Shown here piece by piece: positions 1 to 40,510 of a stretch of 40,510 nt of DNA (position 1 is the first letter of the stretch; every line of letters begins with the position of its first letter). A model generated the notes under the pieces. It ran no database searches. It was not told the origin of the DNA and was given only the letters and a program-made list of their open reading frames with translations. The DNA is from a virus. The translations under genes were made by a program, and so were the position numbers. The stretch covers positions 1 through 40,510 of the IMG/VR virus record IMGVR_UViG_3300011997_000005; one strand, written 5' to 3'.

Positions 1-446
1 AGCAATTAGTCGAAGAGGGACAAACGCCCGAAATGGCGCGTGTCATGGCTCTGGAGCAACGCACCGAAATGGCCGAGTACAACGCTAAGGTCACTGACCT
101 CAACGCCAACCTCAGTCAGCAATCACTCCAAGTTATGCACGACTTCCCTCAGTTTGATTCCAGTTCTCCACAGTATGATGAATCACTCTCTAAACGAGTG
201 GCGACTATCTACCAACGAGTAGCCGGAATCCAGACCGATCCCAACACTGGGCTGACCATTGCCGCCAATGTGCTTCCGTATGATATATATAAAGAGTTTG
301 CCGAAGTCCAAGCCTCCGGAGCGCAGAATGGACAGGTTCAAGGCCAGAAGTCAGCTGAAAAGATGCTGGCTGCCGCCGATAGCCCGTCCAGTGCCGCACC
401 GAAGAGAGCCGCTCAAAACGACTTTTTAAAGGGGTTAATGGGCTAA
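1..446 (+). CDS. Scaffolding-like protein, C-terminal part (5' end outside window)
   Basis: The reading frame is open to the left edge (first whole codon at base 3), so the ATG at 33 is probably internal. The residues are hydrophilic and helical, rich in Gln/Ala/Glu, and end in a short basic and hydrophobic tail (NDFLKGLMG), as phage scaffolds do. It sits directly before the capsid gene. The acidic ORF at 40188-40510 is its likely N-terminal half if the genome is circular. Function rests on position and composition; no catalytic motif is seen. Confidence 0.6.
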   Translation, partial: QLVEEGQTPEMARVMALEQRTEMAEYNAKVTDLNANLSQQSLQVMHDFPQFDSSSPQYDESLSKRVATIYQRVAGIQTDPNTGLTIAANVLPYDIYKEFAEVQASGAQNGQVQGQKSAEKMLAAADSPSSAAPKRAAQNDFLKGLMG

Positions 447-473
447 CGCAAGCCATAACTAAGGGTCAATACA

Positions 474-1316
474 TTGGCACAGAACTTTGCTTCAACATAT
501 GAAAAGCAAGTCGATGAAGTTTACCGCCTAAACTCCGTCACGTCCGACATCATTAACAAAGGTATCCGCCTCGACTACAACGGCGTCAACTCAATCACCA
601 TCTACGGTGTGAACGTTCCGACAGAGGGTAACTACCAGCGCTCCGGTTCAAACCGTTTTGGTTCGCTGGCTGAACTCGATACCACTAAGGAAACGTTTGT
701 ACTGTCTCAGGACAAGTCGTTTACCTACAGCATTGACCGTGGTAACTACGAAGATTCCATGATGGTCACAGAAGCCGGTTCAACACTCAAGCGCACCATT
801 GAGGTCACTTGTGTCCCGAACACCGACATCTACCGCCTCACGACTCTCCAGGCTTACTGCGTGGCTAACTCGCAGACTGCTACCAACTCTGGTACGACTA
901 CGACTAGCTCAACTGCTTTCACCAAGATCCTCGACATGCAGAGCAAACTGGATGACCTGTTCGTACCCTCTAAGGGTCGTGTTCTGTTCGTCACTCCGGC
1001 CGTTCTGTCATTCCTGAAACTGGATGCTAACTTCGTCAAGGCTTCAGAACTGCAAGCTGGCAAGTTAATCAACGGCCAGCAGGGTGAAGTCGATGGCGTT
1101 GCCGTCGTCAAAGTCCCTACCTCTTACCTGCCCGCCAAGTGTGAGTACCTACTCGTACACGATGAGGTTTTGGTAGCTCCCCACAAGTTTGATACTTACC
1201 GCATTTTGAAAGAAGTGCAGGGTGTTGATGGCTGGGTGGTCGAGGGTCGTAGATATTATGACGCGTTCATCCCTACCAACCGTGGTAAGGCCGTAATCTG
1301 TTCCCAGTCCGCATAA
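474..1316 (+). CDS. Major capsid protein
   Basis: 280 residues, TTG start preceded by AAGGG. It follows the scaffold-like gene and precedes small head genes, the usual place for the capsid gene. The C-terminal part (VDGWVVEGRRYYDAF...NRGKAV, about residues 248-275) matches the pattern that closes many HK97-fold capsid proteins, where a strand with an R-YYDAFV-like motif ends the P domain. No protease gene is seen nearby. The family is inferred from motif and synteny; a minor head protein is the less likely alternative. Confidence 0.75.
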   Translation: MAQNFASTYEKQVDEVYRLNSVTSDIINKGIRLDYNGVNSITIYGVNVPTEGNYQRSGSNRFGSLAELDTTKETFVLSQDKSFTYSIDRGNYEDSMMVTEAGSTLKRTIEVTCVPNTDIYRLTTLQAYCVANSQTATNSGTTTTSSTAFTKILDMQSKLDDLFVPSKGRVLFVTPAVLSFLKLDANFVKASELQAGKLINGQQGEVDGVAVVKVPTSYLPAKCEYLLVHDEVLVAPHKFDTYRILKEVQGVDGWVVEGRRYYDAFIPTNRGKAVICSQSA

Positions 1317-1337
1317 TTGTAAACAAGGAGTAACTTC

Positions 1338-1553
1338 ATGGCAGATGTAATAGAACACAACGGTGATGGCAAGTTTAACCCGCCCGGAACCTATAAAGAC
1401 CCTCAGAGTGGTGTCACTTCAACCATAACTCACCCGGCTGGTGCTGACGCTCTCAAGCGCATGGGATGGATATTGCAACCCGATGCACCTGCCGAGAAAA
1501 CTCCTGAGACTGCATCGGGTGAACCCGACAAACGTTTCAACAGCAACAAATAA
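1338..1553 (+). CDS. Small head-region protein
   Basis: 71 residues, ATG with an AAGGAG site. Hydrophilic, rich in Pro and Gly (NPPGTYKDPQSG), with a charged tail. It has the size and place of a short head-completion or accessory protein after the capsid gene, but no family is recognised. Confidence 0.6.
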   Translation: MADVIEHNGDGKFNPPGTYKDPQSGVTSTITHPAGADALKRMGWILQPDAPAEKTPETASGEPDKRFNSNK

Positions 1554-1568
1554 TAAGGAGCCAATCTA

Positions 1569-1997
1569 ATGGCAAATGATACGAGTGTTAAGGTAGGCTT
1601 GACCCTACACGGTACAGGTGGACTCAACTATGAGAACATCGACACAGCTAAAACTCTGGCGATTGCCGATTGCGGCGTAATCCAGAACGTGGTCGCTGAC
1701 TCTCAGACGATCACCCTCCCCGCAACGGTAGTGGGATATTCCTACACTATCCGCAACGGTGGCGTTCCCAAGACCTCCGGGCCAGTTGGCTCAGGTGATA
1801 ACGGCTCTCTAGCCGTCACCGTTGCCCCTAACGCCGCCGACCTCGTCGCTGGTGGTGCATGGACGGCCGCTGACAACAAGAGCATCGTCAACACCAAGGC
1901 TACGGCTCAGGCTGGTGACTACATCAAGCTAGTGGCCGATGGCGTCAATGGCTGGATGGTTACTGAGATAAAGGGCATCTGGGCAAAAACCGCCTAG
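1569..1997 (+). CDS. Probable capsid decoration or fibre-like structural protein
   Basis: 142 residues, ATG with an AAGGAG site, ending in tandem TAG TAA stops. The composition (Thr, Ala, Gly, Val, few charges) and repeated beta-type stretches such as SQTITLPATVVGYSYTIRN are typical of virion surface beta proteins. It lies in the head cluster with 14-24 nt gaps to its neighbours. The role is inferred from position and composition. Confidence 0.55.
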   Translation: MANDTSVKVGLTLHGTGGLNYENIDTAKTLAIADCGVIQNVVADSQTITLPATVVGYSYTIRNGGVPKTSGPVGSGDNGSLAVTVAPNAADLVAGGAWTAADNKSIVNTKATAQAGDYIKLVADGVNGWMVTEIKGIWAKTA

Positions 1998-2020
1998 TAA
2001 CTAACTTTTAGGAGGCTGCT

Positions 2021-2218
2021 ATGGCAACCAACTTCGGTAAAAGTCGAGCCTCGGTGAAGTCGGTATCCGTACCGTCTAACCCGCTTACCAAGAGCAAAGG
2101 GGCAGCTAACGTAGCTTCGGCTAACGTTAGAAACCTCTCTAGCGGTAAGATGGGCAGCGGCACAGGTGTAACCGTGGGTACAACTCACGGCAATCACAAC
2201 GTCGCTCACCCCTGCTAG
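2021..2218 (+). CDS. Small basic Ser/Asn/Gly-rich protein
   Basis: 65 residues with a strong TTAGGAGG site. Low-complexity, Ser/Lys-rich (SVKSVSVPSNPLTKSKG), ending in a His/Gly/Asn-rich tail (THGNHNVAHPC). It is the last gene before the terminator at 2235 and so ends the capsid transcript. Function unknown. Confidence 0.6.
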   Translation: MATNFGKSRASVKSVSVPSNPLTKSKGAANVASANVRNLSSGKMGSGTGVTVGTTHGNHNVAHPC

Positions 2219-2234
2219 ATAACTAGCGCAAATT

Positions 2235-2257
2235 AGCGGCCTCCGGGTCGCTTTTTT
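2235..2257 (+). terminator. Intrinsic terminator after capsid gene group
   Basis: AGCGGCC pairs with the GGGTCGCT arm (one G-U pair) around a tiny loop and is followed by six T. It lies 16 nt after the stop at 2218 and separates the capsid group from the fibre group. Confidence 0.85.
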
Positions 2258-2261
2258 GTGT

Positions 2262-2287
2262 CTAAGCTCAAGCAATTATGGTATATT
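2262..2287 (+). promoter_or_regulatory. Putative promoter with CTAAGCTCAAG element
   Basis: TATATT at 2282-2287 follows CTAAGCTCAAGC (2262-2273), a variant of the AGCCTAAGC element found before other units. No good -35 is present. It lies between the terminator and the gene at 2310. A similar TAAGCTCAAG string is at 36633, before the portal gene. Confidence 0.45.
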
Positions 2288-2309
2288 ATGAATAATAAGG
2301 AATCACTCA

Positions 2310-2681
2310 ATGGCTGTTAGACAATATTCTCAAGGCATAGCCCTCGCTTCCGCCGCTCGCACTGCCACCGTTACCCTGCCCGATCTTGATACCGGCGGAT
2401 CAAGGTTTCTGAACGTCGTGGTCGATACCACCGCTTTCGGGACAGGTTCAGTTACCCTAACAATTAGCGGCCTAGACATGGCAAGTGGTAAATACTACCT
2501 CATCCTATCTGGTGCGGCGATTGTCGGCACTGGTACGGTTCGTTACAAGGTTGGGCCTAACGTCACGGCCTCGGCCAACTCTATCGCTCAAGACTACCTC
2601 CCGGCCACGATCCAACTCAAACTAACGGCTAACAACGCGAACACCCAAACTTATTCTGTCGGTTATTCATTTACTGGTTAG
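2310..2681 (+). CDS. Small beta-rich structural protein
   Basis: 123 residues, ATG with AATAAGGA. Strand-forming Thr/Val/Gly-rich sequence throughout, with a central GSVTLTISGLD segment and no Cys. First gene of the fibre group after a terminator and promoter. Probably a virion surface protein such as a fibre base or head fibre; no family is recognised. Confidence 0.55.
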   Translation: MAVRQYSQGIALASAARTATVTLPDLDTGGSRFLNVVVDTTAFGTGSVTLTISGLDMASGKYYLILSGAAIVGTGTVRYKVGPNVTASANSIAQDYLPATIQLKLTANNANTQTYSVGYSFTG

Positions 2682-2690
2682 GAGACTTGA

Positions 2691-3449
2691 GTGGATCCTA
2701 ATGCCAAAGCCATTCAGTCCTTACTAGAGTTTGCCGCCCGGCCTCAAGAAGCGCTGGAGGTTGCACCTGACCCCGTACTGGTAGCTATCCAGCAATTAGA
2801 GAAAACTGTCAAGGCTAGTAAGGTTGATAACTCGCAGGTCATTGCGGCTATCCGTGAGCTGATCCCGACCTTAAAAGCTATCCCAAGTGCCATTAAGATG
2901 CCGGAGGCTCCAGAGCCGACCGAGAGCGTCGAGGTGACTAACTTAAAAGACCTACTTACCCCTTTAACTGATAGCCTAACGGGGGTTAAGTCAGCTATCG
3001 AAGCGCAGAAGCTTGATCCCAAAGTCAACGTTGCGGCCCCGAACGTCAAAGTGGCTGCGCCTGAACTCGGCCCACTCCTGACCCAGCTCGGCAACGTTGA
3101 AAAAGCGGTTAAAGCGATCAAGTTCCCGACTATTCCCGAACCCAAGCCAATTGACCTGTCGAGCGTCACCGAAGCGACTAATGCGACTACAAAAGCCATT
3201 AACGACCTGACATTCCCGGTAGCTAGTGCTACCCCGACCGACCCGTTCGTGCGCTATCTACCAGCCGATATTGACGATGTCGGAACGGTACAATATTTTG
3301 GTTTTACCGATGTGCAGGGTCACTGGTATATCCAGAAGTTTGATACCTCAACTAGCCCTAAGACTATCCGCTTCACGGCGGGTAACTCGGATTACTCAAC
3401 TAACTTTGCTAACCGAGCTGGGCTAACGTACACGGTCTGGAGTACCTAG
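2691..3449 (+). CDS. Fibre-like protein, helical stalk plus C-terminal beta domain
   Basis: 252 residues, GTG start with GGAGACTT upstream. Residues 1-180 are helical and Pro-punctuated with repeated I-E-x-L/V-E-K-x-V-K patterns, suggesting a trimeric stalk. Residues about 185-252 form a compact aromatic beta domain (VRYLPADIDD...YFGFTD..GHWYIQKF) of a type seen at the ends of phage fibre or accessory proteins in metagenomic phages. The stop overlaps the GTG of the next gene, so the two are co-translated. Receptor contact is an inference. Confidence 0.55.
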   Translation: MDPNAKAIQSLLEFAARPQEALEVAPDPVLVAIQQLEKTVKASKVDNSQVIAAIRELIPTLKAIPSAIKMPEAPEPTESVEVTNLKDLLTPLTDSLTGVKSAIEAQKLDPKVNVAAPNVKVAAPELGPLLTQLGNVEKAVKAIKFPTIPEPKPIDLSSVTEATNATTKAINDLTFPVASATPTDPFVRYLPADIDDVGTVQYFGFTDVQGHWYIQKFDTSTSPKTIRFTAGNSDYSTNFANRAGLTYTVWST

Positions 3450-5035
3450 TGGCTAACACGAGTGCAAAGTTTGACCCTTTACTCAGGAAGCTACGACAAG
3501 CGGACGACATTACCCTAACAACCGCAGGAACCAGTGGTGCAGCTACGCTCACGGGTTCAACACTAAACGTTCCTCAATACGCTGGCGGTCAATCTCCGTA
3601 CACCTACATCGTAGCGACAACAGGTGGTAGTTATACGACCCTAAGCGCTTGTCTAGCGGTTGCAGCGGCAGGGTCTACGATTTATATAATGCCCGGCGCT
3701 TATACAGAAACTGGCGGGAGTTTCACGGCCGCAAACCTAACTATTGTGGGGGCTGGGGCCGGAACAGTTACCTTAACCATGTCAGCAGCCTTAACATTGT
3801 CTGGCGCACATCTTACTTTGTCTGGTCTGACTGTTGCTACCAGCGGCTTTGCGCTTACTTTATCAGGTCAGTACGCTACTGTAACTGAAAGTACCTTTAC
3901 GGGGAATAACGCCTATATTATTTTTGGGGGAGCTTATGCCAACGTAACTAATTGCCGCTTCTTGGCAACGGCCTCCGCTGCAGTAGTACAGCACACGGCT
4001 GCTTACCATACTGTAGATAATAACTACTACAGCTTATCGCTAACTTATTGTCCTATCCGAATAGCCGCACACACCACCTTTAGTAATAATGTCTTTCTTA
4101 GATACGATACGAACGGTTCGAGCGGAGTTGTCCAGCCAGCGGGCTATGGGTGTGTGGTTGTGGGGAATGTCTTTGTAGCAGCTAATAATGGCGCTGGAAT
4201 TGATTTAACCGCTTCCAGCCCAGGCACGATAATTGCCAACAATTACTTTGACCAATTCGCCACATTCGCGAGTACAGGAGATAGTAATACAACCTTTACG
4301 GGTAACTTCTGGAGAGGTTCTAGTGCTGGCAACACAATCTTAAATATCAGTTTTGGCAGTTACCATGTCGTTAAAGACAACCAGATAATAAACAGCGGCT
4401 CTGCTGGAACGTGCATACAGGTAGCTAGTGGCTCTAATTATTGCAAGATAGGCGGCAACACCATCAAGTTTGCCTCTATATTCGCTGGAGCAATCGGGGT
4501 CAACATAGCTGGCAACGGCTGTAATGTGGTCGATAATTATATAGAGAATCTTGCCAGTAGTATTACTGTCGCTTCGGGCGCTACCAGTAATATTGTTTCT
4601 CTGAATAATCTTAATGGTTATACTACTGCTATATCAGATAGTGGCACGACTACTACTAAAATTGGTAATACCAGTGATGTATACAGCACTCTTCCGTCAG
4701 TGGTTGGCACTTCCGCTGCTCCTACCATAGTTCTAGGCTCAGCGGCTGGTGCAGGAGCGACTGTAGCCATTGTAGGAACTAATCTAAGTGGTAAGATTAC
4801 CCTAACTTCGGGAACTGGCGTGGGAACTGGTACGGTCTTAACTATGACCTTCTCAGGAGCATTGGCATTCCCTAACGGTTGTTCGATATCTTTTGCGGCA
4901 GGCAATAGTTCATTCGCTGGGATTGTATCAACGATGTATGTTACAGACACTACGACTACAGTAACCTTAAGTGTAACGGCAGCATTAGCTTTGAGCACAG
5001 TTTACATTGGATACTATTCAGTTTTAGGGTACTAA
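3449..5035 (+). CDS. Tail spike/fibre with right-handed beta-helix
   Basis: 528 residues, GTG start overlapping the previous stop. An N-terminal adaptor (about 1-50) is followed by about 20-residue repeats from about 70 to 400, each with small hydrophobics and Asn/Cys turns (VTNCRF, VDNNYY, FSNNVF, VVGNVF, IANNYF), the signature of parallel beta-helix (pectate-lyase-like) spikes. Residues 420-528 are a Thr/Val-rich beta C-terminus. Such proteins bind or cleave surface glycans. No catalytic acid pair can be assigned by eye. Confidence 0.75.
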   Translation: MANTSAKFDPLLRKLRQADDITLTTAGTSGAATLTGSTLNVPQYAGGQSPYTYIVATTGGSYTTLSACLAVAAAGSTIYIMPGAYTETGGSFTAANLTIVGAGAGTVTLTMSAALTLSGAHLTLSGLTVATSGFALTLSGQYATVTESTFTGNNAYIIFGGAYANVTNCRFLATASAAVVQHTAAYHTVDNNYYSLSLTYCPIRIAAHTTFSNNVFLRYDTNGSSGVVQPAGYGCVVVGNVFVAANNGAGIDLTASSPGTIIANNYFDQFATFASTGDSNTTFTGNFWRGSSAGNTILNISFGSYHVVKDNQIINSGSAGTCIQVASGSNYCKIGGNTIKFASIFAGAIGVNIAGNGCNVVDNYIENLASSITVASGATSNIVSLNNLNGYTTAISDSGTTTTKIGNTSDVYSTLPSVVGTSAAPTIVLGSAAGAGATVAIVGTNLSGKITLTSGTGVGTGTVLTMTFSGALAFPNGCSISFAAGNSSFAGIVSTMYVTDTTTTVTLSVTAALALSTVYIGYYSVLGY

Positions 5036-5071
5036 CGCCTCGGTGGGAACGGTTACAACTACGCCTAAACG

Positions 5072-5101
5072 TTGACAAGCCTAAGCATTATTAAGCATAC
5101 T
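5072..5101 (+). promoter_or_regulatory. Promoter TTGACA-18-CATACT containing AGCCTAAGC
   Basis: TTGACA at 5072-5077, an 18-nt spacer that starts with AGCCTAAGC (5078-5086), and CATACT at 5096-5101. It drives the gene at 5130. The same AGCCTAAGC-N9-(T/C)ATACT layout recurs at 17770. Confidence 0.65.
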
Positions 5102-5129
5102 GAACACATATAACTAAGTGAGGGCTTCA

Positions 5130-5459
5130 ATGCCAACCAAGAATCTCGTTCTCCACGAAGGCCAGTTGGCCGAGAAGACCGTAGTAGAATCACACCAACC
5201 TATCGAGCTGGGTCAGTTGCAGGCCGAGGTGGATAGCCACCAAGCCAACGTTGACGCTCTCGCCGCCGAGGTTGAGGCCACTAATGCTCGTCATGCCGAG
5301 GCTACTGCAGCCCTCGAAGACTCAAAAAGTAACCTTAGCCTCGGTTCGAGCCTGGTGGAAGTCCCCGCCGAATCTGGGAGTGAGGACGAGGCAGAAGTTG
5401 GAACAAGCGAGCCGTCAGAGGATTCTGCACCGGTCGACGTCCCTGTCAACGTCTTGTAA
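5130..5459 (+). CDS. Acidic coiled-coil small protein
   Basis: 109 residues from the ATG at 5130, chosen because GAGGG lies 5 nt upstream; an upstream GTG at 5118 is less well placed. A helical Ala/Glu/His-rich segment (about 25-70; EVDSHQANVDALAAEVEA) predicts a coiled coil, and the tail is strongly acidic. It is a single gene with its own promoter and terminator. After its stop, a coding-looking frame continues one base out of register to 5547 (see findings). Function unknown. Confidence 0.55.
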   Translation: MPTKNLVLHEGQLAEKTVVESHQPIELGQLQAEVDSHQANVDALAAEVEATNARHAEATAALEDSKSNLSLGSSLVEVPAESGSEDEAEVGTSEPSEDSAPVDVPVNVL

Positions 5460-5547
5460 GAACCCCGTTGACCTGTCGCAGTATTTTGTAGACTACGACA
5501 ACCCTGTGGCTGAGAAGTCACCCTACCAAGAATGGAGCCTGCGATAA
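5460..5547 (+). other. Out-of-frame coding-like extension of the 5130 gene
   Basis: Directly after the TAA at 5457-5459, the +1 frame reads KNPVDLSQYFVDYDNP and on to SPYQEWSLR before a TAA at 5545-5547. It has no start codon of its own except a GTG near its end. Its balanced, aromatic-rich composition looks like a real protein C-terminus lost by a frameshift or reached by frameshifting. Confidence 0.35.
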
Positions 5548-5560
5548 GCGGGCTTTTTCT
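5537..5560 (+). terminator. Intrinsic terminator
   Basis: GCCTGC pairs with GCGGGC around the loop GATAA (one G-U pair), then TTTTTCTTT. It ends the 5130 transcript and overlaps the stop of the out-of-frame extension. Confidence 0.85.
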
Positions 5561-5563
5561 TTA

Positions 5564-5592
5564 TTGTACCGCTAGGCTTAATCTGATACACT
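5564..5592 (+). promoter_or_regulatory. Promoter of small RNA copy 1
   Basis: TTGTAC (5564-5569), 17-nt spacer, TACACT (5587-5592) with TGA just before it, giving an extended -10. The predicted start is near 5599. The stretch around the -10 (GATACACTGTATCTAAG) resembles that of copy 2 (GATTACACTGATATTAG). GCTAGGCTT in the spacer (5571-5579) is the inverse of AAGCCTAGC inside the RNA (5627-5635). Confidence 0.6.
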
Positions 5593-5598
5593 GTATCT

Positions 5599-5728
5599 AA
5601 GCTTTGAGTATTGTCGTAATATCTCGAAGCCTAGCTATGAAAGTATTGTACTTTTGAGCGAGTGTGTGTTAAGCTTTGTTTAACGACAATACTCAACTAA
5701 CACCTCGCAAGGGGTGTTTTCTCTTTTA
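5599..5728 (+). ncRNA. Candidate structured small RNA, copy 1 (about 130 nt)
   Basis: A non-coding unit with its own promoter and terminator. Near the 5' end, 5604-5617 (TTGAGTATTGTCGT) is perfectly complementary to 5683-5696, closing a 14-bp stem over a 65-nt interior. Inside is a hairpin at 5638-5656 (AAAGTA/TACTTT core, loop TTG) enclosed by CTCG/CGAG. GTGTTAAG lies near the 3' side of the interior. The terminator stem follows three nucleotides later. Copy 2 at 23680-23809 shares the layout with different stem bases. Function unknown; a DNA-level operator is the alternative. Confidence 0.55.
5699..5728 (+). terminator. Terminator of small RNA copy 1
   Basis: AACACC and GGTGTT form a perfect 6-bp stem with loop TCGCAAGG, followed by TTCTCTTTT. 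Confidence 0.75.
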
Positions 5729-6019
5729 TAGCGAATGTACTGAGCGTACTGTAGCTCTCCACCGCTTCTTATGAAGTACCGTGCAACTCTGAGGGTGGCT
5801 AACAATACAGTGTCCATACCGACACCTCGTCAGTTATACCTAAATGTTATTCTGAGATGGGATAGAACCTATCGGGTATACCAGCACCTAGACTTATCTC
5901 TACTAAGTACCAACCGTAGAGAGGGACAGGAAGCCAACACTGAAAGGGAGAGGGAGGACTAGGGAGAGCTAAGTATAATAAGTCCTCCGTTCCTACAGCT
6001 AGGGCGGGGAGGGAGATTT
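5729..6019 (+). promoter_or_regulatory. Intergenic region with TATAAT inside an inverted repeat
   Basis: No convincing gene; a 63-codon ORF at 5771 lacks a ribosome site and looks like chance. Near its right end TATAAT (5974-5979) sits between GGAGGACT (5953-5960) and AGTCCTCC (5981-5988), an 8-bp inverted repeat that could be an operator or an RNA hairpin at the start of the 6020 message. GGGGAGGGAG at 6006-6015 is the ribosome site of the next gene. Confidence 0.45.
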
Positions 6020-6289
6020 ATGGGAAAGATAAAAGATACACTGGATAACACCATGCGTAAGGCGGCAGTTTACGACATTATCAATGCCAAACCAGACCTT
6101 ACGGGGTATGAACTGTACCGAGCGTTCTTAAACGACTCACAATCAAAGGGGCTATATCATCTAATGACATGGGCTAAGTGGAACAAGGAATGGATAATGA
6201 GCTTAGGTAAAGCCGAGCATAGGAAGCCCACACATTTAGACCTAGAGAGGTTAGAGGCTAATAAATATTCCTCAGTGCCGAACGATTAG
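6020..6289 (+). CDS. Small helical protein of unknown function
   Basis: 89 residues, ATG with a strong GGGAGGGAG site. Lys/Trp-rich helical sequence (MTWAKWNKEWIMSLGK), no Cys, no membrane segment. It stands alone, upstream of and convergent with the leftward gene at 6258; the two 3' ends overlap by 32 nt. Probably a regulator or inhibitor-type accessory gene, but nothing specific is recognised. Confidence 0.6.
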   Translation: MGKIKDTLDNTMRKAAVYDIINAKPDLTGYELYRAFLNDSQSKGLYHLMTWAKWNKEWIMSLGKAEHRKPTHLDLERLEANKYSSVPND

Positions 6290-6881
6290 GTAGGAATGCC
6301 GAACAATGCGCTAATAACTCTGGCGCTAACTCGTTGTCAGCTACCTCGGTACAAGTGATTGAGTGTAGTTCATCTTCAAAGTTATCGGAGCCAAAGCCGC
6401 CCTCGGCCTTAATAAGCCCCGATTGAGTGCTATCTACCTGAGATTTGTGAGCTAGATACCAATTGTTCATAGCAGGTTTTATGGCTTCTTTCTCACTATC
6501 AGGCATACTTTGCCAAACATAATGGCTTACTTCATAACCTAATGTAGTCGCAGGGTCTTCATCGGTCTTAGTAAATACCTTGATATATAACCTTACGGTT
6601 TTTTCATTCGGGTTGTAACAGGCTATGAAAACAGCAGGATCGCAGAACTTACCCTGATCTATTCCAAACTGTGCATGTGTTTTATTCAAGTAGTCGGTGC
6701 TTAGGCCAATCTTATTAGCTAGGTAGACCATCTCTTGACTCGGTCTATAGGTATCAGGAGCAGCACTTGCTTGAGCTACAGAATCTTGAGAATTATTAAC
6801 TGCGGCCTTATATACCACGCCAAAAATTATTCCCCCTGCAAAGGCTCCAATAATCCCTAGTGAAAGCAATAGTTTCTTCAT
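6258..6881 (-). CDS. Membrane-anchored metallopeptidase-like protein with degenerate zinc motif
   Basis: 207 residues from the ATG at 6881; a longer frame reaches 6917, but the promoter -10 at 6889 makes 6881 the credible start. MKKLLLSLGIIGAFAGGIIFG is an N-terminal anchor or signal. Residues 116-120 read YEVSH where an HExxH motif is expected, and residues 171-180 (ELHSITCTEV) resemble the NELHSIFGTE segment of secreted metallopeptidase-like proteins I recall from Saccharibacteria/Patescibacteria. Loss of the first His suggests an inactive or altered enzyme. It is the only leftward gene in the structural block, a cargo-gene layout. The family call is from memory and moderate. Confidence 0.5.
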   Translation of the reverse strand: MKKLLLSLGIIGAFAGGIIFGVVYKAAVNNSQDSVAQASAAPDTYRPSQEMVYLANKIGLSTDYLNKTHAQFGIDQGKFCDPAVFIACYNPNEKTVRLYIKVFTKTDEDPATTLGYEVSHYVWQSMPDSEKEAIKPAMNNWYLAHKSQVDSTQSGLIKAEGGFGSDNFEDELHSITCTEVADNELAPELLAHCSAFLPNRSALRNIY

Positions 6882-6888
6882 GCCTAAA

Positions 6889-6917
6889 TATATACCACAA
6901 ACGGTACAAACTGTCAA
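6889..6917 (-). promoter_or_regulatory. Leftward promoter TTGACA-17-TATATA with start codon at +1
   Basis: On the minus strand TTGACA (6917-6912), a 17-nt spacer, and TATATA (6894-6889). Seven bases later comes the ATG at 6881, so the message is predicted to be leaderless. No ribosome site is present. Confidence 0.75.
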
Positions 6918-6923
6918 CCCTAG

Positions 6924-6953
6924 TTGCGTTAAAGCCTAAGCATGTTGCATAAT
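6924..6953 (+). promoter_or_regulatory. Promoter with AGCCTAAGC element
   Basis: TTGCGT (6924-6929), 18-nt spacer containing AGCCTAAGC (6933-6941), CATAAT (6948-6953). Back-to-back with the leftward promoter at 6889-6917. Drives the virion-protein genes from 6979. Confidence 0.6.
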
Positions 6954-6978
6954 AAGAAGTAACTTTTAAGGACATCTC

Positions 6979-7953
6979 ATGGCACTAACTTATGGCGTAC
7001 CCGGATCAATCGCTCCTTTAACAACCAATAGTGTCGTTGGGGCAACAGATAGTAGTCTCGGTAATGTACTTGGGCAGGTAACTGGGACTCAGGATCAAGC
7101 GGCTCCCGGACAGCCATTAGGTGCCAGTATAGCGCCTACCCTTACTCCCGACCAAATAGCCGCCCAGCAAGCCGCTGCAACAGCAGCCGCAACCGCCGCC
7201 GCCAACGATACCGCTATCAACAACGGCATTAACACCCTCGGTACTCAACAGGCCGCCGGAAATCAGGGTATCCTCAACTCCTACAACACAGCCTTTGGCA
7301 ACCTCCTAAACGGTAAAACCAACGCTCTCAACGGTTACAACAACACCCGCAATCAAACCCAGCTCGATAACCAGACCGCCCAAGATAACATCGGGCAGGG
7401 TGTCGGCAGTACCAATCAAGCCCTGCAACGCTTACTAGGCTCTCACGGGGCTGGTAGCTCCAGTGCCGCCCAAATCCTCGCTCCTTACGCTGCGGCGCAC
7501 CAGGGGGCTATCCAGAGCGGTCAGGTGCAGAACACCTATGACAAGAACATGTCGGGTATCGACCAAGCGATCAACAACTACAACACTAGCTACGACACCT
7601 CACAAGCTAACCTCGCCAAGCAACGCGACCAACAGTACGGCACTCTCCAGCAGGGCATTGATAACTCCAAGGCCAGTTTGCTCGGTCAGCGTAGCGATGC
7701 GGTTAATAACCAATCTCAGATCCAGAGCTTACTCAACGCCGCGGCCTCGCTCGGTATCACTCCAGCCTTTACCCCACAAGCCGTCAATGCGGCCGCTCCG
7801 ACCCTCGACCAGTACAACTACACCCCCAACGGCGCTCCGACAGTCGGCGGCGCTACTCCTAACGGCAACTCGGCTCTAAGTCAAAGTGCAGGGCCATTCT
7901 GGAGCCTCTTAAACGGGCAAAAAGATAAGACACTAACTGGAGCAACAGCATGA
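6979..7953 (+). CDS. Gln/Asn/Ala-rich internal virion protein
   Basis: 324 residues, ATG with TTAAGGA. Very rich in Gln, Asn, Ala and Ser, with helical Gln-repeat stretches such as NQTQLDNQTAQDNIGQG and little hydrophobic core. It is the first of three consecutive genes ending with the 1434-residue protein, the position of internal or ejected proteins in short-tailed phages. The stop overlaps the next ATG (ATGA). Role inferred from order and composition. Confidence 0.55.
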   Translation: MALTYGVPGSIAPLTTNSVVGATDSSLGNVLGQVTGTQDQAAPGQPLGASIAPTLTPDQIAAQQAAATAAATAAANDTAINNGINTLGTQQAAGNQGILNSYNTAFGNLLNGKTNALNGYNNTRNQTQLDNQTAQDNIGQGVGSTNQALQRLLGSHGAGSSSAAQILAPYAAAHQGAIQSGQVQNTYDKNMSGIDQAINNYNTSYDTSQANLAKQRDQQYGTLQQGIDNSKASLLGQRSDAVNNQSQIQSLLNAAASLGITPAFTPQAVNAAAPTLDQYNYTPNGAPTVGGATPNGNSALSQSAGPFWSLLNGQKDKTLTGATA

Positions 7954-8459
7954 ACCTCTTAGGAGCCTTACAGCAATTATTAGGCGGGGTAGGACACGCT
8001 GTTAATCAAGGTGTCAGTGGGCTTACTCATTCTCAGCAACAACAGCCAATTACCGACCAACATGGCGGTATAGGTGGCCCTGCCCCACAGATGTTGCCCC
8101 ATCAGTACGCTCAACTCCAGCGTATGCAACCAATAGCTCCGATGAAACCAATGCCTACGAACGGCCAAGTAGACCCCCATAGCCAAGCTCTTTATAACCA
8201 AGCTATGCAGTGGTATCAGCGAGCGCAACCTCTACAAGTTCAGCCAAATATAACTGGAACTGCTGGGGGCTGGAACGGTAACCCACAAGAGCTACAAGGC
8301 TATTTCGGGCAAACGCAGGGTTACAACCAGAACGACTTATCCCAAGGTATTCAAGGTGGAACGGTCAATCAAGGATACATTCCCATGCAAGGCTCTAATG
8401 GTGCTGCTGCTCGACCAATACAGGGTAGTCCCTTCAACCAGCTAACAGGTATGAAATAG
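7950..8459 (+). CDS. Gln/Pro/Gly-rich virion-associated protein
   Basis: 169 residues, ATG overlapping the previous stop, GGAG upstream. Low-complexity Gln/Pro/Met/Gly sequence (PHQYAQLQRMQPIAPMKPMP) with a short hydrophobic N-terminus (LLGALQQLLGGVGHAV). That N-terminus resembles the start of the next gene's product (LLQWLSSEVGGAANAVGHA), suggesting a shared targeting or membrane-active segment. Probably ejected or packaged with the large protein. Confidence 0.5.
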   Translation: MNLLGALQQLLGGVGHAVNQGVSGLTHSQQQQPITDQHGGIGGPAPQMLPHQYAQLQRMQPIAPMKPMPTNGQVDPHSQALYNQAMQWYQRAQPLQVQPNITGTAGGWNGNPQELQGYFGQTQGYNQNDLSQGIQGGTVNQGYIPMQGSNGAAARPIQGSPFNQLTGMK

Positions 8460-8468
8460 GAGGCTACA

Positions 8469-11400
8469 TTGGCTTCACTATTACAATGGCTTAGTAGTGA
8501 GGTCGGCGGTGCGGCTAACGCTGTTGGTCATGCCTTTGGCGGGGTAGAGAATGCCGCTGGGCAAGCGGTTAATAACATCGCCCAAGGTCACCCATTTAGC
8601 AATCAACCCCAACGACCACAGCAAATACAGCGACCCGTACAGCAACGCCCTGTACAGCAGCCTCAGTTCCATATGCCGCAAATGCCGTTTCAGCCACAGA
8701 TCAACCAAGCGGCGCAGGTGGCTTTACCTGCGGTCAGGAACGTAGCTAATGCTATCCCTCAAGTAGTCAATAAGGTTGCTCAAACCCCCGTACTCGGCAA
8801 TCAAAAATACAATGTTGGTCAGTTATTCAACGATACTGTTCAGAAGCCTTTTATCAATCCAGCAGTACAGGGCGGTCAGGCGTTGACCCAAATGCAGATC
8901 AACAACGCCAATAATCGCCCGACCATGCAGGGTATCAACACTCCCCAGCTTATCGGCAACGCCATTACTACAGGCATTAACGGAGCAACTATGGGCGGGG
9001 GATCGCTCCTAGCCAATGGGGCTGAGAAGTTAGCGGCTCCCCTGCTCGGCAAACTTGGCGGGGGATTGGCTGCAAAAGCCGCCACTAACTTTGTTCGCAC
9101 TACCGCCGCAACACTCCCCGCCACGGCTGCTTATGGTGGGGCTTCCGTCTTGCAGCAGGGCGACACTAACCCACTCGATATTCTTAAAGGTGTCGGCCAA
9201 GGCGCACTTATGGCTCCCGCTATGGGTATAGTCCACGGAGCCTTACCAGTTGCGGGTGCAGGTATCAAAGCCACGGGTAAGGGCGCACAAGCGGTTACCC
9301 AGACCCTCGCCGATGCTAATAAAGCCGTAGGTCAGGCCGGACACATCGACCTCGGAGCTACTATAGGTAAAGACGCTGGTAAGGGGGTTGCTCCCGATCC
9401 CAAGAACTTTAAGACTGCGGATGCCTTTATAAAGGCTCACGGAGAACCCCAATACCACGGCACTGATCGCACTTTTAACATAGCGGATGCTAAACCAACG
9501 AGCGGTACAAGTGGTACGGGTATCAACCTAATCAACTCAAAAGAAGTTGCCAGTGGCTTCGGTAAGAATGTTCACGAAGTATACCCAAGCCTACATAACC
9601 CCTTAGATATATCGGGCAATATAACAGCCAGTGATGCAAGCCGACTCAATAAGGCATTTCAGGGCGTTAAGTTTCAGGCAGGAGATAAGGGTACAGATGT
9701 TGTCAGCCTTATAAATACCCGTAATCTTAGCGAGCCAGACGTTATTAGCCGCATGAAATCGGCTGGCTACGATGGATTTGTGCGGCAGGGTAATGGGACT
9801 AAAGTTTCAGTACCCCTAGAAGCAAGTCAACTCAAGACTAAGCAACAACTCACGGATATTTATAATCAAGCCCCCTCCCCCTCGGTTATAGGTAAAGACA
9901 AACCCGTAGCCGAGCCTAAACTCCCCACCCGTGGGCTAACTAAGGGTATTAAAGGATCGCCTAACTTCTCGCCGGAATTACAAAAAGCCGTGACGAGTGA
10001 GTATGCCCCCTCAACTAATAAGGCTGCCCTAGAGGGTCAAGCAAAGTTCGCTAAACAATCATTGAATAAACAGAACAATACCGCTCTATCTCATCTCTCA
10101 TCTCATGCTCCCGTAGGCAAACAAGAGGTGGTGAACTTCGGTAAAACCATTCAAGCGTTAGACGCTGCTGGTAAGACCGATCAAGCTACCGTGATACATA
10201 ACCTACTAGCTAAGAAACTGACCGAGTCAGGGCAAACCTCACAGGCTGCCTCACTACTCTATAACCGTACTCCAGAGGGTATGCAGAACGTTGCTCTAAA
10301 GACACTCCGCAACGCTAAGGTGCCAGTTACTCCCGAATTGACCGCTAAGATACAGGTTCACATAAATGCGCTTAAGGCAGCCCCAGAGGGTACGCAGGCT
10401 CACTTTGAAGCGGCTCAAGCCCTAGCTAAGACTGTCAACCGCTTACTGCCTAGCAAGAATACCGACAAGTTATTCAGACTATGGCGCACTGGCCTGTTGA
10501 CTGGCCCACAAACGATGTCCAAGGTTGGCATATCACACGCTATTCAGAATGGCCTAGAGGCAGTATCAAGTGTCCCTGCAACTGGGCTAGACCACATTAT
10601 TGCTGGGGTTCGTGATCTTGTTGGCAAAGACGGGTTTAACTCTACCGCTATAACTGCCCGTGGTCAGGGTGACTTTATCAAAGGTACTAAGGCGGGAATT
10701 AAATTACTAGCAACGGGCAAGGATACTCTTAACTCAGGTGGGTTCCAAGGGTTCAATACCGAGATTGGCCGCCCTCAAGCTCGGTTTACAGGAGCGTTTA
10801 AGTTCCTCAATGGGTATATGGACAAGACTGAGCAAATTCACGCCGCTATCCCTAAAGGTTTCTACACCGCTGCTTACTCGAACGACCTCAACAAGCAGGC
10901 TATTGCGGCATGGCACTCAGGCGAGGGTACGGGTACACGATCAGCCTTTATTAAGAACTTCGTTAACAATCCTAGCGAAGCCGCTCACGCCGAGGCTCAA
11001 CATGCTGGGCAAATGGCGACTTTCCAGCAACAGACCAAGCTTGGGGGTGTAGCCGCTAAGGTACAAAGCGTCCCAGGGGGTAAGGTTCTCTCTCCGTTTG
11101 CCCATATTGCCTCGGCTATCCTAACGGACGCCGCTAACTATTCCCCTGTTGGTTTAGTTAAGCCCGTGATCGAGGCGGTCAAAGACAACGGGGCGGCAGG
11201 TTGGACTCCAACCGTTCAGAAGCACTTAGTCGAGGGATTAGGGCGGGGGATCACCGGAACCGCCGCTATGGGGGCAGGGTATGCGCTCTATAAGGCTGGA
11301 GTCATGGCGCTCGACTACCCAACCGATCCTAAGCAACAGGCACTCTGGAAAGCCAGTGGGAAGCAGCCTAACTCAATCCTCTTAAATGGCCAGTGGCGAC

Positions 11401-12773
11401 AACTAGCCTCACTTGGCCCCGAAGCAATTACGCTAGGCATGGGTGGGTACGCAGCTTCGGCTAATGATGTTGGCGGTAAAGGCAACGCAGCCATTGCTTC
11501 AATCGCTGGGGCGCTTAAAACTCTTAGTGGTGAATCATTCCTTAGTGGCGTGACAGGCGCAGCCGGAGCAATCAACAACCCGCAAATGAATGCTGCCTCA
11601 TTCTTGAAGAACCAGGCTAGTTCGATTATCCCTATCGCTGTAGGAACGCTCGCCAAAGCTCTCGATCCGACCCAGCGCCAAACAAATAATGCGTTGGAGG
11701 CTATTCAGTCAAAGATCCCAGGCTTGCGGCAAGGGCTTATACCCTCACAGACTGGACTAGGCCAAGATGTCCCTCGACAGGGTGGAGTAGCGACTAACCT
11801 AACTGACCCAACTCGCCCTAACAATGCAGCTAATAACCCCGTAATGAACGAGTTAAACAGGCTAGACGCTACCCATAACACGGTTTTCCCTGTACCCGTC
11901 AAGACTATCGGCTCAGGGGTTAATGCCGTTAAGTTAACGCCTCAACAAACATACGACCGTAACGCTATGGTTGGGCCACAGATTCAAGCGGCTTATCAGA
12001 ACGTTATAAACTCGGCTGGGTATGCAGGACTATCTGACGCTAACAAGGCTAAGGCGCTGGCTAACGCCGCCTCAGACATTAACTCTGTCGGCAACGTGAA
12101 TACCCTACAGGCCGTTGGTAGTCTGCCTCAAGCCCAGCAATCCTATAAAGGCTTATCGGTTAATCAAAAAGCTATGTTAGCCGGTAGCCCAACGAATAAG
12201 AACTATACCGCACTAGATGCTAACGGTAAGGCTATATCTACCACTAGCGATCCGGCTGCTACTTATCAGGCTCATTTAGCAACATTCAAGGCCGCTCAAG
12301 CCGCTGGAACTCTCACAGGCGCTAAAGCCTTTTCTACCCAGCAAGCCCTCACTAAAGAGTCAATCACCTCACAGTACCCTCAACCGGTGCTTGACTTCTA
12401 TAGCCTAAGCAAAACTGCCGCCTCAGCTTACCTCAACACACTCCCAGCCGCTCAAGCCAATCAGATATACTCGCAGGCACAACAGCTCGACAACCAGCTT
12501 AAAAGCTCAGGCCAAACTGCCACCTCCAAATACAAGTACGGCCTCGGCACTAAGCCCAAAGTCGCTAAGGCTCTCAAGATGCCCAAAATGCCGAAGATTG
12601 CCGCTCTCAAGTCCTCCAAGTTCTCGGTCAAAGCTCCCAAGGTTGGTAAGATCAAACTAGCTAAAATTAGTAAGCTCCCGATATGGAAGGCTCCCAAGGT
12701 CACGAAGTCAATCGCCTTTAAGGGGCCAGCTCCGACCAAGACCCCACGGCTAAAGTTACCGAAGCTAGCGTAA
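8469..12773 (+). CDS. Large internal virion (polyvalent) protein with ADP-ribosyltransferase-like domain
   Basis: 1434 residues, TTG start 7 nt after AGGAGG. The amphipathic N-terminus leads to a Gln/Pro linker (41-90) and Gly/Ala-rich helices. Residues about 329-450 contain YHGT (329-332), GTGINL, HNPLD (376-380) and GYDGF (433-437), the pattern of ADP-ribosyltransferase domains in phage polyvalent proteins. Residues about 660-1150 are helical with hydrophobic stretches, and the last about 85 residues are a Lys/Pro repeat (KMPKMPK, KAPKV). Likely ejected with DNA to act on the host early. No lytic transglycosylase motif is seen. Confidence 0.65.
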   Translation: MASLLQWLSSEVGGAANAVGHAFGGVENAAGQAVNNIAQGHPFSNQPQRPQQIQRPVQQRPVQQPQFHMPQMPFQPQINQAAQVALPAVRNVANAIPQVVNKVAQTPVLGNQKYNVGQLFNDTVQKPFINPAVQGGQALTQMQINNANNRPTMQGINTPQLIGNAITTGINGATMGGGSLLANGAEKLAAPLLGKLGGGLAAKAATNFVRTTAATLPATAAYGGASVLQQGDTNPLDILKGVGQGALMAPAMGIVHGALPVAGAGIKATGKGAQAVTQTLADANKAVGQAGHIDLGATIGKDAGKGVAPDPKNFKTADAFIKAHGEPQYHGTDRTFNIADAKPTSGTSGTGINLINSKEVASGFGKNVHEVYPSLHNPLDISGNITASDASRLNKAFQGVKFQAGDKGTDVVSLINTRNLSEPDVISRMKSAGYDGFVRQGNGTKVSVPLEASQLKTKQQLTDIYNQAPSPSVIGKDKPVAEPKLPTRGLTKGIKGSPNFSPELQKAVTSEYAPSTNKAALEGQAKFAKQSLNKQNNTALSHLSSHAPVGKQEVVNFGKTIQALDAAGKTDQATVIHNLLAKKLTESGQTSQAASLLYNRTPEGMQNVALKTLRNAKVPVTPELTAKIQVHINALKAAPEGTQAHFEAAQALAKTVNRLLPSKNTDKLFRLWRTGLLTGPQTMSKVGISHAIQNGLEAVSSVPATGLDHIIAGVRDLVGKDGFNSTAITARGQGDFIKGTKAGIKLLATGKDTLNSGGFQGFNTEIGRPQARFTGAFKFLNGYMDKTEQIHAAIPKGFYTAAYSNDLNKQAIAAWHSGEGTGTRSAFIKNFVNNPSEAAHAEAQHAGQMATFQQQTKLGGVAAKVQSVPGGKVLSPFAHIASAILTDAANYSPVGLVKPVIEAVKDNGAAGWTPTVQKHLVEGLGRGITGTAAMGAGYALYKAGVMALDYPTDPKQQALWKASGKQPNSILLNGQWRQLASLGPEAITLGMGGYAASANDVGGKGNAAIASIAGALKTLSGESFLSGVTGAAGAINNPQMNAASFLKNQASSIIPIAVGTLAKALDPTQRQTNNALEAIQSKIPGLRQGLIPSQTGLGQDVPRQGGVATNLTDPTRPNNAANNPVMNELNRLDATHNTVFPVPVKTIGSGVNAVKLTPQQTYDRNAMVGPQIQAAYQNVINSAGYAGLSDANKAKALANAASDINSVGNVNTLQAVGSLPQAQQSYKGLSVNQKAMLAGSPTNKNYTALDANGKAISTTSDPAATYQAHLATFKAAQAAGTLTGAKAFSTQQALTKESITSQYPQPVLDFYSLSKTAASAYLNTLPAAQANQIYSQAQQLDNQLKSSGQTATSKYKYGLGTKPKVAKALKMPKMPKIAALKSSKFSVKAPKVGKIKLAKISKLPIWKAPKVTKSIAFKGPAPTKTPRLKLPKLA

Positions 12774-12784
12774 GCATGTATAAT
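12756..12784 (+). promoter_or_regulatory. Promoter TTACCG-17-TATAAT
   Basis: TTACCG (12756-12761), 17-nt spacer with AGCGTAAGC (a variant of AGCCTAAGC) and a perfect TATAAT (12779-12784). It overlaps the end of the 8469 gene and drives the tail genes from 12808. Confidence 0.65.
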
Positions 12785-12807
12785 ATGCGTAATAAGGAAC
12801 TCTACTA

Positions 12808-13524
12808 ATGTCATTTAAAATGACCGTGACAGATGCTATAACTGCTTCCTTCCTCTTGGCCAATGGTAAGGCAGTTCCCCCAGCCGTAGGGTCTACCAAG
12901 TACGTCAAACTCCAAGCCCTTTTGAATTACTACCAGAACGAGTGGGCTGACGAGGCTGACACTTATTGGTTAAGCCTGCGTAGCGTCTTCACCCTACCGT
13001 CTATTACAGCCACCGACACTTACGCAATTCCTGCTACTGTCGGGCGTGTTTCAGGCCAAGAGGGTGACTTTGTGCGTATCTATCACACCGATGGCATTAG
13101 TGAATCCGACTATACGTTAGTGCCAATCACTCGCCTATATGACTCTGACACCACAATTAACAACTACGGCAAGCCTCGTCTCAACGCTAACGGCACTTGC
13201 GCTCAGGTGGGTGATAACATCGTGTTCAGCCGAGCCTTTGTCGCCACCGATCCGCAGTTTGGTGGGACATTGAAGATTGCGGGCTATACCTTTCCAGCTA
13301 CACTCGTTAACCCGACCGATGTGATTGCGGTTGATAAACCCCAATGGTTGTGCGCTCGTGTAGCTGCCGAGTTCATTAGGACAGATGTTACCCGTGTCCA
13401 ACTATATGGTTCACTGATTGACCAAGCTAAGGAAGCTATGGATCAAATGAAGTCCAACAACTCCGCACAAGACGAGTCGGTTTACACGGGTAGCTTCAGG
13501 CCATTAGGAAGCACTTGGGACTGA
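12808..13524 (+). CDS. Head-tail adaptor / tail tubular protein A-like
   Basis: 238 residues, ATG with AATAAGGAA. The N-terminal helix pattern (KYVKLQALLNYYQNEWADE), a central strand-rich part (SVFTLPSITATDTYAIP) and a C-terminal helix (YGSLIDQAKEAMDQMKSNN) fit short-tailed phage adaptors that bind under the portal. It directly precedes the nozzle-like gene, as in other podoviruses. The call depends on fold pattern and synteny, not on a motif. Confidence 0.55.
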   Translation: MSFKMTVTDAITASFLLANGKAVPPAVGSTKYVKLQALLNYYQNEWADEADTYWLSLRSVFTLPSITATDTYAIPATVGRVSGQEGDFVRIYHTDGISESDYTLVPITRLYDSDTTINNYGKPRLNANGTCAQVGDNIVFSRAFVATDPQFGGTLKIAGYTFPATLVNPTDVIAVDKPQWLCARVAAEFIRTDVTRVQLYGSLIDQAKEAMDQMKSNNSAQDESVYTGSFRPLGSTWD

Positions 13525-13525
13525 T

Positions 13526-15571
13526 ATGTTAAGCTCACCCAAGCCCATCAAAACCCCGACAATTAAACGTATATCCTCGAAAAACTGGCTTAAAGGAGTG
13601 GTCACAGCCCTGGATGACGGCAGGACACCCATAGATGGTATTAGGGCTATGGGCAATTGCGTCCTTGACCAAGATGGTACTATACGACCAAGACCGTCAC
13701 TTGTCAAGTATGGTACGCAACCAACAGGGCAAATTTTAGGTGAAGTCTATGAGTTCGAGAAAGCTAACGGTACAGCTAACCAATACTGGCTGTGTACGGT
13801 TCAACTTGTAGCTGGAGTTGCCAGTGTCTATGTTTCCCAAGATGGTGGGGCATGGACAATCTGTGCGGGTAAGACCTACGATACGGCGGCTCTATGCCAT
13901 TTTGTGCAGATCGACGATAAAGTGCTGGTCTTAAACGGGACGGACGCCCTCAGCTATCTTGATACTCCCACCTTATCTGTTACCCCCTTTACAGCTCTAG
14001 CGGCTCAGGGGATTACCGCCGCTACTCCTACGGGTATGAGTGGAGCCACTACTAAGTATTGGTATCAGGTATCGGCTAACTCAACCGTCGGTGAAACGGC
14101 CGCTTCGGCTGCGGTCAATACAGGGGCTACCAGTTGTAAACTTCGGTCGTTGTGGACATCAGGAACGGATTATGTGACGGTGACATGGCCCGCTAACGCC
14201 TCAGCAACGGCCACTACTACATACAATGTGTACTTATCAGTTCAAGACCCCGCTTCGGGGGGTACGGCTATTCTCCTAGCTTCTGGGGTATCGGGGCTGA
14301 CCTATAAGGACACAGGGACTATCCAGCCTGATGTATCGACTCCGGCTCCGTTGGGCGATACAACCGCTGGGCCAAAGTGTACCCGTGGCGCAGCTATCAA
14401 CGGCCAAGTCTTTCTGGTGGGTGACGCTACCAATCCGCATTACATCCGCAACGGTGGTACGGGAGCCTCAGTGCTTGACTTCTCCCCCTTTAATGGTGGT
14501 GGTTGGACTGAGGTTGGCCGAGGGACTAAAGAGTTTCCAGTGCGCGTTATGGGCTATCGGGACGGTAAGGGCAACCCTCAGATCACTGTGTTGTGCCGAG
14601 GCTCAAATGGTACAGGCAAACGCTACCTAATGAACCCATCCAGTATCACGTCTGGCACGACAACGATTGCGTTCTTTGCTGTGACCGAGGACAACGGCCA
14701 AGACGGGACAGATTCACCCGATGGCGTGGTTCTCTATAAGGACTCCTTGTGGTATCCGTCACGGGACGGCTTCAAGACTACCGGAACCAAACCTCAGCTC
14801 CAGAACATCTTGAGTACCGATACCATCTCCGAAACCATCATCGGGGATGTCAAAAACCTCAACTCTAAGTACATGGTTAACGCTGTAGGACTCCCATATC
14901 AGGGATTTATCTATTGGGCGCTCGCAAATGGTAGTAATACTAACAACGAAATCTGGGTGCTTGACCTCAACCGTGGTGGCGCATGGATGAAACCGTGGAA
15001 TATTGCGGCTTCTTGGATGGTGCTGTACAACTCGTCAGATGGCATGACCCATCACCTTGTTCTCTCACCAGCTAACGTCTTGTACGAGCTAAGTTACTCT
15101 CAAGCCTCCAATGATAATGGAACCTCATTTGCTACCAACATCACATCTGGCCTAATCAAGTTCTCCGAGGATACCCTAGAGTGGGTCAAGGTGATTGATA
15201 TTAGCTTCGTACTCCTACGACCTAACGGAGCCATTAACTTCACTATTTCGGGTAAGACCGAGGACTCATCACTGGCGGCCGTGGGTACCGGTTCTTATAC
15301 CGGCACGAGTACGATTGCTGGCTGGGGTGAGGCTGGCTGGGGTGGCTCACCCGATGCGGTCGCTCCCCTAACCCCGAAAATCTACGGTTGGAGTAACTTC
15401 TCGGCTATTCCCATATCGTTTGGGATTGCTCAACAACTGGTGACGATTGAGATTGACGACACCCTCAACTATTTGCAGTGGGAGCTAGATACCAATTCGA
15501 TAGCGACCGATTACCAGCTTGCGGATTGTATCATTCGCTACGTTGATGTAGGTGTTCTAGACCTCTCATAA
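13526..15571 (+). CDS. Tail nozzle / tail tubular protein B-like with Fn3-like insert
   Basis: 681 residues, ATG one base after the previous stop. The N-terminus has GNCVLDQDGTIRPRP (about 47-61), typical of nozzle or stabilisation proteins that thread through the tail. Residues about 165-265 (STVGETAASAAVN...YVTVTWPANA...YNVYLS) form a fibronectin-III-like unit. The rest is beta-propeller-like with Trp/Gly strands. With the adaptor at 12808 it implies a short non-contractile tail. Confidence 0.6.
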   Translation: MLSSPKPIKTPTIKRISSKNWLKGVVTALDDGRTPIDGIRAMGNCVLDQDGTIRPRPSLVKYGTQPTGQILGEVYEFEKANGTANQYWLCTVQLVAGVASVYVSQDGGAWTICAGKTYDTAALCHFVQIDDKVLVLNGTDALSYLDTPTLSVTPFTALAAQGITAATPTGMSGATTKYWYQVSANSTVGETAASAAVNTGATSCKLRSLWTSGTDYVTVTWPANASATATTTYNVYLSVQDPASGGTAILLASGVSGLTYKDTGTIQPDVSTPAPLGDTTAGPKCTRGAAINGQVFLVGDATNPHYIRNGGTGASVLDFSPFNGGGWTEVGRGTKEFPVRVMGYRDGKGNPQITVLCRGSNGTGKRYLMNPSSITSGTTTIAFFAVTEDNGQDGTDSPDGVVLYKDSLWYPSRDGFKTTGTKPQLQNILSTDTISETIIGDVKNLNSKYMVNAVGLPYQGFIYWALANGSNTNNEIWVLDLNRGGAWMKPWNIAASWMVLYNSSDGMTHHLVLSPANVLYELSYSQASNDNGTSFATNITSGLIKFSEDTLEWVKVIDISFVLLRPNGAINFTISGKTEDSSLAAVGTGSYTGTSTIAGWGEAGWGGSPDAVAPLTPKIYGWSNFSAIPISFGIAQQLVTIEIDDTLNYLQWELDTNSIATDYQLADCIIRYVDVGVLDLS

Positions 15572-15605
15572 ATGTTATAACTGTACTAACAAGGATAAGA
15601 ATTAA

Positions 15606-17435
15606 ATGTCAGCTTCAGCCACCGATTATTTTCAAAAAGCTAGTAACGGCACTCGCCCGTCACCAACTACTCTAACTGGCACTAAGGCCATTGGAGCATC
15701 CTCTATCTCCTGCGGAGCCTTAACAGGCTGGGCAACCTCAACTGGTGTAAGTTTCTGTATCTACACCACGGACACATCAGGCCTCAAGGTTGCAGGATCG
15801 CAAACTGATTGGGTAGGTGTAGTATCTGGCTCGACCATAACTAACCTGACCCTCAAAGCTGGTTCGGATAATGGCTACTCCATTGGGGCTATCGTCGAAG
15901 CCGCCCCAATAGCGGCATGGGCTGACAACATGGTTACGGGTATCACCGCTCACGCTAACCAAGACGGCTCACTCATCGCCTCGGCTGTTCAGACCGCCCT
16001 CGGCCAAGGTGCGGCGACTGGCGCAGGTTGGACAACTCTCGGTGTGACCCTCAACACCGTGACCGCTCTGGGCAACCGTTCGTACTCTGGAGTCATAAAT
16101 GGCTCCGACCAAACGGGTATCCTTTCCCCCGGTATGCGCCTCCGTACCACCCGTACCGTAGCCGCCCCGACCCAATGTACCTCCCTAAATGGTACGACTC
16201 AGTATTACTCGAAGACCTCACCAGCAGGAATGACGTTTACTGATGACTTTGTAGTGAGTGCTTGGGTGAAATTAAGTAGTTATGCAGTCGCCCCAATCGC
16301 ATCCCGTTATAACGGTACGAGTGGCTGGCTTTGCTACATAGATACTACTGGCCAAGTAATTTTAAACGGCTATAACGCTGGTTCTGGTAACTTGTCACAA
16401 ATTAAGTCTTATCAGTCAGTACCCTTAAACAAATGGGTACACGTTACGGCACAACTAGATATGTCGTCTTTTACCGCCACCACCACTACCAGCTATGTAA
16501 TGATTGATGGAGTAGCTGTTCCTAGCTTTGTGGCTCGTTCTGGCACTAACCCTACCACTTTAGTCCAAGCGGGCAATTTAGAGATTGGTTCCTATAACGG
16601 CGGTACATCACCGTTCCCAGGTAAAATCGCCCAAGTAGCTATCTACTCCGCCAAGGTCACTCAGGCCACAATCCTCGCCTCCATGCACCAGACCCTAACT
16701 GGCTCCGAAACCTCCCTAATCTCGGCTTATAGCTTCAACAACTCCATCACCGACCTCAACGCCAACGCCAACAACCTGACGGCTAACGGTTCAGCTGTGG
16801 CCACCGCTACCGACTCACCCTATGGTGGACAGGCTGACGGTACGATCTCAAGCACCATCGACTACGGGATTATCACCAAAACCGCATTCTCGACCAACAC
16901 CACGCTGACCGTACAAGTCCCAGAAGGTTGTGCCATCCCGACCTCTGGTGGAGTGAGTGCTGTTAGTTATAGTACGCAGAAAGTCCCGTATGGCTGGCCT
17001 GCTCAAACTGGTAAATGGCGAGTAGAAACATTAGCGGGTACTTCAATAACAGTTGGGATTGCTGGTATAAATGTTTGGTATTCATCAGTTGGCCTTTTCG
17101 CCTTAAACGTACCTATCGGTAGCTGGCAACGAGGTTATCAAGGCAACTTCCGTCTGAATAGCACTGTTTCAGGAGTTCGTTCGGGTCACTTCACTGTCGC
17201 CGACACCGCTCCGACCAACGCAGTCCGTACTCAGGATATGACTTATTGGATGTATGGTGATGTGAATACGACTGACTTAGTACGCCAAATCAACAAGTCA
17301 ACCGCCTATACAATAGCTGCCGCAACCGTAAACAGCGTCTATGGCGATATTACCAGTGCGTCTGGCACAGAAGTATATAAGCTCGATGGCGACCAAGGCC
17401 AGTGTAGCCTTTACGTCGATAACGCCTACGCCTAA
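15606..17435 (+). CDS. Tail protein with LamG/concanavalin-like domain
   Basis: 609 residues, ATG with ACAAGGATAAG. Residues about 190-385 contain the LamG layout: ATQYYSK-type opening, VSAWVKL, WVHVTAQLD, IDGVAVPSF, GSYNGG and FPGKIAQVAIYSAKVT. This fold binds carbohydrate. An N-terminal region (1-160) probably joins it to the tail, and the C-terminus is beta-rich. Likely a receptor-binding or tail-tip protein. It is followed by a broken small gene of similar style. Confidence 0.65.
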   Translation: MSASATDYFQKASNGTRPSPTTLTGTKAIGASSISCGALTGWATSTGVSFCIYTTDTSGLKVAGSQTDWVGVVSGSTITNLTLKAGSDNGYSIGAIVEAAPIAAWADNMVTGITAHANQDGSLIASAVQTALGQGAATGAGWTTLGVTLNTVTALGNRSYSGVINGSDQTGILSPGMRLRTTRTVAAPTQCTSLNGTTQYYSKTSPAGMTFTDDFVVSAWVKLSSYAVAPIASRYNGTSGWLCYIDTTGQVILNGYNAGSGNLSQIKSYQSVPLNKWVHVTAQLDMSSFTATTTTSYVMIDGVAVPSFVARSGTNPTTLVQAGNLEIGSYNGGTSPFPGKIAQVAIYSAKVTQATILASMHQTLTGSETSLISAYSFNNSITDLNANANNLTANGSAVATATDSPYGGQADGTISSTIDYGIITKTAFSTNTTLTVQVPEGCAIPTSGGVSAVSYSTQKVPYGWPAQTGKWRVETLAGTSITVGIAGINVWYSSVGLFALNVPIGSWQRGYQGNFRLNSTVSGVRSGHFTVADTAPTNAVRTQDMTYWMYGDVNTTDLVRQINKSTAYTIAAATVNSVYGDITSASGTEVYKLDGDQGQCSLYVDNAYA

Positions 17436-17479
17436 CTAACCCCCCAATGTGATACCATTACCCCATAAGGATAAGCACA

Positions 17480-17742
17480 ATGCCTCTAAATCTACCTTCT
17501 GACATCGCATACGACCTAAGACAGCCCGTAATTGGTGACTCCTTCAATTGGAGCGGTATCGAGGCGGAACAGCATCATCAGTAATACGAGCTGTCTGCGC
17601 TCACCTCTAACCCCCTATAACGTATATACCCCAATCGTGCTACCTGAATGTAGTTAAGAGTACCGCTAGTGCTGCAACGGCACTCTACCTATACGGCTCA
17701 AGCCAGCCCACCATCATTAGAGCCGAATGCGCCTACATCTAA
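17480..17742 (+). pseudogene. Small tail-type gene broken by frameshifts
   Basis: An ATG with AAGGATAAG opens 34 codons (MPLNLPSDIAYDLRQPVIG to QHHQ), stopping at 17584. Coding-like sequence then continues in other frames: one shifted frame stays open to about 17655 (NSIISNTSCLRSPLTPY), and another closes at 17742 with STASAATALYLYGSSQP and AECAYI, a typical small tail-protein end. The total of 263 nt is one short of a frame multiple. At least two lesions are needed, so true decay or sequence errors are both possible. Confidence 0.45.
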
Positions 17743-17769
17743 TGAACACCTCCCCTACAGGACAGCATA

Positions 17770-17793
17770 AGCCTAAGCGTGTTGTAGTATACT
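17770..17793 (+). promoter_or_regulatory. Promoter with AGCCTAAGC element
   Basis: AGCCTAAGC (17770-17778), nine bases, then TATACT (17788-17793). No consensus -35 is present, so the element may substitute for it. Drives the lysis genes. Confidence 0.55.
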
Positions 17794-17813
17794 GAAACCA
17801 ATAAGGAACTAAT

Positions 17814-18965
17814 ATGGTACGAACTGATTTACCCGCCGACTGGAATACTATAGACATTCGTGGCCCGATCCCCGGTAACTCATTTAGTTGGGGGCCGGAG
17901 AACGAGGAGCCACTAGCTGCTAAAAAGCGGATTGTAATCCACGCCACGGCTGCTCAAGCTCCTAATGAAGATGGTTTTACGATGGGGGCTTACCATATTG
18001 GCCCACCCGACAACTGGCCGGGTATAGGTGTGATGTGGGTTGTAACTAAGGACGCATATGTTGGACACGCCTATGACGGCGGAGATTGTCCTGAGATAAG
18101 CTGGGTGGCTGGCACAACTCCCTCCGGCGCACACGTTCAATATGTGGGTGATGTCGCCACTATTCGGGCTGGCGTATACGACATGAACCCCGGCAGCCTC
18201 CACATTGAGATTTCTGGTTTATTCACTCCCGGCAACGGTGTACCGAGCGAGGCACAGCTCCGAGCCGTCCGTCACTTAATAGACAAGATTATTGAGAAAA
18301 ACAACGTCTTCCCCTCGATCAATTTTTACAATCAAGTAACTTATCACAACGCTATTGCCACCCCAGGTAACGGGACGGAATGCCCCGGCTGGCAACACCC
18401 GCAATTCGCAGAATGGTTTGGCTACTTACAAGGTGGAGCTGAACCGAGCTGGTGGTCTGTAGCTCCCGTAGTTGACCCACCTGTACCCACTCCCGTAATT
18501 GATATAACCCCGCCCGTACCCGCAATCCCCGAATGGGAGTCTACCTACCGCCAAGACCCCTCTAAGCGAGCCATCACCCGTGAGGGAGCTTTTGGCATAG
18601 ATGTCACCACTGGCACCGTAACTGTACCCACCATCGCTGTTGGTACTGAGATTGACGTAGCCGGATACTTTGAAACGGCGGGTGTTCTCTACGCTCGCAC
18701 CGTTTACTCCGAGGCTAATAACAAATGGAACGGCCTCAATACAAGCTTCCTCGAACCCATTACAGGGCAGCCTAGCGGAGATGTCCCCGTAACCATAGTG
18801 GATACTCCCCCACCCTCCCCGCCTGACGCGGTACAAACCAACGTGAGCGACGCTGAACTTGCGGCCGCTACCGTTCCCCTAATCCCTAAAATGACGTTCG
18901 TTGAATGGATAAAAGAGGTCTTCGCTAAAGTTTTAGCGGGACTAATAAAGAAAGGCTCAAAATAA
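17814..18965 (+). CDS. Endolysin, N-acetylmuramoyl-L-alanine amidase with SH3-like C-terminus
   Basis: 383 residues, ATG with AATAAGGAA. Residues about 35-205 form an amidase_2/PGRP domain: RIVIHATA gives H43, YHNAIATP gives H178 and TECPG gives C190, the three zinc ligands. This enzyme cuts the bond between MurNAc and the stem peptide. A Pro-rich linker (PPVPTPVID) leads to an SH3-like wall-binding domain (about 245-320), then another Pro linker and a C-terminal amphipathic helix (FVEWIKEVFAKVLAGLIKK). There is no signal peptide, so export needs the adjacent holin, whose ATG overlaps its stop. Confidence 0.85.
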   Translation: MVRTDLPADWNTIDIRGPIPGNSFSWGPENEEPLAAKKRIVIHATAAQAPNEDGFTMGAYHIGPPDNWPGIGVMWVVTKDAYVGHAYDGGDCPEISWVAGTTPSGAHVQYVGDVATIRAGVYDMNPGSLHIEISGLFTPGNGVPSEAQLRAVRHLIDKIIEKNNVFPSINFYNQVTYHNAIATPGNGTECPGWQHPQFAEWFGYLQGGAEPSWWSVAPVVDPPVPTPVIDITPPVPAIPEWESTYRQDPSKRAITREGAFGIDVTTGTVTVPTIAVGTEIDVAGYFETAGVLYARTVYSEANNKWNGLNTSFLEPITGQPSGDVPVTIVDTPPPSPPDAVQTNVSDAELAAATVPLIPKMTFVEWIKEVFAKVLAGLIKKGSK

Positions 18966-19399
18966 TGTCGGTAGTATTAGCAGCAGTCGCAGCCGTTGCT
19001 GCCACCCCAACCCCTAGCCCGGAAGTAATAACTCACACGGTGTACGTCACTCCTGCTTGGGTGACACAGCTCGGTATAATTTTGCAGCAATCAGCCGCTC
19101 TTGGCCTGTTAGTAGTCCCGGCTGCTATTGCCTCGTTCGCTCATAACTTTGTGAACCCAAAGTTAGGTAAATACGGTAATGCCGCTCTGCTCTATGGGTA
19201 CTCAATAGTCCTTGGCCTACTAGGACTCGTAGCCACTAATGCACTCAGCCTAACTACTGTAGACTTCCGTAGTCCTGAGCAAGTTGGTACGGCCATTCTA
19301 GCCGTCATAGGAGCCGCTACAGTGGTTTATAACCGCTATAAGGCCACTCACCCCGATGTAGCAGTAGTAGACGTTTCAGCGGTAGCTACGCAGCTCTAG
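18965..19399 (+). CDS. Holin-like membrane protein
   Basis: 144 residues with about three membrane spans: about 35-60 (LGLLVVPAAIASFA), 74-97 (YSIVLGLLGLVATNA) and 106-123 (GTAILAVIGAATVVY). It begins with an Ala/Val-rich stretch and Pro-containing segment. It starts one base before the amidase gene ends, the usual holin-endolysin pair. Holin function is inferred from topology and neighbour. Confidence 0.65.
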   Translation: MSVVLAAVAAVAATPTPSPEVITHTVYVTPAWVTQLGIILQQSAALGLLVVPAAIASFAHNFVNPKLGKYGNAALLYGYSIVLGLLGLVATNALSLTTVDFRSPEQVGTAILAVIGAATVVYNRYKATHPDVAVVDVSAVATQL

Positions 19400-19938
19400 A
19401 CTTGTTTATAGTCTCTTAGTACCTTGGTTGCTTGCTCTACTGTAGAGTAAATGCCAAGGTACTTTGTTTTATAAACAGCTCTATACCCCCCATCAGGGTC
19501 AATACTAACCCCCTCTACTCCTGTTTTATTTGTGGACTTCATTCTCCGATTTTGCGCTTGAGTTAATCGAGTAGCCCAAATGCAGTTAGAGGGTTCATAG
19601 TTACCATTATTATTGACTCGTTCAACCGTGTACCTTTCTGGGCGTGGCCCCATATCCTCGCAGAAATTAATAAACCCGTCTTGGCCAAGCCAGCGCTCTC
19701 CAACATTTATCCCCCTCCCCCCATAATCTTTATAGGCAGGGTCTTTGGGGTTTTTACAGCGGCCCTTTATTTTGAACCAAGTATTATAAAGTGGGTGGTT
19801 TCTTATCCCCCTCATGGGTCGCAATGGCTTGTTTGCCATAACATCGCCATACTTTTTTAGTCTCCAGACATGACTACTGCAAAAATCTACAGAGCAACGT
19901 GGTCTAACACAGCTTTCGACTTTACAGGGCTTTCGCAT
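19396..19938 (-). CDS. HNH endonuclease with AP2-like C-terminal DNA-binding part
   Basis: 180 residues, ATG with AGAGGAAC. An N-terminal Cys/His cluster (CKVESC...CSSHV) is followed by NHPLYNTWFKIKGRC, then YTVERVNNNGNYEPSNC with the HNH-type Asn and a WAT-T-AQNRR segment. The C-terminus (TGVEGVSIDP.GGYRAVY) matches the AP2-type DNA-binding repeat in phage homing endonucleases. It starts inside the 3' end of the RusA gene (52-nt overlap) and ends against the holin gene, as expected of a selfish freestanding homing gene. Confidence 0.8.
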   Translation of the reverse strand: MRKPCKVESCVRPRCSVDFCSSHVWRLKKYGDVMANKPLRPMRGIRNHPLYNTWFKIKGRCKNPKDPAYKDYGGRGINVGERWLGQDGFINFCEDMGPRPERYTVERVNNNGNYEPSNCIWATRLTQAQNRRMKSTNKTGVEGVSIDPDGGYRAVYKTKYLGIYSTVEQATKVLRDYKQV

Positions 19939-20354
19939 AGTTCCTCTATTATAACATGAACACGGGGATTTTGCTTATCGATAGCCTTAAAGAGATGTTG
20001 CTCGACAATATTCCGATCATTGGTATACACGTTTGCCGCCTGTAAAACATCCATCAACAGGGAGGGATCAAGGTCACTCCTAGCACTCTGATACCAGATC
20101 GTAGCCGTCATGCGAATAGGGCCAGTCATACCGATACGGTGATCTTGGGGGATTTGCATGAGCGCCATATCCCACCACTCACGGGCTTTGTCGCTCTTAA
20201 TAAACCGAGGTTTACCGCCGAACGTCACTAACTTGCGAGAGTTAGCTTTGCTCTGGAGGTTGCCAAATATCTCTAAGCTAAGTCGAGTGCAGACTATCCA
20301 CTTCTGAGGGGACGCCGAGTTTACAACTGGTACAGCCGACACTTCGACCTCCAT
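19887..20354 (-). CDS. rusA: RusA-like Holliday junction resolvase
   Basis: 155 residues as drawn. The core reads LEIFGNLQSKANSRKLV, RFIKSDKAREWW and SDLDPSLLMDVLQAANVY-NDR, which match the RusA order (substrate loop, then Asp-rich active site and an ND-R turn). RusA cuts four-way junctions during recombination or before packaging. No ribosome site precedes the ATG at 20354, but GGAGGT lies four bases before a GTG four codons in (20342), the likelier start. The 3' end overlaps the HNH gene. Confidence 0.75.
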   Translation of the reverse strand: MEVEVSAVPVVNSASPQKWIVCTRLSLEIFGNLQSKANSRKLVTFGGKPRFIKSDKAREWWDMALMQIPQDHRIGMTGPIRMTATIWYQSARSDLDPSLLMDVLQAANVYTNDRNIVEQHLFKAIDKQNPRVHVIIEELCESPVKSKAVLDHVAL

Positions 20355-20502
20355 GACTAGCTAAATAGTGAATTATACGGGGGGACTGTTTCAACTCGTC
20401 CATTAGCGTATGTACAAATGGTTTGACTAATGCCTCCCCGATAGTAGCTGCAACAACGGCTTTAAACAGGTAGCCAAGGCCAAATGCGACAAGTTCATTC
20501 AT
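20278..20502 (-). CDS. Small protein with hydrophobic N-terminus
   Basis: 74 residues. The first 30 (ELVAFGLGYLFKAVVAATIGEALVKP) are hydrophobic or amphipathic; the C-terminal third overlaps the RusA start by 77 nt in another frame. The ribosome site is weak. Possible small membrane-associated protein, but the shared region makes its true extent uncertain. Confidence 0.4.
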   Translation of the reverse strand: MNELVAFGLGYLFKAVVAATIGEALVKPFVHTLMDELKQSPRIIHYLASHGGRSVGCTSCKLGVPSEVDSLHST

Positions 20503-20534
20503 GCACCCATTATGCTGAACCGCTTGAGCTTTGT

Positions 20535-20828
20535 CTATTTAGCTTTAAGCTTACCGCCGAACATACCAAACATTCGGTACTTAGACGGAGGAGCTTCTAC
20601 GGGCTTGGGTTTGGATACTGTGCGCCGTGAGGCTGTGCCGCCCTTGATACCAGCTACCGTTGCCCGTTCAAGTCCGGTCAGTCCGTCTGGCCCGACCAGT
20701 GAAGATGCAAATCCGCCTGATCGGCTAATTTTTCCTCCAATTTTTCCGACCCTACGGTATACATCTTCTCCATAACGTTGTTTCATAATAGCGGCTGTTT
20801 TTAATCCACCGGCACGAGTACCTGACAT
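20535..20828 (-). CDS. KGG/GGKI-repeat small phage protein
   Basis: 97 residues, ATG with AAGGAG. GTRAGGLKTAA, KQRYGEDVYRRVGKIGGKI, SGGFAS and AGIKGGTASRR follow the recognisable layout of a small, basic, Gly-rich protein common in phages and resembling stress-induced KGG-repeat proteins. Nucleic-acid binding is often supposed, but the role is unknown. It starts four bases after the stop of the winged-helix gene. Confidence 0.7.
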   Translation of the reverse strand: MSGTRAGGLKTAAIMKQRYGEDVYRRVGKIGGKISRSGGFASSLVGPDGLTGLERATVAGIKGGTASRRTVSKPKPVEAPPSKYRMFGMFGGKLKAK

Positions 20829-20829
20829 G

Positions 20830-21035
20830 CTAAATCTCCTTACCTATTAAAACACTGGCATTACGGCCCGATCTGGTCTTACGCTTCTCACCCGACCTCA
20901 TCAACTCACCTTTGGCTAGGGCTTCTGTGAGCCTCGCACTCGCCGTTTGGTGGCTGAGTTCAAGGTCACGCTCTACCTCGTCTGAGGTGGCTCCAAATAA
21001 GCCGAGGGGGATTGTTTCGAGGGCTTAGGTATCAC
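20830..21035 (-). pseudogene. Winged-helix DNA-binding protein with single-base frameshift
   Basis: From 21010 down, one frame reads PLGLFGATSDEVERDLEL, then SHQTASARLTEALAKGEL and RKTRSGRNASVLI, a clear small winged-helix regulator with recognition helix SHQTASARL. This frame has no start codon and is blocked upstream by TAA. A GTG at 21035, overlapping the previous stop (GTGA), enters it only if one base is added to the CCCCC run near 21006-21010. With that base the protein is 68 residues. Either a homopolymer sequencing error or true inactivation. Confidence 0.65.
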
Positions 21036-21130
21036 CTCGACCAAGCAATCCCGATTTGCACCATGACCACAATACAGGCCAAGGCTAGGGCAATCATCAG
21101 CGCCCAATAGATAGAGAGGTGGCCTCTCAC
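21032..21130 (-). CDS. Single-span membrane peptide (32 aa)
   Basis: GTG start overlapping the previous stop (GTGA) and TGA overlapping the next GTG. RGHLSIYWALMIALALAC then IVVMVQIGIAWSR is one membrane span. Four-base overlaps on both sides support translation by coupling. Function unknown. Confidence 0.5.
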   Translation of the reverse strand: MRGHLSIYWALMIALALACIVVMVQIGIAWSR

Positions 21131-21237
21131 AGCTCCCGCCTAACTGTGGAACAATCCTTGCAGCGCAGGAACCGCCAGCGTTGGCCATCTACATTGTGGA
21201 AGCCAATAAACGCCTCCCATAAATGTTTGCAGTTCAT
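21127..21237 (-). CDS. Zinc-ribbon mini-protein (36 aa)
   Basis: ATG with GGAGGT six bases upstream, overlapping the stop of the previous gene (ATGA). It begins MNCKHLWEAFIGF and ends RCKDCSTVRREL: the C-x-x-H and C-x-x-C pairs suggest one zinc site. A typical tiny phage zinc protein; partner unknown. Confidence 0.6.
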   Translation of the reverse strand: MNCKHLWEAFIGFHNVDGQRWRFLRCKDCSTVRREL

Positions 21238-21434
21238 TTCCCTACCTCCTGCAATTTCAAATATCGGCTATACCACGCACTAACGGTCGAACGGCTTTTA
21301 ATAAAAGTGTCCTGAGCCTCCCGTAGTTTCAGCTCATACGGTAACTCGGCATCAAATATCTGCTTCAACACCTTGTACCCCCCTCGGTCGGGGTAAAACG
21401 TGTCAATTAGTTCGGGGAGGGTACGTTCAGACAT
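21234..21434 (-). CDS. Small helix-turn-helix-like protein
   Basis: 66 residues. PELIDTFYPDRGGYKVLKQ leads to KLREAQDTFIKSRSTVSAWY, where RSTVSAWYSRYL could be a recognition helix. ATG overlaps the stop of the annealing-protein gene. Probably a small DNA-binding regulator; moderate. Confidence 0.55.
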   Translation of the reverse strand: MSERTLPELIDTFYPDRGGYKVLKQIFDAELPYELKLREAQDTFIKSRSTVSAWYSRYLKLQEVGK

Positions 21435-22066
21435 TACTTCGCCTCCAATGAAGCTATCAGCTTGGTAGCGTCGGCTTCGGTGGTCGGGGCGGGTTTGTCG
21501 ATGATGAAGTCACAGTACTTGGTAGCCTCAATGCCGAGTATTTTGTGGTCGGCAAAGGCTAGTTTCACCCGTTGCATACTGTCAGCGCTGATTGGCTCAT
21601 CTTTGACGTCACGGCTCGGCTCTTCGGGGGACTTGTCGTAACTAATCCCCTTGGTGGGCTTCTCGGCCACTTGGCTCTCTAGCTCACCTTTGGCCCATAG
21701 ATCAAGAGCCACACCAAACCGCATAGCGCCATTGCGTAGAGCATCACCGATAAGTTCTTTTTCAATCTCAAACTTACTAATTGAACAAGTCCCTACACAG
21801 AGCTTAGAGGCTCCGAGGATCGTCAACTTGGCCCACATCACGGCGTTGTCCTTGCGAGTGCTGATAACGGGTGTGCCATCTTCGTTGAAGCTCAACGGCT
21901 CTAGGTTCCAGTTCTCCGGCCCGACAGCTTCGTTTAGGCGGTCGGTAATATTCGCATGTCCAACGTAGTCAAGTGTCACTCCACCTTTGGGTATGTGGCT
22001 GATCGCCTCTTTGGAGAACGGCTTGCGGAGTTCTGCCCAAGGGTCTTTTTTAGTTATTTCACTCAT
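21434..22066 (-). CDS. Rad52/Sak-like single-strand annealing protein
   Basis: 210 residues. Residues about 33-125 carry DYVGHANITDRLNEAVG, W-LEPLSF-DGTPV, MWAKLTILG and KELIGDALRNGAMRFG, the pattern of Rad52-type (Sak-like) annealing proteins in phages. They coat single strands and pair homologous ends. An acidic linker (120-160) leads to a C-terminal helical domain that may bind partners. Followed in the same operon by RusA, so the block is a recombination module. The exact subfamily (Rad52, RecT, Erf) is not certain. Confidence 0.6.
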   Translation of the reverse strand: MSEITKKDPWAELRKPFSKEAISHIPKGGVTLDYVGHANITDRLNEAVGPENWNLEPLSFNEDGTPVISTRKDNAVMWAKLTILGASKLCVGTCSISKFEIEKELIGDALRNGAMRFGVALDLWAKGELESQVAEKPTKGISYDKSPEEPSRDVKDEPISADSMQRVKLAFADHKILGIEATKYCDFIIDKPAPTTEADATKLIASLEAK

Positions 22067-22277
22067 TATCTAAACTCTCCGTAAAATCAATTTGGTCAAA
22101 CTCTGGTCGGGTCGGGATACCTAACATTCTTAGGGTGTTGGCCCCTTGGCGCTGGAAGTCGGCTTTAATCTTCATCTCACCATTGGTCAGGGGCCGGGAA
22201 TTGGGCCGCTCCATCATGGCGTAAATCTTGTCGATTTCGGTCTGGATCAGCGCCATACGTTGTTCTTTGGTGTACAT
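22059..22277 (-). CDS. Small helical protein
   Basis: 72 residues; charged helices (KEQRMALIQTEIDKIYAMM). Starts on the stop of the gene before it and overlaps the annealing-protein gene by 8 nt. No motif recognised; possibly an accessory of the annealing protein. Confidence 0.55.
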   Translation of the reverse strand: MYTKEQRMALIQTEIDKIYAMMERPNSRPLTNGEMKIKADFQRQGANTLRMLGIPTRPEFDQIDFTESLDNE

Positions 22278-22501
22278 TAAAATCTTAACCTTTCGCCACG
22301 CATGTCGTTATTTAGTTCCCATGCTTTATCATCTAAGAGGTCTTGCTCGGTTGGGGCTTGCTTATTGGCTATCCGCATAGTCTCTTCAATAGTGGCTTCA
22401 ATTCTAGCCTTAGCGTCTAAGCTCTGGGGGCAACCATGCCACCCCTCTACTCCGTCACGCTCATGGCCGCAGTAGACACAGATTTGGTCGTTGTTAGTCA
22501 T
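22277..22501 (-). CDS. Zinc-binding small protein
   Basis: 74 residues. CVYCGHERDGVEGWHGCPQS gives a C-x-x-C...H-x-C cluster at the N-terminus, followed by a charged helical tail. Overlaps the neighbours by a few bases. Likely a single zinc site; function unknown. Confidence 0.6.
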   Translation of the reverse strand: MTNNDQICVYCGHERDGVEGWHGCPQSLDAKARIEATIEETMRIANKQAPTEQDLLDDKAWELNNDMRGERLRF

Positions 22502-22694
22502 TAGCGTTCTCCCCGAAGATTATAAAGTCTTCCATATCCCACCGGGCGATCATAGCGTTCTGGATTGCATCAGCCATATGCTCGTAAGAGATGTACGGAT
22601 CATCGTTATCATCGTAAACCATCTTAGCTTCGGGCAGGACTTGTTCACATCCGCAACTGCAAAATACAAGGTCGGTCTTAGTGGTTGTTGGCAC
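22494..22694 (-). CDS. Cys-rich acidic small protein
   Basis: 66 residues, GTG start with AAAGGG about 7 nt upstream. FCSCGCEQVLP gives a C-x-C-x-C motif, followed by an acidic segment (YDDNDDPYISYEHMADA). Overlaps the next gene by 8 nt. Possible zinc binder; function unknown. Confidence 0.55.
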   Translation of the reverse strand: MPTTTKTDLVFCSCGCEQVLPEAKMVYDDNDDPYISYEHMADAIQNAMIARWDMEDFIIFGENAND

Positions 22695-22845
22695 GATATG
22701 GCCCTTTCTTTAATTCGGTTAAACGAACGTTGAACTGAGCGCGGCATTCGCATATACAGTAGCTTTGAAAGTAGCGATCACCATTTACTTTTACAATTTT
22801 GTCTTTTTTCGAGCCGTGATGAACATGGGCGGTAGCAGTTTCCAT
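22678..22845 (-). CDS. Cys-rich small protein (55 aa)
   Basis: ATG at 22845 with AAGGTGAAG upstream, TAA at 22680-22678. METATAHVHHGSKKDK then VNGDRYFQSYCICECRAQF: a C-x-C-x-C motif after an H-x-H-H stretch. It overlaps the GTG of the following gene by 17 nt and begins one base after the stop of the previous gene. Likely zinc binding. Confidence 0.5.
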   Translation of the reverse strand: METATAHVHHGSKKDKIVKVNGDRYFQSYCICECRAQFNVRLTELKKGPYRANNH

Positions 22846-22846
22846 A

Positions 22847-23158
22847 CTAGATCTTCACCTTGCCTAGTTGATAGTGATTGATAACGGGGACGATGCGCTT
22901 GTTATATGTACGCTTAGGCTTGTCTAGGGGCGCTGTAACGGCTTCTATGACTGTAGAGCGAGCAGTGCTGGCTAAGACAGTCTTAACGCCGTAGATGGCT
23001 CCTGTGGAGACGAGAGCGATAGGTAATAGGAGCTGCCACAGAACTATGAGCGTCAGTATTAAAACTGAGCCGCCTATGATCATTCCCATTGTGTTGTCAG
23101 TGGACTCTATATGCTGGTACTTATTCCGCGTATAGCTTTGGACTACTGTTTGTTCCAT
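22847..23158 (-). CDS. Membrane protein
   Basis: 103 residues from the ATG at 23158; a GTG at 23179 is also possible. A frame extending to 23221 runs through the promoter -10 and is not credible. MIIGGSVLILTLIVLWQLL and PIALVSTGAIYGVKTVL form one or two membrane spans (about 25-65), followed by a basic tail (KPKRTYNKRIVPV). First gene of the leftward operon. Function unknown. Confidence 0.55.
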   Translation of the reverse strand: MEQTVVQSYTRNKYQHIESTDNTMGMIIGGSVLILTLIVLWQLLLPIALVSTGAIYGVKTVLASTARSTVIEAVTAPLDKPKRTYNKRIVPVINHYQLGKVKI

Positions 23159-23199
23159 GTGGTTTTGTGTTTGATGCACCCTTTCGTGGTTACAAATGA

Positions 23200-23228
23200 A
23201 GCATACTCCTACTAAGTCCAATTGTCAA
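23200..23228 (-). promoter_or_regulatory. Leftward operon promoter TTGACA-17-TATGCT
   Basis: On the minus strand TTGACA (23228-23223), 17-nt spacer, TATGCT (23205-23200). Predicted start near 23193. It lies between the 50-aa zinc protein and the membrane protein and can drive the recombination genes down to 19396. Confidence 0.75.
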
Positions 23229-23241
23229 CCGTACTTTAGGA

Positions 23242-23394
23242 CTAAAGTTGTCCACCGGCGTGGGGACGAGGGGGGGATATCTTGTGGTTATGACGCTGGG
23301 GTATAGCCTCTCGCTGTTTGATATAGCACTTAAAGCACTGCATCTCGGCATTGAGGAGCGTTCGTATCTCTTTATTGCAATATTTACATAACAT
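23242..23394 (-). CDS. Zinc-ribbon mini-protein (50 aa)
   Basis: ATG at 23394, TAG at 23244-23242. MLCKYCNKEIRTLL...MQCFKCYIKQRE has two C-x-x-C pairs 14 residues apart, a clear small zinc ribbon, then a Pro/His-rich tail. No strong ribosome site. It lies just upstream of the leftward operon promoter. Function unknown. Confidence 0.5.
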   Translation of the reverse strand: MLCKYCNKEIRTLLNAEMQCFKCYIKQREAIPQRHNHKISPPRPHAGGQL

Positions 23395-23679
23395 GGTGTG
23401 GTTCTTTCAGTTAAGCAAAAGGGTCTACTTTGATTTATTCCTATAACTGCCTCCCTATAAGTAGTGGTCAGTGTTAGTCCCCCCTGCTAAACGAGCAGGT
23501 CGTGGGTAGGAATGTAAATCAATCTAGTAAGTATTCAATCTATGTATATCAGCGTAAGCCCACAGGGAGGCTTCTATACCCAAGGAAAAATGTCAGAGCC
23601 TGTAGTAACAGGTGCTTACCATCGCAAAAGCCTCGGTAGATTGTATTGTCCAAAAGAGTAGGTGGATCGCCGCAGGGGA

Positions 23680-23713
23680 TAAAAAAAGCCCCCGATTAAA
23701 TGGAGGCTTTTCT
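23680..23713 (-). terminator. Terminator of small RNA copy 2
   Basis: Minus strand: AAAAGCC-TCC and GGG-GGCTTTT pair with one mismatch around ATTTAATC, followed by a run of seven T. Rightward it would also work weakly (TTTTCT). Confidence 0.8.
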
Positions 23714-23809
23714 AACAAGATGTCATTAAGTTTAACTTAACACAGCTATTGGATATTAGCAACCATAAAATATTCTTTTAGCGTCACTAGACAATGACAT
23801 CTTGTGACT
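23680..23809 (-). ncRNA. Candidate structured small RNA, copy 2 (about 130 nt)
   Basis: Leftward unit with its own promoter and strong terminator. Near its 5' end ACAAGATGTCATT (23805-23793) pairs perfectly with AATGACATCTTGT (23727-23715), a 13-bp closing stem over a 65-nt interior, the same length as in copy 1. The interior has an A/T hairpin (TAAAA/TTTTA) in the middle and GTGTTAAG near the 3' end, as in copy 1. The terminator follows at once. The closing stems of the two copies differ in sequence but keep pairing, which argues for selected RNA structure. Confidence 0.55.
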
Positions 23810-23815
23810 AATATC

Positions 23816-23845
23816 AGTGTAATCCACAAAGCTAACCCGTGTAAA
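23816..23845 (-). promoter_or_regulatory. Promoter of small RNA copy 2
   Basis: Minus strand TTTACA (23845-23840), 18-nt spacer, TACACT (23821-23816), the same -10 as copy 1. The distance from -10 to the left arm of the closing stem is 10 nt (11 nt in copy 1). Confidence 0.55.
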
Positions 23846-24022
23846 CCCCTAAAGCTTTAGTGAGTTTGCCAGTTACATGACTAGATGTTGTGGTAAAATG
23901 TAGCCAGCGTCGTGGATCGCCGCTATCACCTCACAACAAGGGTAAGGATACAGGCATAGCTTTAGAGAGTTATCTATGAGGCTGTTGCAAAGTACAGCGC
24001 CCCCTTACACGTTGCAATTTAG

Positions 24023-24057
24023 AAACCCCGCCTCCTATTTTGAGAGACGGGGTTTTC
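24023..24057. terminator. Bidirectional terminator-like hairpin
   Basis: AAACCCCG and CGGGGTTT form an 8-bp stem over a 17-nt loop; TTTTC follows rightward. Upstream, a TAAAAT near 23896 could start a rightward RNA of about 150 nt that includes the second GTGGATCGCCGC repeat. Confidence 0.5.
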
Positions 24058-24097
24058 TGATAGAACCTTACCTGCACTAGAACTCCGATCTAATCAT

Positions 24098-24132
24098 AAC
24101 AAAAAGCTCCGCCGTGAGGGTGGCTGGAGCTT
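24098..24132 (-). terminator. Leftward terminator
   Basis: Minus strand AAGCTCC...GGAGCTT (7 bp, plus an inner GCC/GGC) followed by TTTTTGTT. Confidence 0.65.
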
Positions 24133-24143
24133 AATGTGGAGTT

Positions 24144-24168
24144 CGTGCGGTAAGGCACGTTTTGTTTG
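24144..24168 (+). terminator. Rightward terminator
   Basis: CGTGC and GCACG pair around GGTAAG, followed by TTTTGTTT. Confidence 0.6.
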
Positions 24169-24199
24169 GGGATTTTTGTTTTCGGGGTTAGTCCCCTTT

Positions 24200-24237
24200 A
24201 GACCAGTAGCGGTCTGTATTAAATATGCACTTAATAC
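24200..24237. other. Two adjoining perfect hairpins
   Basis: AGACC/GGTCT with loop AGTAGC (24200-24215), immediately followed by GTATTAA/TTAATAC with an 8-nt loop (24216-24237). They have no T run and lie between terminators, suggesting part of a structured RNA. Confidence 0.4.
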
Positions 24238-24349
24238 TTGAGCTTGCCTAGTGCTTTATTCCTAAACGTACAAAACCCCGCCGAGGTGTGACGAGGCTGT
24301 GTACATAAGTAAGATTACAAACGCTAAGTTTGCTCCCTCACTTTAGCAT

Positions 24350-24380
24350 AAAATTAGCGCCCCTGCTTGGGAGGCGCTAA
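24350..24380 (-). terminator. Leftward terminator
   Basis: TTAGCGCC/GGCGCTAA is a perfect 8-bp stem with an 11-nt loop; on the minus strand it is followed by TTTTAT. Confidence 0.6.
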
Positions 24381-24429
24381 AGCTACTGGTTGGCTACGCT
24401 TATCAAAGCGGAACTGGCCCAATGGTATC

Positions 24430-24455
24430 AAAAACAAAACGCCCAGTAAAGGGCG
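24430..24455 (-). terminator. Leftward terminator after broken gene
   Basis: Minus strand CGCCC-TTTACT-GGGCG, then TTTTGTTTTT. It starts 13 nt after the last TAG of the broken gene at 24469. Confidence 0.7.
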
Positions 24456-24468
24456 AAATGTCTAAAGG

Positions 24469-24675
24469 CTATTTTGCTACATTGTCGGTCGGGACTTTAA
24501 CCACCTTACCCCGCCCGTGGTGGAACTATAGAGAGCCTAGCCTAGTGTTGCCACTAACTTGGGTCATATAGGAAGTGTAGAGAGCTTGTGCGGGGGTAGC
24601 CGTCCCGTCTTGCTTTGATGTGTTGTAACCTTGCGTGGCCCCGCTAAGAAGACCGATACTCCACTAACTCTACAT
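24469..24675 (-). pseudogene. Broken small gene with in-frame TAG codons
   Basis: One minus-strand frame from an ATG at 24675 to a TAG at 24471-24469 spans 69 codons but has TAG at codons 2 and 4 and again near codon 51. Between the stops it looks coding: SIGLLSGATQGYNTSKQDG, PAQALYTSYMTQVSGNTRL and, after the third TAG, GKVVKVPTDNVAK. The unit has an AGCCTAAGC element upstream (24696-24704) and a terminator just after it. Other genes here end in TAG, so recoding is unlikely; decay of a small structural-type gene is the simpler reading. Confidence 0.4.
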
Positions 24676-24695
24676 AGACAGAATAACATATAAGT

Positions 24696-24704
24696 GCTTA
24701 GGCT
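24696..24704 (-). promoter_or_regulatory. AGCCTAAGC element, minus orientation
   Basis: Minus-strand AGCCTAAGC with TTATTC nine bases later, matching the spacing at 5078 and 17770. Lies upstream of the broken gene at 24469-24675. Confidence 0.45.
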
Positions 24705-24752
24705 TAGTTATGGACATCCTTGACGAACAACTAGCCGATTGGATAGTGGCGA

Positions 24753-25025
24753 CTAACGTGCAACGAGCATCCCGGCAACAACCTTATAAATGGCCGGGTC
24801 GTATTGATGGTCTTTATCACACCCCCATTTGTAGGGCTGGTATTTTATCTCCAAACGGCCGATCCACAACCAGTCCACTTTATCCCCTACAGGAGTTAGA
24901 CCTTTCCCGCCAAAGCACTCATAGGTTGGTTTAGACCACGACACATATCCATTACCGAGCGCCCACCCGAACCCCACGAACAACAGCAGCAGGACGATGA
25001 TAACCCGCCCGCTAACGAGTCCCAA
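24753..25025 (-). CDS. Single-span membrane protein
   Basis: 90 residues from a TTG at 25025, chosen because GGAGGT lies 5 nt upstream; a longer frame to 25121 overlaps the methyltransferase gene too far. An N-terminal span (GRVIIVLLLLFVGFGWALG) is followed by an exposed domain with two Cys (YECFGGKG, KWGCDKDH) that could form a disulfide. Overlaps the methyltransferase stop by 14 nt. Function unknown. Confidence 0.55.
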   Translation of the reverse strand: MGLVSGRVIIVLLLLFVGFGWALGNGYVSWSKPTYECFGGKGLTPVGDKVDWLWIGRLEIKYQPYKWGCDKDHQYDPAIYKVVAGMLVAR

Positions 25026-26238
25026 CTGGAACCTCCACCGCCGGAGTAACGGCTTCCCAATCTTCGAAGCCGATGTGTTTGGCGTAGCGTTTGCGGATAA
25101 CGTCACAATACTTCTCGTCAAGCTCCATCATGTAACAGATACGGCCTAGCTTCTCTGTAGCTATGAGGGTTGAGCCAGAGCCTCCGAATAGGTCAAGAAC
25201 TTTAGCACCCTGCTTTGAGCTATTCTTAATCGCCTTGGCTGGAATTGCTACGGGCTTTTGTGTAGGGTGCTGATAGTTTACCGAAGCGTCCTTTTTTTCT
25301 TCCCATACGTTGCTCTGGTCGGTGGCTTTCATCATCCCATCAAAAAGGATGAACTCATGCTGTGGGCGATAACCTGCACCCAATCCAAAGTTATTCTTGA
25401 CCCAGACAATGCAAGATTTGATATTTGGCATAGAGTTCTTAACTGCTTCGTAACCACGCCAATCAATGCAGAAATATTTATCACCAATTGTAACCGCATA
25501 CACGCAAGCCATAACGTCAGCCATGAACTTATCAAAGTCCTTGCTACTCATAGCATCGTTTTCTATGATGCCCCACTCCTTAGCGGTGCGCCCCTGTTGG
25601 ATACCTGTGTTATACGGCGGGTCGGTAAACACCATATCAGCCTTAGCCCCATCCATGAGCTGCTCCACCGCTTCCAAACTGGTCGAATCCCCACACATCA
25701 GCCTATGCGCTCCAAGCTGGTACACCTGCCCCAGAACCGATACTGGGGGATTAACCTCATCGACTTCCGGCGCTTCATCGTCAGCCTCGTCTTCGTCTAC
25801 TTGGTCGTCTAGGAACTTGTCTAGGTCGAGGGCATCGAAGTTTATATCCAGCTCACCTAAGTCTAGCTCGTACAGCGCCGCCAATCCGTCTAATCCCTCC
25901 ATCGTGGTCTTGCCGTACTGACTGGTGATTTCCAAGAGCTGCTCCACCGCCTCTTTTTTGGTTTTGGCCTCAGTCACAAAGTAGGGAACCTCGTAGGAAC
26001 CGTTGTCGTTTAGATCGTTCTTAATTAGCACTCGCTGGCGTTGATGCCCGTCTACCAAATAGAACTCGTCACCTTTATGCCAGAGGTTGAGCGGTTGTCT
26101 AAATCCTCGTTTGTTAAGTATCCGCACGAGCTTATCGTGTTGAGCCGAGTGGAGGTCTTTGAGGTTCTCCTGCAAGGGTTTGACGAGCCGGTAGTCGATC
26201 AGGGGAAGCTTGTTAGGGTTGTGGATCTTCATTTGCAT
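25012..26238 (-). CDS. ParB-like domain fused to DNA methyltransferase (N6-A or N4-C)
   Basis: 408 residues. Residues about 10-100 form a ParB/Srx-like domain with DGHQRQR at 63-69. Residues about 165-400 are a methyltransferase with TDPPY (205-209), then target-region helices and DLFGGSGST (349-357), so the catalytic motif precedes the S-adenosylmethionine motif, as in the beta class. Such fusions are common in phages and modify phage or host DNA, possibly against restriction. An acidic linker (146-164) joins the parts. Two in-phase ATGs (26238, 26232) are possible; no ribosome site precedes either. Confidence 0.85.
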   Translation of the reverse strand: MQMKIHNPNKLPLIDYRLVKPLQENLKDLHSAQHDKLVRILNKRGFRQPLNLWHKGDEFYLVDGHQRQRVLIKNDLNDNGSYEVPYFVTEAKTKKEAVEQLLEITSQYGKTTMEGLDGLAALYELDLGELDINFDALDLDKFLDDQVDEDEADDEAPEVDEVNPPVSVLGQVYQLGAHRLMCGDSTSLEAVEQLMDGAKADMVFTDPPYNTGIQQGRTAKEWGIIENDAMSSKDFDKFMADVMACVYAVTIGDKYFCIDWRGYEAVKNSMPNIKSCIVWVKNNFGLGAGYRPQHEFILFDGMMKATDQSNVWEEKKDASVNYQHPTQKPVAIPAKAIKNSSKQGAKVLDLFGGSGSTLIATEKLGRICYMMELDEKYCDVIRKRYAKHIGFEDWEAVTPAVEVPVGTR

Positions 26239-26244
26239 AGCGTA

Positions 26245-26297
26245 AGTATAACACCCTCAGAAACATAGCCATACAACACGGGGGAGGAGAGTGTCAA
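26245..26297 (-). promoter_or_regulatory. Leftward promoter(s) for the ParB-methyltransferase gene
   Basis: Minus strand TTGACA (26297-26292), 18-nt spacer, TATGGC (26273-26268). A second -10, TATACT (26250-26245), lies six bases before the ATG at 26238, which would give a leaderless message. Confidence 0.6.
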
Positions 26298-26465
26298 TAC
26301 CATATCGAGCGAGTCCTCGAAAAGGGCGGGTTTTGACAATTCCCCCTCAAATCAGCACTCCCCTCCTCCGCTAGAGGTGTCGCTCCCCATTTGAACCCCA
26401 CTTTTAGGCCGTTTTGGGGGTACTTATAGGCATAGCGGGGGACTACCCATTACGCGCGTGAACTA

Positions 26466-26567
26466 CTAATGTCTACGCTTCCTCAGCGACATTTGGAGTG
26501 CAATAAAAATGACGAACATAATTGCTCGGAGCCAGAGTTTGTAGTGTTTGTTCTGGTAGTTACGCAT
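26466..26567 (-). CDS. Possible single-span membrane peptide (33 aa)
   Basis: ATG at 26567. Basic start (MRNYQNKHYKLWLRA), hydrophobic core (IMFVIFIALQM), basic end (SLRKRRH), the shape of small phage membrane peptides. TATGCT lies six bases before the ATG, so it may be leaderless. A longer upstream frame lacks coding character. Uncertain. Confidence 0.35.
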   Translation of the reverse strand: MRNYQNKHYKLWLRAIMFVIFIALQMSLRKRRH

Positions 26568-26733
26568 ACCCCCAGCATAACAAAGTAGCCGCCCCGGTTT
26601 GTGGTGGAGGCGGCTGAGATTCACGGCGCAATGGTGCGGAGTGAGAGATGCTGTACGACTAGAGGTCGCAGGGTGAAGATGGCACCCTATATGTTTTACG
26701 ATCCAGGCAGGTACCACGCCAAACTAACCAGCG

Positions 26734-26759
26734 TATAATTAAAGCATAACACTTAGGCT
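26734..26759 (+). promoter_or_regulatory. Promoter of rightward early operon
   Basis: TATAAT at 26734-26739 with no clear -35, followed in the leader by an inverted AGCCTAAGT element (26751-26759). The ribosome site AAGGGG lies just before the ATG at 26773. Confidence 0.5.
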
Positions 26760-26772
26760 TAAGGGGTCAACA

Positions 26773-27159
26773 ATGGCTGGCGCTCGCTACGAAATCCAAC
26801 GGCTCAAACGCATACTCTGGCCGGAGCGCTACGACCACGCAGCTTGGATGCTAATTAAAATCTGTGGCCCTTACTGGTTGCTCCTGACTGGCTGGAAACG
26901 CGAATATAGAATGCTCGGTGAGCATGGTTGGCTAGTGATCGACCTAGCGCACCCCCGGCTGAAACTTGCATTAGAAGCTGACGGGGAACGCTGGCATGAA
27001 GACGTGGTCAGGGAGTGGAACCGTGATCAGCTCCTCCATGCTAAGGGCTGGGAAGTGAAACATTTTAGATATCCGAAGTTACGGGACGAACCCCGCAAGG
27101 TGCGGCGGGAAGTCCGGCGGTGGTTTTGGAACGCTCTAATACTCAACTATCGGCGTTAG
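26773..27159 (+). CDS. DUF559/Vsr-like PD-(D/E)XK endonuclease-type protein
   Basis: 128 residues, ATG with AAGGGG. The core reads WLVIDLAHPRLKLALEADGERWH then EWNRDQLLHAKGWEVKHFRY, matching DUF559/Vsr-like nucleases: D in VIDLAHP, E-x-D-G-x-x-W/H, the DR-L-GW helix and F-Y at the end. These cleave DNA. First gene of the rightward operon. It could act in host DNA breakdown or repair; the target is unknown. Confidence 0.65.
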   Translation: MAGARYEIQRLKRILWPERYDHAAWMLIKICGPYWLLLTGWKREYRMLGEHGWLVIDLAHPRLKLALEADGERWHEDVVREWNRDQLLHAKGWEVKHFRYPKLRDEPRKVRREVRRWFWNALILNYRR

Positions 27160-27243
27160 TAGGCTACTTCGCACATTGTGGTAGTTTTGTGGTTGACACC
27201 CAACACAGGAGGCGTATTATTAAATGTATAAGCAAGGTAGATT

Positions 27244-27411
27244 ATGAAACTAGATAGTACTAATAAGACCGAAGACCTGCACGTTCGAGTGCCGGAGGGT
27301 TGGAAGAAAAAGCTGGACGGTATTGGTGCGCCGATTGAACGTGACCGGGCTTACCTTACCCGCCAAGCTTTAGTCGAGAAATACCCAGAATTACGAGAGG
27401 TAAAGAAATAA
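27244..27411 (+). CDS. Small ribbon-helix-helix-like protein (55 aa)
   Basis: ATG at 27244 with AAGGTAG; its TAA overlaps the next ATG (TAATG). TEDLHVRVPEGWKKKLDGIG resembles the ribbon strand and first helix of CopG/Arc-type regulators, followed by a second helix (RAYLTRQALVEKY). Probably dimeric and DNA-binding. Confidence 0.55.
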   Translation: MKLDSTNKTEDLHVRVPEGWKKKLDGIGAPIERDRAYLTRQALVEKYPELREVKK

Positions 27412-27614
27412 TGGGACTCTTTCACATAAATACATTGAGTGATGAGTCTACCAATGAGTTACAAGCGAGGCTTAGGGGTCTTTGCGCCGTTGCAATAGCT
27501 AACGGGTACTTCGTGGGGAACCAAGCTAAGGAATACCAAGAATTGATTACCGAACTAGCTCGTAGGAAAGTTACACCAGAAGCTACCCTTGTACCAAGAG
27601 AGGTGAAGAAATGA
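27411..27614 (+). CDS. Small helical protein
   Basis: 67 residues. Helical, alanine-rich (STNELQARLRGLCAVAIAN) with a basic C-terminus. Coupled to both neighbours by 1-4 nt overlaps. Function unknown. Confidence 0.55.
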   Translation: MGLFHINTLSDESTNELQARLRGLCAVAIANGYFVGNQAKEYQELITELARRKVTPEATLVPREVKK

Positions 27615-27817
27615 AAGAAGTAATTTCAAATCGTGAAGCAAGCGAACTAATGGGGGTAGCACACTTCAACCCAGTCAAAGATACATTAGACGCACTTGAT
27701 AGGCACTATGCCAAACAACTTGCTCAACTGGACACCATGCACCAAGAGCAACGAGCTAAGGTGATGGAGGACTACCGTCTAAGGGGCATAGATGTTAATG
27801 GGGAGTTTATACAATGA
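27611..27817 (+). CDS. Small helical protein
   Basis: 68 residues, ATGA overlap at its start. Charged helix with His and Gln (DRHYAKQLAQLDTMHQEQRA) suggests a coiled coil. Function unknown. Confidence 0.55.
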   Translation: MKEVISNREASELMGVAHFNPVKDTLDALDRHYAKQLAQLDTMHQEQRAKVMEDYRLRGIDVNGEFIQ

Positions 27818-28035
27818 CCACTATGGAACGCCACATCAACGATCTCCAGGCCGAAGTCCGGCGCTTGCGGGAACTCCTAGAGATCGCCAACCACACTATT
27901 GATAACCTCGAAGCTACTATTCTGGCACAGTTAGAACTACGAGCAACCTTACGCAAGATGGACGATGAGAGTGAGCGCATGATACAAGCCCCCAAGAAAT
28001 ACCTCAGTGAGAAATACTCCAAGGTGCGATCGTGA
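27814..28035 (+). CDS. Small coiled-coil protein
   Basis: 73 residues, ATGA overlap. Heptad-like Leu/Ile/Arg pattern throughout (ERHINDLQAEVRRLRELLE), a predicted dimeric coiled coil with a basic tail. Function unknown. Confidence 0.6.
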   Translation: MTTMERHINDLQAEVRRLRELLEIANHTIDNLEATILAQLELRATLRKMDDESERMIQAPKKYLSEKYSKVRS

Positions 28036-28322
28036 CCCAGCCAACCCCAGAGGCGGAGCTAGAGCAGCGGCTTGATGAACTGTTAGCTGACTATTACGAC
28101 CGAATGGAAAACTTTGAGGCCTCAGTGGAGGGTAGCCCATCAGAGCACGATATGGAGCGGCTTGAAAGTGAAGTCTATGCACCATCCAGAGCCGATATCC
28201 AAGCTCTCACCGCTACCGCCGTTAGGGAAGCTCAAATAGCCCTACTTGACCGCTTAACCGCCGAATATGATGCTGATGCGACTGACGCGGCCGCCCTAGA
28301 TAACACAGAGGGGGAGGTATGA
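28032..28322 (+). CDS. Acidic helical protein
   Basis: 96 residues, GTG start on the previous stop. Strongly acidic helices (EAELEQRLDELLADYYDRM), no Cys. Function unknown. Confidence 0.55.
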   Translation: MTQPTPEAELEQRLDELLADYYDRMENFEASVEGSPSEHDMERLESEVYAPSRADIQALTATAVREAQIALLDRLTAEYDADATDAAALDNTEGEV

Positions 28323-28684
28323 GGACGGAAGCCGTTGGCGAACGCCGATCCCTCAGCTCATTACGCCGCACCCGCTCCAAGCTCATGGCGATGAGAGCAC
28401 AAAGAAAGCGCGAAATGCACGCCGCCGAAGCCGAGATGATTGATGCTGAGAAGCGACTTAAACAACTAGAAGCCGAAATACTGGAGCTGGAGCATACCGG
28501 CCAAGAAACCATCGTGTCAGACCACGCCATTGTGCGGTACTACCAACGCATTAAAGGGGTCGATACTTCGGAGGCGGAGCAAGCCATTCTGGAGCTTCCA
28601 CCTAACCAAGTTACGCAGATCGGCCGCATTATCGTTACGGTGCTCCCCGCCCCCAAGCCATTTAACACCGGAGAGGAGAAGTAG
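28319..28684 (+). CDS. Coiled-coil protein with DUF4258-like C-terminus
   Basis: 121 residues, ATGA overlap. Basic coiled coil at 15-60 (KRLKQLEAEILELEH), then SDHAIVRYYQRIKGVD, a pattern like the h-A-x-x-R-xx-R start of DUF4258-type domains, and a strand IGRIIVTVLP. Some DUF4258-like proteins belong to toxin-like nuclease folds, but no such role is shown here. Confidence 0.55.
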   Translation: MRTEAVGERRSLSSLRRTRSKLMAMRAQRKREMHAAEAEMIDAEKRLKQLEAEILELEHTGQETIVSDHAIVRYYQRIKGVDTSEAEQAILELPPNQVTQIGRIIVTVLPAPKPFNTGEEK

Positions 28685-28969
28685 ATGAAATACCGCAAGA
28701 AGCCCGTAGTTGTTGAGGCATACCAATGGTTCAAAGTTTCCGATTATGTTGAGGGTGTTGACCGTGATGTAGATTACTTCCGGCACCCTGATATTGCCGG
28801 AGACACGTTATGTAGCAAGTGTGCTAACCCCATGAATGACCACGGCTGGATAGACACGCTGGAGGACGGCCATAACGTCTGCCCTGGTGATTGGATAATT
28901 ACTGGTATTCAAGGGGAACACTACCCCTGTAAGCCAGACATCTTTGAGGCCACTTATGAGCCAGCCTAA
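28685..28969 (+). CDS. Conserved small phage protein (MKYRKKPVVVEA family)
   Basis: 94 residues. The opening MKYRKKPVVVEAYQW and the ending GDWIITGIQGEHYPC then FEATYEPA match a very widespread small phage protein of unknown function. Here an insert with C-x-x-C (CSKCANPMNDHGW) and another Cys (NVCPGDW) suggests a zinc site. ATG follows the previous stop directly. Confidence 0.75.
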   Translation: MKYRKKPVVVEAYQWFKVSDYVEGVDRDVDYFRHPDIAGDTLCSKCANPMNDHGWIDTLEDGHNVCPGDWIITGIQGEHYPCKPDIFEATYEPA

Positions 28970-29006
28970 ATCAACCAACCCCACTAATAAATCTAAGGAG
29001 AATAAC

Positions 29007-29384
29007 ATGACCAAACTAGAACAACTACAATCCGCAATCGACCTACTCAAAGGCCAAGACATCGACAAAGTAAAAGAGGCTCTCACTCTCATCGGTGAGC
29101 CGGTTACCCAAGCCCCGAGTACTACTACTGACTTTTTGGAGATTGGCAAAGCCTATTTTATCCGCACTGTCACGCTGTATCAGGTCGGCCGAGTAGTCGC
29201 CGTCTCAGGCCAATTCGTGAAGCTAGAAGATGCCTCATGGATTGCCGATACGGGTAGATTCAGTGCTGCCCTTAAATCGGGTGAGTTCAGTGAGATTGAG
29301 CCAGTCGGCACGAGTTATATCAACCTCGGTTCGATTATTGACGCCTTCCCATTTGACCACAAACTCCCTACGGCTACAAAATAA
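29007..29384 (+). CDS. Small protein with helical N-terminus and beta C-terminus
   Basis: 125 residues from the ATG at 29007, chosen for its AAGGAGAATAAC site; an in-phase ATG at 28944 overlaps the preceding gene. The N-terminus (LEQLQSAIDLLKGQDI) is a helix pair, and the C-terminal part from residue 45 is strand-rich with FIRTVTLYQVGRVV. Its TAA overlaps the ATG of the repeat peptide (TAATG). Function unknown. Confidence 0.6.
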   Translation: MTKLEQLQSAIDLLKGQDIDKVKEALTLIGEPVTQAPSTTTDFLEIGKAYFIRTVTLYQVGRVVAVSGQFVKLEDASWIADTGRFSAALKSGEFSEIEPVGTSYINLGSIIDAFPFDHKLPTATK

Positions 29385-29554
29385 TGAACGCCGGACTATT
29401 AAGAGCAGGGTTTGATAATAGCGGGAGCGGGAGCAGGAGCGGGAGCTGGAGCAGGAGCTGGAGCAGGAGCAGGAGCTGGAGCAGGAGCAGGAGCAGGAGC
29501 GGGAGCGGGAGCGGGAGCAGGAGCAGGAGCTGGAGCGGGAGCAGGAGCTTATGA
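29384..29554 (+). CDS. Ser-[Gly/Arg/Trp] dipeptide-repeat peptide (56 aa)
   Basis: ATG overlaps the stop of the gene before it (TAATG) and its TGA overlaps the next ATG (ATGA), so it is coupled on both sides. A 12-residue lead (MNAGLLRAGFDN) is followed by 21 Ser-X dipeptides in which X is Gly, Arg or Trp, for example SGSGSRSGSWSRSWSRSRS, then SL. Every unit is AGC plus GGG, AGG or TGG. It resembles an RS-rich low-complexity tract and may bind RNA or be disordered. The repeat may instead be only a DNA or RNA feature. Confidence 0.5.
   Translation: MNAGLLRAGFDNSGSGSRSGSWSRSWSRSRSWSRSRSRSGSGSGSRSRSWSGSRSL
29420..29548 (+). repeat. AGC(G/A/T)GG hexamer array, about 21 units
   Basis: 21 tandem six-base units plus a half unit, varying only at the fourth base, and never C. 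It ends three bases before the ATG at 29551. Each unit contains GGAGC, a Shine-Dalgarno-like core. The hexamer period keeps frame if copy number changes. Confidence 0.9.
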
Positions 29555-30612
29555 ACCCCACTAATCCAGAACGAGTGTGTCCTGAGTGCGCCCAGATAGT
29601 AAAATATGGTGGTTGGCAGAAGCGGTGGCCAGACAGGCACACTACCATCACTCCTGGCAACCCGGATTGCCCCACCTGCCACGGAAAGGGTGTTATCCCA
29701 GAGCCAACAACCAGACAGGCTAACGGTGAACCTATCCCAAGCGGTTCGGCAGAAACCAATGCAGCAGATGCCATTGTGTATTCAGCCCCAGATGTAAACA
29801 AAACCCCCGATATTATTGACATTACTAAGTCAGATGTAAACAAACCCGCAGAAACCTCCGTCAGCAATTGTACTTGTGGCCACGGTTTTAAACGGCACTC
29901 AATTGCCCCTGACCATTTCTGCCTCAAATTGTACTGTGCCTGCCCGGCGTGGGAGCTGGAGGCCGCTGACTATGTCGCCTCAATGGAAACTATGTCGCAT
30001 TCTATGTCAACTCCCGCCGAGAGAATCGTCACCGATATTGAGCCGGGCGACCACATCGGCTATTGCCGGAATTGTCAGAGTATGACCAAGACTATCAAGG
30101 ATAAGTGTGGCAAATGTGGAGCGGCCAAAACCTATACAAAACCTGAAATATCTATACATGAAACACCTGAATCTATACAACCACCAGAGGCCAGCGAGGG
30201 GAAGCAGATACATACTGTCGATGAGGCCATGGCGGCACTACGAGCGGGCAAAACCCTTTACTGGGAAGCCACCCCCTCAGTACTACCGACCGACTTCGAA
30301 AGTCCGGTTTCTAAAACTTCGAAGATTGCCCAACCCCAGCCCCAGGAGAGCGAGCGCATGACCGCCGACAACCTGCTTGTATGGCTAAGTGCTCACGGCC
30401 TCAAGGGAGTAGTGAGCCATACAGTAGCCGATGAGATACAGCGCTGGCACGTTGATTGCATGAAGTCCGACCTAGCCGCTGAATATACCAGAGGGGCGAG
30501 GGAAGAGCTGGAAGCGCTATTAACTATTCCCGCAGGAACTAATAATAGCGAGCGGTGGTTGTGGGGAGAGGGTGAAACCCGCCTACACCAACTAACTAAG
30601 GAGCCGAAATGA
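29551..30612 (+). CDS. Multi-zinc-finger protein
   Basis: 353 residues. Zinc-type clusters: CPEC (10-13), CPTCHGKG (about 41-48, DnaJ-like), a Cys/His-rich CTCGHGFKRHS with later CACPAW (about 108-135), and YCRNCQS...KCGKCGAAK (about 170-190). The regions between are Pro/Thr-rich and probably disordered, and the C-terminus is helical. Immediately downstream of the hexamer array, with the ATG overlapping the repeat peptide's stop. Possibly nucleic-acid binding; no specific family. Confidence 0.6.
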   Translation: MNPTNPERVCPECAQIVKYGGWQKRWPDRHTTITPGNPDCPTCHGKGVIPEPTTRQANGEPIPSGSAETNAADAIVYSAPDVNKTPDIIDITKSDVNKPAETSVSNCTCGHGFKRHSIAPDHFCLKLYCACPAWELEAADYVASMETMSHSMSTPAERIVTDIEPGDHIGYCRNCQSMTKTIKDKCGKCGAAKTYTKPEISIHETPESIQPPEASEGKQIHTVDEAMAALRAGKTLYWEATPSVLPTDFESPVSKTSKIAQPQPQESERMTADNLLVWLSAHGLKGVVSHTVADEIQRWHVDCMKSDLAAEYTRGAREELEALLTIPAGTNNSERWLWGEGETRLHQLTKEPK

Positions 30613-31151
30613 AAGAACTAACCACCCACGAAGAACGTGCCAAATATGCCCCAGACGCTCGGTGGTACAAATATCCTCTATGCGTAATCCAAGGTCACGA
30701 CCGCCGCACCAACGATAAGGGCTGGCATGAGATTTACTGCCGCACCTGCGGCCAATCGCTCCATCACATGACGATTAAAGGATTGTATAGGCGGTTCATG
30801 TATCGGGTGTCCCGTGGCTTCTTGTGGCTTGCCAACTGGGCATACGGCAATGATGGCCCTAGCATATCACCGCACTATCGAGGTGTGGATAGCAAGACCC
30901 TGATGAACTTGGGCACGGAGCATTCCTGCGATGCTTATAGCTATGAACACATTAAAAGCCTCATTGAGCAAGATGGCCCCGATGGGTTTGGAGCTACAGC
31001 CCCCCTTTCATGGCTCATTAGCGAGGAGGGCTGGCAGAGAGTCGGGCTAGAAGACATTGACATGATAAATGAGTCACTTGAACAAGAAGCCAATAAGCAG
31101 GAGCGCGAGAAAACCATGAAGATTATGCGCGGGGAACTACCCCATGAGTAA
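30609..31151 (+). CDS. Unknown protein with one Cys-pair motif
   Basis: 180 residues, ATGA overlap. PLCVIQGHDRRTNDKGWHEIYCRTCGQSL has C...H...C-x-x-C, a likely zinc site near residues 25-55. The remainder is helical and charged, ending in KQEREKTMKIMRGE. Function unknown. Confidence 0.55.
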   Translation: MKELTTHEERAKYAPDARWYKYPLCVIQGHDRRTNDKGWHEIYCRTCGQSLHHMTIKGLYRRFMYRVSRGFLWLANWAYGNDGPSISPHYRGVDSKTLMNLGTEHSCDAYSYEHIKSLIEQDGPDGFGATAPLSWLISEEGWQRVGLEDIDMINESLEQEANKQEREKTMKIMRGELPHE

Positions 31152-31719
31152 CCCCACCCCTACAGATAAGCCGAAGCAAGAGGAAACGGGGAAGTGGCGA
31201 GAAGTCCTAGGCAAAGATAAGCCCGGCGGGCGCGTTGAAGACCAACTGACGCACCGCACTGCGCCGTCACCGAAGCAAGACGTTTGCCGCTGTTCAGTCT
31301 GTCTTCAGAACTACCCGTTCCGAGAGGCATTATCGAACGGCGACAGCCCTGAATTAGCAGACGGAATCGCTGCCCAACCTACCCCCAAGCCAGCCGAGGG
31401 GGAGCTAGAAGCCATGACCGGCGTTATTGATACTGGTAGGCGGAAGGTGGCTGGTCCCTTAGCCTCTCAAAGTAAGATAGCCATTGAGGACTATATTCAG
31501 AGAGAGGTCAAGCTGAGGATTGACCAAATAATCGGTTGGGCCAAATCAGGCAAGTCCGCCAATTCCTACTCAATGGATATTGAAAATGTGGACCGCATGA
31601 GTCTTGACATTATGGGAGCTATTGCCAGACTCTACGATGCCCGCTTCGAGGCGGTAATGAAGGAAGCAGAAGCGGCGGAAGTTGACCCTCGCAAGGTTTG
31701 GTATGGGAGTAAAGAATGA
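31144..31719 (+). CDS. Unknown protein with N-terminal Cys cluster
   Basis: 191 residues. CRCSVCLQNYPF gives C-x-C-x-x-C near residue 48, within a charged, probably disordered N-terminal half; the second half is helical (IQREVKLRIDQIIGWAKSG). Overlaps both neighbours. Function unknown. Confidence 0.5.
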   Translation: MSNPTPTDKPKQEETGKWREVLGKDKPGGRVEDQLTHRTAPSPKQDVCRCSVCLQNYPFREALSNGDSPELADGIAAQPTPKPAEGELEAMTGVIDTGRRKVAGPLASQSKIAIEDYIQREVKLRIDQIIGWAKSGKSANSYSMDIENVDRMSLDIMGAIARLYDARFEAVMKEAEAAEVDPRKVWYGSKE

Positions 31720-31970
31720 AGCTCATAGAAGTATTTTGGACTGACACCACCAATGTGGCCGGAGGTTGGCATGACGAGGATGAGTTAAAAGACTTCGCCA
31801 CTAACATGAAATGGGAATGCTCCAATATCGGTTGGCTGGTGCATGAGGATGATGATTGCGTGGTGCTGGCAGGACGAAAAACCGTAGACGGTAAACACAC
31901 CGGCTTAATCGAGCGCATACCAAAGCAGATGATAACCCGGCGGCAGGAGTATGGGAGTAAAGACAAATGA
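31716..31970 (+). CDS. Conserved small phage protein (W-D-GWH...GWL type)
   Basis: 84 residues, ATGA overlap. The order EVFWTDT, GGWHDEDEL, CSNIGWLVHEDDDCVVLAG and ERIPKQMI matches a small protein common in phages and of unknown role. Confidence 0.65.
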   Translation: MKLIEVFWTDTTNVAGGWHDEDELKDFATNMKWECSNIGWLVHEDDDCVVLAGRKTVDGKHTGLIERIPKQMITRRQEYGSKDK

Positions 31971-32119
31971 TTGCTACAGGCGGTGGCCACGGTATTGTTA
32001 TTTATACTCGCTACTGGCGAGTTTTGAAGCGAAAGCTTCGAGATAGGCCCCCCGTAAGGGATGCCACCACCTGTTATTCGCATTATACCATCATAAGGAG
32101 TACAAATGAACCTCGATAA
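31967..32119 (+). CDS. Doubtful basic peptide (50 aa)
   Basis: ATGA overlap with the previous gene. Basic sequence (YTRYWRVLKRKLRDRPPVR). The DNA also holds a GAAGC-GAAA-GCTTC hairpin (32027-32040), so this stretch may instead be a leader or processing site before the 32106 gene. Confidence 0.25.
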   Translation: MIATGGGHGIVIYTRYWRVLKRKLRDRPPVRDATTCYSHYTIIRSTNEPR

Positions 32120-32507
32120 GATACTAGAAGACTTACTCGGTTACTGGCCTGAAATGGATAAAACCCAAAATGATGACACCGTTAAACTGGCCCAAGCCAA
32201 AGCCGCCATCATCCAGTGGGCGGCATTAGAATATAAGAATAACAATCAAGGAGATACTATTATGGAAAATCAAGAATTAACTTTCGGTGGCAAAGCAGTA
32301 GGTTTGAGCTTTAACCCGTCAGGCAATGCCGAGGTCAATGCGCTCAAGGTATCGGCCGCTAATTTTATTGATGAGATTTGCGGGCCGAGTGGCGAGAAGT
32401 TGGATTTTAAGGCCGACGCCGAGGCAGCAGCTATGCGTAAACTAGCTCAACGTGCTGCCCAAGAAGCTCAGATGTGGGCGGTAAAGGCTGCCACATGGCA
32501 AAGCTAG
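32106..32507 (+). CDS. Two-start gene; C-terminal half resembles Acb2/Tad1-type small phage proteins
   Basis: 133 residues from ATG 32106 (AAGGAG site), with an in-phase internal ATG at 32262 that has its own AAGGAG eight bases upstream and would give 81 residues. The first part (52 residues) is a helical unit. The second has FGGKAVGLSFNPSGNAEV, a helix, and AQMWAVKAATW, which I recall from small phage proteins related to the Acb2/Tad1 hairpin group that trap cyclic nucleotides to block CBASS or Thoeris. The family match is tentative. Confidence 0.5.
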   Translation: MNLDKILEDLLGYWPEMDKTQNDDTVKLAQAKAAIIQWAALEYKNNNQGDTIMENQELTFGGKAVGLSFNPSGNAEVNALKVSAANFIDEICGPSGEKLDFKADAEAAAMRKLAQRAAQEAQMWAVKAATWQS

Positions 32508-32776
32508 GACTGCTCCCAGATAAAGCTACCCTGCCAGAGATAAATGCATATTTTGATAAGCAGTATCTTCGGTATGGGGGCTTTTGTGGAGAGTGCGGGG
32601 AGGGAGTTAAGCCAATGTTAAATGATGATGTTGATACGTTTGGGCTATGTGAGTTCAACGGCTCCCATCCCGATTGCGGGGATCACAATATGAAGTTTGT
32701 AGAAAAGACCCCTGAGACATTCGGTGGCTATGAGATATACAAATGTAAGAATTGTGAACATCAGGAGGCTTTATGA
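32495..32776 (+). CDS. Zinc-ribbon-containing small protein
   Basis: 93 residues from ATG 32495, overlapping the previous gene by 13 nt; an upstream in-phase ATG at 32474 is less likely. GGFCGECGEG and, near the end, YKCKNCEHQ give two C-x-x-C pairs that could bind one zinc, with an acidic middle. Function unknown. Confidence 0.55.
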   Translation: MAKLGLLPDKATLPEINAYFDKQYLRYGGFCGECGEGVKPMLNDDVDTFGLCEFNGSHPDCGDHNMKFVEKTPETFGGYEIYKCKNCEHQEAL

Positions 32777-32899
32777 ACCGCTTAAAAGCTACTCAACGGC
32801 TGCGCTTGGGGGGAGAATGAAGTTTACAGTAGATATCTGGAAAGGAGCTTAGAGTGAACCATACGATGTGTCACGGAGATGAGGTAGAATAAGAAGCAC
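32777..32899 (+). other. Short intergenic gap with tiny ORFs
   Basis: Holds only chains of 11-15 codons (for example ATG at 32773 and 32817) with overlapping starts; nothing convincing. The gene at 32900 has only a weak AATAAGAAG site. Confidence 0.4.
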
Positions 32900-33103
32900 A
32901 TGGATCAAAACCCCTATATTATGTGTCAGGAGCTATATAAACTCTTAACTGACTCCAACGGCGAGTTAACCACTAATCAGGTTAGCTACATGACGGGAGT
33001 GCTCAAAACAATCCTAGTGCTTTATAAGGAGGTCGATCAACGCCCGGCTGAGATCGTCAAGAAACCATTTAAGATAACCGATATATTTAACGGAGATAAT
33101 TAG
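32900..33103 (+). CDS. Small helical protein
   Basis: 67 residues. Helical, hydrophobic-patterned (NQVSYMTGVLKTILVLYKE); no clear membrane span. It precedes a small membrane protein by one base. Function unknown. Confidence 0.5.
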   Translation: MDQNPYIMCQELYKLLTDSNGELTTNQVSYMTGVLKTILVLYKEVDQRPAEIVKKPFKITDIFNGDN

Positions 33104-33104
33104 T

Positions 33105-33314
33105 ATGATTGCGAAATTAGTACAAGCTGTAGTAGTGGCCGTGTTTGTGACCTTAATCTGTGTCCTCATAGGCTCGATCCTCGCAGCGCTGAGCGTGAGT
33201 ATTGCCGTGACCATTGGGGACTTCCTCAAGGGGTACAGTGCAGTGTTGGGAGTGTTAGCCGGGCTTTGGTTCTATTTTAGTGGCAGTACATTCAACTGGC
33301 CTAACCGTGGCTAA
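33105..33314 (+). CDS. Small two-span membrane protein
   Basis: 69 residues. Spans at about 5-32 (VVVAVFVTLICVLIGSIL) and 45-60 (AVLGVLAGLWFYFSG). Its stop overlaps the GTG of the next gene. Function unknown. Confidence 0.6.
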   Translation: MIAKLVQAVVVAVFVTLICVLIGSILAALSVSIAVTIGDFLKGYSAVLGVLAGLWFYFSGSTFNWPNRG

Positions 33315-33432
33315 GAAACCCCGTCCAGCTATCCCCCCTAAGCAGATCGTGAAAGATGTTAAGACCCCCTCACCAGCAGATATTCAAGAGAAGTATTATG
33401 GCAAGCCGGAGCTAGACCCTCGGAAGCTATAA
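33307..33432 (+). CDS. Small basic Pro-rich peptide (41 aa)
   Basis: GTG start overlapping the previous gene by 8 nt, TAA at 33430-33432. KKPRPAIPPKQIVKD, then TPSPADIQEKYYGKP. Last gene of the rightward operon. Function unknown. Confidence 0.45.
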   Translation: MAKKPRPAIPPKQIVKDVKTPSPADIQEKYYGKPELDPRKL

Positions 33433-33434
33433 CT

Positions 33435-33454
33435 AAAAGCCCCCTTGCGGGAGC
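33435..33454 (-). terminator. Leftward terminator
   Basis: Minus strand GCTCCC-GCAA-GGGGGC (GNRA loop, one G-U pair), then TTTTAGTT. It ends the 54-aa gene at 33474 and faces the end of the rightward operon. Confidence 0.65.
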
Positions 33455-33473
33455 AGTTTAGTGGGTGAGGGGA

Positions 33474-33638
33474 TTAGTCCTCGTCGTTGTCGGGGTAGAC
33501 CGCTTCGATGTTGAGCGAGCTGTAGGATATGCCCTCGCGGGTGATCTCGTCTATGAGGCGGTCACGGTCAGCTACGTTATCGGCTGTGGCGTAGCCTTGA
33601 GAGCCGTCTAGTTCGATGTATTTGATGATGTAGGTCAT
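33474..33638 (-). CDS. Small acidic protein (54 aa), leftward
   Basis: ATG at 33638 with AAGGCT upstream, TAA at 33476-33474. MTYIIKYIELDGSQGYATA, DRDRLIDEITREGISYSSLN and an acidic end (PDNDED). A complete transcription unit: promoter at 33664-33692 and terminator at 33435-33454. Divergent from the gene at 33744. It could be a regulator or an anti-defence peptide; unknown. Confidence 0.6.
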   Translation of the reverse strand: MTYIIKYIELDGSQGYATADNVADRDRLIDEITREGISYSSLNIEAVYPDNDED

Positions 33639-33663
33639 TTGATTGAGCCTTGCTTATGAATCC

Positions 33664-33692
33664 AATATACTACACACTACACACGTTGTCAA
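33664..33692 (-). promoter_or_regulatory. Leftward promoter TTGACA-17-TATATT
   Basis: Minus strand TTGACA (33692-33687), 17-nt spacer, TATATT (33669-33664). Its spacer carries ACACACTACACAC on the plus strand, which recurs at the opposite promoter. Confidence 0.8.
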
Positions 33693-33708
33693 CACTTTTA
33701 TTTCACTA

Positions 33709-33737
33709 TTGCATACACAGGCTACATACGGTACACT
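33709..33737 (+). promoter_or_regulatory. Rightward promoter TTGCAT-17-TACACT
   Basis: TTGCAT (33709-33714), 17-nt spacer, TACACT (33732-33737). Six bases later is the ATG at 33744, so the transcript is predicted to be leaderless. TACACTACACAC overlaps the -10. Confidence 0.7.
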
Positions 33738-33743
33738 ACACAC

Positions 33744-34109
33744 ATGAACCAGCGTAAAAACATTTGGATAGCTAAAGGCAATATAGAACGCTTCGAACAG
33801 GAGCCTAACAAGAGTGGGTTAGTTAATATTCTACTTGACCGCCACTATGATCCTCATAAATATCTACGGCAACTTTCCTCCTCCCCCAAACCCTTAGAAG
33901 TTAGTCGAAGCAATACTGAGCCACAAGAGCCTCGCAGGGCAGAGGTGGACGCTGCCAAAGGGAAAATCTCATATCACCCCAACATGGCACTACCGACCAC
34001 GCTAGAAGAAGCCAACGATCCAAACTCTCCAGGCTATTCAGCTAATATCAAGCCTGACCGCAAGGATTATGGAGCATTACAGAAGCCAGGGAAGGGTAAA
34101 GCTAAATGA
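33744..34109 (+). CDS. Ribbon-helix-helix-like DNA-binding protein
   Basis: 121 residues. The N-terminus KNIWIAKGNIERFEQ then NKSGLVNILLDRHY fits a ribbon strand plus two helices, as in Arc/CopG-type regulators. From residue 50 it is Pro/Ser/Lys-rich and disordered. It has no ribosome site and likely begins at the transcript's first base. Placed at a divergent promoter with repeats, it is a good candidate for an autoregulator or genetic switch. The minus gene at 39682 has a similar motif. Confidence 0.6.
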   Translation: MNQRKNIWIAKGNIERFEQEPNKSGLVNILLDRHYDPHKYLRQLSSSPKPLEVSRSNTEPQEPRRAEVDAAKGKISYHPNMALPTTLEEANDPNSPGYSANIKPDRKDYGALQKPGKGKAK

Positions 34110-34378
34110 GCAAGAAGAAGAAACAAGACATCCCTCGTTTTGCTTTGACCTTAGTAGATACTGAAACCATGCTAGGTGACAGATATTTAACGGTGAGTAT
34201 TGGTGCAGATAAGCTGATGGACTTTGTTAAGAGTATCCCAGAAGCTAAACGAGTAAACCCCGGCGAGACAGAGTTTAACGCCATGCTGTATTTCTTTCAG
34301 GAGCAGGTAGACAAATCTGATGCTGAGAGGATCGAGGGTGAGGCGACTACGAAGTATAAGGTGGATAAGAATGTCTAA
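34106..34378 (+). CDS. Unknown small protein
   Basis: 90 residues, ATGA overlap. Lys-rich start (SKKKKQDIPRFALTLVD), then a mixed strand-helix fold. Function unknown. Confidence 0.55.
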   Translation: MSKKKKQDIPRFALTLVDTETMLGDRYLTVSIGADKLMDFVKSIPEAKRVNPGETEFNAMLYFFQEQVDKSDAERIEGEATTKYKVDKNV

Positions 34379-34706
34379 CGAGCAGATTCTAACCAAAGCA
34401 ATCGAGCAAGCGATTGCTAACGGGTGGCTACCTCACGCCATGACTACAGGCGACCCGTGGGAAGTGCAAGGCATGATTACTCTGAATTTGGTATCTAACG
34501 GCCACATAATAGCCGACCATATGCACCTCCTTTATTCCCATAGCTTCGCTAAAGCGCTGTGGGGAGATAAGCCACTACCAAGAATAACGGTCGTACTCCC
34601 GGCGCTCCCTGATGGTGCAATCGTCTCCGTTAAAGCATGGCAGTTACACCTACAGCAAATGGTGATAGCTGACGATCCAATTGCGTACCTCGGAGATAAC
34701 CTGTGA
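34371..34706 (+). CDS. Unknown small protein
   Basis: 111 residues from ATG 34371, preceded by AGGTGG; an upstream frame to 34320 is not supported. NEQILTKAIEQAIANGWLP and SVKAWQLHLQQMVIADD suggest a compact fold; a similar WLP-type opening occurs in many small phage proteins. Function unknown. Confidence 0.55.
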   Translation: MSNEQILTKAIEQAIANGWLPHAMTTGDPWEVQGMITLNLVSNGHIIADHMHLLYSHSFAKALWGDKPLPRITVVLPALPDGAIVSVKAWQLHLQQMVIADDPIAYLGDNL

Positions 34707-35041
34707 GAAAAGGGGATCGGATAATTGCCATCGACTTCGATCATACTCTGTGTGACACAGCTCACCCCGTAGAGGGCAAGAAGATGGGCGCACCTATGCC
34801 CGGAGCCTTAGAGGTAGTTGAAGAGCTACAGGATAGGGGATACGGCGTAATAGTTTTCACAATAAACAATGTACAGGTAGTTGGGGAGTGGTTAGATTAT
34901 TATAATTTCGATTGTCAGGTGACGAGCATCAAGCCAGCCGCCGAGGTGTATGTAGATGATAAGGCATTGAGATTCACAGGCAACTGGCAACAGACCCTCA
35001 AGGAGCTGGAAGTACTGACTGGATGGGTAGAGGTTGACTAA
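34703..35041 (+). CDS. HAD-like phosphatase
   Basis: 112 residues, GTG start overlapping the previous stop (GTGA). IIAIDFDHTLCDT holds the D-x-D-x-T-L nucleophile motif (Asp at about residue 11); GYGVIVFTINN supplies the T/S motif and EVYVDDKAL the acidic motif III. Small HAD enzymes in phages act on nucleotides or polynucleotide ends; the substrate is unknown. Confidence 0.75.
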   Translation: MRKGDRIIAIDFDHTLCDTAHPVEGKKMGAPMPGALEVVEELQDRGYGVIVFTINNVQVVGEWLDYYNFDCQVTSIKPAAEVYVDDKALRFTGNWQQTLKELEVLTGWVEVD

Positions 35042-35064
35042 GCATTAGGATAACGGCATAGTAT
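35034..35064 (+). promoter_or_regulatory. Promoter before the terminase genes
   Basis: TTGACT (35034-35039) with CATAGT at 17 nt (35057-35062) or TAGTAT at 19 nt (35059-35064). The ATG at 35072 lies 7-9 nt after the -10 with no ribosome site, so this message may also be leaderless. Confidence 0.55.
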
Positions 35065-35071
35065 TATCAAC

Positions 35072-35437
35072 ATGGAAACTAGAGACCAAGTTAAGAAGCA
35101 AGTCCCTAATCCAACAGGCAAAGGTGGCTTCCAAGACAGGCCAGAAGACCGCAACAAAGGCACTTGGGATTCTAAGAACTCTATCAGTTTTCAGTACAAT
35201 AGAATGCTCAATATGTCAGAGGCAGACTTCGAGGAGCTAGTTAAGCAACCTAAGACTGATCGAACTATGGCACAACGTCTAGCGTTCAATCGCATTAAGG
35301 CAGCAGATAAATCATTACCGGACATGAAAGAGATTACGGATAGAGTAGAGGGCAAGCCCCAAGTGTTTGTCGATGCTACCACTAATGGCAAAGACCTACC
35401 CTCGCCTATCATTTCGTTGAATACTGATGTTCAGTGA
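35072..35437 (+). CDS. Terminase small subunit-like (DUF5681-type N-terminus)
   Basis: 121 residues. NPTGKGGFQDRPEDRNKGTW is the G-x-GGF-x-DRPE-x-RN-x-G-x-W opening of DUF5681-type proteins that occur just before TerL. A helical middle (DFEELVKQPKTDRTMAQRLAF) could bind pac DNA. Overlaps TerL by 11 nt. Small-subunit function is inferred from this order. Confidence 0.65.
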   Translation: METRDQVKKQVPNPTGKGGFQDRPEDRNKGTWDSKNSISFQYNRMLNMSEADFEELVKQPKTDRTMAQRLAFNRIKAADKSLPDMKEITDRVEGKPQVFVDATTNGKDLPSPIISLNTDVQ

Positions 35438-36620
35438 GACAACTGCCACTAACAAGATCAAGCGGCTCAACAAACGTATCCGACTAGTCGCCGGTGGTAC
35501 GAGTGCCTCTAAGACCATCTCAATCCTGCTGTACCTGATTGCTAAGGCTCAGAGCGATACAACCCCTACGCTAACCTCTATCGTGAGTGAGAGCTTTCCG
35601 CACTTAAAACGTGGAGCAATGCGTGACTTCCTCAACATCATGCAGAGCCACAACTATTACAAAGAGGATTTGTGGAACCGTACCGATTGCATTTATACCT
35701 TTGAGACTGGTTCACGCATTGAGTTCTTTTCCGCCGATGCACCATCTAAGGTTCGAGGCCCACGGCGTGAGCGATTGTTCGTTAACGAGGCCAACAACGT
35801 AGCTAAGGAATCATGGGATCAGCTCTTGCTGCGTACTAAGGAGTTTGCACTGGCTGATTGGAACCCCACATCGGATTTTTACCTCTATGACGACTATGGC
35901 CTGAGTGATGATGGTATCCCCGGTACAACCGACACTTATGCCCAGTTTCTTATCCTAACCTACTTGGACAACCAAGCGCTTGATCCTAGTATCGTGCAGG
36001 AGATTGAGAAGCGCCGACCTAATAAGGGTTGGTGGAAAGTCTATGGTGAGGGCAAACGGGGCGAGGTTGAGGGTAAAATCTACAAGGACTGGCAGATTAT
36101 CCCCGAAGTCCCTCATGAAGCTAGATTAGAACGCTATGGGCTAGACTTTGGCTATTCCAACGACCCTACGGCTATCGTGGCGCTGTATTCCTATAATGGT
36201 GGCTACATCATTGACGAGATACTTCATCGTAAAGGCATGAGCAATAAACAGATTGCCGATCACCTCAATAACTTACCCTTTGCTCTAGTGATCGCAGATA
36301 GTGCCGAACCCAAGAGTATCGCTGAGATTGCTGAGTACGGGACTAGTATCATCCCCGCCCAAAAAGGGCCAGGCAGCGTCGCTCAGGGTATCCAGTATGT
36401 TCAGTCACAGCGCATTAGCATGACCCAGAACTCAACCAATACGATTAAGGCTTACCGTAACTATCTGTGGGAACTCGACAAAGAGGGCAAGATCCTAAAC
36501 GTCCCCAATCACTTCCTAAGCGATCAGATGGACGCTACCCGCTACGCACTTGAAACTATGCGACCTCGTGAGGAAGAGGAAGATTATGTTGCTCCCCCTA
36601 TTAACTCCCTGATTTACTAA
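35427..36620 (+). CDS. terL: Terminase large subunit (ATPase-nuclease)
   Basis: 397 residues. Walker A-type GGTSASKT at 23-30, Walker B-like LFVNEAN at 117-123 and the C-terminal RNase H-like nuclease with GLDFGYSNDPTA (D240), ADSAEPKS (D291) and SDQMDATRYA (D366/D369). It drives packaging and cuts concatemers. Shorter than many TerLs but with both domains intact. Confidence 0.9.
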   Translation: MFSETTATNKIKRLNKRIRLVAGGTSASKTISILLYLIAKAQSDTTPTLTSIVSESFPHLKRGAMRDFLNIMQSHNYYKEDLWNRTDCIYTFETGSRIEFFSADAPSKVRGPRRERLFVNEANNVAKESWDQLLLRTKEFALADWNPTSDFYLYDDYGLSDDGIPGTTDTYAQFLILTYLDNQALDPSIVQEIEKRRPNKGWWKVYGEGKRGEVEGKIYKDWQIIPEVPHEARLERYGLDFGYSNDPTAIVALYSYNGGYIIDEILHRKGMSNKQIADHLNNLPFALVIADSAEPKSIAEIAEYGTSIIPAQKGPGSVAQGIQYVQSQRISMTQNSTNTIKAYRNYLWELDKEGKILNVPNHFLSDQMDATRYALETMRPREEEEDYVAPPINSLIY

Positions 36621-36673
36621 TTATGCTATAGTTAAGCTCAAGAATTACTGTGCAGTAAAAGGACATTACACCC

Positions 36674-39091
36674 GTGGCGTTTTCCTTCATCGACGAAGAG
36701 GATTTAGTAGAGCGATTTAATGATTCTATGACCTATATGCTCCCGTTGTTCAAACCTCTCGATGAGTTTGAGCGGATCGCCCGCAACCAACCTCACCCCG
36801 GTATTGACAAGAGCCTGCCTAAAGTCACCGATGGTACACTGGCGGCCTTTATCCAAGAGCTACCCAAGCGCATCATTCAGCGTATTCCCACGGGTAACAT
36901 CATCTCTAATGACCGTTGGTTTGAGATCATTGCCGACTACATACTAGAGCATGAGATTATCGCCAATGCTAACACTACCGCCGCATTGATTCAGAAGTGC
37001 TGGGCATTGACCTCCAAGAGCCTGACCTATGGCTCACAACCAGCGTTCGTGCAGTTCGTCAACCGAGGTGATTACTTCGGGACTGACTTCACCTTGCCCT
37101 ATATCAAAGATGTCTTGCTCGAACAGGGTAAATTGAGTGACCGTGACTCTAACGTGATCTTCCTCAAGGCTTGGTATCAGCCCAACCAGATTGACGCCAT
37201 TATCAAAAAAGAGGACATGCTGACCAAGAACTCTCAGGATCGCAAGGACGCCGAGGCTTACGCTTCCGGCTGGGACTTGAAAGAACTAGCCAACCTCAAG
37301 GATAAGATCCAGCAAAAGGATAACTGGTCACTGACTCCCAACGAGCGTAACAAGATGACCAACAAAGGCTTCATTGAGATCGTCCATTGCTTCCAGCGTG
37401 GTATCGGAGCGGAGTTTTACTCATTCTCACCCGTCACCAAACAAGTCGTGCGTCGGCGCAAGAACAAAGACCCTCGTGGCATGATTCCCATTCACTACAT
37501 GTACGCCAACGTTGACCTGTCCAACCCGTTAGGCCGTGGCAGCGTGGAAGTGTCTGGCGGTATGCAGAACTTACTCGATAGTGAAGTCCAGTCTTACCAG
37601 TACATGCGTAGCTTGCTTATGAACCCCCCGCTAGAGATTAAGGGCAACGTACCCACCTCGGTCGTTAAGTACGCTCCTAACGCCTTGTGGAAGGTCGGTA
37701 GCGATCCTAACGCTTCTATTACCCCCGTTAAACTGGAGACTGCCTCACTGCAAGCCTTCCCGCAGAACTACGGCCTGATTAAAGGTCAGATCATGGCGCT
37801 CAACAGTGCTGGTGATAACACCGTACCGGCTCAATCGGGTAATGCCAGCTCCAAGACTCCCCAAGGTGTCGATGCTCAACAGATGCACCTCGGACTCTCG
37901 GACAACTACATGCGCCGTCAGTTTGAGTCCACCTTTGAAGAGATTATCAACACCATGCTCAACCTGTACTTCGCTGAACGTAGCGGGACACAAGAGATCA
38001 AGATTGATGTTGAAACCGCTGATAAGCTCAGGGACATTGATGAGTCCCCCAATAAATTGCAGTACGTCAACAAAGACAACGTGTGCCGGATTAACTACGA
38101 CTCTGAAACTCCTAAGTTAGACTTCAAGGCCGACCCAACATCTTCAACGATTGAGGACAACCAAGAGCAAATCGCTGTGCTACAAGAAGTCTTGGCCGAA
38201 GCTGCTAAGAATCCATATATCCCCTACCTCATGCAATCAGTCGGTAAAGAACTCCACATCGGTGAGGTTTACAAGCAATTGTTCGAGCGTCTCGGGGTTA
38301 AGGACATGGATAAGATCGTCACTGACCTAGAGAAAGACCCGCAGACGGGTCAGGTCAAGGCTCCAAGTGTTATGACACCGTTCTTCGACAAGCCTCACCT
38401 CACGGCCGTTTACAAAGACCTCCCACCCGCCGCTCAGGTTCAGTTACTGGCCAATGGTGGTGTTAATGTCCAAATCAGTGATGTACTCCAACCTAACATC
38501 GACCAGATTGCTGGTGGTAGATTGCAGAACCCTGTCCAACCCGCCTACGTCGATCAACAGACGGGTCAGATTGTCAGTGGCCACCCGCAGAACGGCGAGC
38601 CTTACGTCGATCCGCAGACGGGCCAGCCAGTACCGCAACAGGCGGCCCAACCCCAAGCCCAACCGTCAATCTCCGATCACCCAATCCTGCAGATGATGAA
38701 CACCCTACAGATTAAGTTTGCCGATCTACCCGAAGATTCACAGCACGAAGTCCTCGCTGCCTTGGGTATCCCCACTTCTGGCATGGCCACACCCGCTTCA
38801 CAGAAGATGCAGGTAGAGCAGTCTAACGCCGCCGTTAAGGTAGCTGAACTAGCCCACAAGCAACAGACCACGGATAACGCTCATATCCTCGGAGCCAGCG
38901 CCGAAGCCCTCAAGGTCGCCCAATTACACCACACCATGAACCAGGCTCAGGCCACTAACGCTCAAGCGCAAGCTACGCACGATCTGGCGGTCAACAATGC
39001 TGCTCAGGCTGGCGAACAAGCCGCCGCTTCCCATGAACTAGCTGTCCAGACTGCTAAGAAACCGATGGCTAAGGCCGGAGCCGCTAAGTGA
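36674..39091 (+). CDS. Portal protein
   Basis: 805 residues, GTG start with AAAAGGA 11-17 nt upstream. It follows TerL. An N-terminal stem or wing region (to about 300) contains GMIPIHYMYANVDL and a helical LLDSEVQSYQYMRSLLMNPPLE; a Gln/Pro-rich tract and a long Ala/Gln/His-rich C-terminal coiled coil (680-805) extend the barrel, as in large podoviral portals. It forms the ring for DNA entry and tail attachment. Function is supported by order and size. Confidence 0.75.
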   Translation: MAFSFIDEEDLVERFNDSMTYMLPLFKPLDEFERIARNQPHPGIDKSLPKVTDGTLAAFIQELPKRIIQRIPTGNIISNDRWFEIIADYILEHEIIANANTTAALIQKCWALTSKSLTYGSQPAFVQFVNRGDYFGTDFTLPYIKDVLLEQGKLSDRDSNVIFLKAWYQPNQIDAIIKKEDMLTKNSQDRKDAEAYASGWDLKELANLKDKIQQKDNWSLTPNERNKMTNKGFIEIVHCFQRGIGAEFYSFSPVTKQVVRRRKNKDPRGMIPIHYMYANVDLSNPLGRGSVEVSGGMQNLLDSEVQSYQYMRSLLMNPPLEIKGNVPTSVVKYAPNALWKVGSDPNASITPVKLETASLQAFPQNYGLIKGQIMALNSAGDNTVPAQSGNASSKTPQGVDAQQMHLGLSDNYMRRQFESTFEEIINTMLNLYFAERSGTQEIKIDVETADKLRDIDESPNKLQYVNKDNVCRINYDSETPKLDFKADPTSSTIEDNQEQIAVLQEVLAEAAKNPYIPYLMQSVGKELHIGEVYKQLFERLGVKDMDKIVTDLEKDPQTGQVKAPSVMTPFFDKPHLTAVYKDLPPAAQVQLLANGGVNVQISDVLQPNIDQIAGGRLQNPVQPAYVDQQTGQIVSGHPQNGEPYVDPQTGQPVPQQAAQPQAQPSISDHPILQMMNTLQIKFADLPEDSQHEVLAALGIPTSGMATPASQKMQVEQSNAAVKVAELAHKQQTTDNAHILGASAEALKVAQLHHTMNQAQATNAQAQATHDLAVNNAAQAGEQAAASHELAVQTAKKPMAKAGAAK

Positions 39092-39375
39092 CCCACCTAC
39101 TTAGACCCAAGATAATCAAAGAGTTTGAAGATGATGCTAAGACCCAGGCCAAGTTTCACCTCTCAATGGCATGGTTCTGGTTAGCTAACTTCCCGATAGT
39201 GGTCTACATCTTTGTCTACCAGCCAGCCTTCTGGAACAAGTACGGCGTGTTCTATGTGTTGATTGCCTCGTTATATGCTAACTTTGCCACAGACTTCGGG
39301 GCATTAAGTGGCGCTCAAGCCTCAATGAAAGCCGATAATATCACCATCACTAACGAGGAGGTAGTCAACCTATGA
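39088..39375 (+). CDS. Small membrane protein between portal and scaffold
   Basis: 95 residues, GTG overlapping the portal stop (GTGA). Two likely spans at about 27-45 (AWFWLANFPIVVYIFVY) and 53-68 (VFYVLIASLYANFA). Unusual for a head region; it may be a membrane-linked or lysis-related factor. Function unknown. Confidence 0.55.
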   Translation: MTHLLRPKIIKEFEDDAKTQAKFHLSMAWFWLANFPIVVYIFVYQPAFWNKYGVFYVLIASLYANFATDFGALSGAQASMKADNITITNEEVVNL

Positions 39376-39689
39376 ACGAAGAAGATATCCTATTATCAGA
39401 TGATTTATCACCAGACAACTCCGGCAGTGTCTACCAAGTACCCGTCGATGAGGTCAGCGCCCACGAAGCCAGCGAAGAGCGGGCTAAGGTCATGCAAGCC
39501 GCTCCATTACTGGATGAATTACTCGACTGGTTCACTAAACAGATCACGGCTCTAGACTCGATAGACGGGCTTGACCTGGAATCAAACGTACCACTCACCG
39601 CTCAACTAATGGGCCGACAAGTGGCTAAGGCAGCACTGGAAAGTAGCCGTACTAACCTCGCAGTTCTCAAAGATGAGTACACTAATTAG
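39372..39689 (+). CDS. Acidic head-region protein
   Basis: 105 residues, ATGA overlap. Acidic N-terminus (NEEDILLSDDLSPDNSG) and helical C-terminus (QVAKAALESSRTNLAVLKD). It could be a scaffold accessory or assembly factor; unknown. Confidence 0.5.
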   Translation: MNEEDILLSDDLSPDNSGSVYQVPVDEVSAHEASEERAKVMQAAPLLDELLDWFTKQITALDSIDGLDLESNVPLTAQLMGRQVAKAALESSRTNLAVLKDEYTN

Positions 39690-39828
39690 GCTTCGGCTCG
39701 GCCTTAGGCGTAGTGAGCTTGATGTAAGACTCCAAGCATTTGTTGACCCACGCTGAACGCTCATACTTGGGTATAAGCTCCCAACTTGTTACATTGTCTT
39801 TACGGATAAAGATGGTGTATTTAGGCAT
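39682..39828 (-). CDS. Small ribbon-helix-helix-like protein (48 aa), leftward
   Basis: ATG at 39828, TAG at 39684-39682. MPKYTIFIRKDNVTSWE then ERSAWVNKCLESYI: a ribbon strand and two helices resembling the protein at 33744. Overlaps the end of the acidic head gene by 8 nt. A leftward regulator inside the head operon. Confidence 0.5.
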   Translation of the reverse strand: MPKYTIFIRKDNVTSWELIPKYERSAWVNKCLESYIKLTTPKAEPKPN

Positions 39829-40051
39829 TAGGCTCGTCCTTGGGAATCGAGTATACCTTTATGGTTTCATGTATTGGTATATCAGTTAAGACTATAGTCG
39901 CTTTAATGCCTAGGGTGCGTAACTGAGAATAAAATCTATCTATCATTACCGACTTCATGGCAAATCTTGATATAACGAATAAATAATTAGCGTTAGGGTC
40001 TAACTTCTCACCCGTTATCTCTATTACCTTAACTTCTTGCTTTTCTTCCAT
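39821..40051 (-). CDS. Small leftward protein
   Basis: 76 residues from the ATG at 40051, chosen for AGAGGTG upstream; a longer frame to 40084 crosses the TATACT -10 at 40077-40072. NYLFVISRFAMKSVMIDRF has alternating hydrophobics and a mixed strand-helix pattern. Its stop overlaps the next leftward ATG by 8 nt, so the two are co-transcribed against the head genes. Function unknown. Confidence 0.5.
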   Translation of the reverse strand: MEEKQEVKVIEITGEKLDPNANYLFVISRFAMKSVMIDRFYSQLRTLGIKATIVLTDIPIHETIKVYSIPKDEPNA

Positions 40052-40187
40052 ATAGCACCTCTTATGCTCAAAGTATACCACCATACCCCGATAGTACCTA
40101 TTGCTTTTAATGCTTATTATAACCCTAAGAGGTTTCCTGCCTCCACACAGCGACAGTGTTTAGTCGTTAACTTTCAAGGAGTGTTCA

Positions 40188-40510
40188 ATGGCTGAAGAAG
40201 TATCAGACGTTAAAGAGGCGGAGGTTGCACCTGTAACTGAGGCTCCGGCAGAGCTAACTGCCACTGAGGAATCGTCGCCCAAAGAAATTGACCTAGCACC
40301 GGTTGAAACTTTAGAGGACAAGACCGAGTCAGATGAAGCCGAGGAACCTGCAAAGGAACCAGAAGCCGAACCCGATGAGTCCGAGAAGCCAGCCAAAGGC
40401 GCAGAAGCGCGTAAAGAGCAACTCAGTAATGAGATTCGTGACCTAGTTTCAAAGCGAGCTAGTCTGAGAGATGAGATTGCGGCTGAAAATGCCAAAGTCT
40501 ACGCTCCCCC
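40188..40510 (+). CDS. Scaffolding-like protein, N-terminal part (3' end outside window)
   Basis: ATG with CAAGGAG. 107 codons and two bases, open at the edge. Very acidic (SDEAEEPAKEPEAEPDESE), then a charged coiled coil (RKEQLSNEIRDLVSKRASL). The left-edge ORF 1-446 probably continues it; joined end-to-end they are out of frame, so at least two bases are absent between the window ends. Confidence 0.6.
   Translation, partial: MAEEVSDVKEAEVAPVTEAPAELTATEESSPKEIDLAPVETLEDKTESDEAEEPAKEPEAEPDESEKPAKGAEARKEQLSNEIRDLVSKRASLRDEIAAENAKVYAP

Follow-up and report, generated by a model that had tools for sequence, protein, structure and literature searches.

The window analysed here, the whole 40,510-base stretch of an IMG/VR virus record, is essentially a nearly complete phage genome, circular or circularly permuted, since a second contig (L004), 100% identical to it over 11.7 kb, bridges its end to its start with about nine extra bases (L004 5721-5729). 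Its protein content (a capsid protein of the phrog_422 type, terminase, amidase endolysin, RusA and single-strand annealing proteins) marks the source as a tailed phage; by DNA, positions 1-25000 of the window matched no named phage. A single genome from a Patescibacteria phylum sample contains a 57% identical terminase fragment, which serves only as a hint to the host. Elsewhere on the plus strand, 32106-32507 encodes a protein of 133 aa that weakly resembles the Acb2/Tad1 hairpin domain (PF24729) in its C-terminal part (E 4e-5, falling a little short of the cut-off) and might be an anti-CBASS or anti-Thoeris sponge, and a GGAGCNGGAGCN-type hexamer repeat lies at 29420-29550 (+), just upstream of gene 29551-30612.

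We found two units of the same layout in this genome, copy 1 on the plus and copy 2 on the minus strand (Table 1). In both, a promoter-like site with TACACT as its -10 hexamer is followed, after 11 nt in copy 1 and 10 nt in copy 2, by a perfect closing stem, P1 (14 bp and 13 bp, respectively), around a loop of exactly 65 nt, with an intrinsic terminator 1-2 nt past P1; GTGTTAAG begins 17 nt (copy 1) or 16 nt (copy 2) ahead of the 3′ arm. The first-pass annotation, made from the letters alone, had picked out the stem, loop and terminator of copy 1, the second unit on the other strand, the two spacings and the placement of GTGTTAAG, and in all of these it proved correct. The extended -10 that it ascribed to the promoters is present in copy 1 (TGn) and absent from copy 2, which has a better -35 instead; the inner hairpin that it placed in the interior is present in both RNAs, at positions that differ between them.

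Table 1. Features of the two units; RNA numbering (nt) starts at 5599 in copy 1 and at 23810 in copy 2
Feature	Position	Strand	Remarks
Copy 1, predicted non-coding RNA	5599-5722	+	presumed start about 7 nt past the -10; short ORFs only, at most 17 codons
Copy 2, predicted non-coding RNA	23810-23682	-	matched by the model of copy 1 alone (R1)
Copy 1, upstream intrinsic terminator	5534-5556	+	9-pair stem, 5-nt loop, T-rich tail; between gene 5118-5459 and copy 1
Copy 1, promoter-like site	5564-5592	+	weak -35 TTGTAC (5564-5569), 17-nt spacer, extended -10 TGATACACT, hexamer 5587-5592
Copy 2, promoter-like site	23845-23816	-	TTTACA, 18-nt spacer, TACACT; 9/12 matches
Copy 1, P1 5′ arm (state A)	5604-5617	+	pairs with 5683-5696
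Copy 1, P1 3′ arm (state A)	5683-5696	+	pairs with 5604-5617
Copy 2, P1 5′ arm	23805-23793	-	pairs with 23727-23715
Copy 2, P1 3′ arm	23727-23715	-	pairs with 23805-23793
Copy 1, inner hairpin	5634-5658	+	GCT/AGC, AAAGTA/TACTTT; from the fold
Copy 2, inner hairpin (state A)	23789-23757	-	TAGTGAC/GTTGCTA, TAAAA/TTTTA; from the fold
Copy 1, H1, alternative local hairpin (state B)	5601-5630 (nt 3-32)	+	contains P1 5′ arm; -10.4 kcal/mol, P=0.004
Copy 2, H1, alternative local hairpin	23808-23783 (nt 3-28)	-	P=0.03
Copy 1, H3, alternative hairpin (state B)	5660-5694 (nt 62-96)	+	contains P1 3′ arm; bulged G at nt 87; P=0.005
Copy 2, H3, alternative hairpin	23744-23721 (nt 67-90)	-	P 0.08 alone, not significantly stable
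Copy 1, shared segment	5665-5688 (nt 67-90)	+	TGTGTTAAGCTTTGTTTAACGACA, exact register with copy 2
Copy 2, shared segment (= H3)	23744-23721 (nt 67-90)	-	TGTGTTAAGTTAAACTTAATGACA
Copy 1, intrinsic terminator	5699-5718	+	8-pair stem, T tail
Copy 2, intrinsic terminator	23713-23682	-	from the fold

The window holds two perfect inverted repeats with arms of 13 bp or more and a loop of 45-90 nt; 100 dinucleotide shuffles averaged 0.02 such repeats and never had more than 1, so that the stems are far beyond chance. When stems of at least 10 bp with a loop of 45-90 nt and a following terminator were sought across 0.85 Mb, made up of the window and DNA of related phages, the only finds were both copies, the identical counterpart in L004 and, in the distant relative L069, a 10-bp stem rich in AT. 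Fold z-scores are -5.3 for copy 1 and -6.7 for copy 2. Neither RNA holds a credible ORF: the longest has 17 codons, a TTG start and no Shine-Dalgarno sequence. No tRNA or tmRNA was found, and Rfam 15 gave no match either at the gathering threshold or at E up to 10, the best weak candidates being terminator-driven or chance. Both units are real, structured and unclassified. Each also contains an ATG mini-ORF of exactly six codons (MKVLYF from nt 39 in copy 1, 5637-5657 (+); MVANIQ from nt 45 in copy 2, 23766-23746 (-)), without a Shine-Dalgarno sequence and probably there by chance, and an exact 12-nt direct repeat, GTGGATCGCCGC, flanks the copy 2 RNA gene (23662-23673 and 23912-23923).

The closing stem had been taken as the fold of these RNAs. 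P1 does form in the predicted state A, but it is not the unique solution, for the stem arms have alternative local partners that had been missed: in state B the 5′ arm is taken up by a local hairpin H1 and the 3′ arm by a hairpin H3, and both RNAs are predicted to be bistable, P1 competing with H1 plus H3. The computed energies of states A and B are -41.8 and -41.9 kcal/mol in copy 1, where the two are isoenergetic, and -44.2 and -34.6 kcal/mol in copy 2, where the long-range fold is ahead by 9.6; in transcripts without the terminator P1 occupancy comes to 46% in copy 1 and >99% in copy 2. Interior shuffles fold less well than the all-local structure of either copy (P 0.001 for copy 1, P 0.019 for copy 2), shuffles of the first 40 nt likewise fold less well than the originals (P=0.012 and P=0.015), and the terminator stems overlap neither switching helix in either copy. 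The shared nt 67-90 coincide with H3 and its bulged G87. Within it GUGUUAAG is hidden, to be mostly released, by prediction, once P1 forms; in copy 2 with P1 formed, nt 68-73 of GUGUUAAG are unpaired. Growing-chain folds, a minimum-energy argument and not a kinetic simulation, put H1 earliest in both copies; copy 2 goes over to P1 on completion of the 3′ arm, and the minimum-energy fold of copy 1, balanced between both states, stays local to the end. Mutual pairing of copy 1 with copy 2 was considered and is not favoured, a co-fold of -59.4 kcal/mol against about -58.8 kcal/mol for the separate folds being almost no gain. The predicted bistability makes these units more interesting than a plain hairpin would be.

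Our reading, held tentatively and with a probability of roughly 0.45, is that these are two stand-alone, non-coding, bistable phage RNAs that act in trans through GUGUUAAG, masked during transcription and exposed afterwards. The course of events that we infer would begin with each RNA starting at its own promoter, to be ended by its own terminator about 105-130 nt later. During transcription H1 would form first at the 5′ end and the GUGUUAAG strand would be tucked into H3 (state B); once finished, the 3′ arm could pair with the 5′ arm as P1 (state A), opening H3 and freeing most of GUGUUAAG, which could then serve as the seed for action in trans on an RNA or protein target. The closing stem would protect both ends, its sequence being free to change while pairing holds. 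As far as sequence goes, both copies have their own promoter-like site and their own intrinsic terminator around non-coding DNA, the promoter-like site of copy 1 having been read from the sequence and, with its weak -35, lying under the cut-off of the promoter scan. Three features speak for stand-alone units: copy 1 is bracketed by terminators, gene 22847-23221, past copy 2, has a consensus promoter of its own (23228-23200), and the terminator stems lie outside the switching helices. Because the growing-chain fold of copy 1 stays local, its switch would need help, or only half of the molecules would switch. No 8-nt complement to GUGUUAAG was seen in phage mRNA, and the only long complements to copy 1 found in the window were the RNA's own arms.

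The main rival, somewhat unlikely in our estimate, is a cis-acting leader of operons (the late genes behind copy 1 and the early ones on the minus strand behind copy 2) that would control polymerase passage of the adjacent terminator, as an attenuator or as a polymerase modifier like HK022 put or a Q-type late leader. It would account for the presence of one copy upstream of each of two opposite gene blocks, about 290-300 nt before the next ORF, for the terminator directly after the RNA in both, and for some six minus-strand terminator-like hairpins in the 23.68-24.46 kb region; each early operon of HK022 likewise has a put RNA, the two being similar (PMC9378689). An attenuator would use the 5′ half of the terminator stem in an antiterminator helix, for which copy 1 offers only a 6-bp possibility, GUGUUA with the UAACAC of the terminator stem, and copy 2 none; both folds leave the terminator intact, its stem lying outside the switching helices. 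Also against a leader are the consensus promoter of gene 22847-23221, a TATAAT at 5974-5979 before gene 6020, and the make-up of put itself, which lacks a closing stem.

That the two are unrelated promoter-hairpin-terminator units, merely alike and with no common family or function, is a less probable alternative still. In its favour, unanchored local alignment of the copies is not significant (P=0.11), a model of copy 2 alone reaches copy 1 only at E 0.11, and the inner hairpins do not coincide. Against this, words shared at the same stem-anchored register (the loop 9-mer TGTGTTAAG, P=0.004, and the promoter 7-mer TACACTG, P=0.013, the latter bearing out the promoter sequence around TACACT that had been reported as common to both) exceed chance, and bistability is predicted for both. 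We used covariance models of copy 1 alone (R1) and copy 2 alone (R2) and no joint model, since MAFFT could not set the copies in register across the whole stem. When the window was searched with R1, copy 2 was the best other sense-strand match (22.2 bits, E 0.0057); with R2 copy 1 was the best, more weakly (18.8 bits, E 0.11). Apart from self-matches, the single hit that scored better in either search was the query copy's own reverse complement, as is always so with a stem. The stem bases had been called unrelated though still pairing: pairing is indeed kept, but TGTC/GACA is retained in register mid-stem while the pairs around it have changed. These shared words, the model matches and the TGTC/GACA kept amid changed pairs suggest that the copies are probably related. 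The first-pass annotation went further and took compensatory change as the mark of selection, which is not established: P1 has two double changes among its 7 inner pairs and H3 has one (pair 76-80, which is C-G or U-A depending on the copy, besides two pairs that differ on one side), and with two rows only, shuffles reach this easily. Both "family" and compensatory selection are unproven, the covariation being that of two sequences from one phage.

Two further readings are far less likely than a stand-alone RNA or a cis leader, as are, to a lesser degree, the two unrelated units just discussed. A DNA-level element, with the inverted repeats as cruciform, recombination or protein-binding sites, would suit perfect repeats of 13-14 bp, but the arm sequences differ, leaving no common DNA site, and the strict polarity, with the promoter always ahead and the terminator always behind, makes it very improbable. 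The slimmest chance goes to a 6S-RNA-like decoy that binds sigma-70 holoenzyme and shifts host transcription, for although the closing stem, two unpaired middle strands, small 3′-strand hairpin and apical hairpin would fit, and the change of fold could release polymerase, the sequence is unlike 6S RNA, the RNA is shorter, and no Rfam 6S-type model matches even at E up to 10.

The search for further members in related phage DNA and Patescibacteria, which had been proposed at first pass, found none. No third member came from 0.8 Mb of related phage DNA, 27 complete related records and 62 sources searched with the single-copy models, which are weak and could miss a distant or diverged family; that such searches came back empty carries little weight. 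Among 50,697 phages searched by nucleotide, none matched copy 1; with copy 2 the hits were short, at E 0.5, and fell mostly on the terminator, whose sequence recurs at about 90% identity in short stretches of several phages, in one case under annotation as a terminator. When the shared-segment pattern was run against viral contigs and 84,980 genomes, the hits failed structural checks and are all chance. An R2 match in another contig (L008 17127-17189, E 2.2) spans a start codon on the other strand and was set aside as chance. The 380 Patescibacteria-phylum genomes yielded one unrelated repeat only, an R1 match to a long imperfect palindrome (L212 1490-1620) at E 0.005 per genome, or about 2 over the 380 genomes; it has only a short GTCG-AATATCTCGA stretch in common with copy 1 and is likely a REP-like element met by coincidence. 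What stands of the proposed new RNA family is therefore two probably related copies without an Rfam match; a family is not established. Early genes led to no relatives and a structural gene only to the identical L004; in the relatives reached through capsid and terminase (capsid 51-86% identical) the unit is not at the matching place, and it looks accessory, like a moron. That both sequences sit in one phage and the RNA is missing from those relatives counts against our stand-alone reading, as it would not be a conserved function of the phage group.

The minus strand from 23222 to 24709, about 1.5 kb, is mostly non-coding. About six terminator-like hairpins follow one another there (near 24455, 24380, 24290, 24131, 24054 and 23713), which suggests a group of additional small RNAs or a leader with many terminators. 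Two stretches there stand out in fold z-scores, which were computed for selected regions of the window: 24100-24240 (z -6.5), with four to five short hairpins and then a terminator and including GTATTAAGTGCATATTTAATAC, possibly another small RNA, and the strongly structured 24020-24150 (z -6.1), across two terminator hairpins.

A bolder version of the stand-alone reading, which we regard as improbable, would see in these units a new class of kinetically switching phage RNAs, with four strands X-Y ... Z-X′ whose local pairings X:Y and Z:X′ swap for the long-range X:X′, so that a fixed 8-nt strand is exposed only in the finished transcript; the pair would work for two opposite transcription units of the phage, either by timing or by acting directly on host RNA polymerase. 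Structured non-coding RNAs in the phages of uncultured bacteria are almost uncharted, and a single genome that holds such a pair, with arms that differ, a common register and two folds in competition, offers a directly testable bistable design in two natural variants. If the units are polymerase or antitermination elements, they would add to the very few phage regulators that work without a protein.

Several known systems invite comparison. 6S RNA has a 5′-3′ closing stem around an open middle, as here; our copies are shorter and have no Rfam match. The C4 RNA of phage P1 and the CI RNA of P4 are small structured regulatory antisense RNAs of phages, from which copy 1 differs in having neither a long complementary target in the window nor an Rfam match. 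In hok-type mRNAs metastable 5′ hairpins give way to long-range 5′-3′ pairing, a sequence much like the local hairpins during transcription and later long-range pairing envisaged here, but the present RNAs have no antisense partner and no toxin-sized ORF, the 17-codon TTG frame being the longest. The anti-sRNAs of lambdoid prophages such as AgvB (51-60 nt) have a variable 5′ seed and a conserved 3′ part (PMC4104026); they are likewise small phage RNAs at moron-like intergenic sites, present in more than one related copy, with one conserved segment beside a variable one. They differ in that here the paired arms vary and an inner segment is kept. The put RNAs of HK022 bind the zinc domain of the RNA polymerase beta-prime subunit and give read-through. 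They are two related structured RNAs of about 70 nt in the two early operons of one phage, putL directly after its promoter, each with two side-by-side stem-loops and without a closing stem (PMC9378689). The two probably related RNAs described here are alike in forming such a structured pair in one phage, but they have a closing stem in state A, three hairpins over about 95 nt in state B of copy 1, predicted bistability and an immediate terminator, where put acts on read-through. On this analogy the differing architecture would lower the case for membership of the put family, and not the possibility of a similar action.
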